From: Shewanella sp. Arc9-LZ
GTDB taxonomy: Bacteria; Pseudomonadota; Gammaproteobacteria; Enterobacterales; Shewanellaceae
DNA length: 64,000 nt
Direction of reading: 5' to 3'
NCBI RefSeq assembly: GCF_010092445.1
Contig: NZ_CP048031.1
Coordinates: 3,596,001 to 3,660,000 of the forward strand
Positions 1 to 64,000 of this stretch are shown here, in pieces. The notes under the pieces are model-generated. The model saw nothing but the letters and a program-made list of their open reading frames with translations. It was not told where the DNA came from and did no database searches. Both the position numbers and the translations under genes were made by a program. How positions within the stretch are numbered: position 1 is the first letter of the stretch; each line of letters opens with the position of its first letter.

Positions 1-77
1 TTAAAAATGGACCATTGCCATTAGACATACTTGAAGAGCAAGTAAATAAGTGGATTAAGCAGGTTCAATCGCTGTAA
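1..77 (+). CDS. C-terminal end of an unidentified protein (partial)
   Basis: An open frame runs from the window edge to a TAA at 75-77, giving 25 codons that end in EEQVNKWIKQVQSL. A strong intrinsic terminator follows about 30 bases later, which supports a real gene end. The visible tail looks helical and amphipathic. It is too short to assign to a family and the start lies outside the window. Confidence 0.55.
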   Translation, partial: KNGPLPLDILEEQVNKWIKQVQSL

Positions 78-105
78 TTTTTAATCATTAATCCACTCGA
101 AACAT

Positions 106-132
106 AAAACGGCAACCTGAGGTTGCCGTTTT
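106..132 (+). terminator. Rho-independent terminator of the upstream partial gene
   Basis: A perfect stem of 12 bases (AAAACGGCAACC with its complement), 3-base loop, ends in a short T run. It sits 28 bases after the stop codon at 77. Confidence 0.8.
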
Positions 133-158
133 GCTTTATCAATTTCCACAAAAAAATA

Positions 159-180
159 ACCCCAGAACAAAGTCTGGGGT
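159..180 (-). terminator. Hairpin with leftward T run
   Basis: ACCCCAGA and TCTGGGGT form an 8-bp stem with a 6-base loop. Read on the minus strand it is followed by TTATTTTTTT, so it would stop leftward transcription coming from the LysR side. Confidence 0.55.
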
Positions 181-474
181 AAACCAAATAAATTAGGATG
201 ATGGTTTTAAGGTTGGCATTATTTTAGTTCGAAAACCATTGCCAACACTGACTCAAAATTTGCTACCTTGCCGATTTGTACATCTCACTGAAAAGGGGTC
301 ATTTCTCAGAAAAACGTAGGGTTCAAATCATTTCGAATCAACTGAGTACTATTGTATTGATATCAGAACAGAGTTCAACTAGTTAACAAATGTAAATTGC
401 TAAACCCTTGATTAGCAACTTACTAATAAACTAATCAATCAACACCTTAAGCACTTTAAAATCAGCCGCTTAAT

Positions 475-504
475 ACAAAGCCGCAAGGCAAGCTGCGGCT
501 TTGT
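475..504 (-). terminator. Terminator downstream of the LysR gene
   Basis: ACAAAGCCGCA pairs perfectly with TGCGGCTTTGT (11 bp, 8-base loop). It lies 27 bases beyond the stop codon of the minus-strand LysR gene. Confidence 0.7.
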
Positions 505-531
505 TCTAAATTTGAAATAATGTTTCCACTT

Positions 532-1473
532 TTACTTACGAAGTTTATACAAATGATCGAACTTAGCATCCCAATAAGGTGGGCTGCTGATGTGCGTTTT
601 AATAAAATCAATGAACGCACTAACTTTTGGAGCTAGATGTTTACGACGAGGATACACAGCTTGTAATGGAAGATTGTGAGTCAACTGCCAATCAGGTAAC
701 AAAGGAATCAATGTCCCTTGAGCGATTTCATCTTCCATTAAGTAACTGGCTAAATAGACAATGCCTAAACCACTTACTGCGGCCGATTTCAATGCTGGCG
801 CATTATCGACACGAAAATTGCCTGACACACCTATTTCGCAATAATCTTCACCCTTTTTAAATTGCCACATGCTGTGCTCATGCCACTCACCTTGATACAC
901 CAAACAATTGTGTTCAACCAATTGCTCTGGGCGGCTAATGTTACCATGTTGGGCAATATAACCCGGTGATGCGACTAACAAGAACTGACATTTCATTAAC
1001 GGTCTTGCCACCATACCCAGCGGCAATTGCTCAGACATGGTTAACAATAGGTCTAAGCCTTCACTGACAACATCGACTTTATGATCAAGTAAGCTCACTT
1101 GTAGTTCAAGCTCTGGATGCCTTGCCATAAATGCTGGTAAAGCTGGAATAATGTGCATGGTGCCAAATGATTGTGATATCCCAACTTTTAATACACCACG
1201 AGTTGCATCATTTAAGTTGTGAACACTTGAAACGGCCTGCTCTGCATCACGAAGAAGTTCTTCGCCTTGTAGATACAATAAATTGCCGGCTTCAGTAAGG
1301 CTTAAACTGCGGGTTGTACGCTGAATAAGTTGCACACCAAGTTTATGTTCAAGATCTGCAACTTGAGTACTTACTTTAGATTTAGAAATGCCAAGACGTC
1401 TGGCTGCAGCACTAAAACTTCCTGCACGTGCAACATGAGTAAAAATTGCGATAGGTTCTAACAGTTCTAACAT
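532..1473 (-). CDS. LysR-family transcriptional regulator
   Basis: A 313-residue protein of normal LysR length. The N-terminal winged helix-turn-helix covers about residues 1-60 (AGSFSAAARRLGISKSKVST is the typical helix pair), and the LysR substrate-binding domain covers about 90-300. The start is ATG at 1473 behind AAGG. The family binds DNA as tetramers and senses a small molecule. Similarity is closest to the CrgA/DhcR-like group with a 'SFSAAAR' helix, but the ligand and targets cannot be read from sequence. No divergent partner gene is adjacent: the next gene upstream faces the same way, 410 bases off. Confidence 0.93.
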   Translation of the reverse strand: MLELLEPIAIFTHVARAGSFSAAARRLGISKSKVSTQVADLEHKLGVQLIQRTTRSLSLTEAGNLLYLQGEELLRDAEQAVSSVHNLNDATRGVLKVGISQSFGTMHIIPALPAFMARHPELELQVSLLDHKVDVVSEGLDLLLTMSEQLPLGMVARPLMKCQFLLVASPGYIAQHGNISRPEQLVEHNCLVYQGEWHEHSMWQFKKGEDYCEIGVSGNFRVDNAPALKSAAVSGLGIVYLASYLMEDEIAQGTLIPLLPDWQLTHNLPLQAVYPRRKHLAPKVSAFIDFIKTHISSPPYWDAKFDHLYKLRK

Positions 1474-1883
1474 GAAAGTCGCCTTAAGCTGGTTACGACA
1501 TTAATAAAAATTTCAGATATCTGTTAGCCATTGCTGGTAACTAAACCTTGCTTAGCATCAATATCGACACTCAGATATTATGATTGTTGCTGCCAAATGA
1601 GCATCAAAACAAACTAATATCTTTAATCAACACTAACAAATGAAGATTCTGAAATATAACCACATCTAAAGTAGAGTGTAATTTTGTAATAATTCTCAAG
1701 AGTATAACAAAAAAAGCCTCTATGGCTCTATATTTATAATTGACAATTTTTTTATCAGAACAAAGCAACACGAGCTATAGCGGTAAAACAGCTAGAATTG
1801 GCCCCAAAAAAAAGCCCCTGTGTCTTCAAAAAGAGCACAGGGGAAGGTCAGGTGTCCGGGAAGACAGGTTGAACAAAATAAAT
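1474..1883. other. Intergenic region, LysR promoter side
   Basis: These 410 bases hold the presumed LysR promoter and, at the far end, the terminator of the YggN-like gene (1805-1843). I see nothing else in it. Confidence 0.5.
1805..1843 (-). terminator. Terminator of the YggN-like gene
   Basis: CCCCTGTG (1815-1822) pairs with CACAGGGG (1836-1843). On the minus strand the stem is followed by GCTTTTTTTT. It lies about 40 bases after the stop at 1884. Confidence 0.85.
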
Positions 1884-2696
1884 TTACTCTTTTAGCTCGC
1901 CTAGCTTGGCCAATGTATAAGGTGCAAGTTCTGGTATGGATTTACGCACTTGGCTTTCTAACACTAATAATCCTTCAAAATTATCACAAATTTTATCAGC
2001 TCGTTGTTCAAGGCCTTGTGATTGCGACTCAAGTTGTTGCTCGATGTCTTTACCGACATTGTCCATTTTTTGTGAAAAGGTATTCATTTTTTCTTCAAAT
2101 GAACCGCCTTCAGAAGACATGATCTGGCTACCTAATGTCATCATTAATGATCCCATTGAGTTGGTGACCATTTGTTCTATCTCTTGTTCAAACTCTTCAT
2201 TAAATGCATGTTCAATTGAAGACTCTGTCGAACCTAAATAAAACTTATCGCCTTGCTGATACGCCATGGTGTCAATGCGTGTTTGAATCCCTGTCATTAG
2301 CTTATCAATTTGGCTACCAGTGGCGTCGCCAAATATTGGGGTTAATGCCATATTGACTGCTTGAGATGCCATTACGACAACATCACCAACCAAATCAATT
2401 ACCTCAGGTACTTGACGAGATAGCTCATCAGAATATTGAGTGAGTAACGTTTGTTGTTTAGCGGTTAAGGTGACTTTTTTACCGTCTACATATAGTTGAT
2501 CTAGTTCAACGCGATATTTCTCGGATCCATTATCACTAATCTGCAATTTTTTTGGTTCAACAGTAACGTCATAGTTTAATGTCACATTGCACTTTTCATC
2601 ATTAATGGACATTTTTGCTATGGCGGGAGTTAGCGCCCCTACTGTGAATAACATGCTGGTTAACGCTACACTACAAATCAACTTCTGTTTGGTCAT
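1884..2696 (-). CDS. YggN-family (DUF2884) periplasmic protein
   Basis: A 270-residue protein starting at ATG 2696, chosen because AAGGA sits 8 bases ahead. A longer frame to 2720 lacks a ribosome site. Residues 1-27 are a Sec signal peptide (hydrophobic core, cleavage near PAIA-KMS). The mature part begins with a Cys-containing strand (EKCNVTLNYDV). A long, acidic, probably coiled-coil stretch around residues 160-230 precedes a conserved Cys near the C-terminus (ADKICDNFEG). This layout matches the YggN/DUF2884 family, whose function is unknown. The two Cys could form a periplasmic disulfide (inference). It stands alone between its own terminator and a long upstream gap. Confidence 0.8.
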   Translation of the reverse strand: MTKQKLICSVALTSMLFTVGALTPAIAKMSINDEKCNVTLNYDVTVEPKKLQISDNGSEKYRVELDQLYVDGKKVTLTAKQQTLLTQYSDELSRQVPEVIDLVGDVVVMASQAVNMALTPIFGDATGSQIDKLMTGIQTRIDTMAYQQGDKFYLGSTESSIEHAFNEEFEQEIEQMVTNSMGSLMMTLGSQIMSSEGGSFEEKMNTFSQKMDNVGKDIEQQLESQSQGLEQRADKICDNFEGLLVLESQVRKSIPELAPYTLAKLGELKE

Positions 2697-2854
2697 GATA
2701 AAAATCCTTTTGCTATACATATATCAATAATTAGCTCGTATATGAGCTTTATAAAGCACAAGTTATGCCAACAACTATAACTACATGACTTTTAATAGGT
2801 TAATGATAAAATAAGGCAATATATAAGCTAATGAATAAACAATAGCGGAAGTGT

Positions 2855-2893
2855 ATTGGTAAAATAAACCAATAAATAGTCTATTTTACCAAT
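2855..2893. repeat. AT-rich perfect inverted repeat
   Basis: ATTGGTAAAATA (2855-2866) is exactly complementary to TATTTTACCAAT (2882-2893), with a 15-base spacer. Neither side has a T run, so it is not a standard terminator. An operator or a decayed repeat are both possible. Confidence 0.6.
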
Positions 2894-3039
2894 CTCAATA
2901 ATAATTAATCTATCTAGGGCCAGCTGAGCTTCAGGATGAATTTTACTGCAGTTTGTATTTTGCTAGACAAGTAAGCGTATACGACGTGTGGTTGTTCTAG
3001 ATAAGTAAGCAATAACCTAGGCGAAAAGAAGCCACTAAA

Positions 3040-3057
3040 ACTGCCCAAGTGGGCAGT
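3040..3057 (-). terminator. Possible glsA terminator
   Basis: ACTGCCC and GGGCAGT form a 7-bp stem with a 4-base loop. On the minus strand it is followed by only TTTTA. It is the sole hairpin downstream of glsA, 114 bases after the stop, so the call is tentative. Confidence 0.4.
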
Positions 3058-3170
3058 AAAATGACTTTTAAACGTTTTGAGTCAATATTATAGATTCAAA
3101 TTTGATATACAAAGAGTGAGTACGTTAAGGTCGAACAACGTTAACCGCGAAAGATTAGCCCTTGTATAAA

Positions 3171-4085
3171 CTAAAAAATTGAACGGCCTAACTGTTGGCT
3201 TAAATGTTCTAACATGGCTGTGCCCGCAAGCGAGTTACCATTATTGTCTAGCTCAGGTGACCACACACAAATAGACATATCACCAGGAATAACCGCAATA
3301 ATGCCGCCACCCACGCCACTTTTACCGGGCATACCTACTCGATAAGCAAACTCTCCTGCGCCATCGTATAATCCAGATGTCGCCAGTAATGCATTGAGTT
3401 GCCGAGTTTGCACCGGCGAAACTAAGCTGTCACCATCGAGTGTCTTACCGCGATTGGCCAAATAGAACATCGCACGGGACAAGTCAGCGCAATTCATTCT
3501 TAATGCACAATAATGAAAATAACTTTTAAGTACGGTATTGACGTCGCCTTCAAAATTACCAAATGACTTCATTAAATAGGCAATAGATGCATTACGTGCA
3601 CTGAACTGGAACTCAGAATCCGCCACAACTTTATCGTAGGCTAACGTCGGGTTCTGGCTCAATTGACGCACAACCTCAAGCATACGATGCTTAGGCGCCC
3701 CTAAACGGGCTTGCAACAAGTCAGCAATAACTAGCGCACCGGCATTAATAAAAGGGTTGCGAGGTTTACCGCGTTCTAATTCGACCTGTACCAGCGAGTT
3801 AAATGAATGCCCTGAGGGTTCTTTACCCACACGACTCCAAATTTCATCTTCAGTATATAAATTAAGTGCCTGAGTAAGGCTAAAGACTTTAGAAATACTT
3901 TGAATTGAAAAAGGCTCAAGGTAATCACCGGCACCAATTGTTTGGCCATCAAGGGTAGTAACGGCAATCCCTATTTTGTTAGGGTCAACGCAGGCAAGCG
4001 CAGGAATATATCCTGCAACCTTGCCTTTACCCAATAGCAATCTTACTTTATCGACGGCTTGTTGAAGTAATAATTGCTCAGGCAA
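3171..4085 (-). CDS. glsA: Glutaminase
   Basis: A 304-residue serine-dependent beta-lactamase-fold glutaminase, hydrolysing L-glutamine to glutamate and ammonia in the cytoplasm. The catalytic Ser-x-x-Lys is visible (SISK, S63 and K66), with [10 protein letters not shown] and GKSGVGGGI further on as the active-site motifs of the family. Length matches bacterial glutaminases (about 304-310). The start is TTG at 4085: no ATG is available near the expected N-terminus, and it lies 6 bases after the yggL stop, so translation is probably coupled. It is the last gene of a trmB-yggL-glsA unit, an arrangement I recall from other Shewanella. Confidence 0.93.
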
Positions 4086-4091
4086 TTTAGC

Positions 4092-4418
4092 TTAACCCCA
4101 CCAGATATCGTACAAATCACTCACTTCGAGGTTAGAAACAGGCTTGTCTTTCCAGAACGCATTCACTGCTGCGGTATCTTCATCAGTACATTTACCGATA
4201 GCTTGGGTAGCAATAATACCTTCCCATTGCTTGTGTCCACCACCGTGGAAACCTAATTGACGAGGTTCAATGACCTCAACAAGAAACTGATCAACTAAGT
4301 TATCAATATCTTCTTCAGATACCGACTCATCAAAAGTCCAGTTGATTTCAAAGCCTAATTCTTGAAACTCATCAACTCGTAATTTTTTACGTAAACGACG
4401 ACTACGATTTTGCGCCAT
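4092..4418 (-). CDS. yggL: YggL-family protein (DUF469)
   Basis: A small acidic 108-residue protein whose basic N-terminus (SRRLRKKLRVDEFQELGF) precedes the typical YggL core 'WxFDES' and 'RQLGFHGGG'. E. coli YggL has been linked to ribosome assembly through contact with the 50S subunit; otherwise the role is poorly defined. The start at ATG 4418 has CGGAG 8 bases ahead. It lies between trmB (35-base gap) and glsA (6-base gap), so all three probably share one transcript. Confidence 0.88.
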   Translation of the reverse strand: MAQNRSRRLRKKLRVDEFQELGFEINWTFDESVSEEDIDNLVDQFLVEVIEPRQLGFHGGGHKQWEGIIATQAIGKCTDEDTAAVNAFWKDKPVSNLEVSDLYDIWWG

Positions 4419-4453
4419 GGTGTATTCTCCGATTGCTGAAAGTGTAGTTGTGA

Positions 4454-5170
4454 TTAAGCAGTACGCTCAAACATGATATCCCATACGCCGTGACCGAGTC
4501 TGTGGCCTCTTGCTTCAAACTTGGTAAGCGGACGATGCTCTGGACGTTCGACAACTGTACCAGTTGTTGATTGATTTTTATAACCTTCTGCTGCATTCAT
4601 TATTTCTAACATATGCTCGCTGTAATTTTCCCAATCGGTTGCCATATGAAATACACCACCAATTTTAAGCTTACGGCGGATAAGTTGTACAAATTCAGCT
4701 TGTACAATCCGGCGCTTATGATGACGTTTTTTATGCCATGGGTCAGGGAAAAACAATTGTACGCGCTCAAGTGAACCATCAACAATGCTGTGCTCTAGCA
4801 CTTCCATTGCATCATGATGATATACACGTAAGTTAGTCACTTCAGCTGCACCGGCATCAGAAAGACACGTACCAATACCAGGTTTATGAACTTCTATGCC
4901 AATAAAGTTTTGCTCTGGGGCAGCTTTTGCCATTTGGACTAATGATGCCCCCATACCAAAACCGATTTCTAACACGGTATCAGCATCGCGACCAAATACT
5001 TGAGTTAACTCCAATGCTTGTGGAGTATAATCAAGTCCCATTGCTGGCCAATGTGCTTCAATTGCTTGAGATTGGCCTTTGGTTAAACGGCCTTCGCGTA
5101 AAACAAAACTTCTGATTTTACGAATATACTTACCGTCTTCGTTAAATTCAGCTGTGGTAACGTCGCTCAT
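4454..5170 (-). CDS. trmB: tRNA (guanine-N7-)-methyltransferase
   Basis: A 238-residue SAM-dependent methyltransferase that makes m7G46 in the variable loop of tRNAs. The SAM-binding loop [10 protein letters not shown] lies near residues 68-77, and the family signature [15 protein letters not shown] sits near 140-154. Length equals E. coli TrmB. ATG 5170 is preceded by GAGG. It is transcribed away from mutY; the 234-base gap between them must hold both promoters. Confidence 0.96.
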
Positions 5171-5404
5171 CTTTGCCTCATTGTCTACGTACTTTGTTGT
5201 GCTGTGTTACTAAATGTCTAACCGTTAGGCTGCCACTCTTTATCAACACATTACGCATTTGCTATCTGTGATAGATCAATTTTAAAATCAGTTGGGCATT
5301 ATACCTAAACTCATTGCACATGTTTACGCTAATTTAGTGCAAACGTGTGATTTAAAATAGCAGTGCCACTTGTGTAATAAAATGGCTATGGCTACACTGC
5401 GCCC

Positions 5405-6478
5405 ATGAAAAATCTGACTCCATTTTCTGAGCGTATCATCGCTTGGTATGACCTACATGGTCGTAAATCACTGCCTTGGCAGATCAATAAAACGCCTTAC
5501 CGTGTTTGGGTGTCGGAGATCATGCTCCAGCAAACCCAAGTCGCGACGGTTATTCCCTATTATGAAAAATTTATGGCGCGTTTCCCCAGCGTGGTAGATC
5601 TTGCGAATGCTCATCAAGATGAGGTGCTGCATTTGTGGACTGGCCTAGGTTATTACGCCAGAGCACGCAATTTACATAAAGCAGCCCAACATATTCGTGA
5701 TGCTTTTAATGGCGAGTTTCCTACTCAGTTTGATGATGTGCTCGCGTTATCTGGAATCGGTAAATCAACTGCTGGCGCAGTATTATCCTTGTCGCTCGGT
5801 CAACACCACCCTATTTTAGACGGTAATGTAAAACGAGTATTGGCCCGACATGGTGCTATTGAAGGTTGGCCAGGGCAAAAAAACGTTGAACAACAATTGT
5901 GGCAATTAACCGATACGTTCACACCTGCCAAAAACGTTGAAAAGTTTAACCAGGCAATGATGGATATTGGTTCAAGTGTTTGCACTCGCAGTAAACCTAA
6001 TTGCGCAGCCTGCCCTGTAGCAATTGATTGTGTGGCTCAACAGACGGGTCATCAAAGTCTATATCCCGGTAAAAAACCTAAAAAAGTGACGCCAGAAAAA
6101 TCAGCTTTTATGCTGGTATTAGTCGACAACAGCGGAGATTCTGTAAAAGTTCAGCTTATCCAACGCCCACCTGCAGGTATTTGGGGGGGGTTATGGTGTT
6201 TTCCGCAATTTGAACAGCAAGCAGAATTAGAAGATTATTTAACGCTGCATAATTTGACAGCGTCAGAACAAGGGCTTGCTGGGTTTAGGCATACATTCAG
6301 TCATTTCCATCTTGATATTCAACCAGTATTAGTTGAACTATCTGTCGATCAAGCAACAGGCATCATGGAACAAACCTCGGCTCTCTGGTATAACATAGAG
6401 CAACCTGCGAAAGTCGGGTTGGCAGCCGCCACAGAACGTATTTTGGCTAATTTAGCCGTACTTTTCGCGACATATTAG
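5405..6478 (+). CDS. mutY: A/G-specific adenine glycosylase
   Basis: A 357-residue base-excision repair enzyme removing adenine opposite 8-oxoguanine. Catalytic Glu38 lies in [11 protein letters not shown], the helix-hairpin-helix [13 protein letters not shown] is near residue 117, and the catalytic Asp is in [12 protein letters not shown]. The [4Fe-4S] cluster Cys follow C-x6-C-x2-C-x5-C near 193-209, and a NUDIX-like 8-oxoG recognition domain follows from about 235. The start at ATG 5405 matches the E. coli N-terminus, though the ribosome site is weak. The Trp-Gly-Gly codons at 6183-6190 make a run of eight G, a slippage-prone tract in a mutation-avoidance gene. yggX follows 34 bases on, as in enterobacteria. 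Confidence 0.97.
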
Positions 6479-6512
6479 TTTTTAGTGTAATTAAAGTTAG
6501 TAAGGAATCATC

Positions 6513-6791
6513 ATGGCTCGCACAGTTCACTGTCAACACCTAAACAAATCAGCTGACGGCTTAGATTTTCAGCTTTACCCAGGCGAATTAGGTAAGCGTA
6601 TTTTTGACAATATCAGTAAAGAAGCTTGGGGCTTATGGCAAAAGAAACAAACCATGCTCATTAATGAGAAAAAGCTCAATATGATGAATGTTGATGACCG
6701 CAAATTTCTTGAAGAGCAAATGACTCACTTTTTATTTGAAGGTAAAGACGTTGAAATTGAAGGCTATGTTCCACCTGCTGAAGATGAATAA
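6513..6791 (+). CDS. yggX: Probable Fe(2+)-trafficking protein
   Basis: A 92-residue protein with the whole YggX signature: Cys7 near the N-terminus, [37 protein letters not shown] and FLFEGK. In E. coli and Salmonella YggX protects Fe-S clusters from oxidative damage and its gene lies in the mutY operon. The same order here, with a 34-base gap and a shared terminator, supports co-expression with the Fe-S enzyme MutY. Confidence 0.95.
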
Positions 6792-6822
6792 CCTAGTAAT
6801 ATAATAGATAACTATATTAAAA

Positions 6823-6855
6823 AACAAAGCCGCTTAACTTAGCGGCTTTGTTTTT
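6823..6855 (+). terminator. Terminator shared by mutY-yggX and yceI
   Basis: AACAAAGCCGCT (6823-6834) pairs with AGCGGCTTTGTT (6841-6852) and ends in T5. The A-rich left flank lets it also act leftward for yceI, whose stop is at 6882. Confidence 0.88.
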
Positions 6856-6881
6856 GGTTATCAATGACTAAATCCGACAGA

Positions 6882-7457
6882 TTATTGTTTAACGCCTTCC
6901 ACTACCAATGCTAATTCAACGTTAGCAGAAGCTGGACCTAAATCCATTTTGACACCAAAATCTTTCATCGCAAAAGTGGTTGTGCCGCTAAAACCAGCAC
7001 GATATCCACCCCATGGATCTTTACCTTCACCAATAGCAACGGCATCAATGGTTAACGGCTTAGTCACACCATTTAAAGTAAAGTCACCATTAATTTCAAA
7101 CTGGTTATTTCCTTTATCAACAATTGATGTTGATGAAAAAGAGGCTTCAGGGAATTTACTGGTATTTAAAAAGTCTGCACTGCGTAAATGCTTGTCACGC
7201 TCGGCATGATTAGAATCAACACTGTTAGTGTTAATTTTAACATTCACTTTCGCATCTGCGACTTTGTCAGCATCAAAACTGAAGTCGCCAGAAAACTCAT
7301 TAAAGCGCCCTACTACAAAGCTATAACCCAAATGGCTTACACTAAATTGAATCGATGCATGTGCACCTTGAGTGTCGATAACATAGTCGGCAGCATTAAC
7401 TGCAACAGGTAACATAAACGTTGCACCGATTAGTGCTGCTATAAGGTGTTTTTTCAT
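6882..7457 (-). CDS. yceI: YceI-family periplasmic protein
   Basis: A 191-residue secreted protein with a Sec signal peptide (residues 1-22, cleavage at VNA-ADY). A YceI lipocalin-like beta barrel follows: VIDTQGAHASIQFSVSHLG, the middle HLRSADFL and the late GVTKPLTIDA motif. Family members bind isoprenoid lipids; the E. coli protein responds to alkaline pH. ATG 7457 has AAAGGA 10 bases ahead. A cytochrome b561 gene is directly upstream on the same strand, the common yceJ-yceI pairing. Confidence 0.93.
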   Translation of the reverse strand: MKKHLIAALIGATFMLPVAVNAADYVIDTQGAHASIQFSVSHLGYSFVVGRFNEFSGDFSFDADKVADAKVNVKINTNSVDSNHAERDKHLRSADFLNTSKFPEASFSSTSIVDKGNNQFEINGDFTLNGVTKPLTIDAVAIGEGKDPWGGYRAGFSGTTTFAMKDFGVKMDLGPASANVELALVVEGVKQ

Positions 7458-7538
7458 GGTTTTTTATTCCTTTAAGTTAATAACAAGTAGATATATAAAG
7501 AGGTATTGATATATTCATCAAACATAACGGTTAATATA

Positions 7539-7570
7539 TTCAACGGTTAAACAATTCAACGGTTAAACAA
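7539..7570. repeat. 16-bp perfect tandem duplication
   Basis: TTCAACGGTTAAACAA occurs twice head to tail (7539-7554 and 7555-7570). A partial third copy (AACGGTTAATATATT) comes just before. It lies between the cytochrome b561 stop and yceI. Confidence 0.8.
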
Positions 7571-7575
7571 TTCGA

Positions 7576-8133
7576 TTATTTGCTAATACGATTTGGCATC
7601 AGCATTCTTTTAAGGGTGTTATCTTTATCAATAACATGATGCTTAATCGCACCAGCTGCATGCAACACAACCAAGCCAATTAAGCTATAGGCAAGGTATT
7701 GATGTATTAACCCCGCTATATCAGCTTGATCATCAATAAAAGCATTAGGAAATGGCACGGCAAACCAGTCAAAAATCCAAATATCTCGACCATCGGCTGT
7801 CGAAATCATAATTCCTGAACTCATAATGAGTAACATTAGCGTATAAAGAACAGTATGTGCCCACTTTGCCAAGCGTTTTTCCCAAGGCTGATGATTCGAT
7901 AATGGGCTCGGAGTGTGTGATATCCCTCGCCAAACTAACCTTAATAGCGTTAACCCAAGTAAAAGCAAACCGACACTTTTATGCAGATGCGGCGCAGTTT
8001 GGTACCAACTACTGTAGTAGGTAAGATCTACCATCCAATAACCAGCACTAAATAGACCAATAACTGCGATGGCGGACAACCAATGGAAAAAAATGGTTAC
8101 TAAGCCATAGCCAGCTGAAGTGTTTTTTAACAT
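7576..8133 (-). CDS. Cytochrome b561 (YceJ-like)
   Basis: A 185-residue integral membrane protein with four predicted membrane helices and paired His on them (FFHWLS near 17, HLHKSVG near 50, KWAHTVLY near 91, HQYLAYS/VVLHAAGA near 144-160). This pattern fits a di-heme cytochrome b561 passing electrons from the quinone pool to a periplasmic partner. ATG 8133 follows GAGGA. yceI lies 118 bases downstream, so the pair is probably co-transcribed. The acceptor is unknown. Confidence 0.9.
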   Translation of the reverse strand: MLKNTSAGYGLVTIFFHWLSAIAVIGLFSAGYWMVDLTYYSSWYQTAPHLHKSVGLLLLGLTLLRLVWRGISHTPSPLSNHQPWEKRLAKWAHTVLYTLMLLIMSSGIMISTADGRDIWIFDWFAVPFPNAFIDDQADIAGLIHQYLAYSLIGLVVLHAAGAIKHHVIDKDNTLKRMLMPNRISK

Positions 8134-8533
8134 ATCTTACTTTCCTCTAAAAAAGTCACAACATTTTAACGTTAATTTTAGGAAAGAAAATCAGTAAAAA
8201 TAGCCGAAATCGTTCTATAAAATAGAAGTAACAGGTATTAAAATAGCGAACAACCAAATAATTAAGCAACTACTTATTAAACATGTCTCAATTGTAGTCA
8301 TTAATTATCAAATAGCATCTAGGATGTATTGATCTTTCTTGGCTAAATATTTTCAAGATAAACGGCTTAGTTTTTTATATTAAAAGACAGCGCAGTGTTA
8401 GACATTAAGTCTCTAACTACGCTTATGCACTGTAACAAACATATTCTATAAAGATTAAGCTGAACTCTTCGGGCAGCGTTTGTGGCTTCTTTCTACTGCG
8501 TTATCGCTTACTGTTTACTGCTTAATGCTTACT

Positions 8534-8554
8534 GAATAACGAATAACGAATAAC
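8534..8554. repeat. 7-bp tandem repeat, three copies
   Basis: GAATAAC is repeated three times without interruption, preceded by the loosely repetitive TTACTG/TTAATG stretch at 8507-8533. Confidence 0.8.
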
Positions 8555-9034
8555 GACATACCATAGCTCTGTCTGGTATCAATAGTCACCACAGTTAACG
8601 GTAAAATTGAGCTTGAAAGATCGTATGGCCTTAAATAACCATATCCGAAGCACCTCTATCCCGTTGAGTAAATGCCCTAGCATTTCAGCTCACATAAATT
8701 AAGATAAACGACGCTACAAAAAGTTCACTCATTTACATGTAAATAAGTTATTCATCAGCCTAACAACTCAAGCTTACCGTTCTTGAACTTGCAATTAAAG
8801 CGAGGACACTAACCATAAGTTAAAAATCAAACGGGTCTAGTGCTGAGCAAAAAACAAATGACGAATTCAATTTTCTGGTTTCTCTTTAGTTATTTTATTT
8901 AATCGTCAGCAAACTTCTACGACTTTATTCTTACCGATTAACACTTACAAACTACTTTTAGCGTTAAAAATCGATAAAAAACCACCAGTTTGCACATTAA
9001 CTAGCCGAACGAGTAAAAACATTTGAAAAACCAC

Positions 9035-9063
9035 TTGCACGATAAAAACCATCACTATACTAT
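9035..9063 (+). promoter_or_regulatory. Candidate sigma-70 promoter for the tRNA pair
   Basis: TTGCAC (9035-9040) and TACTAT (9058-9063) are 17 bases apart. The following sequence GTGCGCACTCC is GC-rich, as expected for a stringently controlled stable-RNA promoter. It lies about 75 bases ahead of tRNA-Phe. Confidence 0.5.
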
Positions 9064-9142
9064 GTGCGCACTCCAGACGAGACGGGCATTGATTACCAAG
9101 TTAATACCTAGTCTGCAGTGATTAACTAACGCTTAGTTAGTT

Positions 9143-9218
9143 GCCCGAATAGCTCAGTCGGTAGAGCAGAGGATTGAAAATCCTCGTGTCCCTGGTTCGA
9201 TTCCGGGTTCGGGCACCA
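9143..9218 (+). tRNA. tRNA-Phe (anticodon GAA)
   Basis: A 76-base cloverleaf. Acceptor arm GCCCGAA pairs with TTCGGGC, the D loop contains AGTCGGTAGA, the anticodon loop is TTGAAAA with GAA, and the T loop is GGTTCGATTCC. The CCA end is encoded. Confidence 0.97.
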
Positions 9219-9224
9219 TATTTA

Positions 9225-9300
<76 letters not shown>

Positions 9301-9307
9301 TAAAAAC

Positions 9308-9336
9308 AAAAAAGCCACTCAATGAGTGGCTTTTTT
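9308..9336 (+). terminator. Terminator of the tRNA transcript
   Basis: GCCACTC (9314-9320) pairs with GAGTGGC (9324-9330), flanked by A6 and T6. It lies eight bases after the encoded CCA of tRNA-Thr. Confidence 0.9.
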
Positions 9337-9404
9337 GCATCTGCTATTTAGTCAAATCTAAACATCTTAATTCAGATATTGTATTTATTGAATTTAACTT
9401 CCCT

Positions 9405-9442
9405 AAACAAAACAGGCACTCAATTGAGTGCCTGTTTTGTTT
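9405..9442. terminator. 38-bp perfect palindrome, SapC terminator
   Basis: Two 19-base arms are exactly complementary with no spacer, centred on AATT at 9422-9425. A-rich and T-rich ends make it a possible bidirectional terminator. It lies 16 bases after the minus-strand stop at 9458. Confidence 0.85.
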
Positions 9443-9457
9443 GGGGAAGCCCGAAGA

Positions 9458-10159
9458 CTATCTACCGAGTACTTCAACACGGGCTAAACGATTAACTTGG
9501 TTTAAAGAACCCAAATGACCATAAATTGGGCCTAGTAGACCGCGCTTTTTAAGCTCGATAAACTCTTCGTCGCTTAGTGCATTTAATTTAGCTTCATCAA
9601 TAAGGTATAAACCATTGATATTACGCTTCTCACCCGCTACATCAACAGTGAGAGTCTGATTAATCAACAGCCCTTTTTCATCTAGAAACCCTAAAATACC
9701 GCGAGTAGCTTGATCTTGTTCATAGTGGCTAATCAAAGCTTGCTTACGCGCTTCTAAAAATGGAGTTTCTTTACCATCTTCAAATAATGCTTGGCCGTCT
9801 GTTTTAGTCACTTCTTTGGCATCTTCGCGTATACCAATCCATACTTTATCTTTAACGTCTGGATTAACCACTAAACCAAGGGGATAGTCACGAACAACAG
9901 CTGGAATATACAAACCTTGCCACTTACCATCTTTCACACTTAGATTTTGACCTGGTTTTAGGCCTAACATCGCAACTGATTGAAATTCGTTAGTGTCACT
10001 GTTTTTAACAAATACGATTGGATACTCAGTGGCAGCACGGTTAATTTCATGCAAGGTAACCGGCACAATGTGCTGCTCCGCCACGTGAGAAAAATCACTT
10101 GGAGTCAGTTTTAAATCACCATGCTTGGTTTGTTCTAATAATGTAATCTGGTTAGGCAT
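9458..10159 (-). CDS. SapC-family protein
   Basis: A 233-residue cytoplasmic protein matching the SapC family, named after a Campylobacter surface-array gene but present in many marine gammaproteobacteria without a proven role. Family traits are the N-terminal 'LTPSDFSHVAEQHIVPVTLHE', the central FQSVAMLGLKPGQN and IPAVVRDYPL, and the RGILGFLDEKGLL stretch. There is no signal peptide or membrane helix. The start is ATG 10159, with AAGGAG five bases ahead; a frame to 10177 has no ribosome site. It is followed by a perfect palindromic terminator and appears monocistronic. Confidence 0.85.
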   Translation of the reverse strand: MPNQITLLEQTKHGDLKLTPSDFSHVAEQHIVPVTLHEINRAATEYPIVFVKNSDTNEFQSVAMLGLKPGQNLSVKDGKWQGLYIPAVVRDYPLGLVVNPDVKDKVWIGIREDAKEVTKTDGQALFEDGKETPFLEARKQALISHYEQDQATRGILGFLDEKGLLINQTLTVDVAGEKRNINGLYLIDEAKLNALSDEEFIELKKRGLLGPIYGHLGSLNQVNRLARVEVLGR

Positions 10160-10399
10160 CTTGGCTCCTTGAAGCACTGATTATCTTTTATGGTATAAGT
10201 ACAACATCATTGTCATACGTTGTGTTAACAAATAATTAATAACTGAAACTACCAAGTTAAATCTTAAATTCAAGTAGATTTAAGTTAAATTGCGTCAATA
10301 AACGTCAAATGGCCAATTCTTGTGCAAAATAGGCTTTGTGTTTAACAAAGCTTATTCGTTTATATTGATAGTAGCTCAACTCTCTATGTGATTACTCGC

Positions 10400-11686
10400 C
10401 TAGTGTAACTTGAGCTTAGGGCGTTGCCAGCGCAGTAGCTTTTGGGCAATACGATATACAGAAGCTGAGAACCAGCCATACAAGCTGGCTAAATGACGCT
10501 GATACAGAGAGATGTACATCAAACGAGCAATGTGTCCTTCAACAAAAAAATCTCCTGAGCGGAGGCTTCCCATTAAGTTCCCAACCGCCGAAAAACGACT
10601 CAGTGATACTAGTGATCCATAGTCTTTATAAACGAAAGGCTTTTCTGGCTGCTGTTTCATCTTCAAACAAATATTGGCATAGAGACGATCTGCCATTTGA
10701 GCCGCTGCTTGGGCTCTTGGTGGTACCGGCTTACCTGATGGTAAGATTAATTGAGCACAGTCGCCTAAAGCATAAATATCATCAATGCCTTTTACACGCA
10801 TGCAATCATCTACATCAATTTGATTACGTGGAGTGACGGGAAGTTGAGTGAAATTTTCAAATACTTTGGGACCTTTAACACCTGCCGCCCACACTTTGAT
10901 ATTGGCTTTTATCGTCTCCCCTGTCGCAGTAACAAAGCCTTCTTTGGTTACTTCTTTAACCTGCACACCTAAATGCAATTTAACCCCTAATTTTGACAGT
11001 ACAGTTTGCGCTCTGGTACTGACTTGCTCTGGCAATTGAGGGAGTATTTTTGGGGATGCTTCTATTAAATTTATATCTAAATGATCTTTAGAGATGTTTT
11101 GATAACCGTACTCTCTTACTGATTCAATAACATGATGGAGCTCAGCGGCAAGCTCGACACCTGTAGCACCCGCACCAACAATGCCGATACCTAATTGATC
11201 TTGGGTTTCATTAAGCTGTAACAGTGCATCCATCAGCTTATGATGAAACAGATTAGCACTGTCTAGACTGTCTAAAAAAATACAGTGTTTTTCGGCTCCT
11301 GGTGTATTAAAGCTATTTGATACGCCCCCTAAGGCTAGAACAAGAGTATCGTATTCAATATTACGCGCGGCAATGATCATCTCGCCTTCATCGTTATACA
11401 CAGGAGCAAGTTGAATTTTCTTAGTCGTCGGATCGCATTGCTCAATGGCACCTCGAATATAACGGTAACCATTCTTTAATCCGTGATCTCGATATTGTAG
11501 GCCTTCGATTGATTGATCAATTACACCAACAGCGACTTCATGTAATTTAGGTTTCCATATGTGGACGGTATTTTTATCAATCAAACTAATGTCGATTAAC
11601 GGATTTTTACCAAATTTCCGGCCCAATTTTGAAGCCAATGCTAGCCCTGCAGCCCCACCACCCACGATAACAATTCGTTGCACCAT
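10400..11686 (-). CDS. ndh: Type II NADH dehydrogenase (NDH-2)
   Basis: A 428-residue FAD flavoprotein passing electrons from NADH to quinone without pumping protons, peripheral on the inner face of the membrane. Two Rossmann signatures are visible: IVIVGGGAAGLALAS at residues 5-19 for FAD and GIVGAGATGVELAAE near 168 for NADH. YALGDCAQL near 305 is the C-terminal FAD contact, and PPRAQAAAQMA follows. The hydrophobic/basic C-terminus probably anchors it. ATG 11686 follows CGAGGT. Length is close to E. coli Ndh (434). Whether NADPH is also used is not decided. Confidence 0.92.
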   Translation of the reverse strand: MVQRIVIVGGGAAGLALASKLGRKFGKNPLIDISLIDKNTVHIWKPKLHEVAVGVIDQSIEGLQYRDHGLKNGYRYIRGAIEQCDPTTKKIQLAPVYNDEGEMIIAARNIEYDTLVLALGGVSNSFNTPGAEKHCIFLDSLDSANLFHHKLMDALLQLNETQDQLGIGIVGAGATGVELAAELHHVIESVREYGYQNISKDHLDINLIEASPKILPQLPEQVSTRAQTVLSKLGVKLHLGVQVKEVTKEGFVTATGETIKANIKVWAAGVKGPKVFENFTQLPVTPRNQIDVDDCMRVKGIDDIYALGDCAQLILPSGKPVPPRAQAAAQMADRLYANICLKMKQQPEKPFVYKDYGSLVSLSRFSAVGNLMGSLRSGDFFVEGHIARLMYISLYQRHLASLYGWFSASVYRIAQKLLRWQRPKLKLH

Positions 11687-11743
11687 ACACTACCTCGGAA
11701 TTACCTTATACCAACAACATAATCACACAATATTTACAGTTAT

Positions 11744-11764
11744 AAAAAAAGGCCCTTATGGGCC

Positions 11765-11766
<2 letters not shown>
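11744..11766 (-). terminator. glnB terminator overlapping its stop codon
   Basis: AAGGCCC (11749-11755) pairs with GGGCCTT (11760-11766) and is followed on the minus strand by T7. The right arm overlaps the glnB stop codon at 11765-11767. Confidence 0.85.
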
Positions 11767-12522
<756 letters not shown>

Positions 12523-13044
12523 ATGACAAATTTTAACCGAGTTAAAGGCTTTGGTCTTATTGAAGTTATCGTGACGACACTCGTTGTAATGTTAATGTCA
12601 CTTATTGCAATTCCATCATTCAAATCAGTTAATGAGCAAGTCAGAGTAAAAAGCAATATCATAACAATTCAGCAATCATTGCAGTTTGCTCGTAATATGG
12701 CGATCAATTACGGAAGAAGAGTGACGGTTTGTAATCTCGAAGATAACAATTGCACCAAGCAATGGCATAAAGGATTTACAGTTTTCCTTGATGGTTCACA
12801 AAAAAATGAATTATCTGTAGATGATATAATTTTACTTCAAGTACCTTCTTTTAATGAGAATGACTTTGTTTATTACAATAGAACATCAGTAAGATTCCAA
12901 CCTGATGGTCTCGCGTCAGGAACCAACGGCACTTTTAGGTACTGCCCTAATTCAATTGATAGCCCTTACTCGAAAGCAGTAATAATTAATCAATCTGGCA
13001 GAGTACGCTTTTCAAAGAAAAAGGTAACATGTAAAAAAAGGTAA
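12523..13044 (+). CDS. GspH/FimT-family minor pseudopilin with GRxR motif
   Basis: A 173-residue type IV pilin-like protein. The prepilin peptidase site is G10/FGLIEV, with Glu at mature position 5, followed by a hydrophobic helix to about residue 30. The globular domain has four Cys (CNLEDNNC, RYCPNS, VTCKKR). The C-terminus is strongly basic and carries Gly159-Arg-Val-Arg162. In Legionella and related bacteria a C-terminal GRxR motif in FimT binds DNA during natural transformation, so this copy may be the DNA-uptake FimT (inference). AAGGA precedes ATG 12523. It is followed by a 500-base gap and a second family member. Confidence 0.88.
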   Translation: MTNFNRVKGFGLIEVIVTTLVVMLMSLIAIPSFKSVNEQVRVKSNIITIQQSLQFARNMAINYGRRVTVCNLEDNNCTKQWHKGFTVFLDGSQKNELSVDDIILLQVPSFNENDFVYYNRTSVRFQPDGLASGTNGTFRYCPNSIDSPYSKAVIINQSGRVRFSKKKVTCKKR

Positions 13045-13542
13045 CGTCTTATTTACCTAATTGTAGACGAATAAATCCGCACTAGTGGAACCAATACCAT
13101 AATAGCCCTTCTATAAAAAATATATTGTCAAATGACTTTATACAGACCTTTTCATCGCTTATTATTAATAATAATTTATGCTCTACTATTTTTGTCCGTT
13201 GCTTATCCGGTATGAAAAGTTGATATTTTCCTGAACGTTTTCTGTGAATAACTGTCAGAAAACAGTCTTCACGCGTGGTTCCTCAGAGCAAGCGTTGTAG
13301 CATGTCATAAACAAAAATATATGATTAGACACGACTGTGGAGTAAAGTCATATTGGCTATGGCTATTTGATGCTTTACTGATCTATGCCATCTTTATTTT
13401 CAAGAACAAACGATGAATGTTGAAAGTGAATTGGTTTAGGCTGAAAACAATTAAACAACAAAAAACATGGTATTATTTAACTAAAACATCGGAAAATCAG
13501 GCTTATTCCACTAATAATGACTATGTGCAACAAGGATGAATC
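13045..13542. other. Intergenic gap between two FimT-type genes
   Basis: These 498 bases hold no long frame. A 31-codon frame (13321-13416) encodes a hydrophobic stretch ending FKNKR but has no ribosome site, so I do not call it. No terminator is visible after the first FimT-type gene. The gap may carry the second gene's promoter or a decayed gene. Confidence 0.45.
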
Positions 13543-14055
13543 ATGAGAAGAACTAGCGGATTTACTCTTATTGAGTTGATGGTAACGGTAGCCGTTTCGG
13601 CAATTTTGTTGGCTGTCGCTGCGCCTTCGTTTACTTCGTTATACAATAATACCCGCGCGGCTTCTGCAATCGGAAATATCGAAAGTTCTATGGCATTCGC
13701 AAGAAGCCAAGCTGTTAATTTTGGTAGAAAAGTATCTGTTTGTCCAGGAAATGGGAGTAGTTGTTCGGGGAGTTGGAATAATGGCTACATTATTTTCATT
13801 GATGATAATGGAGATAAAACTGCCGACAATGGAACTGAAGTGTTAAAGAGGATACAAGGTTTTAACTCTAAAGATTTTATTAAAGCATCGTCTACACTAA
13901 TAACGTTTGGTATGGATGGAATGCTAAGTAGCACAAGCTCAATAAGTATTCACTATTGTCCGTCTAAGAAAAATAGTGAATACTCTAAAGGCATTAGCAT
14001 CAGCCCATCGGGGAAAATAGCAGCCATCAACACTGATGTAAATTGCAATTCATAG
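13543..14055 (+). CDS. GspH/FimT-family minor pilin (FimU-like)
   Basis: A 170-residue prepilin-like protein with leader peptidase site G6/FTLIEL (Glu5 present), hydrophobic helix to about residue 28 and four Cys (CPGNGSSC, HYCPSK, VNCNS) at spacing matching the gene at 12523. At the position of the GRxR motif it has Gly157-Lys-Ile-Ala, so the basic DNA-contact residues are missing. That suggests a structural FimU-type subunit of the pilus tip rather than a DNA receptor (inference). AAGGA lies six bases before ATG 13543. It converges on pilE with a 19-base gap. Confidence 0.87.
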   Translation: MRRTSGFTLIELMVTVAVSAILLAVAAPSFTSLYNNTRAASAIGNIESSMAFARSQAVNFGRKVSVCPGNGSSCSGSWNNGYIIFIDDNGDKTADNGTEVLKRIQGFNSKDFIKASSTLITFGMDGMLSSTSSISIHYCPSKKNSEYSKGISISPSGKIAAINTDVNCNS

Positions 14056-14074
14056 CGGTAAAAAACAACTAACT

Positions 14075-14491
14075 TTACCAGCAGTCACTTGGTGTTTTCA
14101 CCCCATCTGAAGTTATCTCTATTGATGCACACTCTGTATCTCGAGTAGCTTGGACACCAATAGCTTTAGCCTCTATAGTATATCTATTAGCATTAGCTAC
14201 AGTTGCATCTATTTTATAAAATCCATTCTCGACAACAAAATTACCATCACCATCAACAGAAAAACCAAGTTTTTTCATATTTTTAGTGAACGTTTTATGA
14301 TCTAAATAATATTGTTCTTGCCTGTTGGCCACATTCATCAAACCAGCTAGCGCATCAGCCCTAGCTCCCTTCGCAACAAATTTAGTATACGAGGGATATG
14401 CAATAGAAGCTAAAATCCCTACAATGACGACGGTAATCATTACCTCTATTAAGGTAAAACCAGAGTATGCTTTAGTGATTGTTACTTTCAT
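14075..14491 (-). CDS. pilE: Type IV pilin PilE
   Basis: A 138-residue type IV pilin-like protein. The leader peptidase site is G11/FTLIEVMITVV (Glu5 present), followed by the N-terminal helix, and a C-terminal Cys pair (DTECASI and PSDCW) closes the D-region. It is short, as expected for the PilE minor pilin of the Pseudomonas-type fimU-pilVWXY1-pilE cluster. It starts three bases after the pilY1 stop, the last gene of that operon, and its end lies 19 bases from the convergent FimU-like gene. Confidence 0.9.
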   Translation of the reverse strand: MKVTITKAYSGFTLIEVMITVVIVGILASIAYPSYTKFVAKGARADALAGLMNVANRQEQYYLDHKTFTKNMKKLGFSVDGDGNFVVENGFYKIDATVANANRYTIEAKAIGVQATRDTECASIEITSDGVKTPSDCW

Positions 14492-14493
14492 TT

Positions 14494-17400
14494 TTAATTC
14501 TCTTTCATATGATAATAGATCTGATTAACGCCTAAGCCACCACCGACACATTTGTTATCGCCAGCAGCACAGCCATCATCACCCAAAAGATCTTTTTTGA
14601 TCATATCATTTGCGGCATCGCCAATTCCGATTAAATACATATAGCTACTATCATCACCATTTTTAGGAATTACTAAGGTTGGAGTATCAGGAACCTGTTC
14701 GCTCATTTTAAAATAGTCTTGTGAGTTGCTGTAAACTTTCCCTCCTTTATGGAGATCTCGGCCGCGAAGACGTCCTTCACCTGGAACTAAACATGCATTT
14801 TCAGTTGCTCCGGTCTGAGGCACATAGGATGTAAAAAATACTTTTCCCTGCACAATTGTTGCGGCGGATAAAGATTTTTCACCAGCATCTGCGAAACGAT
14901 AATACCAACCTCGCTTTAGGCCAAATGTGATTAATGCTGTTTCTTCGGTTGGGGACTCCGTAGTTACATCATATAAATCTGAAATAGTTAATGTATCTGG
15001 AACAGTATTCCCAGCAGCAGAGCTATAAGATTTAGAAATAATATTCCTATCTTGGAATACAAAAAACTTATCATTTCTACTTTTATTCAAAGGATTCGCT
15101 CTATGTCCACTCCCTACAACAACTGCATCGTAAGGGATGCTTTGGTATTGTTTTGAAGTGACACTATTATTGTTTATATCTGTATAAGTATGTTCAGCTA
15201 CATTACTAAAAGCTGTTTGAGCTATTACTGGCTCAGAATAGAAACGAATATCAGATGCAAGATCCCCTCCTCCCATGCTCGCAAAATGATACGCACTCCA
15301 TGGGTTTTGGGTGTCTGTCGGTAACCCCGGTAAATCTAAACGCCACACATTAGCACCAGTATCTGTTGCGTAAATGCGATCGGTTAATTGATCATTGTTA
15401 CTATCTAATACTGCCACTTTGCTCGGAATACTATCAACAATGCCAGGCATAGATGTATCAGCTCCCGAACCGCCAAAGCTATGCAGTTTAGCTCCTGTTG
15501 CAGCATCCAAGATATAAATACCAGCACCTGTTGTGTCATTAGTACCAACACTGGCACCATCTTTTGTATTGGGGTTATATCCCGCACCCACAACTAGAAC
15601 AGGTTTTGCCTTACCTTTAGAATCTTTCCAACCTGATATCTTCGTCACTACTGGCTCAGACCAAGACTGCCCTAATAACGAATAGTCACTGTTATTCTTA
15701 ATCCACAGTAACGTTGGGGCTGCATCTTTATCTGTTACATCTAAGGCATAATATGAACTGCCTCCTCTTCGCATCCCCATAAATACCCAAGCTTTATTGA
15801 TTTTACCATCTGCATCATATTCAAAATAAGGAACTGGAGAACCATCCATACCATAAACAGAATGAACACCTGTTTTAGGATTATCTCTTAAGCTTTTAAT
15901 ATTAGGTAATAATTCATGAGGAATAAAAGCCCATGATTCAGATACAGCACTGACACTTTCACCATTAACCTCTGACTCAGTGTCTTTAAACATATGAACA
16001 AAGCCATGGTTGGTTCCCATAATAATTCTTATATCAGGTGAAGCGGTTGTGCCATAATTTATGACCAGAGGTCTTGAATGAAGCGGGTCACCTAATATAT
16101 CTTGTCTAAGATAGGGGGCTGTATCTAAATCATATTTTTCATTATCGACGTTCTGCCCCTTAGCCCAATTTAAAGTGCTTTCTATACTATCTTTATCGAC
16201 ATTTAAAAATGTTGCTAACTGTTGCTCTGTTAAACTGCCTTTAATTTGAGCATTAGTCTTAGTCAATGCTACAAGTTGACCTGAATTACCCGTGTTTGTA
16301 AGAACATTTCTTGTCGCTAATCCTGCAGAGTTTCGATAATTAGATCGTAATGCGGCAGCAACGCCACCGTCATTAACATCGTAACCTTCATAACTTGCGT
16401 TGGCGCAATCTGAGTCAGTTACCCACAAAGAGCATGCATCTTTAGCGATTCGACCATCGCTAGAGAAGGCTTTTACATCACGTTTATCTAAAATATCACC
16501 TGTTGAACTCACTTTAAATTTTTTAAGATTACCGGTCCACCTAGGACCTTCACCAGGTAAAAACATAGCAAAATAGGCAGAGTTACCAGTTTGAGTTTTA
16601 TCAAGAACGACAGACGGCGAAGAAAAACTTGAGCTATCCAAGCTAATTGCTTCTATGGCGCTAATCAATGAAGCTTGTAACCCTGTGGTATCGGTCGCGT
16701 AGTATGCTTTCCCTTGACCTTGAGTTGCAGTTGCATTCAATAATGTTGTTGCGTTATTGACTCCCTCACTAAAACCAATGGTATATGTTTTAACTGTTTG
16801 TACACCAGGAGCATATGGATTAACGTCATTATTAGCTAACCAATTCGCGACTGAAGGTAATAAACTATAATGTTTATCGTAATTATAAGCTGTAACGTAC
16901 TGGGATCCAGGAACATTTTCGTCATTTGTATTAGATGGTAAGCCTAACAAAGTTTTTATATTGCCATTTTCATGGGTATCATACTGTGGAGCACCATCTG
17001 TAATTAAAATAATAGATGCATTAGAGCCACATTCTTTGCCTATAAATGGACTTTTATAGGTTCCAGAAGGAGACTCTGCATTGGTGTCATAACTAGGATT
17101 AGTTGAAGAACCACTAGTTTTGTGGCCATTGACTACACTTTTTGCATGTAAATACTGAGCCGCTTCATATAACGTTTCACACAACGGTGTAGAGTTATTC
17201 TGAATTGAATTAGTATTGTTTACAGTATTAAGTAAACTATTTTTATTAGTTATATTCCCTGTTTTGATACTCGAAATAACACGACCACCATGTCGATCAT
17301 AACCGTTTGAATTTACATTAAAAATCATCAAACCTAAATCAACACCCGGTGTATTCACGATAACTTCACTCAGCACTCGTTTAGCGACAGCCATACGGGT

Positions 17401-18036
17401 AGTCCAGCTATTTGAAGGCCTATTATGGTACCAATTAATATAATTTTCGGTAAATAAAGTAATAGGTTGTCCTAAACCAAAATCAGTTAATCTAGCATTA
17501 CTTAAAGCATTTGAATCATTGCTATAAGCACTACTTAAACCATCAACAGGATAACCATTACTTTTACCACTGGCATTTTTATTATCAGATACGGCTATGT
17601 CCTCATAACAATCAACAGCAGAAATCCCGCTACCATCAGAGATTGGTAACGCTATCCATTTCCCATCTTGGTATTGTCTAAAATAACCAGTATAGATGCC
17701 GAAAGACTTGATAATACTTAACGACGAATTACAATTATTTTTGCTATATGTAAAGTAGTTCTGGCTTCCTGAGATCGGAACTTCATCGACACTTGTGGAA
17801 TAATATAATTTGGTGCTAGTAGAAGGTGTAGGTTGGGTAAGAAATGGAGGGGAAAGCATATCGCCGCCATTTTTGTCCATACTACCTGAAGTATCTAAAA
17901 TAATAAGAATCTGTGGATTATCATCACTACGCACAGATGACTCTAAAACATATAATTCGGTATCATCTGCAACGGCATTAGCTACAAAGCCCAATACAGA
18001 AAATAACATAATAAAAATCGGATACTTACTGAACAT
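14494..18036 (-). CDS. pilY1: Type IV pilus tip adhesin PilY1
   Basis: A 1180-residue secreted protein. It starts at ATG 18036, which has AAGGAG seven bases ahead, one base after the pilX stop; the longer frame to 18069 has no such site. A signal peptide spans about 1-24. A von Willebrand A domain follows, with the metal-binding motif DTSGS at residues 48-52 and GCNAS/LITDGAP later. The C-terminal half is the PilY1 beta-propeller, containing an EF-hand-like calcium loop D878-x-N880-x-D882-x3-D886. PilY1 primes pilus assembly with the minor pilins, and its calcium loop controls retraction and adhesion in Pseudomonas. Confidence 0.93.
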   Translation of the reverse strand: MFSKYPIFIMLFSVLGFVANAVADDTELYVLESSVRSDDNPQILIILDTSGSMDKNGGDMLSPPFLTQPTPSTSTKLYYSTSVDEVPISGSQNYFTYSKNNCNSSLSIIKSFGIYTGYFRQYQDGKWIALPISDGSGISAVDCYEDIAVSDNKNASGKSNGYPVDGLSSAYSNDSNALSNARLTDFGLGQPITLFTENYINWYHNRPSNSWTTRMAVAKRVLSEVIVNTPGVDLGLMIFNVNSNGYDRHGGRVISSIKTGNITNKNSLLNTVNNTNSIQNNSTPLCETLYEAAQYLHAKSVVNGHKTSGSSTNPSYDTNAESPSGTYKSPFIGKECGSNASIILITDGAPQYDTHENGNIKTLLGLPSNTNDENVPGSQYVTAYNYDKHYSLLPSVANWLANNDVNPYAPGVQTVKTYTIGFSEGVNNATTLLNATATQGQGKAYYATDTTGLQASLISAIEAISLDSSSFSSPSVVLDKTQTGNSAYFAMFLPGEGPRWTGNLKKFKVSSTGDILDKRDVKAFSSDGRIAKDACSLWVTDSDCANASYEGYDVNDGGVAAALRSNYRNSAGLATRNVLTNTGNSGQLVALTKTNAQIKGSLTEQQLATFLNVDKDSIESTLNWAKGQNVDNEKYDLDTAPYLRQDILGDPLHSRPLVINYGTTASPDIRIIMGTNHGFVHMFKDTESEVNGESVSAVSESWAFIPHELLPNIKSLRDNPKTGVHSVYGMDGSPVPYFEYDADGKINKAWVFMGMRRGGSSYYALDVTDKDAAPTLLWIKNNSDYSLLGQSWSEPVVTKISGWKDSKGKAKPVLVVGAGYNPNTKDGASVGTNDTTGAGIYILDAATGAKLHSFGGSGADTSMPGIVDSIPSKVAVLDSNNDQLTDRIYATDTGANVWRLDLPGLPTDTQNPWSAYHFASMGGGDLASDIRFYSEPVIAQTAFSNVAEHTYTDINNNSVTSKQYQSIPYDAVVVGSGHRANPLNKSRNDKFFVFQDRNIISKSYSSAAGNTVPDTLTISDLYDVTTESPTEETALITFGLKRGWYYRFADAGEKSLSAATIVQGKVFFTSYVPQTGATENACLVPGEGRLRGRDLHKGGKVYSNSQDYFKMSEQVPDTPTLVIPKNGDDSSYMYLIGIGDAANDMIKKDLLGDDGCAAGDNKCVGGGLGVNQIYYHMKEN

Positions 18037-18037
18037 T

Positions 18038-18490
18038 TTAATTCTCCTTGAGCACTTCTTGCTCAACACCCATTGTCACAGACAGCTCTCCGTAACCACC
18101 TCGTCCGTAATTAACTGTGCTAGAAATTTCGACTCTTCGACAGTTAATTAAATTTGCAGCATTAGCCTTTTCAGTTCTTTGACAACTTACATTGATACCT
18201 GGATTATCTAGAGGCATAAGCGTAATATCTTGGCTACCGCTCAATTCCGCCACAGTTCTCTTTGGATCAGTAGTGGTACTAAATTGATACACCACACTTT
18301 TTGAAATAACAGTATTGAGTCCACCCAGAGCAAGCGATGTAGCAGCTAACCTATCACTACCAGCACCAGACATTCTTAAGGACTGTGTAGAACTAACCGC
18401 CAAAGCAACACCGATTATCGTCATTAATACTAAAACGATTAGAGAAAAAAACAGCACTATTCCTTGTTGATATTTATACGTCTTGATCAT
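18038..18490 (-). CDS. pilX: Minor pilin assembly protein PilX
   Basis: A 150-residue prepilin-like protein. The frame begins at GTG 18496, but ATG 18490 has AGG at better spacing. The N-terminus QQGIVLFFSLIVLVLMTIIG is the PilX type: leader peptidase Gly, then a hydrophobic helix lacking Glu at mature position 5, as in GspK-like tip subunits. Two Cys (NVSCQRT, LINCRR) lie in the globular part. It sits between pilW and pilY1 in the usual order, and its stop is one base before the pilY1 start. Confidence 0.88.
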   Translation of the reverse strand: MIKTYKYQQGIVLFFSLIVLVLMTIIGVALAVSSTQSLRMSGAGSDRLAATSLALGGLNTVISKSVVYQFSTTTDPKRTVAELSGSQDITLMPLDNPGINVSCQRTEKANAANLINCRRVEISSTVNYGRGGYGELSVTMGVEQEVLKEN

Positions 18491-18523
18491 TTTCACACCT
18501 AAATTTGGTTTGACAACCTTACA

Positions 18524-19546
18524 TTAATTTCTAATCAATACAGGATTCTCTAACACCACCGTTGTGGACAGCACCTTTCGTCGATAATGTTTATAATCAG
18601 TGTCGTTACTCTTATTTGGATTGACCGAACCCGATATTTCTTTATCACCTAATGTGTAGGTCACATCATTTTCATAACTACGATCAATCTGAATAGATCG
18701 AACCAATACGTACATTCTTAAAGCAACTAGACGTTGAAAACCTTGATTGTCCCACATAAAAGTTGACACATTTTTCGCGGGTATAAAGGTATCTGGTGTC
18801 GAGTCGCCATCATTATCAAAACCATATAAAAAGTGGATATTCTCTATACCCTCAACAAGTTGCTCTTCGTTTGACATGCCACCTGAAATATTAAGACTAC
18901 GGCGTTTTAATACAGGGATACCTGAATCAGTTTCCACAAAATAGACTCTATGTTGATATTTCCACATACGACTATTTAATTTTACTGGCGGTGTAGCTAC
19001 ACTGCCATTAAAGAATTCAATTTCGTTAGCAGTAACTGAAGCATAATAACTGTTAGCATCTAACTGAGCGGCTAACACGGAAGGTCCAACAAGCCTCTTC
19101 ACTTGTATAATGTCCGTTTTGCTGTCTGGAGTGAGAGGCGCACCACACACCATAGTTAACGCATTAGTATATTCATTTCCCCATAGCCTTCGAAAATGAG
19201 CAGGGACATTTTGAGGAAAAGTTGCATTATTAACCCCCTCACCAACACAGTCCGATGTTAAAACTGTCGCTGAGTTACTAGAATTAACATTCACAATAAG
19301 TTCTGTGCCAGTTATATCAGCAAAAAATCCCAGCTGGCTGATATCTCTTTCCATAATAGCCAGAGCTATACGCCCATTCTCTTGTAGCTGATTGAATTGA
19401 CCGGTAGTTGTCACATTGCTTGACGACATATTAAACATAGTGAAGATACCCGCGGTTAAAAATAACCCAACAAGCATGGCTATCATTAATTCAACTAAAG
19501 ACATTCCACGATGCTTTATAGAAATGTGATTCATCATATGTCTCAT
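18524..19546 (-). CDS. pilW: Minor pilin PilW
   Basis: A 340-residue prepilin-like protein with leader peptidase site G/MSLVELMIAML, about 14 residues in, and a large globular domain of typical PilW length. PilW forms part of the initiation complex at the pilus tip with PilV, PilX, FimU and PilE. Its ATG overlaps the last base of the pilV stop (TAATG), which indicates translational coupling; a nearby double ATG (19537-19532) is an alternative start. Confidence 0.9.
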   Translation of the reverse strand: MRHMMNHISIKHRGMSLVELMIAMLVGLFLTAGIFTMFNMSSSNVTTTGQFNQLQENGRIALAIMERDISQLGFFADITGTELIVNVNSSNSATVLTSDCVGEGVNNATFPQNVPAHFRRLWGNEYTNALTMVCGAPLTPDSKTDIIQVKRLVGPSVLAAQLDANSYYASVTANEIEFFNGSVATPPVKLNSRMWKYQHRVYFVETDSGIPVLKRRSLNISGGMSNEEQLVEGIENIHFLYGFDNDGDSTPDTFIPAKNVSTFMWDNQGFQRLVALRMYVLVRSIQIDRSYENDVTYTLGDKEISGSVNPNKSNDTDYKHYRRKVLSTTVVLENPVLIRN

Positions 19547-20094
19547 TAAAAAATTGCCGTTTTAATTTCAAAAACTCTTCGCGTTGCACCAGAGGAATCG
19601 CATGACTTTACTTCATCAGAATAATTCTCATTGGCACCATTAAATTTACGGACACTCTTCCACGTCATCACTATTACAACATCATTTGAATTAACATACA
19701 CACATGCTGTTGGCGAAGGCAAACCTCCAATACTGCCATCACTATCAACTTCAGAATCGCCAATAAAAGCACTCTGCCACTCATATAAATCCCACGCCCT
19801 CAATTCAGTATTAGAACAGCGATAAACTCCAGAGCATTCTGTGGGTTTTGTTAATGATTCTCCACTATAGTGAGTACCGGAGGACGATCCATAATTGCTT
19901 AATTCACTTACGTTCAGGCGCATACGATTTATTATATCATTGGCAAAATATGACGCTTGAGTTTGCTGAAAAGACTCAAAACTGCCCTGTTTTGAAATAA
20001 TATGAAGATTAAAAATCCCAATAAGGCCTATCACCAGAATAACCAGTGATACCATTACTTCAATTAAGGAAAATCCATTCCTTTTGCATGACAT
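19546..20094 (-). CDS. pilV: Minor pilin PilV
   Basis: A 182-residue prepilin-like protein. The ATG at 20094 is preferred over 20121 because GGAGG lies 10 bases ahead. The leader KRNG/FSLIEVMVSLVILVIG is the classic PilV class III signal, followed by a domain with Cys pairs (TECSGVYRCSN). It is the first gene of the pilVWXY1-pilE operon. The strong ispH terminator upstream means the operon has its own promoter within 20095-20296. Confidence 0.91.
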   Translation of the reverse strand: MSCKRNGFSLIEVMVSLVILVIGLIGIFNLHIISKQGSFESFQQTQASYFANDIINRMRLNVSELSNYGSSSGTHYSGESLTKPTECSGVYRCSNTELRAWDLYEWQSAFIGDSEVDSDGSIGGLPSPTACVYVNSNDVVIVMTWKSVRKFNGANENYSDEVKSCDSSGATRRVFEIKTAIF

Positions 20095-20296
20095 GAACGT
20101 AAAACCTCCAGATAAGATCAAAAGTAGATATTTTCACTCTTGAATATCGATATTTTATACAGCACAACTATTTAACCAGTCTAAACATTCAGCATAGATA
20201 ATAGCTGACTTAAATGTAATCAGATAGTATCAATTTTGTATGATTAATAGAACAACATATTTTATCCGTATTATACTCGGTTTACTTTGTAAGCAC

Positions 20297-20329
20297 AAAA
20301 AACCCGCAACTTAAATTAAGTTGCGGGTT
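20297..20329 (-). terminator. ispH operon terminator
   Basis: AACCCGCAACTTAA (20301-20314) pairs with TTAAGTTGCGGGTT (20316-20329). On the minus strand T6 follows. It separates the ribF-to-ispH run from the pil operon. Confidence 0.92.
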
Positions 20330-20353
20330 AATATTTATAGATGATTGAAATTA

Positions 20354-21313
20354 CTAACGTAATTCAGCTGGAACTGCAAATACAGTGTCTTCTTTACGGC
20401 CTTCAACTTCAGTAATAATACTTGGAGCAAGTTTAGCTATAGCGTTAACAACTTGTTGCACTAACACCTCAGGCGCTGAAGCTCCAGCGGTTACAGCCAC
20501 TTTTTTCACACCATCAAACCACACAGCCTCAACGTCAGCAGCGGTATCAACGAGATAAGATTGCGTACCTGTTTTTTCAGCCAGCTCACGTAATCGATTT
20601 GAGTTAGAGCTATTTTTAGAACCGACAACAATCAATAAATCGACTTCGGAAGACATACTACGTACAGCATCTTGTCGATTTTGCGTCGCGTAGCAAATAT
20701 CATCCTTACGCGGCCCCTCAATTGAAGGAAAGCGCTTTTGCAATGCAGTAATAATATCTAAGGTGTCATCAACAGAAAGTGTTGTTTGAGTGACAAAGCA
20801 TAAGTTGTCTGGGTTATTGACCTGAAGATTATTAACATCCTCTGGAGACTCAATAAGATAAACACCACCTTTAGGATTATCATATTGTCCCATGGTGCCT
20901 TCAACTTCTGGATGGCCTTCATGACCAATCAAAATGCACTCAATACCTTTACGACTTGCACGAGTCACTTGTAAATGTACTTTTGTCACTAACGGGCATG
21001 TCGCATCGAAGACTTTTAAACCACGATGTTTAGCTTCTTTACGCACAGCTTGTGATACGCCGTGTGCACTAAAAATAACAATACTGTTGTCTGGTACTTG
21101 GTCAAGTTCATCAATAAAAAGAGCACCACGCTGTTTTAGGTTTTCAACCACATATCGGTTATGTACCACTTCATGGCGTACATAGATTGGCGGTTCAAAT
21201 AACTCTAAAGCACGCTCAACAATACTGATAGCACGGTCAACACCGGCACAAAAACCACGAGGGTTGGCCAATAAAATACTCAGTTCTGGAGACGTCGGAT
21301 CAACTTTTAGCAT
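20354..21313 (-). CDS. ispH: 4-hydroxy-3-methylbut-2-enyl diphosphate reductase
   Basis: A 319-residue Fe-S enzyme, last step of the MEP isoprenoid pathway, forming IPP and DMAPP. The three cluster Cys are visible in [12 protein letters not shown] (C22), [11 protein letters not shown] and [13 protein letters not shown], together with the HGVSQAV and [11 protein letters not shown] motifs. Length matches E. coli IspH (316). ATG 21313 follows AAAGG. It is the distal gene of the ileS-lspA-fkpB-ispH unit. Confidence 0.97.
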
Positions 21314-21325
21314 GTGATACCTTTT

Positions 21326-21769
21326 TTACTCAGTTATGACACTAATAACTTCAAGTTCAAACGTAAGCGTGCGTCCTGCGAGTGGATGGTTTAAATCGAC
21401 GGTAATTGAATCACCAGCAGTATCGCGAACGATACCCGGTATTTCACTGCCACCAGGACCCGCAAAACTCACAATAACACCGTCTTCAAGCTTCATATCT
21501 GCAGGAAATCGACTTCGGTCCATATAGTGAATCGCATCAGGGTTTGACTCACCAAAAGCGTCTTTTGCCGCTAAGGTAAATGTGTGCTTATCACCTTCTT
21601 TCAAGTCTTTTAGTTCGTCTTCAAAAGCCGGACTTAGACTACCGTCACCAATATTTAAACGTGAAGGTTTGCCAGATGATTTTGTACTGTCGGCTGTGGA
21701 CCCGTCTTCCAGTACAATATTCATATGACATATTAATGAATGACTGTCTTGCTTATTTAAATCTGTCAC
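21326..21769 (-). CDS. fkpB: FKBP-type peptidyl-prolyl isomerase
   Basis: A 147-residue SlpA/FkpB protein. The FKBP core is split by an insert-in-flap domain (FTLAAKDAFGESNPDAIHYMDRSRFP), and the ending HPLAGRTLTFELEVISV is typical. The predicted start is GTG 21769 behind GGAG. E. coli FkpB has weak isomerase and chaperone activity. It lies between lspA and ispH, as in enterobacteria and pseudomonads. Confidence 0.93.
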   Translation of the reverse strand: MTDLNKQDSHSLICHMNIVLEDGSTADSTKSSGKPSRLNIGDGSLSPAFEDELKDLKEGDKHTFTLAAKDAFGESNPDAIHYMDRSRFPADMKLEDGVIVSFAGPGGSEIPGIVRDTAGDSITVDLNHPLAGRTLTFELEVISVITE

Positions 21770-21771
21770 AG

Positions 21772-22284
21772 TTAATCTTGCTCCTTCGATGGCTTTGCGT
21801 CGGGTCTAAATGATTCCCAAATGATCAGTACCGCACCAATAAAGATGCCTGCATCGGCAATATTAAATGCAGGGTAATGGCTGGTATTCCAGTAAAAATC
21901 GACAAAATCAATTACAAAACCATGCATTAAACGATCAACCAAATTACCTAATGCGCCGCCAATAACTAAGGTAAAGGCTAAATTACTGCGCCATAACGAA
22001 TAAGATTGTTTACGCAACCATATTGTTAACAAGGTACTAAAACCAACCGCAATAATGGTAAACAACCAACGTTGCCAACCTCCTGCTTCACTTAAAAAAC
22101 TGAACGCTGCACCGTAGTTTCGCACGTAAGTGAAGTTAAAAAACGGCAAAAGCTGTATAGACTCATACAATTCAAAATTGCTCAGGACCCATTGTTTAGA
22201 CAGCTGATCGGCTAAAAACACCAATGCAGCTACCCAATACCAACGTAAGCCACTGTCTTTCCATGTTAATGGCACAGTACTCAT
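21772..22284 (-). CDS. lspA: Lipoprotein signal peptidase
   Basis: A 170-residue inner-membrane aspartic protease that cleaves prolipoproteins after lipid transfer. There are four membrane helices, and the catalytic Asp pair is in GALGNLVDRLMHGFVIDFVDF and FNIADAGIFIG. The start is ATG 22284, which has TAAGGA upstream and follows the ileS stop by 13 bases. The longer frame overlapping ileS is not needed. Confidence 0.96.
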   Translation of the reverse strand: MSTVPLTWKDSGLRWYWVAALVFLADQLSKQWVLSNFELYESIQLLPFFNFTYVRNYGAAFSFLSEAGGWQRWLFTIIAVGFSTLLTIWLRKQSYSLWRSNLAFTLVIGGALGNLVDRLMHGFVIDFVDFYWNTSHYPAFNIADAGIFIGAVLIIWESFRPDAKPSKEQD

Positions 22285-22297
22285 TATCAATGTTTCC

Positions 22298-25120
22298 TTA
22301 AGCGAATTCGCGTTTCTCGCCTTCACCTTCAATATTGGTCACACAGCGTTGACACAATGTTGGGTGAGCTTCAATAGTGCCAACCTCTTCACGATAGTGC
22401 CAGCAACGCTCACACTTCTCGGCGCTACTTTTGGCAACCACTAGTTTAAGCGAACTTAATTCGGTTTCGATGGCATCGCTACCCGCTTGTGACATATCCG
22501 CCACGGCTGCTTTAGAGGTAATAAGAATAAATCGTAACTCATCACCCACTTTAGCTAACTCAGCAGCTAAATCAGCATCGGCGAACAATGTCACTTCAGC
22601 TTCTAATGAACCACCAATACGTTTATCACGACGCGCTTGTTCGAGTACTTTGTTAACTTCGTTACGGACAGTTAATAGTTTCTCCCAATAATCATCGCTT
22701 AAATCACTTTCAAGAGTGACGGCTTCTAAGCCTTGATACCATTCTTGGGTAAACACATACTTTTCACGTTTACCTGGTAACAATTGCCACACTTCATCAG
22801 CGGTAAAGCTTAAAATTGGCGTCATCCACCGAACCATTGCCTCGGCAATATGATAAAGCGCAGATTGACAGCTACGACGTGCATGCCCTTCTTGCTTAGC
22901 GGTGTACTGGCGATCTTTAATAATATCAAGATAGAAGCTGCCTAGCTCTACAGAACAGAACTGCATCAGTTTTTGAGTCACTAAATGGAAGTTGTATTGA
23001 TCATACGCTTCGATGATTTCTTGTTGCAGTACTGCTGCACGGCGAACAACCCAACGATCTAACGCGACCATATCTTCAGATGCGATCATGTCCGTTTCTG
23101 GGTTAAAGCCATTCAAGTTAGCAAGCAAGAAACGGGCAGTATTACGAATACGACGATATGCATCAGCACTACGATTTAAAATCTCGTCAGATACGGTCAT
23201 TTCGCCACTATAATCGGTTGCGGCAACCCATAGACGTAAAATGTCAGCACCAAGCTTATTGATTACTTGTAATGGAGCAATCACGTTACCAACAGATTTT
23301 GACATCTTGCGGCCTTTACCATCAACGGTAAAACCATGCGTCAATACTTGCTTATAAGGTGCTTTACCATTCATAGCGGTTGAGATCATCAATGATGACA
23401 TAAACCAACCACGATGCTGATCGCTTCCTTCTAGGTACAAGTCAATGTCATGCCCATGAAACTCTGGACGCGCTGCGACAACAGATGAGAATGATGAACC
23501 TGAGTCAAACCATACATCCAATGTATCAGTCACTTTGCGGTATTGATCTGCCTCATCACCTAACAATTCACTGGCATCTAAATCCCACCAAGCTTGAATG
23601 CCTTGTTGTTCAATGCGATGCGCTACACGTTCCATTAATGAAACACTGTCTGGATGTAATTCATCCGTTTCACGATGTACAAACAACGTAATAGGTACGC
23701 CCCAAGTACGCTGACGTGAAATACACCAGTCTGGACGATTTTCTACCATTTTTTCAATACGGCTTTGGCCCCAATCAGGGATCCACTTCGTTTGTTCAAT
23801 TTCTTTTAACGCTTGTGAACGCAAACCATGATTATCCATAGAGATAAACCATTGTGGCGTGGCACGGAAAATAATTGGTGTTTTGTGGCGCCAGCAATGT
23901 GGATAGCTATGGCGTATAGCAACATGCAGAAGTAATGCGCCCTTTTCTTCTAACAGCGCAACCACATTGGCGTTGGCTTTAAATACATGCTGACCAGCAA
24001 AAAACTCAGTGTCTGGCTTATAAACACCATTGTCGCCAACAGGGTTAGCGACTTCCAAACCGTATTTTTGGCCGACAATAAAATCGTCCTGACCGTGGCC
24101 TGGTGCTGTATGTACAATACCGGTACCTGCGTCAGTAGTAACGTGATCGGCTAAAATAGCAGGCACGTCAAACGCATAAAATGGGTGATTAAAACGCATT
24201 AACTCAAGTTCTGCGCCTTTTACTTCACCTAAAATAGTGTGTGACTCTGCACTGTAACGCTCAAGACATGACTCAACCAGAACTTGAGCTAATATCAAGG
24301 TAGTCGTTTCACCATTCTTAACAAATTCAACCAGGCTGTAATCTAACTCAGGGCTTAACGCTAATGCACGATTTGCAGGAATCGTCCATGGGGTCGTGGT
24401 CCAAATTGCCATCGCTACTGGTTTAGCATAATTTTCTACGCCAAATTTAGCTGCAACAGCTTGGCTATCAACCGCTACAAAAGCGACATCGATTGCTGGA
24501 GATGTTTTATCTTCGTATTCCACTTCAGCTTCAGCAAGTGCTGAACCACAGTCGGTACACCAATGCACAGGTTTAACACCTTTGTGTAAATGACCGCTTT
24601 CAATTACTTTTGCCAATGAACGGACAATATTCGCTTCGGTTGAAAAGTCCATGGTTAGGTAAGGGTTTTGCCAATCACCTAATACACCTAAACGAATGAA
24701 GTCATCACGTTGGCCATCAACTTGGATAGCGGCATATTTACGACATTCTTCACGAAACTCTGCCGCAGAAATTTTGACACCTGGCTTACCGACTTTTTGC
24801 TCAACTTTAAGCTCAATCGGTAATCCATGACAATCCCAGCCTGGAATATAAGGCGCGTCAAAACCTGACATGGTTTTAGACTTAATAATGATGTCTTTAA
24901 GGATTTTGTTTACCGAGTGACCAATATGAATGCTGCCATTGGCGTATGGAGGGCCATCATGAAGAATGAAAGGTTTACGGCCAGCACGGCTATCACGGAT
25001 CTGTTGATACAGTCCGTCTTGCGTCCAGCTATTTAACATTTCTGGCTCGCGATTTGCCAAATTACCGCGCATCGGAAACTCTGTTTCCGGCAAGTTCAAA
25101 GTAAATTTATAGTCGCTCAT
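22298..25120 (-). CDS. ileS: Isoleucyl-tRNA synthetase
   Basis: A 940-residue class I aminoacyl-tRNA synthetase. The start [19 protein letters not shown] is nearly identical to E. coli IleS, so ATG 25120 is chosen over 25129. The HIGH motif appears in [11 protein letters not shown] near residue 61 and the KMSKS loop in [10 protein letters not shown] near 603. The CP1 editing domain lies between. The C-terminal zinc finger is CERCWHY...CQRC. It attaches Ile to tRNA and edits Val. Confidence 0.98.
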
Positions 25121-25153
25121 TGATCCCATACCATTATTTAAAGCTGATTCATT

Positions 25154-26089
25154 TCAGCTAGCATCGTTGCTAAATAAAGCGCGAGCTTCATTTGCATCAT
25201 TTAAAATCTGTTTTTTTAGCGCGTCCAATGACTCAAAAGGTTGTTCATCACGGATCTTTGCTACTAATTCTACTTCCACTCGTTTGCCGTATAAATCACC
25301 GCTAAAATCAAACAAATGGACTTCTAATCTGCAAGTTTGACCATTTACAGTGGGTCTAAAACCCACATTAGCCACACCGTCATAAATATCGCTGCCATCC
25401 CAGTACAAACGAACCGCAAACACCCCTCTTACAGGTACTACGTGTCGTTTTAAGGCAATATTTGCTGTTGGAAAACCAATTGTACGGCCTAATTTTTGCC
25501 CGTGTGCAACCTTACCACTTAAAATGAAAGGATGACCCAATAACCGCCTTGCTTGCTCTAAGTGCCCTAACGCTAGTTGTTCTCTCACTGCAGTAGAGCT
25601 TACTCGCAACGAACCAACAACAAAGCTTTGTGTACTGACCACAGTAAAGCCAAATTCTTTACCCGCAGCAACGAGCATATCGAAGTTGCCTAAGCGACCT
25701 TTACCAAAACAAAAATCATCTCCAACAACGAGATATTTAACCCCGAGTTTTTTAACCAGTAACTCTTCAATAAACGCTTCAGCAGGTTGACTAGCAAAGG
25801 CTTCAGTAAAATTGATACAAAGTAGCTGATCAATTTTAAGCTCATCTAACAATCTAATTTTATCACGTAGAAGACTCAAACGTGCCGGCGCATCTGTACC
25901 ACGAAAACGTTCTTGCGGTTGCGGTTCAAAGGTCATTAACATTGCAGGCAGTTGAAAATGATGCGCTTTATTAACCAAGCTGCTGATCACCTGTGCATGG
26001 CCACGATGGACACCATCAAAATTCCCAATGGTCAAAACGCAACCATGATGAGAAGGTAAAATATTGTGTATACCGCGGATTAATTCCAT
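25154..26089 (-). CDS. ribF: Bifunctional riboflavin kinase / FAD synthetase
   Basis: A 311-residue enzyme making FMN and then FAD. The N-terminal adenylyltransferase domain has the HxGH-like GNFDGVHRGHAQVI near residue 20; the C-terminal kinase domain has GRTIGFPTANIAL near 195. ATG 26089 matches the usual N-terminus MELIRGIHNI; the frame extends to a TTG at 26098. It precedes ileS by 33 bases, the usual bacterial order. No FMN riboswitch was recognised upstream. Confidence 0.96.
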   Translation of the reverse strand: MELIRGIHNILPSHHGCVLTIGNFDGVHRGHAQVISSLVNKAHHFQLPAMLMTFEPQPQERFRGTDAPARLSLLRDKIRLLDELKIDQLLCINFTEAFASQPAEAFIEELLVKKLGVKYLVVGDDFCFGKGRLGNFDMLVAAGKEFGFTVVSTQSFVVGSLRVSSTAVREQLALGHLEQARRLLGHPFILSGKVAHGQKLGRTIGFPTANIALKRHVVPVRGVFAVRLYWDGSDIYDGVANVGFRPTVNGQTCRLEVHLFDFSGDLYGKRVEVELVAKIRDEQPFESLDALKKQILNDANEARALFSNDAS

Positions 26090-26224
26090 TACGCTCAATA
26101 CTGCCTATTGCAAATCGGCAGATTATATACCCAAACCAATGTCAGATGCGAGTTTCAACCTCAGATTATTACAGCGAATTTTGGATAATCAGCCGATATG
26201 CCTAAGTCTCTCACGTAGGATAAA

Positions 26225-27784
26225 TTATCCCTGACGTTTAATTTTCCAAGGCCGTACACCCAATGCGAGTAAACTCAACAAATAAATAACCGCGCCACCA
26301 ACAATGAGCTCAATCAACATAAACATCCGTTCGAAGGTGTGCCATTCGAGCCATGTACTTTGTTGCGGCATAAAATAAACAATGCCAATGGCCATTAAGG
26401 CTGTAGAAATAATCACTTTAAACGAGAAAAATAACGTTTGTCGGCTCATTTGATAAACGCCCGCTTTATGCAAACCTCGATATAACAAACCCGCATTTAA
26501 TAGCGCAGACATTGAGGTCGCAATGGCTAAGCCCACATAACCAAATGGAATGGCAAAAATAAGGTTAAACACCATATTACTAACCATGGCAATAATGCCA
26601 TATTTAACCGGAGTTTTAGTGTCTTGACGCGAATAATATCCTGGAGCTAACACTTTAATCATCATGAAACTTAACAAACCACAGCCATAAGCAACCAAGC
26701 TATACGAAGCCATTTCAACGTCATTTAGGCTAAATGCACCACGCATAAACAACACCATCAGCATTGGTTTAGCAAGAATAATCAGTCCTAACATAGCCGG
26801 TGTGCCTAAGAGTAAAATGGCTTTTACTCCCCAATCCATCGTTTGGTTAAAGCCACTGCCTTGGGCATTAACATGTTTTTGCGATAATGCAGGCAAAATC
26901 ACTGTCGCGATGGCAATACCAAATAATCCTAAAGGGAACTCCAATAGGCGGTCTGCGTAATACAACCAACTAATCGATCCGGTCATCAGGAAACTGGCTA
27001 TAAAAGTGTCGAACAATAAATTAATTTGCGACACAGACACACCAAATAAAGCTGGGATCATCAAGGTTCTAATTTTTACCACACCAGGGTGATGCCATCC
27101 CCACGTAGGCCTAACAAGTGCTTTCTCACGAATTAAGAAAGGTATTTGGAATAAAAACTGAATCAATCCACCAACAAATACCCCCCAAGCCAAACCAATT
27201 TCAGGGTTTTCTAATGTGTGCGCATACCATAAAGCCACGGCAATAATCGCCACATTCAAAAATACTGGCGTAAAGGCTGAAACTGCAAAGCGTCCACGAG
27301 TATTAAGGATTGATCCTGCTAGGGCTGTGAAGGTGATAAACCATAAGTACGGAAAGGTAATTTTTAACATGACAGAAGCCAGTTCAAATTTTTCTGCATT
27401 AGGCCCGTCATTTAACCAATCGACAAACCAGCCACCACCAAAAAGAGCAGCTAATACTGGAGAACCAACAACACCAACCAAAGTAACAATTGTCACTAGT
27501 ACACCTAAGGTACCAGCGACTTTACTTAATAACTCGCGTGTATCTTCTGGGGTCATTTTTTCCTGGTACTCGGTCAGTACCGGCACAAATGCCTGCGCAA
27601 AAGCCCCTTCGGCAAATAAACGCCTTAAAAAATTAGGTATCTTATTTGCAAAAAAGAACACGTCAGCACTGCTGCCTGCTCCCATTAGGTTCGCAATCAC
27701 TACATCTCGAACTAAACCTAATACTCGTGAAATCAGCGTCATAACGCTGACAATCAAGCCTGATTTAAATAATTTTTTGCTCAA
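26225..27784 (-). CDS. murJ: Lipid II flippase MurJ
   Basis: A 519-residue polytopic membrane protein of the MOP superfamily (MviN/MurJ), moving lipid II across the inner membrane for peptidoglycan synthesis. There are about 14 helices; the N-terminal LISRVLGLVRDVVIA and LRRLFAEGAFAQAFVPV motifs are diagnostic. No ATG lies at the family N-terminus. TTG 27784 (LSKKLFKSG) is the best start, behind a G-rich ribosome site, although GTG 27808 is possible. It is transcribed away from rpsT and ahead of ribF. Confidence 0.95.
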   Translation of the reverse strand: MSKKLFKSGLIVSVMTLISRVLGLVRDVVIANLMGAGSSADVFFFANKIPNFLRRLFAEGAFAQAFVPVLTEYQEKMTPEDTRELLSKVAGTLGVLVTIVTLVGVVGSPVLAALFGGGWFVDWLNDGPNAEKFELASVMLKITFPYLWFITFTALAGSILNTRGRFAVSAFTPVFLNVAIIAVALWYAHTLENPEIGLAWGVFVGGLIQFLFQIPFLIREKALVRPTWGWHHPGVVKIRTLMIPALFGVSVSQINLLFDTFIASFLMTGSISWLYYADRLLEFPLGLFGIAIATVILPALSQKHVNAQGSGFNQTMDWGVKAILLLGTPAMLGLIILAKPMLMVLFMRGAFSLNDVEMASYSLVAYGCGLLSFMMIKVLAPGYYSRQDTKTPVKYGIIAMVSNMVFNLIFAIPFGYVGLAIATSMSALLNAGLLYRGLHKAGVYQMSRQTLFFSFKVIISTALMAIGIVYFMPQQSTWLEWHTFERMFMLIELIVGGAVIYLLSLLALGVRPWKIKRQG

Positions 27785-28045
27785 ACAGCCCCCCAGGCAC
27801 AAACACACTTCAACGAAAATTAATGGGATATATTAATAAATATTCTATTATGGCCCTGTCACACAGACCAAAGAGCTGGTAGAATTGCGCCACATATTAC
27901 ACGAGTGGGTTGAAGTTAGGCATGTTAGGTTGGATTAATTTATCTTTATGATGATTATTCAACTGTAGTCGTTGACAAGACGACAAAAAGCAGGCATATT
28001 CCTCGGCCTTTAAAAGTATCAAATCCAGTTTTTAGGAGTTGCACC

Positions 28046-28312
28046 TTGGCTAATAGCAAGTCTGCAAAGAAGCGCGCGCTTCAGTCTGAAAAGCGTCGTC
28101 AGCATAATGCTAGTCGTCGCTCTATGTTACGTACATACGTTAAAAAAGTCATCGCTGCTATCAAAAGTGGTGACCATAAAGCGGCTACAGAAGCGTTCGC
28201 TATTGCACAACCAATTGTTGACCGTATGGCGACTAAAGGTCTTATTCATAAGAATAAAGCCGGTCGTCAGAAGGCTCGCTTAAATGCAAAAATCAAAGCT
28301 ATCGCAGCTTAA
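28046..28312 (+). CDS. rpsT: 30S ribosomal protein S20
   Basis: An 88-residue basic protein, [18 protein letters not shown] at the start and [14 protein letters not shown] near the end, matching S20. The start is TTG at 28046 behind TAGGAG. E. coli rpsT also starts with UUG, which takes part in its autogenous translational control, so the codon is probably functional here. It is divergent from murJ. Confidence 0.97.
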
Positions 28313-28332
28313 GTTTTTGTAGATTAAGATTC

Positions 28333-28359
28333 AAAAAACCGGCTTAGGCCGGTTTTTTT
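28333..28359 (+). terminator. rpsT terminator
   Basis: AACCGGC (28337-28343) pairs with GCCGGTT (28348-28354), loop TTAG, followed by T7 and located 20 bases after the stop. Confidence 0.93.
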
Positions 28360-28412
28360 ATTACTAAATTTTACCTATCTATCTTTTTCATCTGCAACTT
28401 CCCCTATCTCAG

Positions 28413-28437
28413 CTCAACTCAACTCAACTCAACTCAA
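28413..28437. repeat. (CTCAA)5 microsatellite
   Basis: Five uninterrupted copies of CTCAA, preceded by a degenerate copy CTCAG at 28408-28412. Confidence 0.9.
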
Positions 28438-28632
28438 CAGATTAGTATCAATATAATAATGTCAAAATTATTAATGATCTGACCCTGAAAAATAGTCTGA
28501 TTAAAAGCAAGTTGCGCTTGAGAGCTGTTTTAACGTTTAATTTAATACTATTAATATTGGCGACTAACTAAGCCTGTAGAAAGACAGTATGAAAGCTTTC
28601 ACTCATTTCAACGGGAGAACGATCAATTTTAT

Positions 28633-28653
28633 GAAAGTTGAAAGTTGAAAGTT
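28633..28653. repeat. 7-bp tandem repeat, three copies
   Basis: GAAAGTT occurs three times head to tail, followed by the similar GATTGTT. Confidence 0.85.
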
Positions 28654-28759
28654 GATTGTTGGTGGTTTTGAAAATATTGATACATTGCAGGTTTGTGGTT
28701 TGAAGTGTCTTAATTGCGGCCAGTAAGCGGCATATGGCGTGTATATAATTTACAGAACT

Positions 28760-28810
28760 AAACGTCTTAACTTAAGACATCATCAATGAGATGCATCAGT
28801 TAAGACGTTT
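28760..28810. repeat. 13-bp inverted repeat with nested palindromes
   Basis: AAACGTCTTAACT (28760-28772) is the exact complement of AGTTAAGACGTTT (28798-28810). Inside it GTCTTAACTTAAGAC and GATGCATC are further palindromes. It starts 11 bases downstream of the ArsR-type gene's stop, without a T run, so it is a weak terminator, an operator-like site or a repeat remnant. Confidence 0.65.
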
Positions 28811-28821
28811 GTGGAGTCAAT

Positions 28822-29118
28822 TTAATAACAATACATATTATTTAATACTTGAATTAACTCTTTTACCTCATTACTTTTTAATGAATAAAAAACGGTTTGT
28901 GCTTCTTTTCTAGTACAGACTAAATTGTCTTTACGAAGCCATGCCAAATGTTGAGATAATGCCGATTGACTCAACCCCAACTTCTTATTCATTTCACCAA
29001 CACACATTTCACCTTCATTAAGAAGATGACACAAAATAAACAATCTACGTTCATTTGCTAATGCTTTTAGCAATACGACCGCATGATCTGCTTGCTGCTG
29101 CATTTTTTCTATATTCAT
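28822..29118 (-). CDS. HlyU-like ArsR-family transcriptional regulator
   Basis: A 98-residue winged-helix protein. The recognition helix LSQSALSQHLAWLRKDNLV and wing RKEAQTVFYSL are almost those of Vibrio HlyU. It keeps Cys30 (FILCHLL) and Cys97 (MYCY), at the positions that form the thiol switch in HlyU, SqrR and BigR, which sense persulfide or oxidants. Two extra Cys lie in EMCVGE and NLVCTR. Metal-site residues of SmtB/ArsR types are not apparent. ATG 29118 is preferred to GTG 29121. Targets are unknown; it is divergent from a peptidase gene. Confidence 0.88.
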   Translation of the reverse strand: MNIEKMQQQADHAVVLLKALANERRLFILCHLLNEGEMCVGEMNKKLGLSQSALSQHLAWLRKDNLVCTRKEAQTVFYSLKSNEVKELIQVLNNMYCY

Positions 29119-29250
29119 CACGCGCTCTTCTCCTCATCTAACCCCGCTCTAATATAGCGTTCCCTTACAAATAGAGTCGGGACATAAAGCACACTTTTTG
29201 GTAGATTGTTGTAAAAAATGAGACTTAGCTAAAATAATCAAAGGAAACTC

Positions 29251-30696
29251 ATGAAAAACTATCAAAGAGCCACTCTCGTCGGTGCCATTTTTGCAGCACT
29301 TATTGGCTGTCAAACAACGTCACCAACTAAAGCCCCTGCACCACAATTAGTGATTAATGATTCTGATGATGCAAAAATCAGTCAACAATTAGCTAAACAA
29401 GCTTTATCGTCTCGCTTAAGTTATGACATAGTCGAATCACTCACCGTTGAAGTTGGACCAAGATTAGCTGGCACGGATAAAGATATAGTTGCGGTTGATT
29501 GGGCAATGGAAAAATTGTGGCTGCTCGGATTTGATAAAGTGTACAAGGAGTCTGTTCAAGTTCCTGCATGGTCAAGAGGTAGCGCCCACGCAAGTATCGT
29601 GGCGCCTTATGATCAGCCATTAGTCGTTACCGCCTTAGGTGGAAGCGTGGCAACACCGGTTAACGGTATTCAAGCATTAATTGTACGCTTTGACAGCTTA
29701 GAAGAGTTATCTAATGCATCACCTGGACGCATCGAAGGCAAAATTGTATTCATCGACCACAAAACTGAACGCCATATTACAGGTAAAGGTTATGGCGAAG
29801 CTGTAGGTGGTCGCTCTCGTGGAGCTATAGTTGCTGCACAAAAAGGAGCGGTTGCCATCGTTATCCGCTCTATTGGGACGGATCATGACAGAATGGCCCA
29901 TACTGGCATGATGCGATATGAAGAAGGAACGCCTAAAATTCCTGCGGCAGCAATGTCGAATCCAGATGCCGATTTAATTAATGCGATGTTAAAGCGCGAT
30001 CCTAACATCACACTATCATTAAATTTGACCTCAGAAAATCTAGGGATAGCCACCTCTTATAATGTCATTGCAGAAGTCACAGGTAGCAGTAAGCCTGACG
30101 AAATCGTCCTTATTGGTGCTCATCTTGATTCGTGGGATGAAGGTACAGGTGCGATTGATGATGGCGCTGGTGTGGCGATTGTCACCACCGCTGCTAAACT
30201 TATCCAAGACTTACCACAAAAGCCAGCACGCACTATTCGAGTAGTATTATACGCTGCAGAAGAAGTCGGTTTAGTTGGCGGTAAAGCCTATGCGGCACAA
30301 CATGCTGATGAATTAGATAAACACTATATTGCCGCAGAATCTGATTTTGGTGCAGGACCAGTATATAAAATTGATTTTAACGTTAATGCCGCGACATTTG
30401 AACAGGTCAAACAAGAACATTCAGCTATGACCTTAAACGGCGTTGAACTAGGCAATAATGAAGCGTCTGGTGGCCCAGATGTTTCAATTCTACCAGCATT
30501 AGGCGTTCCAGTTGCGTCGTTAAATCAAGATGGTTCAGATTATTTTGATTATCACCACACTCCTAACGACACCTTGGATAAAATTGATCCCAAGAAACTA
30601 GCGCAAAGTGCCGCTGCTTATGCACAATTTGCTTATATGATGGCGCAATCAGAAATCGATTTAAGGCCTGTTACTCAGCAAAAAGAACAACACTAA
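29251..30696 (+). CDS. M28-family zinc aminopeptidase, lipoprotein
   Basis: A 481-residue protein with a lipoprotein signal peptide (residues 1-20, lipobox LIGC), so it is probably anchored in the envelope. A PA domain lies in the middle (about 125-255). The M28 metal ligands follow: His in GAHLDSWDEG, Asp in IDDGAG, the catalytic pair in AAEEVGLVG, Asp in ESDFGAG and His in YHHTPNDTLD. It probably trims N-terminal residues from peptides outside the inner membrane, supporting peptide use. AAGGA lies five bases ahead of ATG. It is divergent from the HlyU-like regulator. Confidence 0.93.
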   Translation: MKNYQRATLVGAIFAALIGCQTTSPTKAPAPQLVINDSDDAKISQQLAKQALSSRLSYDIVESLTVEVGPRLAGTDKDIVAVDWAMEKLWLLGFDKVYKESVQVPAWSRGSAHASIVAPYDQPLVVTALGGSVATPVNGIQALIVRFDSLEELSNASPGRIEGKIVFIDHKTERHITGKGYGEAVGGRSRGAIVAAQKGAVAIVIRSIGTDHDRMAHTGMMRYEEGTPKIPAAAMSNPDADLINAMLKRDPNITLSLNLTSENLGIATSYNVIAEVTGSSKPDEIVLIGAHLDSWDEGTGAIDDGAGVAIVTTAAKLIQDLPQKPARTIRVVLYAAEEVGLVGGKAYAAQHADELDKHYIAAESDFGAGPVYKIDFNVNAATFEQVKQEHSAMTLNGVELGNNEASGGPDVSILPALGVPVASLNQDGSDYFDYHHTPNDTLDKIDPKKLAQSAAAYAQFAYMMAQSEIDLRPVTQQKEQH

Positions 30697-30732
30697 TCGG
30701 TTTATCTCAATCGAGCTTAACACTCAGACATT

Positions 30733-30759
30733 AAAAAGCCCTTATTCAAGGGCTTTTTA
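30733..30759. terminator. Convergent terminator, M28 peptidase / yaaA
   Basis: AAAAAGCCCTT (30733-30743) pairs with AAGGGCTTTTT (30748-30758). A and T runs on the two sides serve both converging genes. Confidence 0.9.
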
Positions 30760-30788
30760 TCAAGCTGGTTTTATTATTTCAGAGAGCG

Positions 30789-31565
30789 TTATTTTTGTTC
30801 GTCTCGTAAAAACACTGGCGCTGTAGGGGTCGATTGCACTTCGTTATAATAATAACCTTCAAGATCAAACTCGGTTAATTGTTCAACACTAGTAGGTTTA
30901 GTATCCACAATGTAACGAGCCATCAATCCGCGCGCTTTTTTAGCATAAAAGCTAATCACTTTAAATTGACCTTTTTTACAGTCTTTAAATACTGGTGTAA
31001 TCAACTGTCCTTCAAGTTGCTTAACGTTGACCGATTTAAAGTATTCATTCGACGCTAAATTGACAATGATATCGTCACCCTGCTCTTTCAAGGCCTTATT
31101 CACTTCAGCAGTGATAGTCTCGCCCCAAAAAGCATATAAATTGCTGCCCTGTGAGTTTGCTAGTTTGGTACCCATTTCTAACCGGTACGGTTGAATTAAA
31201 TCCAACGGTTTAAGTAAACCATACAAACCAGACAAAATACGCAGATGCTTTTGACTAGAAGCTATTTGTGACTCAGATAAATGATCGGCATCAAAACCGG
31301 TGTAGACATCACCTCGAAATGCGAATATAGCTTGTTTAGCATTATCAAGGCTAAACGGTGGCTGCCAGTCCGCAAAACGAGCAGCATTAAGCCCGGCAAT
31401 TTTATCGCTTACTTTCATTAAACTGGCAATATCCATTGGTGTTAATTCACGGCATACATCAATCAATGCTTGGCTTTGTTTAAGTAAACACGGCAGAGAA
31501 TGGGTGTTAGTTATAGGTGGATTTTCGAAATCTAATGTTTTCGCGGGTGAAACTAAAACCAGCAT
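30789..31565 (-). CDS. yaaA: YaaA-family DNA-binding / peroxide-stress protein
   Basis: A 258-residue protein beginning [14 protein letters not shown], the diagnostic YaaA/DUF328 N-terminus, and containing [23 protein letters not shown]. coli YaaA lowers intracellular free iron and protects DNA under hydrogen peroxide; OxyR controls it there. Length matches (258). ATG 31565 follows GGAG. It is separated from the upstream symporter by a strong terminator, so it has its own promoter. Confidence 0.95.
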
Positions 31566-31610
31566 AAGTACGCTCCAGGTAAAATCATAATGTCATCATA
31601 CTGAACTGAT

Positions 31611-31644
31611 AAAAAAAAACCATGCTGCTGTAGCATGGTTTTTT
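31611..31644 (-). terminator. Terminator of the AGCS symporter gene
   Basis: AAAAAACCATGCT pairs with AGCATGGTTTTTT around a GCTGT loop; on the minus strand a long T run follows. It lies 23 bases past the symporter stop. Confidence 0.9.
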
Positions 31645-31666
31645 CGATTACCCTAATAGGTAAATG

Positions 31667-33109
31667 CTATTTTTTTACAGGCTCTGCTGAGTTAGGCCAA
31701 ATTTTTTCTTCTAATTGATCGGCTAGCTCCGGAAACTTACTAGTATCAAATACCGGATCAATACCAGCGTCTATCTGTTCACGGTAGTCATTGATCACTC
31801 TAACCGCCAAACCAGACAACAAGACTAATGCCACTAAGTTAACAATGGCCATTAGCCCCATCGACACATCCGCTAAATCCCAAACCAAACTAATTTTAGC
31901 GAGAGAACCAAACATCACCATACCTAAAACCACTAAACGAAATAAAGGTAAGGCTTTTTTACTATTGCCAGACAAGAACATTACATTGGTTTCTGCATAA
32001 GAATAGTTGGCAATAATAGACGTAAAGCAGAAGAGTAAAATGGCAAAAGCAATAAATGCTCCACCCCAATCACCCACATGACTGGTTAATGCACTAATGG
32101 TTTTGGCAATACCATCCGAGCTAGAAGCTGCATCTCCAGATAATAAAATAATCGCTGCGGTTGCGGTACAAATAACAATGGTATCAACAAACACGCCCAT
32201 CATTTGCACAAAACCTTGCGATGCTGGATGGTTAGGATTTGGAGATGCACTTGCAGCAACATTTGCGGCACTCCCCATACCCGCTTCGTTTGAAAATAAT
32301 CCTCGGGCAATACCAGCTTGCATTGCTTGCGAAACACTAAATGCAACACCACCAGCAGCAGCTTCTTGCCAACCAAATGCACTATTGATAACCAACATGA
32401 ATATGTCGGGTAATTTTTCAATGTTCATACCCACAACGACAAAAGCAATGGCAATATAAGCAATAGCCATCACGGGTACAATTAACTCAGACGCTTTAGC
32501 AACCTTTTTAAGGCCTCCAACGATCACAAAGGCACTGCAAATAACAATACCAATTCCAATATAGACAGGCTCAAAACCAAACACCTGAGTCATAGCACCA
32601 GTTATGGTGTTAGCCTGGACTGCATTAAACACTAAACCAAAGGCTATAATTAAAAATATCGAGAACAGCACACCCATCCAGCGTTGACCAAGACCTTTCT
32701 CCATATAATAAGCAGGCCCGCCACGGTACTGACCATCACCATCTTTCACTTTATAAACTTGGGCAAGGGTCGACTCAATCATTGCGGTTGCCATACCAAG
32801 TACCGCAATAGCCCACATCCAGAACACGGCACCTGGTCCTGCGGTACCAATTGCAACAGCCACACCAGCCATGTTACCAGCACCTACACGTGCTGCCATA
32901 CTGGTACAAAAAACCTGAAATGATGATAAGCCATGCTTACCTGGACGACGGCTAATAGCCAATACTTTAATGCCATGAACAAAATGAGTGGCTTGAATAA
33001 AACCGAGACGAATGGTGAAAAATAACCCAGCGCCTACCAGTCCATAAACTAGTAGCTTGCCCCAAAGTAGGCTATTCATAAAATTAATAATCGTTTCTAA
33101 CATTGCCAT
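31667..33109 (-). CDS. Sodium:alanine (AGCS family) symporter
   Basis: A 480-residue inner-membrane protein with about 11 helices. Diagnostic AGCS motifs are GKHGLSSFQVFCTSMAARVG, the GAVFWMWAIAVLGMATAMIE stretch and GLFSNEAGMGSAAN. The family imports alanine or glycine with sodium. ATG 33109 has GGGGAA upstream. No glycine riboswitch is recognisable in its leader. The 516-base gap to phosphoketolase holds both divergent promoters and a CRP-like site. Confidence 0.93.
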   Translation of the reverse strand: MAMLETIINFMNSLLWGKLLVYGLVGAGLFFTIRLGFIQATHFVHGIKVLAISRRPGKHGLSSFQVFCTSMAARVGAGNMAGVAVAIGTAGPGAVFWMWAIAVLGMATAMIESTLAQVYKVKDGDGQYRGGPAYYMEKGLGQRWMGVLFSIFLIIAFGLVFNAVQANTITGAMTQVFGFEPVYIGIGIVICSAFVIVGGLKKVAKASELIVPVMAIAYIAIAFVVVGMNIEKLPDIFMLVINSAFGWQEAAAGGVAFSVSQAMQAGIARGLFSNEAGMGSAANVAASASPNPNHPASQGFVQMMGVFVDTIVICTATAAIILLSGDAASSSDGIAKTISALTSHVGDWGGAFIAFAILLFCFTSIIANYSYAETNVMFLSGNSKKALPLFRLVVLGMVMFGSLAKISLVWDLADVSMGLMAIVNLVALVLLSGLAVRVINDYREQIDAGIDPVFDTSKFPELADQLEEKIWPNSAEPVKK

Positions 33110-33625
33110 ATTGTCTAATCTTCCCCGTTATAAGGTTATTTTTTTGTATCAGGCTATTGCGCTGAATGTTAAAGCACATAATGGACAGACCTGGCACTTC
33201 ATATGCAAGCTGCTATGTGTCAAACGGTAAAACAAATAAAAGTGCCAAATAAAGGCGCCATTATAAAAGCTAATGATGGTGGATTAATAGGTATAGATCA
33301 CCAAGGGCTGTGAATGCTAAAACAACGTTACCTACCTGATACATTGCCTAAGTAAATAACACGTTGAAGCAACACAAATAAAACAAAAAGCAACAAGTGA
33401 CATCCATCACACTTTATCACTTCTATTATTAATGCTCTATGCTTAAAGCACTGGCAAATCGTTATTAAATTTCAAGTAATTATCGACATATCAACCAAAA
33501 ATGCGATCTGAACTAAAAGTGACTCGTCAAAAATCAGATAAAGGCCACATTATTGTAATAAAATTACAGATACAGTGTTCTCAAAGAAAGTTAAATAATT
33601 ATTTTCACTTTTAATCGAGGTCACA
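33110..33625. other. Divergent regulatory region, AGCS symporter / xfp
   Basis: The 516 bases hold a CRP-like palindrome at 33396-33411 and no frame worth calling. AT-rich sequence at 33530-33600 is the probable xfp promoter zone. Confidence 0.5.
33396..33411. promoter_or_regulatory. Candidate CRP-binding site
   Basis: AGTGACATCCATCACA fits TGTGA-N6-TCACA in nine of ten consensus bases. It lies 215 bases before xfp and 287 before the symporter. Confidence 0.5.
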
Positions 33626-35992
33626 ATGACTAACTCAAATGAAATAACTGCACTAAAAAAATACGTACGAGCGACTAACTTCTTGGCGACATCGCAAATT
33701 TATCTGAAGCAAAACGTACTTTTTAAGCGTCCTTTACAACATACTGATATAAAGCCTCGTTTACTTGGTCACTGGGGAACGTGTCCTGGTATCAACTTTG
33801 TCTACGCTAACGTTAACCGTCTTATTGTTAAGCATAATCGTGAATTCATTTACCTTGTTGGCCCTGGCCACGGTTTCCCAGCAGTACAAGCTAACTTATT
33901 TGTAGAAGGTTCATTAAGCCATTTCTACCCAGAGACCATACCTTATACAGAAACGGGTATCGAAGATATCTGTAAAAAATTCTCAGCAGCTTACGGTTAT
34001 CCATCACATGCGAATCCTGAAGCACCAGGTCAAATATTAGAAGGTGGTGAGCTTGGTTATTCACTTTCAGTTGCTTGGGGCTCTGTATTAGATAACCCAA
34101 ATCTTATTGCCGCCTGTTTAATTGGTGACGGTGAAGCAGAAACAGGTCCATTAGCTGCATCTTGGTATGCCAACCGTTTAGTCTCACCAGATAACAACGG
34201 TGCAGTGCTACCAATCGTACATATTAACGGTTACAAAATTTCAGGCCCTACTCGTATGGGCCGAATGAGCCATGAAGAGCTAGATTTAGAATTCCGTGGT
34301 CTTGGTTATCACCCAATCATCGTTGATGATGAAATGGAAACCGATATTTTTGAACAAATGACCGCAGCAATGGACTTGTCATATGACATGATCAATGACA
34401 TCCAACGTCGCGCACGTTCAGGTGAAGATGTCGTTAAACCACGCTGGCCAGTTATTTTAATGAGAACCGCAAAAGGTTGGACTGGTACTTCTGAATACGA
34501 TGGTAAGAAACTTGCTGGTAACTGTGAATCTCATCAAGTAATAGTGAGCAACTGCGCCAAAGATAAAGGCCATCTTGAAGCACTTGATAAGTGGTTGGCT
34601 AGCTATAAGTTTGACGAATTAGTGCAAACCACTGAAAGCGGTGAATTGATATTTGATAAAGACATTATGTCTTTGATGCCGCCAAAAGAGTTATGTTGTG
34701 GTCGTCAACGTCTGAGTTACGGCGGTGAAGTTGTACGTGCTTTAGCAAATCCAGATTTAAACAAATTGGGTTACGGTTCAGAAACAGCTCGTGGTCAACG
34801 TGGTTTCTCAATGTTGAAAATGGGTGAGTGGATGCGTGATGCTTTCAAACTAAACCGCGATCAACGTAACTTACGTATCTTCAGCCCTGATGAAACATAC
34901 TCAAACCAACTACAAGCTGTGTTTGAAGAAACCGACCGCGCATGGCAGTGGCCAATCGAAAGCTGGGATCAAGATATGTCTCGCGATGGCCGCGTGATTG
35001 AGCTCCTATCTGAAAATTTACTTTTCGGTATGTTACACGGTTACACAGTAACAGGTCGTCACGGCATGTTCCCTACCTACGAATCTTTCTCTCAGGTAGT
35101 GTCATCAATGGCAGATCAATATTGTAAATATGTTCATGCAAGCCAAGGCATCCATTTCCGTAAGCCTATCCCTGCATGTAACGTCGTATTGTCTTCACTA
35201 TTAGAACGCCAAGATCACAACGGCTATTCTCACCAGAATCCGTCTTTCCTAGGCGCTATGTTAGAGAAACATCCGAACATTATTTCTGCTTATTTACCTG
35301 CAGATGCTAACAGTACCTTGGTTTACACTGAACGTGCTTACGCTGATCGCGATAAACTGAACATTATTGTTGCGGGTAAAAAGTCGTTACCACAGTGGTT
35401 ATCACTTGATGAAGCCCGTAAGCAAGCTAAAGACGGTATCATGGTGTGGGATTTCGCCTCTGATGACAAACCAGATGTAGTACTTGCAGGTTGTGGTGAC
35501 TACGCGACGCAAGAATGTATGGCCTCACTGGTATTAATTCGTGAGATTTTACCAAGAGTGCGCATCCGCTTTGTAAGTGTCTCAGAACTTCACAGCAGCG
35601 GTTTAGGTAGTCTTAAGTTTCAAAGCAAGCCTTGGATGATGGATGAAGTCTTCACTGAAGATAAAGGTGTGGTATTCAACTACCATGGCTACCCAAACAC
35701 CATCAAAAAGCTTGTATTTGATTATAAAGGTAACCGTCGCTTCCGTATTAAAGGTTATGAAGAAGAAGGTTCAACGACTACACCATTTGATATGGGTGTG
35801 CGTAACGGTACTTCTCGCTACCATTTAGTTATCGATATGGCATACAAGTTGTTCCAGCAAGGCGTAATTGATGAATCACAACATGTGACCATCACGACCG
35901 ATATGTTACAACGCTTGGTAGACCACAAAAACTACATCAAAGCAAACGGTGTCGACCCTGAAGAGATCGAAAACTGGGTGTGGACACGTTAA
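33626..35992 (+). CDS. xfp: Xylulose-5-phosphate/fructose-6-phosphate phosphoketolase
   Basis: A 788-residue thiamine-diphosphate enzyme splitting xylulose-5-P or fructose-6-P to acetyl phosphate plus glyceraldehyde-3-P or erythrose-4-P. The ThDP/Mg site GDGEAETGPLAASWYANR is near residue 168, LLGHWGTCPGINF and VGPGHGFPAVQAN lie in the N-terminal domain, and PDETYSNQL and GRHGMFPTYE in the middle. Length is normal for the family. GAGG lies five bases ahead of ATG. Transaldolase and Pgi follow within 5 kb on the same strand but with their own signals. Confidence 0.96.
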   Translation: MTNSNEITALKKYVRATNFLATSQIYLKQNVLFKRPLQHTDIKPRLLGHWGTCPGINFVYANVNRLIVKHNREFIYLVGPGHGFPAVQANLFVEGSLSHFYPETIPYTETGIEDICKKFSAAYGYPSHANPEAPGQILEGGELGYSLSVAWGSVLDNPNLIAACLIGDGEAETGPLAASWYANRLVSPDNNGAVLPIVHINGYKISGPTRMGRMSHEELDLEFRGLGYHPIIVDDEMETDIFEQMTAAMDLSYDMINDIQRRARSGEDVVKPRWPVILMRTAKGWTGTSEYDGKKLAGNCESHQVIVSNCAKDKGHLEALDKWLASYKFDELVQTTESGELIFDKDIMSLMPPKELCCGRQRLSYGGEVVRALANPDLNKLGYGSETARGQRGFSMLKMGEWMRDAFKLNRDQRNLRIFSPDETYSNQLQAVFEETDRAWQWPIESWDQDMSRDGRVIELLSENLLFGMLHGYTVTGRHGMFPTYESFSQVVSSMADQYCKYVHASQGIHFRKPIPACNVVLSSLLERQDHNGYSHQNPSFLGAMLEKHPNIISAYLPADANSTLVYTERAYADRDKLNIIVAGKKSLPQWLSLDEARKQAKDGIMVWDFASDDKPDVVLAGCGDYATQECMASLVLIREILPRVRIRFVSVSELHSSGLGSLKFQSKPWMMDEVFTEDKGVVFNYHGYPNTIKKLVFDYKGNRRFRIKGYEEEGSTTTPFDMGVRNGTSRYHLVIDMAYKLFQQGVIDESQHVTITTDMLQRLVDHKNYIKANGVDPEEIENWVWTR

Positions 35993-36010
35993 CAGAGCTA
36001 CCACTCACGT

Positions 36011-36044
36011 AAAATACGTCCTAATTGGACGTATTTTTGTTTTT
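36011..36044 (+). terminator. xfp terminator
   Basis: AAAATACGTCC (36011-36021) pairs with GGACGTATTTT (36027-36037) and runs into T-rich sequence, 18 bases after the stop. Confidence 0.88.
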
Positions 36045-36372
36045 AACCCTCAAAAAAAATAACTAACCATGTTTCTTGAGTAACTCATTAAAAATATTAA
36101 CAATATTTTTATAATAAATCTAATCGTTCAGAGCGTCAAACAATTAACATTACCTTCTGTTTTTATTCATATTTTTAAGATTTCACTTATATGGCAACGA
36201 GGTAGCATAGTGAACTATTACAAAATATTAATCCTTTTTACTATGGAAAAACATCTAATTACCGACCATAATTGCGCCGCTGACTAAAATACAAAGAAAC
36301 ACCACATTAAGCGTCAGTAATGCATGAAAATAACAACTCCGTTACATGCATATTTGGTGGAGTAAAATAACA
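36045..36372. other. Intergenic region before the OmpA-like gene
   Basis: About 330 AT-rich bases with no frame; presumed long promoter and leader region of the porin gene. Confidence 0.45.
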
Positions 36373-37503
36373 ATGGATGTATATATGATGAAGAACACAT
36401 TAAAAGTAGTATTACTCACCTCTATGTTGCCTTTTGCTGCATCAGCTGCAGAAGAACTAACACCTTGGTATATCGGTGGTGGTGTAGGCGTCAATAACTA
36501 TGAACCTAGCTGCGACCAAAAAACCATGAAAGTATGTGGTGAAGATGACCCATATGCTTGGGACTTGTTCGGCGGTTATTTATTCAACGAATACATTGGT
36601 ATCGAATTAGGTTATCGTGACCTAGGCCGTGCTGAATGGACTAATTACGATACTAAAAGCTACGATGTCGGAGCTACCGGCGTTAGTCTAGGTTTAGTTG
36701 GTTTTTACCCACTTGCTGACAAGTGGAGCTTATCATCAGAAATAGGTACTTATAGTTACCTATTAGAAAACCAACAAACAGTTAATGGTCAGAAATTAAG
36801 TGATTCTGGCGTAGGATTATTTGCTGGCGCTGGTGTTGGTTATAACTTTACCGACAATCTTAAGTTAGAAGCGAAATATCGTCGTTACGAAAATTTAGAC
36901 GCTGACGCATTAAACAACTTAAAAATGGAAAGTAACTATTGGGGTCTAGCTCTAAGCTACCGTTTTGGTACGATTACTCCAGCTCCAGTTGCTGCTCCAG
37001 TTGTTGTTGCACCCGTTGTTGTTGCTCTAGGTGATGATGACAAAGATGGCGTAACAAACAACATCGACAAATGTCCAGACACACCATCAACTCACAAAGT
37101 TGATGCGACTGGTTGTAGTGTTTATGAAAACGTTACAACTAAGTATGACTTAGGTGGTATTTTATTTGCTAATGATTCAGCTGAAATCCGTGCTGGTTCG
37201 TTTGCTGATTTAGAAAAACTTGCTGACCACTTAACTAAATACCCACAACACACTGTATCTGTTCAAGGCCATGCGTCTAACGTAGGTAAAGCAGAATACA
37301 ACATGAAGCTTTCTGAGCGTCGTGCGGTTTCTGTTGCAAGTGCACTAAACAAAAAGTATGGCATTAGCATGAGCCGTATTAATTCTGTTGGTTACGGTGT
37401 CACTAAACCAGTTATGCAAGGTAGCTCAGCTGAAGCTAACCGTGTTAACCGTCGTATCGAAGCTATCGTGACGGGTACTGAAAAGCGCGTAGTATTACGT
37501 TAA
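36373..37503 (+). CDS. OmpA-family outer-membrane protein
   Basis: A 376-residue protein started at ATG 36373, since GGAG lies 10 bases ahead; upstream Met codons lack one. A signal peptide runs to about residue 26 (FAASA-AEE). The N-terminal eight-strand beta barrel (about 27-205) ends LALSYRFG. A Pro/Ala/Val hinge follows. One thrombospondin type-3 calcium-binding repeat (DDDKDGVTNNIDKCPDTP) comes next, then the C-terminal OmpA peptidoglycan-binding domain with VQGHASNVGKAEYNMKLSERRA. It joins the outer membrane to peptidoglycan. Confidence 0.94.
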   Translation: MDVYMMKNTLKVVLLTSMLPFAASAAEELTPWYIGGGVGVNNYEPSCDQKTMKVCGEDDPYAWDLFGGYLFNEYIGIELGYRDLGRAEWTNYDTKSYDVGATGVSLGLVGFYPLADKWSLSSEIGTYSYLLENQQTVNGQKLSDSGVGLFAGAGVGYNFTDNLKLEAKYRRYENLDADALNNLKMESNYWGLALSYRFGTITPAPVAAPVVVAPVVVALGDDDKDGVTNNIDKCPDTPSTHKVDATGCSVYENVTTKYDLGGILFANDSAEIRAGSFADLEKLADHLTKYPQHTVSVQGHASNVGKAEYNMKLSERRAVSVASALNKKYGISMSRINSVGYGVTKPVMQGSSAEANRVNRRIEAIVTGTEKRVVLR

Positions 37504-37529
37504 TTGTAATATAGATACGCTATACTTTA

Positions 37530-37556
37530 GAAGTCGCTGCTTGCAGCGACTTTTTT
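37530..37556 (+). terminator. Terminator of the OmpA-like gene
   Basis: AAGTCGCTGC and GCAGCGACTT form a tight hairpin followed by T6, 27 bases after the stop. Confidence 0.9.
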
Positions 37557-37799
37557 ATTTTCAGAACAACGTAAAAACTAGTACACCAGTGACTGCCACT
37601 GACGTAGCGGTAATAGAATTGGAAGTATGTACCGTATAAACTGACCAATTCTGTCTATTTAGCAACAATAATGGCTTTAAATAAGCGAAAACAGCGGATA
37701 ATTTCGTAATTTTTTTACAAATAAAGTTGGAATAATTCCTAAAATCGCTTCTAATAAAGGCATTGATCTATATTCATTGCTTAACGAGAGGAAATTTCC

Positions 37800-38753
37800 A
37801 TGGCCAATGCACTCGCGCAACTCAAATCATTCACGACCATCGTTGCTGATACCGGCGACATAGAAGCTATTAAGCGTTACCAGCCTGAAGATGCAACAAC
37901 CAATCCATCACTCATTTTAAAAGCTTCTCAGATCCCTGAATATGCTTTTCTTATCGAGAATGCAATTGAATGGGCTAAAACTCAAAGCCAAAGTATTGAA
38001 CAACAGATTGAAGATGCAGGCGACAAACTTGCAGTCAATATTGGCGTAGAAATTTTAAAGCTAGTACCAGGTCGTATCTCAACAGAAGTCGATGCTCGCT
38101 TATCATTTGACAAGCAACGCTCAATCGACAAAGCTCATAAGCTAATCAAATTATATAAAGAAGCCGGAATTGATAAATCACGAATTTTGATCAAACTAGC
38201 TTCGACTTGGGAAGGTATTTGCGCAGCAAAAGTACTTGAACAAGAAGGCATCAACTGTAACCTAACATTGCTATTTAGCTTTGCTCAAGCAAGAGCCTGT
38301 GCAGAAGCTGGCGTATACCTTATTTCGCCTTTTGTGGGTCGCATCCTAGATTGGTATAAAAAAGACACAGGCCAAGATTACACTGCAGAAACCGATCCTG
38401 GTGTGGTCTCTGTTACTGAGATTTACAACTACTATAAGCAACATGGTTATAACACTGTTGTAATGGGTGCGAGTTTCAGAAATATTGGTGAAATTATTGA
38501 ATTATCAGGTTGCGACCGTCTAACGATTGGCCCTGCATTACTAGAAGAATTAGCCAATACTGATGTAGAAATCATCCAGAAATTGGTTGCGACACCAGCA
38601 ACACAGTCGGCTCCAGCTGCGTTAACTGAAGAACAATTCCGCTGGGCATTTAACGAAGACCCAATGGCAGTAGATAAGTTGGCAGAAGGCATTCGCAATT
38701 TTGCCATCGATCAAGGCAAACTAGAAGTTATGCTAAAAACAAAATTAAGCTAG
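37800..38753 (+). CDS. tal: Transaldolase
   Basis: A 317-residue class I aldolase-fold enzyme moving dihydroxyacetone from sedoheptulose-7-P to glyceraldehyde-3-P. The Schiff-base Lys lies in [11 protein letters not shown] near residue 132; TTNPSLIL near 33 and [21 protein letters not shown] are family signatures. Length equals E. coli TalB. AGAGGA precedes ATG. pgi begins 15 bases after the stop, so both form one operon joining the pentose-phosphate pathway and the fructose-6-P pool. Confidence 0.97.
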
Positions 38754-38768
38754 TTGGAGGCTTTACTC

Positions 38769-40406
38769 GTGACTACACTGACTCAAAGCACGACTTGGAA
38801 GGCGCTACAAACCCATTCAAGTCAACTACCTCACATGCGCGAATTATTTGCCCAAAACCCACAACGTTTTGAGCAAATGAGCGTTGCGGCTTGTGGTCTG
38901 TTTTTAGATTACTCTAAAAACCGTGTGAACGATGAAACACTTAAGCTGCTATTCTCTCTCGCTAAAGAAGCAAAACTGAGTGAAAAAATTACTGCAATGT
39001 TCAATGGTGATGTAATTAACAACACCGAACAGCGCTCAGTATTGCACACTGCATTACGCAGTAAAGCAACTCAAACGGTTATTGCTGAAGGAGCGAATAT
39101 CGTTCCCGAAGTGCAACAAACATTAGCCAAAATGGCTAAGTTTGTTGGCACGGTGCAATCAGGTGAGTGGAAAGGTTATACCGGTAAAGCGATTACAGAT
39201 ATCGTCAGTATCGGCATTGGAGGTTCTTTTCTTGGACCTAAAATTGTTTCACAAGCGCTTAGACCATATTGGCAAGCAGGGCTTAATTGCCATTTTGTCG
39301 CCAACGTTGATGCTACTTCAATCTGTGAAAAATTAAAAAATCTCAATGCTGAGACCACATTGTTTGTGATGTCGTCAAAATCATTCAGTACTCAAGAGAC
39401 TCTTACCAATACCCTTAGCGCTAAAGATTGGTTTTTAGGCCAAGGTGCAAGTCAACAAGATGTGGCGAAACACTTTGTTGCTGTAACATCAAATGTGGCT
39501 AAGGCAACTGAGTTTGGTATGGACGCTAACAACATATTCCCAATGTGGGATTGGGTTGGCGGACGCTACTCATTATGGTCAGCCATTGGTTTACCAATCG
39601 CGCTACTTATTGGTATGGATAACTTTAAAGACTTGTTAGATGGCGCGCATCAAATGGATGAGCATTTTACTAACACGCCTATCGAACAAAATATGCCCGT
39701 CATCATGGCTATGTTGTCTGTATTGTATGGTAATTTTCATGGTGCTCAATCACATGTCATTTTAACCTACGATCATTACTTACGTGGTCTTCCGGCTTAT
39801 TTTCAACAACTCGACATGGAAAGTAATGGTAAATCAGTGACACTCGATGGCACTGACGTCGATTACAGCACCGGTCCCGTCATTTGGGGCGGTGAAGGTA
39901 CTAACGGTCAACATGCCTATCATCAGTTGCTACATCAAGGCACAGCACTTATTCCTGCCGACTTTATTATGCCGTTGCAAAGCCACAATCCGTTGGGTGA
40001 ACATCATGACCAACTTGCATCAAACTGCTTTGGGCAAACCCAAGCCTTAATGCAAGGTCGTACCTACGATGAAGCGCTGGCTGAACTAAGCAATAGCAAG
40101 CTTGATGAGCAACAAAAACCGCTTATAGCCAAACATAAGGTAATGGTTGGTAACAAGCCAAGTAATACCTTATTGATGGATAAGCTAACGCCAACAACAT
40201 TAGGTGCGTTAATCGCGCTATATGAGCACAGAACCTTTGTTCAGGGTGCTATATGGCAGATAAACTCATTTGATCAATGGGGTGTAGAGCTAGGTAAGCA
40301 ATTAGGCAATGATGTGCTTGAACGAATTGGTGCCGACCAAGATGCTACCGATTTAGATGCATCGAGCAATGCATTAGTGAACCTGTATCGTAAAGGTAAG
40401 CTATAG
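38769..40406 (+). CDS. pgi: Glucose-6-phosphate isomerase
   Basis: A 545-residue enzyme interconverting glucose-6-P and fructose-6-P. The start is GTG 38769, eight bases after GGAGG; the frame extends back to a TTG at 38754 that overlaps this ribosome site. [12 protein letters not shown] binds phosphate, ESNGKSV carries the catalytic Glu, [15 protein letters not shown] the His, and [13 protein letters not shown] the Lys. Length matches E. coli Pgi (549). It is co-transcribed with tal. Confidence 0.97.
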
Positions 40407-40426
40407 AACAAATACTAGCCTTAAAT

Positions 40427-40454
40427 AAAAACCTCAGCTTGCTGAGGTTTTTTT
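40427..40454 (+). terminator. tal-pgi terminator
   Basis: AAACCTCAGC pairs with GCTGAGGTTT over a TT turn and is followed by T7, 20 bases after the pgi stop. Confidence 0.92.
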
Positions 40455-40585
40455 ATGCGTTTTTGATATCAAATTCACTAAACTGTGATTTATTAGTAAC
40501 GTAAATGCAACACAACTATTGCACCCTATAGCTGAAATATGGTACTTATTTGTGCAGAGACATCATAATAACAAGGGAGGTTACC

Positions 40586-40771
40586 ATGGATCGATTAGAC
40601 TATGGTGGTGCGCTAGACGAAGTTGTTGAAAGACCAACCCGCTCAAAAAGCTCGTCAAAAAAACGCAAATGGCGTGAAATTGAAACCATTAAGGATAAAC
40701 AGCGTTTACTCAAGGAATTGCAAGATATTGATGATTCATTCGATTTTGATGTTAATACATTAGTGCTTTAA
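40586..40771 (+). CDS. DUF3545-family small protein
   Basis: A 61-residue protein started at ATG 40586 behind a strong GGGAGG; the frame from 40550 is not needed. A Ser/Lys/Arg-rich middle (RSKSSSKKRKWREIE) precedes an acidic C-terminus. This charge pattern matches the short DUF3545 proteins of Shewanella and Vibrio, of unknown function. The basic segment could contact nucleic acid (inference). It has its own terminator. Confidence 0.8.
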   Translation: MDRLDYGGALDEVVERPTRSKSSSKKRKWREIETIKDKQRLLKELQDIDDSFDFDVNTLVL

Positions 40772-40812
40772 TTGAATCCCACCACATTTAACACTTAACG
40801 ATAAAATCGATT

Positions 40813-40839
40813 AAAAGAGCGCATAGAGCGCTCTTTTTG
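40813..40839 (+). terminator. Terminator of the DUF3545 gene
   Basis: AAAAGAGCGC pairs with GCGCTCTTTT around a five-base loop; T5 follows. Confidence 0.88.
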
Positions 40840-40903
40840 TTTGCCAGAATTTATAGGTTGGCTATGAATGTGCATCACAACCCTCTAGCCCAGAATAATC
40901 ACA

Positions 40904-41446
40904 TCATTTGTTATCTGAATGTTCAATATAGGTCCGTAAATCTTCAAAAATCGTTTTATCATTATCATTAAATAACGGATCTTCAATTAAGCGATTTTGA
41001 CATAACACGTTGATTTTTTGCCAATCGTTATTGTCTAATGCCTTAACAAAATTAGGAAAGACTTCCCGTTCTTCATACTGCATATGCAATTGTTGTAGGT
41101 CAATATATTCTTGCAGATCGTTAATCAACTTGTCGCGCGAGATAACCACATCCGAAAGAATCATATTCAAGCTATAAACTAAAGCACCCGATGCCTCAGC
41201 CAAACGATGATGTTCATTATAAAGTTGGCCACAATTCGCTAAACCCGTTTTATTACTGTAATAATCGAAAATAATATCTTCCAACGGGTGATGACTATGC
41301 TCAGCATAGCCTTGCATATACTCAACGATATCCCTAACCAGATTAAAATTAACTCCGTTACCTTCAGCCAATCGAGTCAATTTATTCGAAAGGATATTCA
41401 ACAAAATGGCAATATGCTTATGATCGCGCATTAAACGTTGCAACAT
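40904..41446 (-). CDS. Hemerythrin-domain protein
   Basis: A 180-residue four-helix protein with His/Glu/Asp ligands for a di-iron site spread over it: MRDHKHI near 10, AEHSHHPLED near 53-58, YNEHHRLAEA near 82 and LHMQYEEREVFP near 125. This matches stand-alone HHE proteins related to YtfE/DcrH domains, which bind oxygen or NO or repair iron centres. It lacks the N-terminal Cys domain of YtfE. GGAG precedes ATG 41446. Function is not defined beyond the fold. Confidence 0.85.
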   Translation of the reverse strand: MLQRLMRDHKHIAILLNILSNKLTRLAEGNGVNFNLVRDIVEYMQGYAEHSHHPLEDIIFDYYSNKTGLANCGQLYNEHHRLAEASGALVYSLNMILSDVVISRDKLINDLQEYIDLQQLHMQYEEREVFPNFVKALDNNDWQKINVLCQNRLIEDPLFNDNDKTIFEDLRTYIEHSDNK

Positions 41447-41570
41447 AACCTTCTCCCGTCATCTATCTACAAAACACCAATGTATAAATAATAGCCAATA
41501 ATGCGTCTTTTACTAATCTACACTGTGATAAGCATTATGAGGTATGACCAAGATCATAATATTGAAATAT

Positions 41571-41610
41571 AAAAAAACACCTAATGCCAATCTCATTGAT
41601 ATTAGGTGTT
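41571..41610 (-). terminator. thr operon terminator
   Basis: AACACCTAAT (41576-41585) pairs with ATTAGGTGTT (41601-41610); on the minus strand T7 follows. It lies 20 bases after the thrC stop. Confidence 0.88.
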
Positions 41611-41630
41611 AGATATTTGAAGCTAAGGGG

Positions 41631-42914
41631 TTACTTTAACACAGCAAACATATGAACCTTAAGCTGACCAAAATCAGCATCTAATTCTGCTGACAGAATC
41701 GTTTTGTGTGCCACTGCAGCTAATTCAGGAGGTAACGGCAAATTAATGGCCAACTCACGGTCAACCACATCTTTAAACTTCGCAGGATGCGCTGTACCTA
41801 GAAATACACCAGTTTCGTTACCTGTTAGGCCAAGCGTTAATGCATGAGCTGCAATCGCCGCATGAGGCTCTGATTGATAACCCAACTGATAAAGTTCTGC
41901 TAAAGCGCCAGCGGTATCATCTTCAGAAAGAGCCACGCCAGCTACCAATGATAACGGCCAGCCCATTTGCTCACAAATCGCTTCAACACGAGGCCAATTA
42001 CTTGGCTCTGACACATCCATAGCATTTGACATAGTCGCTACCGTTTTATGTGGCTGCCATTCTCCACCAGTGAGATAACGCGGTACAGTGTCATTGCTAT
42101 TGGTTGCTGCAATAAAACGTTTAATAGGTAACCCCATGGCTTTAGCAAATAACCCGGCCGTTAAGTTACCAAAATTACCGCTGGGTACAGACATCACAAG
42201 CTCATTATGTCCAGCTTGCTTTGCTTGCGCTACCGCTTCAAAGTAATAACATATCTGAGCTAATAAACGGCTGATATTAATCGAATTAGCAGAATTTAAC
42301 GCTAAGCCATCGCGAACATCACTGTCATCAAAAGCTTGTTTTACCAGATGCTGACACGCATCAAAGTCAGACGTTACTGCCACAGTATGAATATTTTTAC
42401 CTAAGGTGGTAAACATCTTCTCTTGTAGTTCGCTAATTTTACCTTTTGGGTATAACACCATTACATTAACGTTATCTAAACCGTAGAATGCATCCGCTAC
42501 TGCAGCGCCAGTATCACCCGATGTTGCGGTTAAAATGGTCAGTTTTTTATTGCCAGCAAGTAAATCAACACATTGGGCCATAAACCGTGCGCCAAAATCT
42601 TTAAACGCTAATGTAGGGCCATGAAAAAGCTCTAAACAAGCGCGTTTATCATCAACCTTAACGAGTGGTACATCGAAGGTAAATGCTTTATCAACAAGCT
42701 TATCAACATTCTCCTGCCCGAGTTCATCCGCTAACCAAGCACCCAAGACTTTTTTACTTCGCTCAGCAAAGGGTAATGCCAGCAATGCATCTATATTGGA
42801 TAGTACAGGAATGGACTTTGGGAAAAACAGTCCTCTATCTTTACCTAAACCCAGCTGAACCGCTTGACTGAAGTTAACTACCTGCGATGGGTGTTTTAAA
42901 TTATATAATTCCAT
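41631..42914 (-). CDS. thrC: Threonine synthase
   Basis: A 427-residue pyridoxal-phosphate enzyme turning O-phosphohomoserine into threonine. The PLP Lys lies in FHGPTLAFKDFGARF near residue 107, with TATSGDTGAA and VPSGNFGNLTAG as phosphate-binding motifs. Length equals E. coli ThrC (428). AAAAGG precedes ATG 42914. It is third in thrABC, 46 bases after thrB. Confidence 0.97.
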   Translation of the reverse strand: MELYNLKHPSQVVNFSQAVQLGLGKDRGLFFPKSIPVLSNIDALLALPFAERSKKVLGAWLADELGQENVDKLVDKAFTFDVPLVKVDDKRACLELFHGPTLAFKDFGARFMAQCVDLLAGNKKLTILTATSGDTGAAVADAFYGLDNVNVMVLYPKGKISELQEKMFTTLGKNIHTVAVTSDFDACQHLVKQAFDDSDVRDGLALNSANSINISRLLAQICYYFEAVAQAKQAGHNELVMSVPSGNFGNLTAGLFAKAMGLPIKRFIAATNSNDTVPRYLTGGEWQPHKTVATMSNAMDVSEPSNWPRVEAICEQMGWPLSLVAGVALSEDDTAGALAELYQLGYQSEPHAAIAAHALTLGLTGNETGVFLGTAHPAKFKDVVDRELAINLPLPPELAAVAHKTILSAELDADFGQLKVHMFAVLK

Positions 42915-42960
42915 TGCGACTGCCTTTTAAATTTCAATATCAATAATGTGAAAGAGAGCG

Positions 42961-43920
42961 TTACACGCAGCGCGTGCCAAGTTTATCTAATTTACAAACG
43001 TGAGCAAAACCACCTTGCTCCGAAATATAATGTTGCATCAGCCAGTTTTTGGCTTTTTCTGCGATGGCTAAATCGTCGGTTACACTAAACAATGTTGGGC
43101 CGCTGCCAGAAATACCACTAGTCAGCATGCCTAATTCAGCTAATGCTGATCGCGCTTCGGTATAACCAGGAATTGCGGATGCACGATAAGGTTCAGCCAA
43201 AACATCTTTTAGCATCTCAATCGCTAATGCGGCATCTTGCTGATAACTAGCGTGAACAAATGCACTTAAGTAACGTCCAAAATCGATGGCAACAGACTTA
43301 TCATATTGTTCCGGCAGTAATTCGCGCATTTTGGCTGTAGATAATGAAATCCCCGGGTAAGCGATAACCCAATACCAGTTATCAAAACTTGGAATAGCAG
43401 CACATGCTTGGTCACGAGAGTTGAGCATTAGCTGCATGCCGCCTAAATAGCATGGCGCTACATTGTCATAATGCACGCTGCCAGATATCTTCCCTTCAAA
43501 CTCGCCCATCAATGCTAATAAAGCTTGCTGGTTAAAAGGCTGTCCAAAATGTTCATTTAAAGCATATAACGCGGCGACAACTGAACTGGCACTAGAGCCT
43601 AAACCACTGCCGACTGGAAGGTTTTTCTCTAGACAAACAGTGACACCATCTTGTCGTTGTAATTTATCTAAAAAAAACTCAGCGCATTGGTAAACAATAT
43701 TGTCCTTACCATCACTTGGTAATTTATGTGCCCATTCACCTGTTTGGCTATATTCAACCCCGCTGGCAGCAGCGCTAATCATCACTCTATCGCCCAATAA
43801 TGAGCCGTCAATCGGCGCCAATGCAGCGCCTAGCAAATCAAAGCCAACACCAACATTACCCATAGACGCTGGAGCATACACAGTAAGCGTGTCTTGGCTT
43901 ACTTTTAACGTTTGATTCAT
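42961..43920 (-). CDS. thrB: Homoserine kinase
   Basis: A 319-residue GHMP kinase phosphorylating homoserine. The ATP loop [19 protein letters not shown] is near residue 100, [18 protein letters not shown] at the N-terminus, and [12 protein letters not shown] near the C-terminus. Its ATG overlaps the thrA stop (ATGA), so the two are translationally coupled. Confidence 0.97.
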
Positions 43921-46385
43921 AACCCAACCTCACGAGTCCAGTTTAAGGTTCTTAATACGTCAGCAAAAGCCCCGGCAGCAGTAACATCGGTACCGGCACC
44001 ATAGCCTCTTAATACAAAGGGAATTGGTTGATAATAACGGCTATAAAATGCCAGCGCATTCTCGCCACCTTTTACGCTGTATAATGGATCAGTTGCATCG
44101 ACTTCAACAATTCTGACATGGCATTGCCCATCTTCAATTTGACCAACATAACGCAGCACTTTACCTTCGGTTTTAGCCGCCGCGACTCGAGCTGAGATAA
44201 CCTCATCTAATGAAGCAAGATTGGCCATAAATTGATTAACATCGCCTGAGTCATCAAAATCAGCAGGCAATACAGATTCAATATTAATGTCTTCAAGCTC
44301 TAATGGCAGGCCAACTTCACGAGCAAGAATGAGTACTTTACGAGCGACATCCATACCACTTAAATCATCACGAGGATCGGGTTCAGTAAAACACTTGTCA
44401 CGCGCAATCGCAGTCGCTTGCGATAAGCTCATACCGTCATCTAACATACCAAAAATGTAGGATAATGACCCAGACAAAATACCATTAAACTTATGTAGCT
44501 TATCACCGGCGTACATGAGTTTTTTCAAGTTATCGATAACCGGTAAACCAGCTCCTACCGTCGTTTCATACAAAAACTGTCGACGCTGAGTTAAAGCCGT
44601 TTTACGCAATGCTTGATAGTAAGCATAATCACGAGTGTTCGATTTTTTGTTTGGGGTAACAACATGGAAACCGGCATTCATCACATCAAGGTAACGGTCT
44701 GACACTAACTCGCTTGATGTACAATCAACCAGTACAGGATTAAGTAATTGCTGCTCTTGTCCCCACTCAAGTAGCTTAGCTAAATCATACGTTTGGCCCT
44801 TCTCGGCCAGTAATGACTGCCACTCGCCAAGTTCAATACCTTCACTATTCAACAACATTTGGCTCGAATTAGCGATCCCACATACACGAATACTAATGTG
44901 TTGTTCTTTTAACATCGCACTTTGCTGCTTGATTTGATCGAGTAATCCAGCCCCCACATTACCGCTACCGACTAAAAAAACATCAAGATACTGCTGAACA
45001 TCGAAAAATGCTTGATGGCATGCTCCAATAGCATGTTTGGTTTTTTTCTGTTGAATAACAGTAGAAATAGAACGCTCAGATGACCCCTGCGCAATAGCAA
45101 CGATGTTGACACTGGCTTTAGCTAACGCAGTAAAAAACTTAGCCGCTACGCCCTTGTGGGTTTTCATGCCATCACCGATCAAAGACACAATCGACAGGTC
45201 ATGACGTAACTCAATCGGTTCAAGTAATTCACTCTTAATTTCTAGCTCGAACTCCTGCTCTAATGCCCATTTGGCTTTATTGGCATCTAAAGTTGCCACA
45301 CAAAAACTGATACTGTACTCAGATGAGCTTTGGGTAATAAGCGATACCGAGATGCCACAGCGAGAGATAACCGCTAATGTTCGGCTTGCCATACCGACCA
45401 TGCCTTTCATACCAGGGCCCGATACGTTAAACATGGTTTGATTATCAAGATTGGAAATTGCTTTAACTTGTAAACCGGTTTTATCATCGTCATTAGACAC
45501 TAGCGTGCCGGGAGCGGATGGATTAAAACTGTTTTTGATGTAACAAGGAATATGATACTGAGCAATCGGCGCAATCGTTTTAGGATGCAATACTTTGGCA
45601 CCAAAATAAGACAACTCCATCGCTTCTTGGTAGCTTAGCTGCGATAACAATTTAGCATCAGCAACCACTCGAGGATCTGTGTTATAAACCCCATCAACGT
45701 CAGTCCAAATTTCACAACTTGAGGCATCTAAACATGCCGCCAGAACCGCAGCTGAATAATCAGAACCATTGCGGCCTAATGTGACGATCTTGCCCTGAGC
45801 ATCTGCAGCAGTAAAACCAGGCATCACCCACACTCGATATTGATCAAGCGGTAGTAAGGTAAAGCGAGGTTTGCTCACCGCAATATCAACGACCGACTCC
45901 AACGGCTGACCATGCGCTAAAAATAACGCCACTGGATCTAATTGTGCTGAAGTGATGTCTTTCGCCAACATAACTTGTTCCATTAATGCCGCAGATAAAC
46001 GCTCACCCGTCACCACTATTTCAGCACGAACACTATCAGGGCATTCGCCTAGCAGTTTAATACCGTAAAGTTTATCTTTCCAAACTTGCATTTGTGCCGT
46101 TAATTTCCCAACCAGCAGCTCATGTTGAAGAGCCGTAATAAGTGATGCCGCCGCGTCAGAAAACAGCCCGCTATAGACCAAATGAATATGATCTAATACC
46201 GGTTGATAATCATGTTGTTCAACTGCTATGTCTACCATTTCTAAAAGCGCATTGGTCACTGTGGCAGGAGCTGAAAGCACTGTAGCAACAGATTCTGTCA
46301 AAGCCGTATCAGCAATAATATCTGCCGCCATCGAAAAACGAGGCCAATTCGCTAGCGATGTTCCACCAAATTTCATTACTTTCAT
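43917..46385 (-). CDS. thrA: Bifunctional aspartokinase I / homoserine dehydrogenase I
   Basis: An 822-residue fusion catalysing the first and third steps from aspartate to threonine. ATG 46385 is chosen for AAGGAGA five bases ahead and the family start [13 protein letters not shown]. The kinase domain is about 1-290; two ACT regulatory domains at about 310-455 ([21 protein letters not shown]) bind threonine; the dehydrogenase NAD motif [14 protein letters not shown] is near 467. The homoserine motif lies near 660. Length matches E. coli ThrA (820). Confidence 0.97.
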
Positions 46386-46450
46386 GTCGCTCTCCTTGTC
46401 ACTCATAAAGTGACAACATTAAATTAAAATCAAATGATTAGAATAAAAAC

Positions 46451-46487
46451 AAAAAAGCCCGCTTCAGTTGTTAGAAGCGGGCTTTTT
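46451..46487 (-). terminator. thr attenuator terminator
   Basis: AAGCCCGCTTC pairs with GAAGCGGGCTT; on the minus strand it ends in T6. It lies between the thrL stop and thrA. The AGCCCGC half can instead pair with GCGGGCT at the end of thrL, giving the antiterminator. Confidence 0.93.
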
Positions 46488-46510
46488 ATGCAAAATCTTT
46501 TAAGGTGTAA

Positions 46511-46582
46511 TCAGCCCGCCCCCACTATGGTAATAGTGGTGGTTGTAATGGTTGTAATTACAACGAGCATGAGGGTAAACAT
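46511..46582 (-). CDS. thrL: thr operon leader peptide
   Basis: A 23-codon frame starting ATG 46582 and ending TGA 46513-46511. The peptide contains eight Thr and four Ile, clustered as ITTITTTTITI, followed by VGAG. E. coli ThrL has the same logic and a similar GAG ending. Ribosome stalling at Thr/Ile codons when charged tRNAs are short would free the antiterminator and let thrABC be transcribed. Confidence 0.93.
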   Translation of the reverse strand: MFTLMLVVITTITTTTITIVGAG

Positions 46583-47113
46583 TTGATGATTCTCTTCGTT
46601 AAGTTAAATGTTAACTGCCGATAATATTTAATTAGATTAAATAGCTGATCCACGCTGGCTAACAGAATTGCTTTTTTAACCTAAGGTTGTCAACCCCTCA
46701 TTACAGTTTATTTACTAGTTATTTTTTAAGTTGAGTTGATTTTTTTAATAATTAAGTTGTTAAAAATCAATAATGAGTAGTGATAACCATTATTGATTGC
46801 CTTATCCAACGTTAACGTAGACGTAAGAGTAATAAATAAAGTTAAGTAAATACAACAATTTCATAATGATAGAAGTAGTAACTTAATATGTATTCATAAA
46901 AAGATTGCCAGTAAATGTGTAACCAAGATGATTTATCCGCCTTAGCTATTTCCTACACCAATTAAATGATTTATTTTCACCATCAGTCGATGTAAAACAT
47001 GCAGCATAAGACAAAACAAAAAAAGCTGTGATTCAATAACCAAAAACTGATGTTAGTCATCGCAGCCTTATATCAAAATACGGTATGATACTCACATCAC
47101 AATTGGAGGCGAT
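46583..47113. other. Divergent promoter region, thr operon / slyD
   Basis: These 531 AT-rich bases contain TTGACA on the minus strand (46693-46688), a likely -35 element of the thr promoter about 105 bases ahead of thrL. I recognise no frame, repeat or other site. Confidence 0.45.
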
Positions 47114-47680
47114 ATGAAAATTACAAAACATGCGGCGGTCACTATTCATTACCGCTTATCTGATGAGCAAGGTCTATTAGTAGAAAGTTCATTTGAAAGT
47201 GAACCAATGGTTTACTTACATGGCACTGAAAATTTAATTCCTGGACTTGAATCAGTTTTGGAAGGTAAAACTGTTGGTGAAAATATCGAGGCAAAGATCC
47301 CTGCGGAACAAGCCTATGGCGAATATCACCCAGGTTTAAAGCAAGAAGTTCCTGTCAGTGCATTTGGTGATGTCGAAGATATCGTTCCAGGTATGCGTTT
47401 TATCGCTGAAACTGAAATGGGTCAACGCCCTGTTCAAGTAATTGAAGTGAAAGATGATGTCATCGTTGTTGATGGTAATCACCCTCTAGCGGGTCAGTCA
47501 CTGCATTTTAGTGTCGAAGTTATTGCTGTAAGAGAAGCAACAGCAGAAGAGCTATCTCATGGACATATCCATGCAGAAGGCGGCTGTGGTAGCCATGGAC
47601 ACGATCACGGACACGACCATGAATCATGTGGCACAGAAAAACCTGGCTGTGATGGGAATGGCGGCTGTGGCTGTCGTTAA
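47114..47680 (+). CDS. slyD: FKBP-type isomerase and nickel metallochaperone
   Basis: A 188-residue SlyD. The FKBP core with insert-in-flap domain covers about residues 1-145 (GLLVESSFESEP, HGTENLIPGLESVLEGK, AYGEYHPGLKQEVP). The His/Cys/Gly-rich metal-binding tail runs from about 150 (HGHDHGHDHE, then Cys-rich GGCGCR). SlyD folds proteins and delivers Ni to hydrogenase. GGAGG lies four bases ahead of ATG. It is a single gene with its own terminator. Confidence 0.96.
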   Translation: MKITKHAAVTIHYRLSDEQGLLVESSFESEPMVYLHGTENLIPGLESVLEGKTVGENIEAKIPAEQAYGEYHPGLKQEVPVSAFGDVEDIVPGMRFIAETEMGQRPVQVIEVKDDVIVVDGNHPLAGQSLHFSVEVIAVREATAEELSHGHIHAEGGCGSHGHDHGHDHESCGTEKPGCDGNGGCGCR

Positions 47681-47757
47681 TTCATTATTGATTAAATAGA
47701 TAAGTGACTCATTCTATTTTTAATGTCTATTTGTCAGTAAAAAGGTTGAAACATCGT

Positions 47758-47792
47758 AAGGCACTGTCTAGTTACTAGGCAGTGCCTTTTTG
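47758..47792 (+). terminator. slyD terminator
   Basis: AAGGCACTG (47758-47766) pairs with CAGTGCCTT (47780-47788), with an inner CTAG/CTAG stem, followed by T5. Confidence 0.88.
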
Positions 47793-47926
47793 TTTAGGTT
47801 ATAGTTAGTTCGTTAGTCACATCAATTAGTCAGATTTATTGTATCGACCGTTAAGGATAACTAGGCGGTACAATCCTCACTAATTGACAACCAATATAAT
47901 AATTAATACCTAGCGACGGAGTGCTT

Positions 47927-48304
47927 ATGTTAATTAAACCGCTGTATGAATTACTGCCGTTCACTTACATGCTTGTAGGCAGTGTCAGTATTTTTCTTCT
48001 TGAACCTAATTATGCACTTATTGCTTCAATTGTAGTGTATTTATATGGTGCACATATTTACAACTTACGTTCCAAGAACCGTAGAACCGATCCCAAACGT
48101 AAACGCAAATCAGGATTAATCCCCGAAACGATTTATGGTTTATTACCCTTTATTTACGTATTAAGTGCCGTGAGCCTTTATCGTTTTTACCCTAGAGATT
48201 CGAGCACACTTTTTGCTCTGTGCCTAACCACGTATGGTGGATACCTATTTTTAAGACGTTTAAGTTATCGTCATCACAGATTACCGCGTGGAGTTAGCCA
48301 ATAG
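47927..48304 (+). CDS. Small membrane protein with internal duplication
   Basis: A 125-residue protein started at ATG 47927 (GGAG five bases ahead; GTG 47921 overlaps that site). Four hydrophobic helices fall in two similar halves: residues 6-50 begin YELLPFTYML and end in an Arg/Lys-rich stretch, and 69-114 begin YGLLPFIYVL and end LRRLSYRHH. The halves share aligned Y-LLPF-Y-L and YG motifs. A very basic linker (RRTDPKRKRKS) joins them and probably stays in the cytoplasm. I recognise no family and propose no function. It lies alone between slyD and convergent trpR. Confidence 0.8.
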   Translation: MLIKPLYELLPFTYMLVGSVSIFLLEPNYALIASIVVYLYGAHIYNLRSKNRRTDPKRKRKSGLIPETIYGLLPFIYVLSAVSLYRFYPRDSSTLFALCLTTYGGYLFLRRLSYRHHRLPRGVSQ

Positions 48305-48444
48305 TCAGATTTATTATTGCAATGAGGATCAAAAAGGTTAACTGAACAAAACAGCATAAGGAATTGATTAGTAGGTGTTAATGGTGAACCTAATGTAATT
48401 AAAATCGATGGGTGTCTATTTGATTTTATGAGCAATGCTTTAGG

Positions 48445-48474
48445 CTCGATAGGTAATAAAAGACACCTATCGAG
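48445..48474. repeat. 10-bp perfect inverted repeat
   Basis: CTCGATAGGT (48445-48454) and ACCTATCGAG (48465-48474) with a 10-base loop lie between convergent genes. There is no T run on either strand, so terminator function is uncertain. Confidence 0.65.
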
Positions 48475-48577
48475 TCAGTTATATTGGTGATTTATCAGCA
48501 CTGAATTATCAGCATTGAGGACTGAAATATTGTGTCGATGCGAATCGATGACCAATTGCTTAGCCTAAAATCAATTG

Positions 48578-48856
48578 TTAATCCAGAATCAATTTTTTAA
48601 CTAAGTCTCTTTGATTTACTGGCATATTTTTTAAATAATTTGAACACCGTGTAATCGTTGCAATACTCACTTGATGTTCTGCAGCAATTTGTCTCTGACT
48701 CAATTCCCCTGCTAATAACGTTTGGAACACCTGTAAACGCCCAGAAACTGCACTTCGCTCTTCTTCGGTTAATAATAAATGAAACAACACCGACAAATCA
48801 TCTTCATTTGCATGGGTTAATATTTTTTCTACCACTAAATTCCAATTGGCACGCAT
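48578..48856 (-). CDS. trpR: Trp operon repressor
   Basis: A 92-residue TrpR. ATG 48856 is chosen because the family similarity begins there; the open frame runs back to 49090 without homology. The helix-turn-helix is QRQIAAEHQVSIATITRCSNYLK near residues 54-76, very close to the E. coli reading head, and LLTEEERSAVSGRLQVFQTLL is the core helix. With tryptophan it represses trp and related aromatic genes. No clear Trp operator was recognised in front of it, and the ribosome site is weak. Confidence 0.93.
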   Translation of the reverse strand: MRANWNLVVEKILTHANEDDLSVLFHLLLTEEERSAVSGRLQVFQTLLAGELSQRQIAAEHQVSIATITRCSNYLKNMPVNQRDLVKKLILD

Positions 48857-49170
48857 TGTTTTTTCTCTTTTTAGTAATGCCCAGACATTACAAGTGTACC
48901 AAGGAACGACGTCGATTAGCAAAATTGCTACCGATAAACTTGTAATGAAAATGAAAAATAACTGCGGGATGCTATTGATGAAAGATATCGCAAAATGCTT
49001 ATAAAATTGTGTAGAATGAGATGTAATACCCTCATAACTAAGCGCTAAAAACTCGACTAAGTAGTAGGCTGAACATTTAATGGTTAGCACTTTAGTTAAA
49101 AGTTAGCATAATTATGTGGATATCTGTGCTTATGGAACCGGTACCACCCACAAAAAAGTGAAGGATGACG
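48857..49170. other. Divergent region trpR / cytochrome c'
   Basis: 314 bases between two divergent genes. The minus-strand frame extending trpR through it looks like chance; no operator matching the E. coli Trp consensus is seen. Confidence 0.5.
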
Positions 49171-49620
49171 ATGAAAAAGATATTACTAACGGTTGCGGCA
49201 ACCGCAATGATGATCCCTGCTGTATTTGCGAATAATTTTGAAGAACCTGCAGATGCCATTGAATACCGCCAAGCTGCTTTCGGCTTAATTGCTTATAACT
49301 TTGGTGATATGGGCGCTATGCTAAAAGGTAAAAAACCTTTTGATGCTGCTGTATTTAGTGCTCGTGCAGATAATGTTGCAGCGCTATCAAAAATACCACA
49401 TGAAGGTTTTATTGCTGGTTCAGATAAAGGCGATACCGAAGCACTAGCTAAAATTTGGCAAGATAAAGCAGATTTTGATAGCAAAATGACTGCATTTCAA
49501 GATAATGCCGCGGCATTAGCTGTTTCAGCTAAATCAAGCGATAAAAATAGCATTAAACAAGCTTTTGCTAACACTGGTAAAAGCTGTAAAGGTTGTCACG
49601 ACGTTTACAAAAAAGACTAA
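49171..49620 (+). CDS. Cytochrome c'
   Basis: A 149-residue periplasmic heme protein. The start is ATG 49171, since AAGGA overlaps the earlier ATG at 49165. A signal peptide spans about 1-20 (IPAVFA-NNF). A four-helix bundle follows (IEYRQAAFGLIAYNFGDMGAML at its start), with the C-terminal heme site CKGCH at 139-143 and Lys/Tyr after it. Cytochromes c' bind NO and CO at a five-coordinate heme and help NO tolerance. A b-type cytochrome gene converges on it. Confidence 0.95.
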   Translation: MKKILLTVAATAMMIPAVFANNFEEPADAIEYRQAAFGLIAYNFGDMGAMLKGKKPFDAAVFSARADNVAALSKIPHEGFIAGSDKGDTEALAKIWQDKADFDSKMTAFQDNAAALAVSAKSSDKNSIKQAFANTGKSCKGCHDVYKKD

Positions 49621-49675
49621 TTTGATTAGTTAGCTCTGGTGAGTATAAGTAGCTCTACTCAATAGTAAAAATGAT

Positions 49676-49702
49676 AAAAGCCCATCTTTATGGGCTTTTT
49701 TA
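49676..49702. terminator. Convergent terminator, cytochrome c' / b-type cytochrome
   Basis: AAAAGCCCA (49676-49684) pairs with TGGGCTTTT (49691-49699), loop TCTTTA, followed by Ts. Confidence 0.88.
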
Positions 49703-49723
49703 TTGGCTTTAATTAACCTGGAA

Positions 49724-50389
49724 TTATAAAAAACTGACCACAGGTTCGAGTAACAACCACCAAATAGCAGCAAAAATAACTGACACGATAACTAACGCCA
49801 TCCAAGGCGAACGCAATGTAGGTGAAGTGACCTGCTCGGTAACTTGTTTATAACCGCTGAACATGGCTTTAAGTACATTGTCACCCTTAAAAACATGCAC
49901 TAACACGGCAATAATATGTACCGCAGCCAAAGCCAAAATAAGATTGAAATTAGTTTTATGCAGCCAGGTTAGCCACCCCGCAGTATCTGACGAAACGAGA
50001 TATATCAGCGGACCTTCAGTAAAAATATCATCTGTTGCAAATAAACCGGTACTTAACTGCAACACAAGTGATCCCAGCAACACAATCACCATATAACCAC
50101 CTAGTGGATTATGCCCAAGTGACGAAGGTTTAGGCTGGGCTTTCGCGTAAGCGATAACTTTTTTAGGTGCAACAAAAAAATGTGTAAACTTAGCGGTGTC
50201 ACTTCCTATAAAGCCCCAAATTAATCTAAATGTAATCAGAGTCATCAATAGATACGCCAATATCTGATGCCACTGCATTTCACCTATTTCGGCTGTCCAC
50301 CATAATCCGCCAATTAAACACACCATAGCCCAATGGAAAAAACGTGTTGGAAAATCCCATACCTTTATTTTTTGTTGTTCTATACTCAT
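49724..50389 (-). CDS. b-type cytochrome of the b561 / Ni-Fe hydrogenase-subunit family
   Basis: A 221-residue membrane protein with four main helices plus a C-terminal one. Its N-terminus KVWDFPTRFFHWAMV is diagnostic for this family. His at positions such as HWAMV, MQWHQILAY, TWLHKTNF and AVHIIAVLVHVF can hold two b hemes. It probably exchanges electrons between quinol and a periplasmic c-type cytochrome. The convergent neighbour is cytochrome c', a plausible but unproven partner. Confidence 0.92.
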   Translation of the reverse strand: MSIEQQKIKVWDFPTRFFHWAMVCLIGGLWWTAEIGEMQWHQILAYLLMTLITFRLIWGFIGSDTAKFTHFFVAPKKVIAYAKAQPKPSSLGHNPLGGYMVIVLLGSLVLQLSTGLFATDDIFTEGPLIYLVSSDTAGWLTWLHKTNFNLILALAAVHIIAVLVHVFKGDNVLKAMFSGYKQVTEQVTSPTLRSPWMALVIVSVIFAAIWWLLLEPVVSFL

Positions 50390-50884
50390 TAATAACCTGC
50401 TTATTACTATTCTTTACTGACAAATTATAAACTCATCAGCAATAAATAAAACAAGAAGGTTTACAAACTAATACAAATAAACATGCTTACGTAGCTAAAA
50501 AAGACAACCAAAGAAGCTTTGCTTTATAAAGAGGATGAACCTAACGAGAAGTAATAAATCAATGTCAGCTAAGTAACCAGTAACATAGGATAAAGGAGCA
50601 TGCTTGTAGAGCGTTTATGAATAAGACAACCCCATACAAAATCGTGCTTGAAATTGTATGAAAAAACCTCAGCAAAGCTAATTAAGTATTAACTTATCCA
50701 TACAAATATGAGCCTATACTGACAGCATTACAAGCATATTTAATGGCTTTTTTGTTCAAAACGTCTAAGAGATCAAATATGCAGCACTCGATATATAAAG
50801 CCGGTAAAAGTGTGATGTAGATCACGAATTTTATGGTTAACCTTGGTAATCTGGAGTTAAGCAAACAACAAGAAGGTTCTAAAT
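50390..50884. other. Region upstream of the hibernation factor gene
   Basis: 495 bases without a frame, ending with the CRP-type site at 50811-50826 and a ribosome site (AAGG) for the next gene. Nothing else recognised. Confidence 0.5.
50811..50826. promoter_or_regulatory. CRP-binding site ahead of raiA
   Basis: TGTGATGTAGATCACG matches TGTGA-N6-TCACA in nine of ten bases, and the flanks AAAAG and AATTTT extend the palindrome. It is centred 66 bases before the start codon. CRP control of raiA (yfiA) is known in E. coli. Confidence 0.75.
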
Positions 50885-51238
50885 ATGCTGAAAATCACTA
50901 GCAAACAACTTGAAGTCACTGCCCTTATCCGTGAACGTATTGAAGGACGATTAGAAAAATTAAGTCGACATGATATTCAATTAATTAACCCGCACGTCAT
51001 TATTACTCAAGAAAAGCAGTTGTTTAAAATAGAGGCATCAGTTGGATTACCTAGTGGAGATTTATTCGCCCAGGCAAAAAGTGAAAACCTATACGCAGCA
51101 ATTACTGCAATGGGACAAAAGCTGGAAAAACAGCTAAATCGCCTGACCCACAAACCCCAGGCTCAACGCCATGTATCATTACCAAATGACACAGAAAGCG
51201 AATTTGAGTATGTTTATAAGGAGGAAAACGCCGCTTGA
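50885..51238 (+). CDS. raiA: Ribosome hibernation / inhibitor factor RaiA-HPF
   Basis: A 117-residue short HPF/YfiA-type protein, beginning MLKITSKQLEVTALIRERIEGRLEKL and with ESNLYAAITAMGQKLEKQLNRL-like helix near 80-100. It binds the 30S decoding region and silences ribosomes in stationary phase. Length and acidic tail (TESEFEYVYKEENAA) fit RaiA better than short Hpf. Its place just before pheL-pheA is the same as E. coli raiA. Confidence 0.93.
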   Translation: MLKITSKQLEVTALIRERIEGRLEKLSRHDIQLINPHVIITQEKQLFKIEASVGLPSGDLFAQAKSENLYAAITAMGQKLEKQLNRLTHKPQAQRHVSLPNDTESEFEYVYKEENAA

Positions 51239-51256
51239 TATTATTTATCTCTCACC

Positions 51257-51284
51257 AGCGCACCTTCGGGTGCGCTTTCTTTTG
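51257..51284 (+). terminator. raiA terminator
   Basis: AGCGCACC-TTCG-GGTGCGCT, an 8-bp stem with a stable UUCG tetraloop, followed by TTCTTTT, 18 bases after the stop. Confidence 0.92.
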
Positions 51285-51359
51285 TCTATAATCCAATACT
51301 CAAGCATTGATGAGTAAATTTACGTTGACAGTCGCCTGTCAGAGCTTTAGTTTTACTCC

Positions 51360-51434
51360 ATGAACAAAAAAATATTCAGCCTTTTTATTTTCTTTTTTAT
51401 TCAGCCCACCTCTGGAGGCGGATTTTCTGTGTAA
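51360..51434 (+). CDS. pheL: phe attenuator leader peptide
   Basis: A 24-codon frame with six Phe, clustered in IFSLFIFFFI, ending TAA at 51432-51434, ahead of an attenuator hairpin and pheA. The place and logic equal E. coli pheL. The peptide goes on past the Phe cluster into QPTSGGGFSV, longer than the 15-residue E. coli leader. GGAGGC inside this tail (51414-51419) can pair with GCCTCC of the terminator. TTGACA at 51326-51331 is a probable -35. Confidence 0.9.
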   Translation: MNKKIFSLFIFFFIQPTSGGGFSV

Positions 51435-51453
51435 AAACGAAAATGAAAATTCT

Positions 51454-51483
51454 AAAGCCTCCCAACTGGGAGGCTTTTTTGTC
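51454..51483 (+). terminator. pheA attenuator terminator
   Basis: AAAGCCTCCCA (51454-51464) pairs with TGGGAGGCTTT (51467-51477), followed by T6. It lies between pheL and pheA. Confidence 0.92.
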
Positions 51484-51541
51484 TTATAAACTCTGCCGTA
51501 TCTAGTCATGCGCCAGTATGTAGCGTCACATTGAGGTCAAT

Positions 51542-53488
51542 ATGCAAAAACCACCTGAGTTAAGTCAAACTCGTGAACAGATAACTGCCTTGGATAAATC
51601 CTTATTAGCGTTGTTATCTCAGCGCCGCCAATTGAGCCTAAATGTTGCACGCAGCAAAGAAGTTGATGTTAGACCGATACGAGATACACAACGAGAAAAA
51701 GAACTACTTGAAAGACTAGTACAGCAAGGGCGCGACCAAGGACTTGATGCACATTTTGTGATATCACTTTATCAAAGCATTATTGAAGACTCGGTTTTAT
51801 TTCAACAAACGTATCTTCATGGTAGAGCTAACCCAGACACTCAAAAGCAGCAATATACTGTGGCTTATTTGGGTGCTAGGGGTTCTTACTCTTACTTAGC
51901 TGCAAGCCGTTACTGTTCACGCCGTCAAGTCGAAATGCTTGATTTCGGCTGCAAAAGTTTTGATGAAATTGTTAATGCCGTTGAATCTGGTCATGCCGAT
52001 TATGGTTTTTTACCGATTGAAAATACCTCTTCAGGATCTATCAATGAAGTGTATGACGTACTGCAACATACAACGCTGTCAATTGTTGGCGAAACAACTA
52101 TTGAAGTGAGTCATTGTTTACTCACTAAACCCAACGGTAAACTATCTGATATCAAGACTATTTACGCTCACCCGCAGCCGATCAGTCAATGCAGTCGCTA
52201 TTTAAGTCAACATCCTCATATCAAACTTGAATATTGTTCTAGTAGTGCTGAAGCCATGACAAAAGTTGTCGAGGCGGACAGCAATACTGTCGCAGCCATA
52301 GGCAGTGCTGAAGGCGGAGCGCTGTATCAGTTAATTGCGATGGAGCAAGGTTTAGCTAACCAAAAAATCAATCAGAGTCGTTTTATTGTTGTCGCTCGAA
52401 AAGCCTCTGCGGTGCCTTCTCAGCTGCCAGCAAAAACCACCTTGATCATGGCGACAGGACAGAAGCCAGGAGCATTAGTAGAAGCATTATTGGTACTTAA
52501 AGCTCATAATTTGAATATGAGTAAGTTAGAATCTCGTCCAATACCTGGAACACCATGGGAGGAGATGTTTTACCTCGATATTGATGGCAACTTGGCTACT
52601 ACCGAAGTACAACAAGCGATTAAAGAGTTAGAGCGCCTTACTCGTTTTATCAAAGTATTAGGCTGTTATCCATGTGAAACCGTTAAACCTACACAACTAT
52701 CGCAAGCTCAATTATTAATTGAACCCGGTAGCTCTAAACAAGAGCCAATCAAACCTATACCAAATAGCCAAGCTAAGCATTCACGCGACTATAAATCACA
52801 AGATACTCAATTGTTCTGTCAGCACTTACAAATAGGCGCCGGACAATTTAGCGCATTACAGCAAATTAACTTACCGATAGATAATACCGAACTGGCTACG
52901 CAAGCAAAGCACATCAAAGAATCAGGCTTTCAAGCCATTGTGCTCAATGATTTAAAACAACAACTCAATGAACAACAATTAAAACAGCATGCACAGGTCA
53001 TTGAACAAGCTGGTTTATTATGTGTAATGCAAATAGATCAAGAACAAGAGTTTATCGTTGCTAGCCAATTAGCAGATATGCTGATATTAAGTGGTAAACA
53101 AATGTACAACCCGGACATGTTAACCTTAATTGGTTCCGTCAATTTGCCGGTAATATTAGAAAGAAACACCATGGCTAGTATCGATGATTGGCTACAAGCT
53201 GCCGATGCAGTCCTTAGTCACGGTAATCAACAACTCGGGCTATGCGAATCAGGTGTACGTAGTTTCACGCACCCAGAGCAGTTAAGCCTCGATTTAGCCG
53301 GATTGGTTGAAGTGAAATCCCGCAGTCATTTACCTGTAATCGTTAACACGAGCTTCTGTATTAATGCTGCACTGTTAACTACTCATGCAAATGCCGTTAA
53401 GCAACTTAATGCTGACGGAATTATATTGTTACATCAAGATGGTGTATCGCAAGCTGATATTATTCATGGTTTATACCAAGCAAAGTAA
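51542..53488 (+). CDS. pheA: Chorismate mutase / prephenate dehydratase with extra DAHP synthase-like domain
   Basis: A 648-residue protein; the usual P-protein is about 386. Chorismate mutase covers 1-90, prephenate dehydratase 105-285 (LGARGSYSY, PIENTSSGSINEV, SRFIVVAR) and ACT 298-376, with Phe-binding GALVEAL and ESRP. After a polar linker (380-425), residues 428-645 resemble a type I-beta DAHP synthase (GNQQLGLCESGVRSF, SHLPVIV). The catalytic GPCS and GGAxKPRTSPY segments are missing, the KRG Lys is Glu540 and the metal His is Phe605, so this domain is probably inactive and regulatory (inference). The start is ATG 51542 behind GAGG. Confidence 0.94.
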   Translation: MQKPPELSQTREQITALDKSLLALLSQRRQLSLNVARSKEVDVRPIRDTQREKELLERLVQQGRDQGLDAHFVISLYQSIIEDSVLFQQTYLHGRANPDTQKQQYTVAYLGARGSYSYLAASRYCSRRQVEMLDFGCKSFDEIVNAVESGHADYGFLPIENTSSGSINEVYDVLQHTTLSIVGETTIEVSHCLLTKPNGKLSDIKTIYAHPQPISQCSRYLSQHPHIKLEYCSSSAEAMTKVVEADSNTVAAIGSAEGGALYQLIAMEQGLANQKINQSRFIVVARKASAVPSQLPAKTTLIMATGQKPGALVEALLVLKAHNLNMSKLESRPIPGTPWEEMFYLDIDGNLATTEVQQAIKELERLTRFIKVLGCYPCETVKPTQLSQAQLLIEPGSSKQEPIKPIPNSQAKHSRDYKSQDTQLFCQHLQIGAGQFSALQQINLPIDNTELATQAKHIKESGFQAIVLNDLKQQLNEQQLKQHAQVIEQAGLLCVMQIDQEQEFIVASQLADMLILSGKQMYNPDMLTLIGSVNLPVILERNTMASIDDWLQAADAVLSHGNQQLGLCESGVRSFTHPEQLSLDLAGLVEVKSRSHLPVIVNTSFCINAALLTTHANAVKQLNADGIILLHQDGVSQADIIHGLYQAK

Positions 53489-53516
53489 CGATTAAATAAC
53501 CGGGAATGACACACAT

Positions 53517-53547
53517 AAAAATGCCGAGAATATTCTCGGCATTTTAT
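53517..53547 (+). terminator. pheA terminator
   Basis: AATGCCGAGAA pairs with TTCTCGGCATT over a two-base turn, followed by a T-rich run, 31 bases after the stop. Confidence 0.9.
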
Positions 53548-53594
53548 TACTCGTAATTGTAAAAGGTAATTAGTTATTCAAGGCTATTCAATAA

Positions 53595-53939
53595 TCATAC
53601 TGCTAGGCCATCATTTAAACTTATCCAGCCTTTAAAAATACGATAACTGAACCAACTAACACCCAGTAAGTACATGGGTAAACTCAGCCATAAAGGACTA
53701 AGCCAATATCCTGCAATAAAAAATGGACATAGGCCAATAATACTCATACGTTGCCAACGTAGATGACTACCCAACACAGAGTCTGGGTTGACGTTCTTTT
53801 GGATCAAATTAAGCCAAAAACTCAATAATACAGGCACAAAAAATAATGGAAAAGCACTCATTAAGCCGTAAAGAAAATGCCCTAAGGAATTATCTTCAAC
53901 CTGTTGAACAGGTAGCATATTCGATGGCATCATCGACAT
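53595..53939 (-). CDS. Small membrane protein, DUF4870-like
   Basis: A 114-residue protein with about three hydrophobic segments: FFVPVLLSFWLNLI near 33-47, MSIIGLCPFFIAGYWL near 67-82 and LWLSLPMYLLGVSWFSYRIFKGW near 86-105. HLRWQ after a loop with DSVLGSH is like the small DUF4870-type membrane proteins ('SHARWQ'). GGAGG lies six bases ahead of ATG 53939. It lies between pheA and tyrA, facing the latter's direction; no function is known. Confidence 0.75.
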   Translation of the reverse strand: MSMMPSNMLPVQQVEDNSLGHFLYGLMSAFPLFFVPVLLSFWLNLIQKNVNPDSVLGSHLRWQRMSIIGLCPFFIAGYWLSPLWLSLPMYLLGVSWFSYRIFKGWISLNDGLAV

Positions 53940-54069
53940 GGGGTATCCTCCAAAGGTAACTAAGTTTACTGAGCTAACACAGCGTTATTTGGCTACCGTA
54001 TTAACTAAACATAAGCTTTGTGTCACTATTTCGCAATAATTAGTTCAATTAATAATGCTTCATTTAGCG

Positions 54070-55221
54070 TTATCCAGCTTTCATATCATTAACAGATTGC
54101 AACATGGCGCGACTTTCATGTTGGAACTGCGGCGCAAAGTCACCAAACCATTTAGCGACACGCTGGAACTGCTCCACAAAGGCTTGCCTATTACCGGTTT
54201 GCAACATTGTTAATGCATCACGATAATTATCTAGATAATCACTAATCGCGTGTTGGCTGCCAGGTTGGGCAAAAATAATATCGGCATAAAGCTCGGGATC
54301 TTGAGCAAATAAACGACCAACCATGGCTAACTCTAAACGATAAATCGGTGAGCTAAACTGTAATAAGTTACCAATATCAGCTTCTTCTTTGCACAAGTTG
54401 ACGCCATATACGAATGTTGAAAAGTGACGCATAGCCTGTACAAGTTGCATCGCTTTATCATGACGCTCTGCTTCAGCTTCAACTATTCGCGCCCCCCAAA
54501 TTTCAATCTGTTGTAGTAACCATTGATACGCTTCTTGATGACGGCCATGACACACCACCACCACCTGTTTAGCGAGACTACCAACATCTGGGCCAAACAT
54601 AGGATGCAGACCCACTACAGGGCCTTTATGCGCAGCTAACATTGCCGCTAAAGGTGCTTCTTTAATCGAGGTGAGATCAGCTAGAATACAATTTTCAGGT
54701 AGCTGGGTTAACTTGTCACGGATCACTTCGCAGGTCACATTTATGGGTACGGTAACAATCACTAATCCTGCACCATCAAAAATGGCAGCGGCATCTTGCC
54801 AATCATTTTTATCTATACTTTTAACTTCATAACCAGAAAGAACCAACATTTGGCTAAATAACTGTCCCAGTTTGCCCTGACCACCCACAACGACCACATG
54901 ACCCAGATCTTGCTTAATCTGCTTAAACCCAACATCTTTTTCATTTAGGTAAGATTCGCGCATAAGTCGACGTAAAATATCTTCAATTAACTGTGGTGAG
55001 ACATTCATTTTTTGTGCTTCGTCTCGACGTTTAGCTAACATCGATGCTTCACGTTGTGGGGCATAAATAGGTACACCAGCCGCATGTTTTACGGCACCAA
55101 CTTGCGCCACTAAATCGAGACGTTTACGTAATAAATGCAGTAATTGTTGATCCACGCCATCAATTAAATCACGAAGATGCTCTAAGCCTGCTGTGGTTTT
55201 TTCATTCATCTGTTTATCCAT
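54070..55221 (-). CDS. tyrA: Chorismate mutase / prephenate dehydrogenase
   Basis: A 383-residue T-protein making 4-hydroxyphenylpyruvate. The N-terminal AroQ chorismate mutase is about 1-100 ([34 protein letters not shown]). The NAD-binding prephenate dehydrogenase domain starts at [14 protein letters not shown] near 112 and has [11 protein letters not shown] near 200. Length matches E. coli TyrA (373). The ATG overlaps the aroF stop codon by one base (TAATG), so the two are translationally coupled as in E. coli aroF-tyrA. Confidence 0.97.
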
Positions 55222-56312
55222 TAACCGTTAACAACCTGCAGCGTCTCAAAACGCGTTGGTAATACTGCAGACAACTGGTTAGCGCCTTGTCTTAAAATGG
55301 TTTCAGTAGTTTCCCAATCAATGCATGCGTCAGTGACAGAAACACCATATTTTAGCTCTGCTAACGGTTTATCTGAACTCTGATTACCTTCATTGAGGTT
55401 ACTTTCAAGCATAACACCGATGATAGATTTATTACCTGCTTCAATTTGGTTAAATACATCTTCGCAAACGTTTTTTTGACGTTGATGATCTTTTGATGAA
55501 TTACCATGACTGCAGTCAACGACTAAACGAGCACTGAGTTTCGCCTTATGAATTTGGGCTTCACTCTGAGCAACACTGTCTGCATCATAGTTAGGTGCTA
55601 ACCCGCCACGTAAAATAATGTGTCCATCTGGATTACCGGCCGTTTGCAACAAAGAAACTTGACCTTCTTGGTTAATGCCCATAAAGCGGTGGCTGCTGGC
55701 AGCTGATTTTAATGCATTAATAGCCACTTCCAACTTACCATCTGTGCCATTTTTAAAACCAACAGGCATCGACAAACCTGAAGCCATTTCTCGATGAGTT
55801 TGCGATTCTGTGGTTCTTGCGCCAATTGCAGACCAAGTAACTAGCTCGGACAAATATTGTGGACTGATCGGATCCAGCGCTTCTGTCGCGATAGGTAATT
55901 CAAGTTCAGCAAGCCAAATCATGAGTTCTCGAGCCATTCTGAGTCCTTTCTCGACATCAAATGACTCATCCATATCAGGGTCATTAATCAACCCTTTCCA
56001 ACCGACAGTTGTGCGAGGCTTTTCAAAATACACGCGCATTAAAATGTAGAAATCATCACTGAGTTCATCATGTAACTTTTTCAGCTTTAATGCATACTCT
56101 TTTGCCGCGGCAATATCATGAATAGAACATGGCCCCGTCACCACAAGCACCCTATTATCACGTTTATGGACTATATCTGAGACTTGCTTACGAGCATTTA
56201 GAATATATTGATAAGCATGAGTTGATAATGGAAGTTCTTGCTTTAACTCTGCAGGAGTCACTAGCACTTGTTCTGAACTGATGTGCACATTATTAATGGT
56301 ATCTTGTTGCAT
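55221..56312 (-). CDS. aroF: 3-deoxy-7-phosphoheptulonate (DAHP) synthase, AroF type
   Basis: A 363-residue type I-alpha DAHP synthase, first step of the shikimate pathway. ATG 56312 matches E. coli AroF (MQxDxxNNVHI). Active-site motifs are [33 protein letters not shown] and [12 protein letters not shown]. Similarity over the full length is closest to the Tyr-sensitive AroF isoenzyme, and linkage to tyrA supports it. A perfect 17-bp palindrome lies about 150 bases upstream. Confidence 0.96.
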
Positions 56313-56394
56313 ACTTATCACTCTCTTTTGACGACAGACCAAAGGTCACTAATAGAATTATTTTTTAGGTATTGGATAGTACAATCTGTATTTT

Positions 56395-56414
56395 TGTAAC
56401 GCTACACCATTACA
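56395..56414. promoter_or_regulatory. TyrR-box-like dyad ahead of aroF
   Basis: TGTAA (56395-56399) and TTACA (56410-56414) are 10 bases apart; the TyrR consensus has eight. It lies about 83 bases before aroF. The spacing misfit keeps confidence low. Confidence 0.35.
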
Positions 56415-56460
56415 CCTTGAAAGCAACTATGCCTGCGCAAAGGTCCTAGAGCAAGGCTTA

Positions 56461-56477
56461 TTTACACAAAGTGTAAA
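56461..56477. promoter_or_regulatory. Perfect 17-bp palindrome, possible operator of aroF
   Basis: TTTACACAAAGTGTAAA is two 7-base arms around AAA. Its half sites equal the TyrR box halves but in the opposite arrangement. It is about 150 bases upstream of aroF. Confidence 0.45.
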
Positions 56478-56539
56478 AAATCATATAACTGATGATATTT
56501 CGTACAAAAAAATAACCCCAGTCATACATCTTGTACGCG

Positions 56540-56683
56540 CTCTACTCGTCGGTACCGCTCTACTCGTTGTTACCACTCTATTCGCTATTACCACTCTATT
56601 CGTCGTTACCGCTCTATTCGTTGTTATCGCTCTACTCGTCGTTACCACTCTATTCGCTATTACCGCTCTATTCGCTGTTATCC
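56540..56683. repeat. 18-bp minisatellite, eight copies
   Basis: Eight contiguous degenerate units of consensus CTCTAYTCGYYGTTACCR fill exactly 144 bases, between aroF and rplS. On the minus strand they are open as a hexapeptide repeat (NRAVTT-like), because 18 is a multiple of three, but no gene signals are present. Confidence 0.92.
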
Positions 56684-56711
56684 CTTTATTATTTTTAAAA
56701 GCCCCACAAAC

Positions 56712-56736
56712 AAAAACCCGCCTTTCGGCGGGTTGT
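56712..56736 (-). terminator. rpsP-rplS operon terminator
   Basis: AACCCGCC pairs with GGCGGGTT around TTTC; on the minus strand T5 follows. It lies about 40 bases after the rplS stop and just before the minisatellite. Confidence 0.92.
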
Positions 56737-56774
56737 TGTGCGAACACTGCATCTTTATTCTGTATTGGTAACTA

Positions 56775-57128
56775 TTACTTAGTTGCCAATTTTTCACGGA
56801 TACGTGCAGACTTACCTGAACGCTCACGTAAATAGTACAGTTTAGCACGACGTACACGACCGCGACGCTTAACTTCGATGCTAGCAATTAGCGGGCTATG
56901 CGTCTGGAAAGCACGCTCAACACCTTCGCCATTAGAGATTTTACGTACTGTGAATGCAGAATGCAGACCACGGTTACGCTTAGCAATTACCAAACCTTCA
57001 AAAGCTTGAAGACGCTCTTTTTCGCCTTCCTTAACACGTACTTGAACTACTACTGTATCACCAGCACCAAAATCAGGCACATCTGTTTTCATTTGCTCAT
57101 CGTTGAGCATTTTAATGATGTTGTTCAT
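56775..57128 (-). CDS. rplS: 50S ribosomal protein L19
   Basis: A 117-residue protein whose central [25 protein letters not shown] and [15 protein letters not shown] match L19 almost exactly. L19 lies at the 30S-50S interface. GGAG precedes ATG 57128. It is the last gene of the rpsP-rimM-trmD-rplS operon, 33 bases after trmD. Confidence 0.98.
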
Positions 57129-57161
57129 AATTACTCCATCCTAGTAATAACTGAGCGTTGA

Positions 57162-57908
57162 CTATGCGGACTTGTCCGTTTCATTCACGAACTGCGCTAA
57201 TAAAGTCGTTTGTTCGTCAGTCAGAGCTAGATTTTCAAATAATTCTGGTCGTCTCAAAAAAGTTCTTCCGATACTTTGTTGTAAACGCCAGAGTCTAATT
57301 TTTTCGTGGTCACCGCTTAGCAGCACTGCGGGTACGTCAAGACCATCCAATTGTTCAGGGCGCGTATAATGAGGACAATCCAGTAAACCATCAGAGAAAG
57401 AATCTTGCTCTGCTGACGCTTGCTTGCCCAGTACACCTGGTACTAAACGAGCCACTGAATCGATTAACGTCATTGCCGGTAACTCACCACCCGAAAGTAC
57501 GTAATCACCGATAGACCATTCTTCATCAACTTCTGTTTGAATAATGCGTTCATCAACACCTTCGTATCGACCACACACTAAAATCAAACACTCTGATTTA
57601 GCTAACTCAGTAACGCCATGCTGATCCAGCTTGCGTCCCTGAGGAGATAGATAAATCACTTTTGCCCTATCACCTGCAGCTGCTTTAGCTGCATGGATAG
57701 CATCACGCAGAGGTTGCACCATCATTAACATACCGGGCCCACCACCATAAGGTCGGTCGTCCACAGTATTATGTCTATCATGGGTGAAATCTCGAGGATT
57801 CCACGTTTGCACCTCTAGCAGGCCGTTTTTCACGGCTCGACCCGTAACCCCAAAGTCTGTAACAGCACGAAACATCTCTGGAAACAGGGTGATTACCCCT
57901 AACCACAT
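57162..57908 (-). CDS. trmD: tRNA (guanine-N1-)-methyltransferase
   Basis: A 248-residue SPOUT-class enzyme making m1G37 next to the anticodon. Signatures are [34 protein letters not shown] and [16 protein letters not shown], which form the knotted SAM site. Length fits E. coli TrmD (255). GAGG precedes ATG 57908, 15 bases after rimM. Confidence 0.98.
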
Positions 57909-57923
57909 ATGTTGTACCTCGAC

Positions 57924-58454
57924 TTAGAAGTCAGGATCCCAATCCACTAAAATCTGTTTCCCTTGCAAGTCCACCTGTTTGATGAACTGCTCAGGGACAA
58001 AGGGGATCATACGTTCCGCTTTGCCGAAGGCATCTTTGGCATTAGCTTTAATCAGTAGTACGTCGTTTGATCCTGTTTCCACGATCTGGTCAACAATACC
58101 CATGTTATAGCCGTTTATATTGGTCACTTCGCAGCCGATAAGATCACGATGATAGAATTCACTATCATCCAAATCTTTCATTTGCTCAGGCATGATCGCA
58201 ATTTCACAATTTGTGAGCATTTGCGCATGTTCTCTGGTAGCGACACCTTCTAGTTCAGCCACGACAGCTTTACCTTGAAAACGCCACTGAGCGACCTTAA
58301 CTTCACGCCAAACGCCTTGTTCTTTTATAAGCCAAGGCGAATAATCGAAAATACCTTCAACAGAATCGGTATAGGAAGTGATTTTTAGCCAACCTTTAAT
58401 ACCATGACTGGAACCTAACTTACCCAGTACAACTAGCTCTTGGTTACTACTCAT
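57924..58454 (-). CDS. rimM: 16S rRNA processing protein RimM
   Basis: A 176-residue 30S maturation factor. The N-terminal RimM domain begins [18 protein letters not shown], and the C-terminal PRC-barrel includes [11 protein letters not shown] and [11 protein letters not shown]. It binds S19 and helps head assembly of the 30S subunit. It lies 21 bases after rpsP in the usual order. Confidence 0.97.
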
Positions 58455-58475
58455 CTATCTATACCTTATACGCAA

Positions 58476-58727
58476 TTAAGCAACAGCTTTACGCGCGTCT
58501 TTAATCAGTTTTGCAACACGCTCAGATGTTGCAGCGCCAGTAGCAACCCAGTGCTCAACACGATCAAGATCTAAACGTAAAGTTTCTTCTTGGCCACGGG
58601 CCAATGGATTGAAGAAACCTACACGTTCGATGAAACGACCGTCACGAGCATTGCGGCTATCAGCAACAACGATATTGTAAAATGGACGCTTTTTTGCGCC
58701 GCCACGAGCTAAACGAATGGTAACCAT
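58476..58727 (-). CDS. rpsP: 30S ribosomal protein S16
   Basis: An 83-residue protein beginning [30 protein letters not shown] sequence, with [14 protein letters not shown], the S16 signature. AGAGGA precedes ATG 58727. It is the first gene of the operon; an ffh terminator just upstream means its promoter lies close to the start codon. Confidence 0.98.
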
Positions 58728-58758
58728 GCGTTTTATTCCTCTAATGATTTGCTAGAAG

Positions 58759-58800
58759 CAAAAATAAAAACTGGAACTCCGTGTTCGCGAAGAGTCCCAG
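58759..58800 (-). terminator. ffh terminator
   Basis: On the minus strand CTGGGACTC pairs with GAGTTCCAG (nine pairs, one G-U) around a 12-base loop, followed by T5-A-T5. It stands between ffh and rpsP and ends only about 30 bases before the rpsP start codon. Confidence 0.75.
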
Positions 58801-58956
58801 AAAGAAAGCCGGAAGATTTTACCTGACTTTTGAACTATTGCAACCAAATCTGATGATTTTTAGCTCACCCATTTTGTTGCAATAAAGTCAAAAATATAAC
58901 CTAACCAACTGATTGAATTTAAAAATTACTAGTTTTGCTCTTGAAAGATGCTGTTA

Positions 58957-60330
58957 TTATCGACCAGGAAACTTCATTCCTGGTGGTAACATTCCGCCCA
59001 TTCCGCGCATCATCTTCTTCATTCCACCCTTGCCAGACATCTTTTTCATCATTTTCTGCATTTGGGTAAATTGCTTCAATAAGCGGTTTACATCTTGAAT
59101 TTGGGTACCTGAACCGCCAGCGATTCTACGTTTACGAGATCCTTTAATCAAATCTGGATTCTTACGTTCTTTAGAAGTCATTGAATTAATAATGGCTTCC
59201 ATTTGTCCGGTCATTTTACCGTCTTGAACCTGGGCCAATGCTTCTGGTGGTAATTGTCCTACACCTGGAAGCTTCTCAAGCATGTTCATCATTCCGCCCA
59301 TGTTTTTCATTTGCTGCAATTGCTCACGAAAATCTTCTAGGTCGAAACTGCCGCCGGATTTAACTTTTGAAGCCAGCTTCATCGCTTTGTCTTTATCGAC
59401 GCCACGTTCAACTTCTTCAATTAATGACAACACATCACCCATACCGAGGATACGCGAAGCAATACGGTCTGGATGGAAAGGCTCTAATGCATCGGTTTTC
59501 TCACCAACACCTAAAAATTTAATTGGCTTACCTGTGATACTGCGAATCGATAACGCTGCACCACCGCGAGCATCACCATCAACTTTGGTTAAAATAACAC
59601 CCGTCAAAGGTAACGCTTCATTGAATGCTTTAGCGGTGTTGGCCGCATCTTGCCCCGTCATCGCGTCAACAACGAATAAGGTCTCAATCGGATTTACAGT
59701 AGCATGCAGCTGTTTGATTTCATCCATCATAGCTTCATCAACGTGCAGGCGACCTGCTGTATCGACAATCACCACATCAATGAATTTTAATTTTGCATAG
59801 CTTATTGCGGCTTTAGCAATATCAACTGGCTTTTGGCTTACGTCAGACGGAAAGAATTCAACCTCAACTTCTGCAGCCAATGTTTCAAGTTGTTTAATTG
59901 CCGCAGGACGGTATACATCCGCACTGACGACAAGGACTGATTTTTTATGACGTGTACGTAAAAATTTACCTAATTTAGCTACCGAGGTTGTTTTACCCGC
60001 GCCTTGAAGACCCGCCATCATGATCACAGCCGGAGGTATTGCCGCTAAGTCGAGGGCTTCATTCGCCTCACCCATGGCTTTTTCAAGTTCGTTTTGGACA
60101 ATTTTGATAAAGGCTTGCCCTGGGCTTAAGCTTTTTGACACCTCTTGACCCACAGCGCGTTCTTTTACGCTGTTAACGAAGTCTCTAACAACAGGTAAAG
60201 CTACATCCGCCTCAAGCAGCGCCATACGCACTTCACGCAGGGTTTCTTTAATGTTGTCTTCTGTTAAGCGACCACGGCCACTAATGTTTTTTAGTGTGCG
60301 TGAAAGTCTGTCAGATAAATTTTCAAACAT
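58957..60330 (-). CDS. ffh: Signal recognition particle protein Ffh
   Basis: A 457-residue GTPase that, with 4.5S RNA, takes nascent membrane proteins to FtsY. The N domain starts MFENLSDRLSRTLKNISG; the G domain has GLQGAGKTTSVAKL near 101, VDTAGRLH near 190 and TKVDGDARGG near 246; the methionine-rich M domain ends GMGGMLPPGMKFPGR. ATG 60330 matches E. coli Ffh (453), so the frame back to 60429 is discarded. It is divergent from the ccsA-like gene. Confidence 0.98.
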   Translation of the reverse strand: MFENLSDRLSRTLKNISGRGRLTEDNIKETLREVRMALLEADVALPVVRDFVNSVKERAVGQEVSKSLSPGQAFIKIVQNELEKAMGEANEALDLAAIPPAVIMMAGLQGAGKTTSVAKLGKFLRTRHKKSVLVVSADVYRPAAIKQLETLAAEVEVEFFPSDVSQKPVDIAKAAISYAKLKFIDVVIVDTAGRLHVDEAMMDEIKQLHATVNPIETLFVVDAMTGQDAANTAKAFNEALPLTGVILTKVDGDARGGAALSIRSITGKPIKFLGVGEKTDALEPFHPDRIASRILGMGDVLSLIEEVERGVDKDKAMKLASKVKSGGSFDLEDFREQLQQMKNMGGMMNMLEKLPGVGQLPPEALAQVQDGKMTGQMEAIINSMTSKERKNPDLIKGSRKRRIAGGSGTQIQDVNRLLKQFTQMQKMMKKMSGKGGMKKMMRGMGGMLPPGMKFPGR

Positions 60331-60611
60331 TGAGCGGCTCTTTTCAGCATATCGATAATTGAGCCCATTATACCCAAGCCACTCCAAATTACGATACTTG
60401 CAACGCGAAGAACGTAAACACTGACTCATTTTGAGTAAATTATTGTAGCTAAAGGTAGGAAACTGTTAAATTTTGGGTCTTAGGTCACTGCCATATTAGG
60501 CCCTGATCATGTTAATCTAATAAAATAATGAAAATGTGATGCTTTGATAGTATTGTTCAACACTCACAGCGCAGTTTTTCAGCATTAATTACTATGATAG
60601 GTTGAGTCTCA

Positions 60612-61400
60612 ATGGTTATTTTTTCAGCGGCAGCCATGCTGTTTTATTGTTTAGCTTTGGTTTTAGTAACAAGCAGACTTTTTCATGTTGAAGGGCCTAA
60701 TCGTAAGGCCGTTATGCTGGCTTCTGGTATTGCCGTCATCATGCACGGGTTTGCACTTTCGAATGCGGTTTTTACTGTCGATGGACAAAACTTTAGTTTA
60801 ACCAACGTAATTTCATTGGTTAACTGGATTATTGCATTAACGTTCACGATTACAATGCCTCGACTTAAAGTCATCATTGTAGTGCCCGTTGTGTATGCCT
60901 GCTCAATATTGTCAGTAGCACTTCTATGGTTAGTGCCGCCGCAGTTTATTACTCATTTTGAAATACACCCTGAACTTCTGGCACATGTAGTGTTATCACT
61001 CATGGCCTATAGCGCATTGATGATAGCGGCTATGTACGCCATTCAATTATGGTTTATCCAGAATAAACTGAAGAAAAAGCAAATGATGATGAGCCCAGCA
61101 ATGCCGCCATTAATGACGGTTGAAAAGCAACTTTATCACCTCATCATTATTGGATTTATTTTACTGAGTTTATCGCTAGTAACTGGATTTGTATTTTTAG
61201 AAGATATGTTTGGCGACGGTAAAGGCCATAAGGCCATATTATCAATAATAGCTTGGGTGGTTTACGCTGCGATGTTGTGGCAACAATATACTGTTGGCTG
61301 TAGAATCCGTACCGCAGTGATTTATAGCTTATCGGGTGCAGGCTTACTATCTCTCGCATATTTTGGTGCTAGAGTTGTTAAAGAATTGATATTAAACTAA
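60612..61400 (+). CDS. CcsA/YpjD-family inner-membrane protein
   Basis: A 262-residue protein with about eight membrane helices, matching E. coli YpjD, a member of the cytochrome c assembly (CcsA/CcmC-like) family. Conserved features are HVVLSLMAYSALMIAAMYAIQL near 145-165 and SIIAWVVYAAMLW near 215. Larger relatives handle heme, but a heme role for YpjD has not been shown. It stands between ffh and the CNNM-type gene, the same order as E. coli ffh-ypjD-yfjD. Confidence 0.92.
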   Translation: MVIFSAAAMLFYCLALVLVTSRLFHVEGPNRKAVMLASGIAVIMHGFALSNAVFTVDGQNFSLTNVISLVNWIIALTFTITMPRLKVIIVVPVVYACSILSVALLWLVPPQFITHFEIHPELLAHVVLSLMAYSALMIAAMYAIQLWFIQNKLKKKQMMMSPAMPPLMTVEKQLYHLIIIGFILLSLSLVTGFVFLEDMFGDGKGHKAILSIIAWVVYAAMLWQQYTVGCRIRTAVIYSLSGAGLLSLAYFGARVVKELILN

Positions 61401-61466
61401 TTTTAATATCTTTACGCTGAATATGCTTTTCTATTCTGTTGAAAAATAACCAAGATTACTTGACAC

Positions 61467-61499
61467 TAACGGCCAATAATAAATAATGGCCGTTAAATT
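61467..61499 (+). terminator. Possible terminator of the ccsA-like gene
   Basis: TAACGGCCA (61467-61475) pairs with TGGCCGTTA (61487-61495). The following AATTTAT is only weakly T-rich. Confidence 0.45.
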
Positions 61500-61552
61500 T
61501 ATGACAATTTGGCCAATAGGTCAATTTCACACCACTTTATGGGGCCCCTTTT

Positions 61553-62833
61553 TTGGACGCTATATCTACCAGCGCACTCCTTATTTTCCTTTTGGTTTTA
61601 ATCGTGATTTCTGCTTATTTTTCTGGTTCAGAAACCGCAATGATGAGCCTCAATCGATACCGCTTACGACATCTTGCATCCAATGACCACAAAGGTGCAC
61701 AGCGCGCCTTAAAGTTACTCGACCGCCCAGATCGACTCATTGGCTTGATTCTCATCGGTAATAATCTGGTTAACATTCTTGCATCTGCAATTGCGACTAT
61801 TATCGGTATGCGCTTGTTTGGTGATATGGGTGTTGCTATTGCAACCGGTGTTCTGACTATAGTGGTGTTAGTGTTTGCTGAGGTCACACCAAAAACGTTT
61901 GCGGCTTTGCACCCTGAACGTATTGCATTTCCATCGAGTATTTTATTAGGTTGGTTATTAATATTGCTGTCGCCATTAGTGAAAGCAATCAACTTAATTA
62001 CCTCAATGTTTTTACGTTTAATGGGCATTAAAACCGTCAAAACAAGTGACGCGTTAAGCCAAGAAGAACTGCGCACAGTTGTGCATGAAGCTGGAGCATT
62101 AATCCCACAACGTCACCAAGAAATGTTATTGTCGATTTTAGATTTAGAAAAAGTCACAGTCGAAGACATTATGATTTCGCGCTCAGATATTTATGCTATT
62201 AACGTCAATGACGATTTTAAATTGATAAATAAGCAAGTGGTTCAAAGTCCTCATACTCGAGTGTTAGTCTATCGCGACAACATCGATGATGCTGTCGGGT
62301 TTATTCACTTACGTGATGCTTTGCGCTTACAATCCAAAGAGCAATTCAGTAAGTCATCATTATTAAGGGCTGTTAAGGAGTTATACTTTATTCCTGAAGG
62401 TACACCACTAAACGTTCAATTGACTAATTTCCAGCAAAATAAAGAACGCATAGGGTTAGTTGTTGATGAGTACGGTGATATTCAGGGCTTAGTCACACTT
62501 GAAGATATTTTAGAAGAGATTGTCGGTGACTTCACAACCTCAATGCTGACCACGGCAAGTGAAGACATTAATATCCAACAAGATGGTAGTTTCTTAATTG
62601 ATGCCACGATTAACATTCGTGACCTTAATAAAGAAATGAAATGGAATCTTCCGATTGATGGCCCTAAAACCTTAAATGGCCTGATCATTGAATTTCTGGA
62701 AGATATTCCTGCAGCAAACACCAGCTTACGCATCGTCGATTATCAAATAGAAGTCATCGATGTTGCAGATAATATGATTAAAACAGTCAGAGTTTTACCC
62801 AGCAATTTAACGTTAATTGATGATAACGAGTAG
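61553..62833 (+). CDS. CNNM/CorC-type membrane protein (YfjD-like)
   Basis: A 426-residue protein started at TTG 61553, where similarity to E. coli YfjD begins (DAISTSALLIFLL); no ATG is available there. The DUF21/CNNM membrane domain covers about 1-190 (SAYFSGSETAMMSLNRYRL, LIGNNLVNILAS). Two CBS domains cover about 205-330 (IMISRSDIY, VVDEYGDIQGLVTLEDILEE). A C-terminal CorC_HlyC transporter-associated domain covers 345-420. Family members are tied to magnesium or cobalt export. Confidence 0.93.
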   Translation: MDAISTSALLIFLLVLIVISAYFSGSETAMMSLNRYRLRHLASNDHKGAQRALKLLDRPDRLIGLILIGNNLVNILASAIATIIGMRLFGDMGVAIATGVLTIVVLVFAEVTPKTFAALHPERIAFPSSILLGWLLILLSPLVKAINLITSMFLRLMGIKTVKTSDALSQEELRTVVHEAGALIPQRHQEMLLSILDLEKVTVEDIMISRSDIYAINVNDDFKLINKQVVQSPHTRVLVYRDNIDDAVGFIHLRDALRLQSKEQFSKSSLLRAVKELYFIPEGTPLNVQLTNFQQNKERIGLVVDEYGDIQGLVTLEDILEEIVGDFTTSMLTTASEDINIQQDGSFLIDATINIRDLNKEMKWNLPIDGPKTLNGLIIEFLEDIPAANTSLRIVDYQIEVIDVADNMIKTVRVLPSNLTLIDDNE

Positions 62834-62845
62834 ATTTTTACACAT

Positions 62846-62872
62846 AAAAAAGGCGCTTCAAGCGCCTTTTTT
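62846..62872. terminator. Convergent terminator, CNNM-type / Mpo1-like genes
   Basis: AAAAAAGGCGCTT and AAGCGCCTTTTTT form a 13-bp stem around one unpaired C at 62859. It serves both converging genes. Confidence 0.9.
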
Positions 62873-62894
62873 ATTGCCATGAATTGGTCATTCA

Positions 62895-63419
62895 TTACGA
62901 TGCACGACGCTTAGCCTCTAAAGCACGGCGTTTATCACGTGCTATTGGGGTAATTTCTGCGGCTAAGTCTTTTTCCAAACCTAAAATGAAATACAACTCT
63001 GCCATCAAAAAGAATGGCCCAATCAGAAGCTGATTGAGATCATCCATAAAAGCAGGTTTGGCCTTTTCATATTTATGGCCAATAAACTGAATAACCCAGC
63101 CAATAATAAAAATACTAATGGCAATGATAAAAGGATGTGAGGTATGAACAACCAGCTCTGTGGTGTATAACACCGGCACAATGAACAATACTAATCCAAA
63201 CGCCAGGCGCATATGAAGTGCCATATAGTAGCCCAATACCACCACAGCTAATATCATTGCAACACTCACTTGATAATCTTGCCATGCAAAGCGAAGAGTC
63301 CCCAGCATCAAAAATGCCGACCAAATAATCATAGGAACGCCGACAAAATGCGTCTTTATATTTTGTGGATTTAAGTGCACGCTTTTATAAGTTGAAAGTT
63401 GTTCTACTGCCGATTTCAT
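62895..63419 (-). CDS. Mpo1-like (DUF962) membrane protein
   Basis: A 174-residue protein with four hydrophobic helices. The family signatures are visible: HLNPQNIKTHFVGVP near residues 15-29, GWVIQFIGHKYEKAKPAF near 106-124 and LIGPFFLMAEL near 130. The conserved His and Asn match Mpo1, an Fe(II)-dependent dioxygenase acting in fatty acid alpha-oxidation in yeast; whether the bacterial protein has this activity is unknown. The C-terminus is basic (RDKRRALEAKRRAS). AGAGA precedes ATG 63419. Confidence 0.88.
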   Translation of the reverse strand: MKSAVEQLSTYKSVHLNPQNIKTHFVGVPMIIWSAFLMLGTLRFAWQDYQVSVAMILAVVVLGYYMALHMRLAFGLVLFIVPVLYTTELVVHTSHPFIIAISIFIIGWVIQFIGHKYEKAKPAFMDDLNQLLIGPFFLMAELYFILGLEKDLAAEITPIARDKRRALEAKRRAS

Positions 63420-63723
63420 TTTTGATTCTCTCTAGTTAACCTCAGCTCAAAAGAAGGAATGAGGTAGGTAAACTGGCATCATGATATTCGATCTAATTCA
63501 TATCTAATGGATCATTTTGGCTAACAATCCGTATTGATTTACCAATATTAATCTAGTGTGATGTCGTCGTATTAGTATAGAAAAAGACTGTTTGATGTCA
63601 GTTATCATTTCGTTCTGAGATGAGTTGTTGATATCTTGTTAATCTACCCCACTTACGGCCATTTTAAAAGCTCACAAAAAAGGCGCTAATGCGCCTTTAA
63701 TAAATAGCCTAATATGGTTCACA
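63420..63723. other. Intergenic region between acpS and the Mpo1-like gene
   Basis: 304 bases; only the acpS terminator (63676-63700) is recognisable. Confidence 0.5.
63676..63700 (-). terminator. acpS terminator
   Basis: AAAGGCGC and GCGCCTTT with loop TAAT; on the minus strand T6 follows. It lies 24 bases after the acpS stop. Confidence 0.85.
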
Positions 63724-64000
63724 TCAACTTTCTAACACCACAGTGGCTACAGCATAATGTTTTTCATCTGCAATACTGATAAAACCATGCTTGCCCGCTA
63801 ATTGTTCAAGCCGTGCTAGCGCGCCATCGGTAAAACGTACCTGGGGCGCGCCATTATCATCATTGTCGATATGGATATGTTGAAACGACACACCTCTGCC
63901 AATTCCTGTGCCTAAGGCTTTTGCTGCAGCTTCTTTGGCGGCAAAACGCTTAGCTAAAAATCGCTCAGGCTGTTTTGATTGCAAGTAAGTAGTAAGCTCA
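63724..64000 (-). CDS. acpS: Holo-[acyl-carrier-protein] synthase (partial, 5' end outside)
   Basis: The frame stays open through the window edge, giving about 92 C-terminal residues of an enzyme of about 126. ERFLAKRFAAKEAAAKALGTGIG is the metal- and CoA-binding signature of AcpS (the Glu in KEAAAKA is the ligand), and ISIADEKHYAVATVVLES is the usual C-terminus. It transfers 4'-phosphopantetheine from CoA to acyl carrier protein. The TTG at 63984 is internal, not the start. Confidence 0.95.
   Translation of the reverse strand, partial: ELTTYLQSKQPERFLAKRFAAKEAAAKALGTGIGRGVSFQHIHIDNDDNGAPQVRFTDGALARLEQLAGKHGFISIADEKHYAVATVVLES

Follow-up and report, generated by a model that had tools for sequence, protein, structure and literature searches.

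The P-protein of E. coli, which we take to be about 386 residues long and to have no C-terminal barrel, shares its chorismate mutase (CM), prephenate dehydratase (PDT), and ACT body with the PheA encoded in the window (the whole stretch of 64,000 nucleotides of Shewanella sp. Arc9-LZ DNA analyzed here), which does carry one. The E. coli pheA gene also has a Phe leader and a gene order near tyrA-aroF as in the window.

Type I-beta DAHP synthase barrels are joined in one chain with an AroQ chorismate mutase, as in the window PheA, in the DAH7PS-CM proteins of Prevotella and Porphyromonas and in the CM-DAH7PS proteins of Bacillus, Listeria, and Geobacillus. Functional interdependence of the domains is reported for DAH7PS-CM: the P. 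gingivalis CM domain without its barrel has a Km of 207 versus 19 uM, about eleven-fold up, and an AF3-based model of the same protein places the beta4 and beta5 loops within the barrel-barrel interface (PMC12202928). In Shewanella, the aroQ-pheA of S. oneidensis is said by Song et al. 2005 (PMC1173090) to carry a fused "pseudogene of aroA-I-beta" and is termed bizarre. That protein belongs to the same family as the window PheA, and Song et al. likewise judge its fused I-beta domain dead; the bare observation of a dead fused domain was thus already reported in 2005 for S. oneidensis (PMC1173090).

Layout of the locus and loss of the active site

Table 1. Features of the pheA region, with positions in the window and residues of PheA.
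Feature	Residues	Position	Strand	Remarks
Phe-rich leader ORF, ahead of pheA		start 51360	+	sequence inspected by eye
Phe_leader attenuator RF01859, 5' of pheA		51362..51483	+	81.9 bits vs gathering 55
pheA, CM-PDT-ACT-linker-dead DAHP synthase barrel	1-648 (648 aa)	51542..53488	+
Chorismate mutase domain	1-92	51542..51817	+	eight CM active-site residues present
Prephenate dehydratase domain	105-292	51854..52417	+
ACT domain	297-385	52430..52696	+	GALV and ESRP motifs
Linker	386-424	52697..52813	+	pLDDT <50 at 392-409
Dead type I-beta DAHP synthase barrel	425-648	52814..53485	+	complete (beta/alpha)8 in the predicted model
LERN, replacing LKRG	539-542	53156..53167	+	K207 to E540, G209 to N542
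GNQQ	561-564	53222..53233	+	non-catalytic face of barrel
CESGVRSF	568-575	53243..53266	+	formerly CERGIRTF
NTSF, replacing DPSH	602-605	53345..53356	+	metal-ligand His lost, D269 to N602

Since a Phe_leader match and a Phe-rich reading frame (51360-51483) stand before pheA, its expression is probably subject to attenuation by Phe. A 114-residue protein without a Pfam match is encoded on the minus strand (53595-53939) between pheA and tyrA. Membership of the window PheA among the P-proteins is supported by all eight CM residues and by both ACT motifs; the CM residue list and roles were taken over from the E. coli P-protein, and the GALV and ESRP motifs are assumed to serve in Phe binding. The match to NCBIfam PRK10622 covers profile positions 5-383 of 386 with 531 bits, under the cut-off of 577. 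The PDT motif reads SRF (Ser279), where we take TRF to be the usual form; Ser occurs there in 22 of 36 dead-fused rows (the window counted), 11 of 26 unfused rows, and 1 of 12 intact-fused rows.

A sequence-only reading of the window had proposed that the PheA tail descends from a type I-beta DAHP synthase and has lost its catalytic residues, and both proposals hold up. Homology supports the origin, and the tail is predicted to fold as a complete (beta/alpha)8 barrel of the DAHP synthase type; from Shewanella sequences alone, a barrel of the TIGR01361 family is modeled completely and with confidence. Chance resemblance was rejected. We scored nine catalytic residues, using roles and Thermotoga numbering that we assume to be Cys102, His272, Glu298, and Asp309 for the metal and Arg126, Lys131, Arg133, Lys207, and Arg240 for the substrate. 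Far from a complete set, alignment leaves at most 2 of the 9 in the window barrel. Metal-ligand positions 102, 272, 298, and 309 are Asn, Phe605, Leu, and deleted, respectively; Arg240 (R573) is the only substrate residue clearly retained, Lys207 is Glu540, and a Lys aligned to position 131 is doubtful, lying at the edge of a deleted loop. The barrel scores 101.5 bits against the TIGR01361 equivalog, under the cut-off of 267.75. All 19 Shewanella rows among the 51 fused domains tabulated keep 0-2 of the 9 residues, while E540 is found in 71, N542 in 63, and N602 in 67 of 72 Shewanella rows. With a predicted enzyme fold present, catalytic residues gone, and purifying selection acting on it (see below), the PheA tail is a pseudoenzyme domain, its catalytic loss being read from sequence.

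That the barrel has instead evolved a different catalytic activity might be argued from the few polar residues fixed at the old active site, but with the metal ligands all gone, the substrate loop deleted, and the catalytic face variable, we consider this extremely improbable. Homology-based naming already calls some dead barrels DAHP synthases. Relatives of the Agarivorans type are entered in public records as 3-deoxy-7-phosphoheptulonate synthase with their metal ligands mostly absent, and one dead domain of this type (L053:2683-4683) reaches 278 bits on TIGR01361, over the cut-off of 267.75, which makes such domains liable to misannotation.

Maintenance of the barrel in Shewanella

Of 129 Shewanella genomes, the window genome counted, 128 encode PheA together with its tail in a single open frame that spans at least 622 codons from stop to stop. 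The lone exception (G095, L086) has pheA in two adjacent frames, split within the PDT part. A Shewanella algidipiscicola record (P0064) of 366 residues begins in the ACT domain and contains the dead barrel; these two splits may be sequencing errors or real. The extended length first noted in the window protein recurs across the genus, with 604-703 residues among 72 fetched rows, and the tail is shortened in a few Shewanella, whose proteins have 604-617 residues (L080-L082, L084).

Pooled over 19 usable pairs of the same 72 genes (19 of 2556 pairs fell within the chosen range of synonymous divergence, and pairs are non-independent), the omega values are 0.078 (barrel), 0.115 (linker), 0.022 (CM), 0.023 (PDT), and 0.012 (ACT), all of them far below 1. 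The barrel is fast-evolving, with a median pairwise identity of 40.6% versus 81.6% for the core (2556 Shewanella pairs). We conclude from these sequence comparisons that the Shewanella barrel is under purifying selection; an omega of about 0.08 bears out the earlier view that the tail is maintained and not decaying.

The pseudogene reading of Song et al. 2005, in which the tail is decaying, has in its favor the loss of the catalytic residues, the fast divergence, the few shortened tails, and relaxation or loss in the sister genus g2. It has difficulty with the omega of 0.078, the single long frame in 128 of 129 genomes, and the confident, complete barrel model obtained from Shewanella sequences alone. 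Overall we hold it to be very improbable, and for Shewanella, frame retention and omega together rule it out. For part of g2 it is possible: domain omega there is 0.11-0.96, a relaxed range, and 6 of 14 g2 genomes have only a PheA of unfused length (381 residues in each of the 3 fetched from these 6), which indicates that the barrel is dispensable in them. In three g2 genomes (G001, G005, G007) a free, full-scoring I-beta DAHP synthase was seen elsewhere, beside PheA, among the matches listed. The domain in family f9 (Agarivorans, Aliagarivorans, and Alginatibacterium records) has an omega of 0.006-0.035 in 4 of 6 listed pairs, the other two being saturated.

Intact fusions and repeated loss of catalysis

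PheA-length frames with fully scoring I-beta domains were found in other families of the order (394 genomes; among the matches listed). All nine catalytic residues are present in 6 of the 51 fused domains tabulated, from families f7, f14, and f15, and two of the f7 contigs match Kangiellaceae and Aliikangiella coralliicola records in sequence. Two database searches gave 219 proteins, the best 120 rows per search with one intact and one dead query and so biased to relatives of the queries, and 204 of them have at least 600 residues and a C-terminal barrel. These CM-PDT-DAHPS proteins (Aliikangiella, Melioribacteraceae, Ignavibacteria, and others) have the domain order of the window PheA and share with it a fusion-typical Gln (204/204) and a Cys in the GGC motif (203/204); they differ in that 195 of the 204 have all nine catalytic residues, against at most two in the window protein. 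Sampled fusions occur in Ignavibacteria, Melioribacteraceae, Bacteroidota, and Bdellovibrionales records. Most matches in a scan of contigs were to free enzymes from other phyla. Among the fusions of other phyla (Myxococcota, Planctomycetota, and Actinomycetota included) a residue-by-residue check found 9 of 9 residues in all ten, two of which (L128 and L133) have a short or weak PheA part.

A domain tree of 55 rows has a 98/96 branch that separates the 31 C-terminal-fused domains, whether active or dead, from 24 free or reverse-fused domains, which indicates one fusion origin that was later spread or inherited across phyla. The Gln, at position 564 in the window protein, is shared by all but one of the 72 Shewanella rows (71 of 72; L084 has Ser), by every other fusion examined from the order (36 of 36, of which 31 were tabulated and 5 added), and by 9 of 10 fusions of other phyla (Ala in L128). 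Near-universal in fusions and rare in free enzymes (3 of 21), it marks the fusion and not catalysis. Separate acquisition of the barrel by Shewanella is disfavored, as the C-terminal fusions lie on one branch and nearly all carry the Gln/Cys signature; the exceptions are Ala for Gln in L128 and Val for Cys in L128, L133, and L137. As judged from these sequences, the ancestor of the tail was part of a CM-PDT-DAHPS protein, and many present-day bacteria have such a protein with the third active site intact. Descent of the dead barrel from an active-looking trifunctional protein had not been foreseen by the sequence-only reading. For homology, loss of the catalytic residues, selection, and trifunctional ancestry, our confidence is very high.

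If active, the intact proteins would be three-function enzymes that connect the start of phenylalanine synthesis with its end. Several are named "bifunctional 3-deoxy-7-phosphoheptulonate synthase/chorismate mutase" in database records, and no description of intact CM-PDT-DAHPS proteins was found among the titles and abstract starts listed in searches of an open-access library. One protein (P0151, 1036 residues) puts four enzyme domains in one chain: a class IV aminotransferase, CM, PDT, and a DAHPS with 9/9 residues. In two others (L127:1203-4313, 1037 residues; L130:1380-4295, 972 residues), the N-terminus is longer by about 300-370 residues that match no Pfam family. Treponema has a reversed fusion, DAHPS followed by PDT (L176:3309-5297, L203:3309-5294), with a ferredoxin-like domain before DAHPS and an ACT domain after PDT in L176; its domain groups with free enzymes, so its origin is probably independent.

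Dead versions were found in families f1, f7, f9, f10, f12, f14, f20, and f25, with active and dead forms together within f7. A 74-row PheA-core tree, built quickly, with SH-aLRT as its sole support measure and with some branches long, has five active/dead changes among fused rows and ten fused/unfused changes. The number of independent losses is uncertain because the domain and PheA-core trees differ and deep support is weak. With motif columns dropped, the domain tree groups the Agarivorans-type and Shewanella domains (86/88, not starred), while the PheA-core tree separates the two with weak deep support; AU tests (p 0.11 and 0.085) are compatible with one clade holding the domains of the window family. 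On g2 and Shewanella domains as sisters, the domain and core trees disagree without significance. We make no claim of convergence for the changes from KRG to ERN and from DPSH to NP in Shewanella and the Agarivorans type, as domain trees group the two and the AU tests are non-rejecting.

The window genome has three full-length DAHP synthase candidates. In a chosen set of 21 fusion genomes, type I-alpha DAHP synthases number 1-3 in each, and a type II match is also present in 13 (in pieces in G504). Catalysis by the fused domain therefore looks redundant in all 21, including six genomes with intact copies. One type II match (G188:C16:246402-247703) is part of a 1044-codon open frame and is possibly another fusion.

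Selection on the barrel and its possible role

We classed barrel residues by the secondary structure of the predicted model, the face opposite the active site being the alpha-beta loops. Mean conservation of the catalytic and opposite faces is 0.85 and 0.72 in free enzymes (21) and 0.92 and 0.78 in intact fused domains (13), no part of the barrel being better conserved in these two sets than the catalytic face. In tests that treat columns as independent and ignore phylogeny, this order is reversed in Shewanella (45 representatives; 0.55 and 0.78, p 0.0004), the Agarivorans type (6; 0.69 and 0.87, p 0.001), and other dead domains (18; 0.40 and 0.66, p 0.0001). Compared with free enzymes, Shewanella differs by -0.30 on the catalytic face and by +0.06 on the opposite face, and the best-kept loops of the latter are GFQ, QGNQQ, and SHLP. 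On the catalytic side, the beta4-alpha4 and beta5-alpha5 loops are conserved in Shewanella at 0.80 versus 0.47 for the other loops (p 0.0001) and weakly higher in the mixed dead set (0.48 versus 0.37, p 0.009), with no extra conservation in Agarivorans-type domains (0.71 versus 0.68).

Alpha-beta loops often serve barrel stability, and the inversion of the faces may show fold retention alone. Strictly, it shows selection on the fold face alone, which would also be expected if the barrel is kept without benefit because its deletion would now expose a surface or destabilize PheA; the existence of related unfused PheA proteins and the losses in g2 genomes are in line with such entrenchment. The near-core constraint in Agarivorans-type genomes and the near-invariant fusion-specific Gln suggest that more than solubility is at stake, and we regard entrenchment as rather improbable.

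We give slightly better than even credence to the barrel being an assembly and allosteric partner, a scaffold, of CM-PDT, a role proposed from sequence patterns and with a close precedent in the raised Km of the P. gingivalis CM domain that lacks its barrel. Once type I-alpha (and sometimes type II) DAHP synthases had made the fused barrel redundant as a catalyst, it would have been kept because the assembly and allosteric behavior of CM-PDT had become dependent on it. It would act on the side away from the former active site, by way of the GFQ, QGNQQ, and SHLP loops, and also through the beta4-alpha4 and beta5-alpha5 loops, which belong to the barrel-barrel interface in the P. gingivalis DAH7PS-CM model. 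Dead barrels may pair and so hold the P-protein in an oligomer that is switched by the Phe-binding ACT domain; in the intact ancestors, one ACT sensor would then have governed Phe synthesis at both its first and its last step. The full-length PheA model has a pTM of 0.55, at which no domain contact is reliably predicted.

The old PEP pocket might instead bind another molecule, such as an aromatic amino acid or prephenate, and signal to CM-PDT. Among the 45 Shewanella representatives, which exclude the six most divergent rows (L080-L085) from the face, loop, residue-fixation, and motif-column tests, 3 of 5 fixed replacements lie in former active-site motifs (hypergeometric p 0.048): Lys has become E540 in 45/45, Gly N542 in 43/45, and Asp N602 in 45/45, with R541 retained in 45/45. 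E540 and N602 are also present in 6 of 6 Agarivorans-type domains. Near fixation of E540, N602, and N542 at the old active site makes a new ligand possible and counts against a pure scaffold, and the barrel may bind Phe or Tyr. Yet the six divergent rows have Glu540 in 5/6, Asn602 in 1/6, and Asn542 in 0/6 (Gln564 in 5/6), the remainder of the catalytic face is weakly conserved, and, given the weak grouping of Agarivorans-type with Shewanella domains, common descent instead of convergence may account for the Glu and Asn that the two have in common. Motif columns in Shewanella exceed all others (0.63 versus 0.55, p 0.03), but against ancestrally conserved columns there is no difference (0.62 versus 0.67, p 0.33), and a conserved pocket was rejected on this ground. 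We consider a repurposed sensor unlikely. PEP or DAHP as the sensed molecule, an earlier suggestion, is not supported: the barrel has neither the KRG Lys nor the KPR loop, and its catalytic face is much less conserved than the other.

The barrel might also dock AroF or another separate DAHP synthase, an idea with a precedent in the CM-DAHPS hetero-complexes of M. tuberculosis (PMC10520331), and aroF lies 1.7 kb from pheA. AroF is of type I-alpha, a different subfamily from the barrel, and the barrel-barrel contacts described for an I-beta enzyme (PMC12202928) suggest self-pairing instead of AroF binding; we judge docking improbable.

A larger picture may be drawn, which we offer tentatively as plausible but short of probable. 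One order would hold a natural series in which a trifunctional enzyme under one ACT sensor repeatedly lost its DAHP synthase activity, the dying part staying as an allosteric or assembly subunit that relays Phe (or prephenate) binding to chorismate mutase via a non-catalytic face centered on Q564, a role predating and outliving catalysis. Work on pseudoenzymes usually treats them one case at a time. In this group of related bacteria, a single fused domain can be followed through intact, dead, and decaying states to its loss, always next to the same conserved partner enzyme, and this series makes the non-catalytic service of an enzyme domain to its neighbor directly testable by swaps and truncations.

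The DAH7PS-CM and CM-DAH7PS proteins differ from the window PheA in having an active barrel, no prephenate dehydratase or ACT domain, and another domain order. The S. oneidensis report concerns a pseudogene in one species (PMC1173090), whereas the fused domain described here is genus-wide, with a predicted barrel fold, purifying selection, and a trifunctional ancestor traced from sequence.
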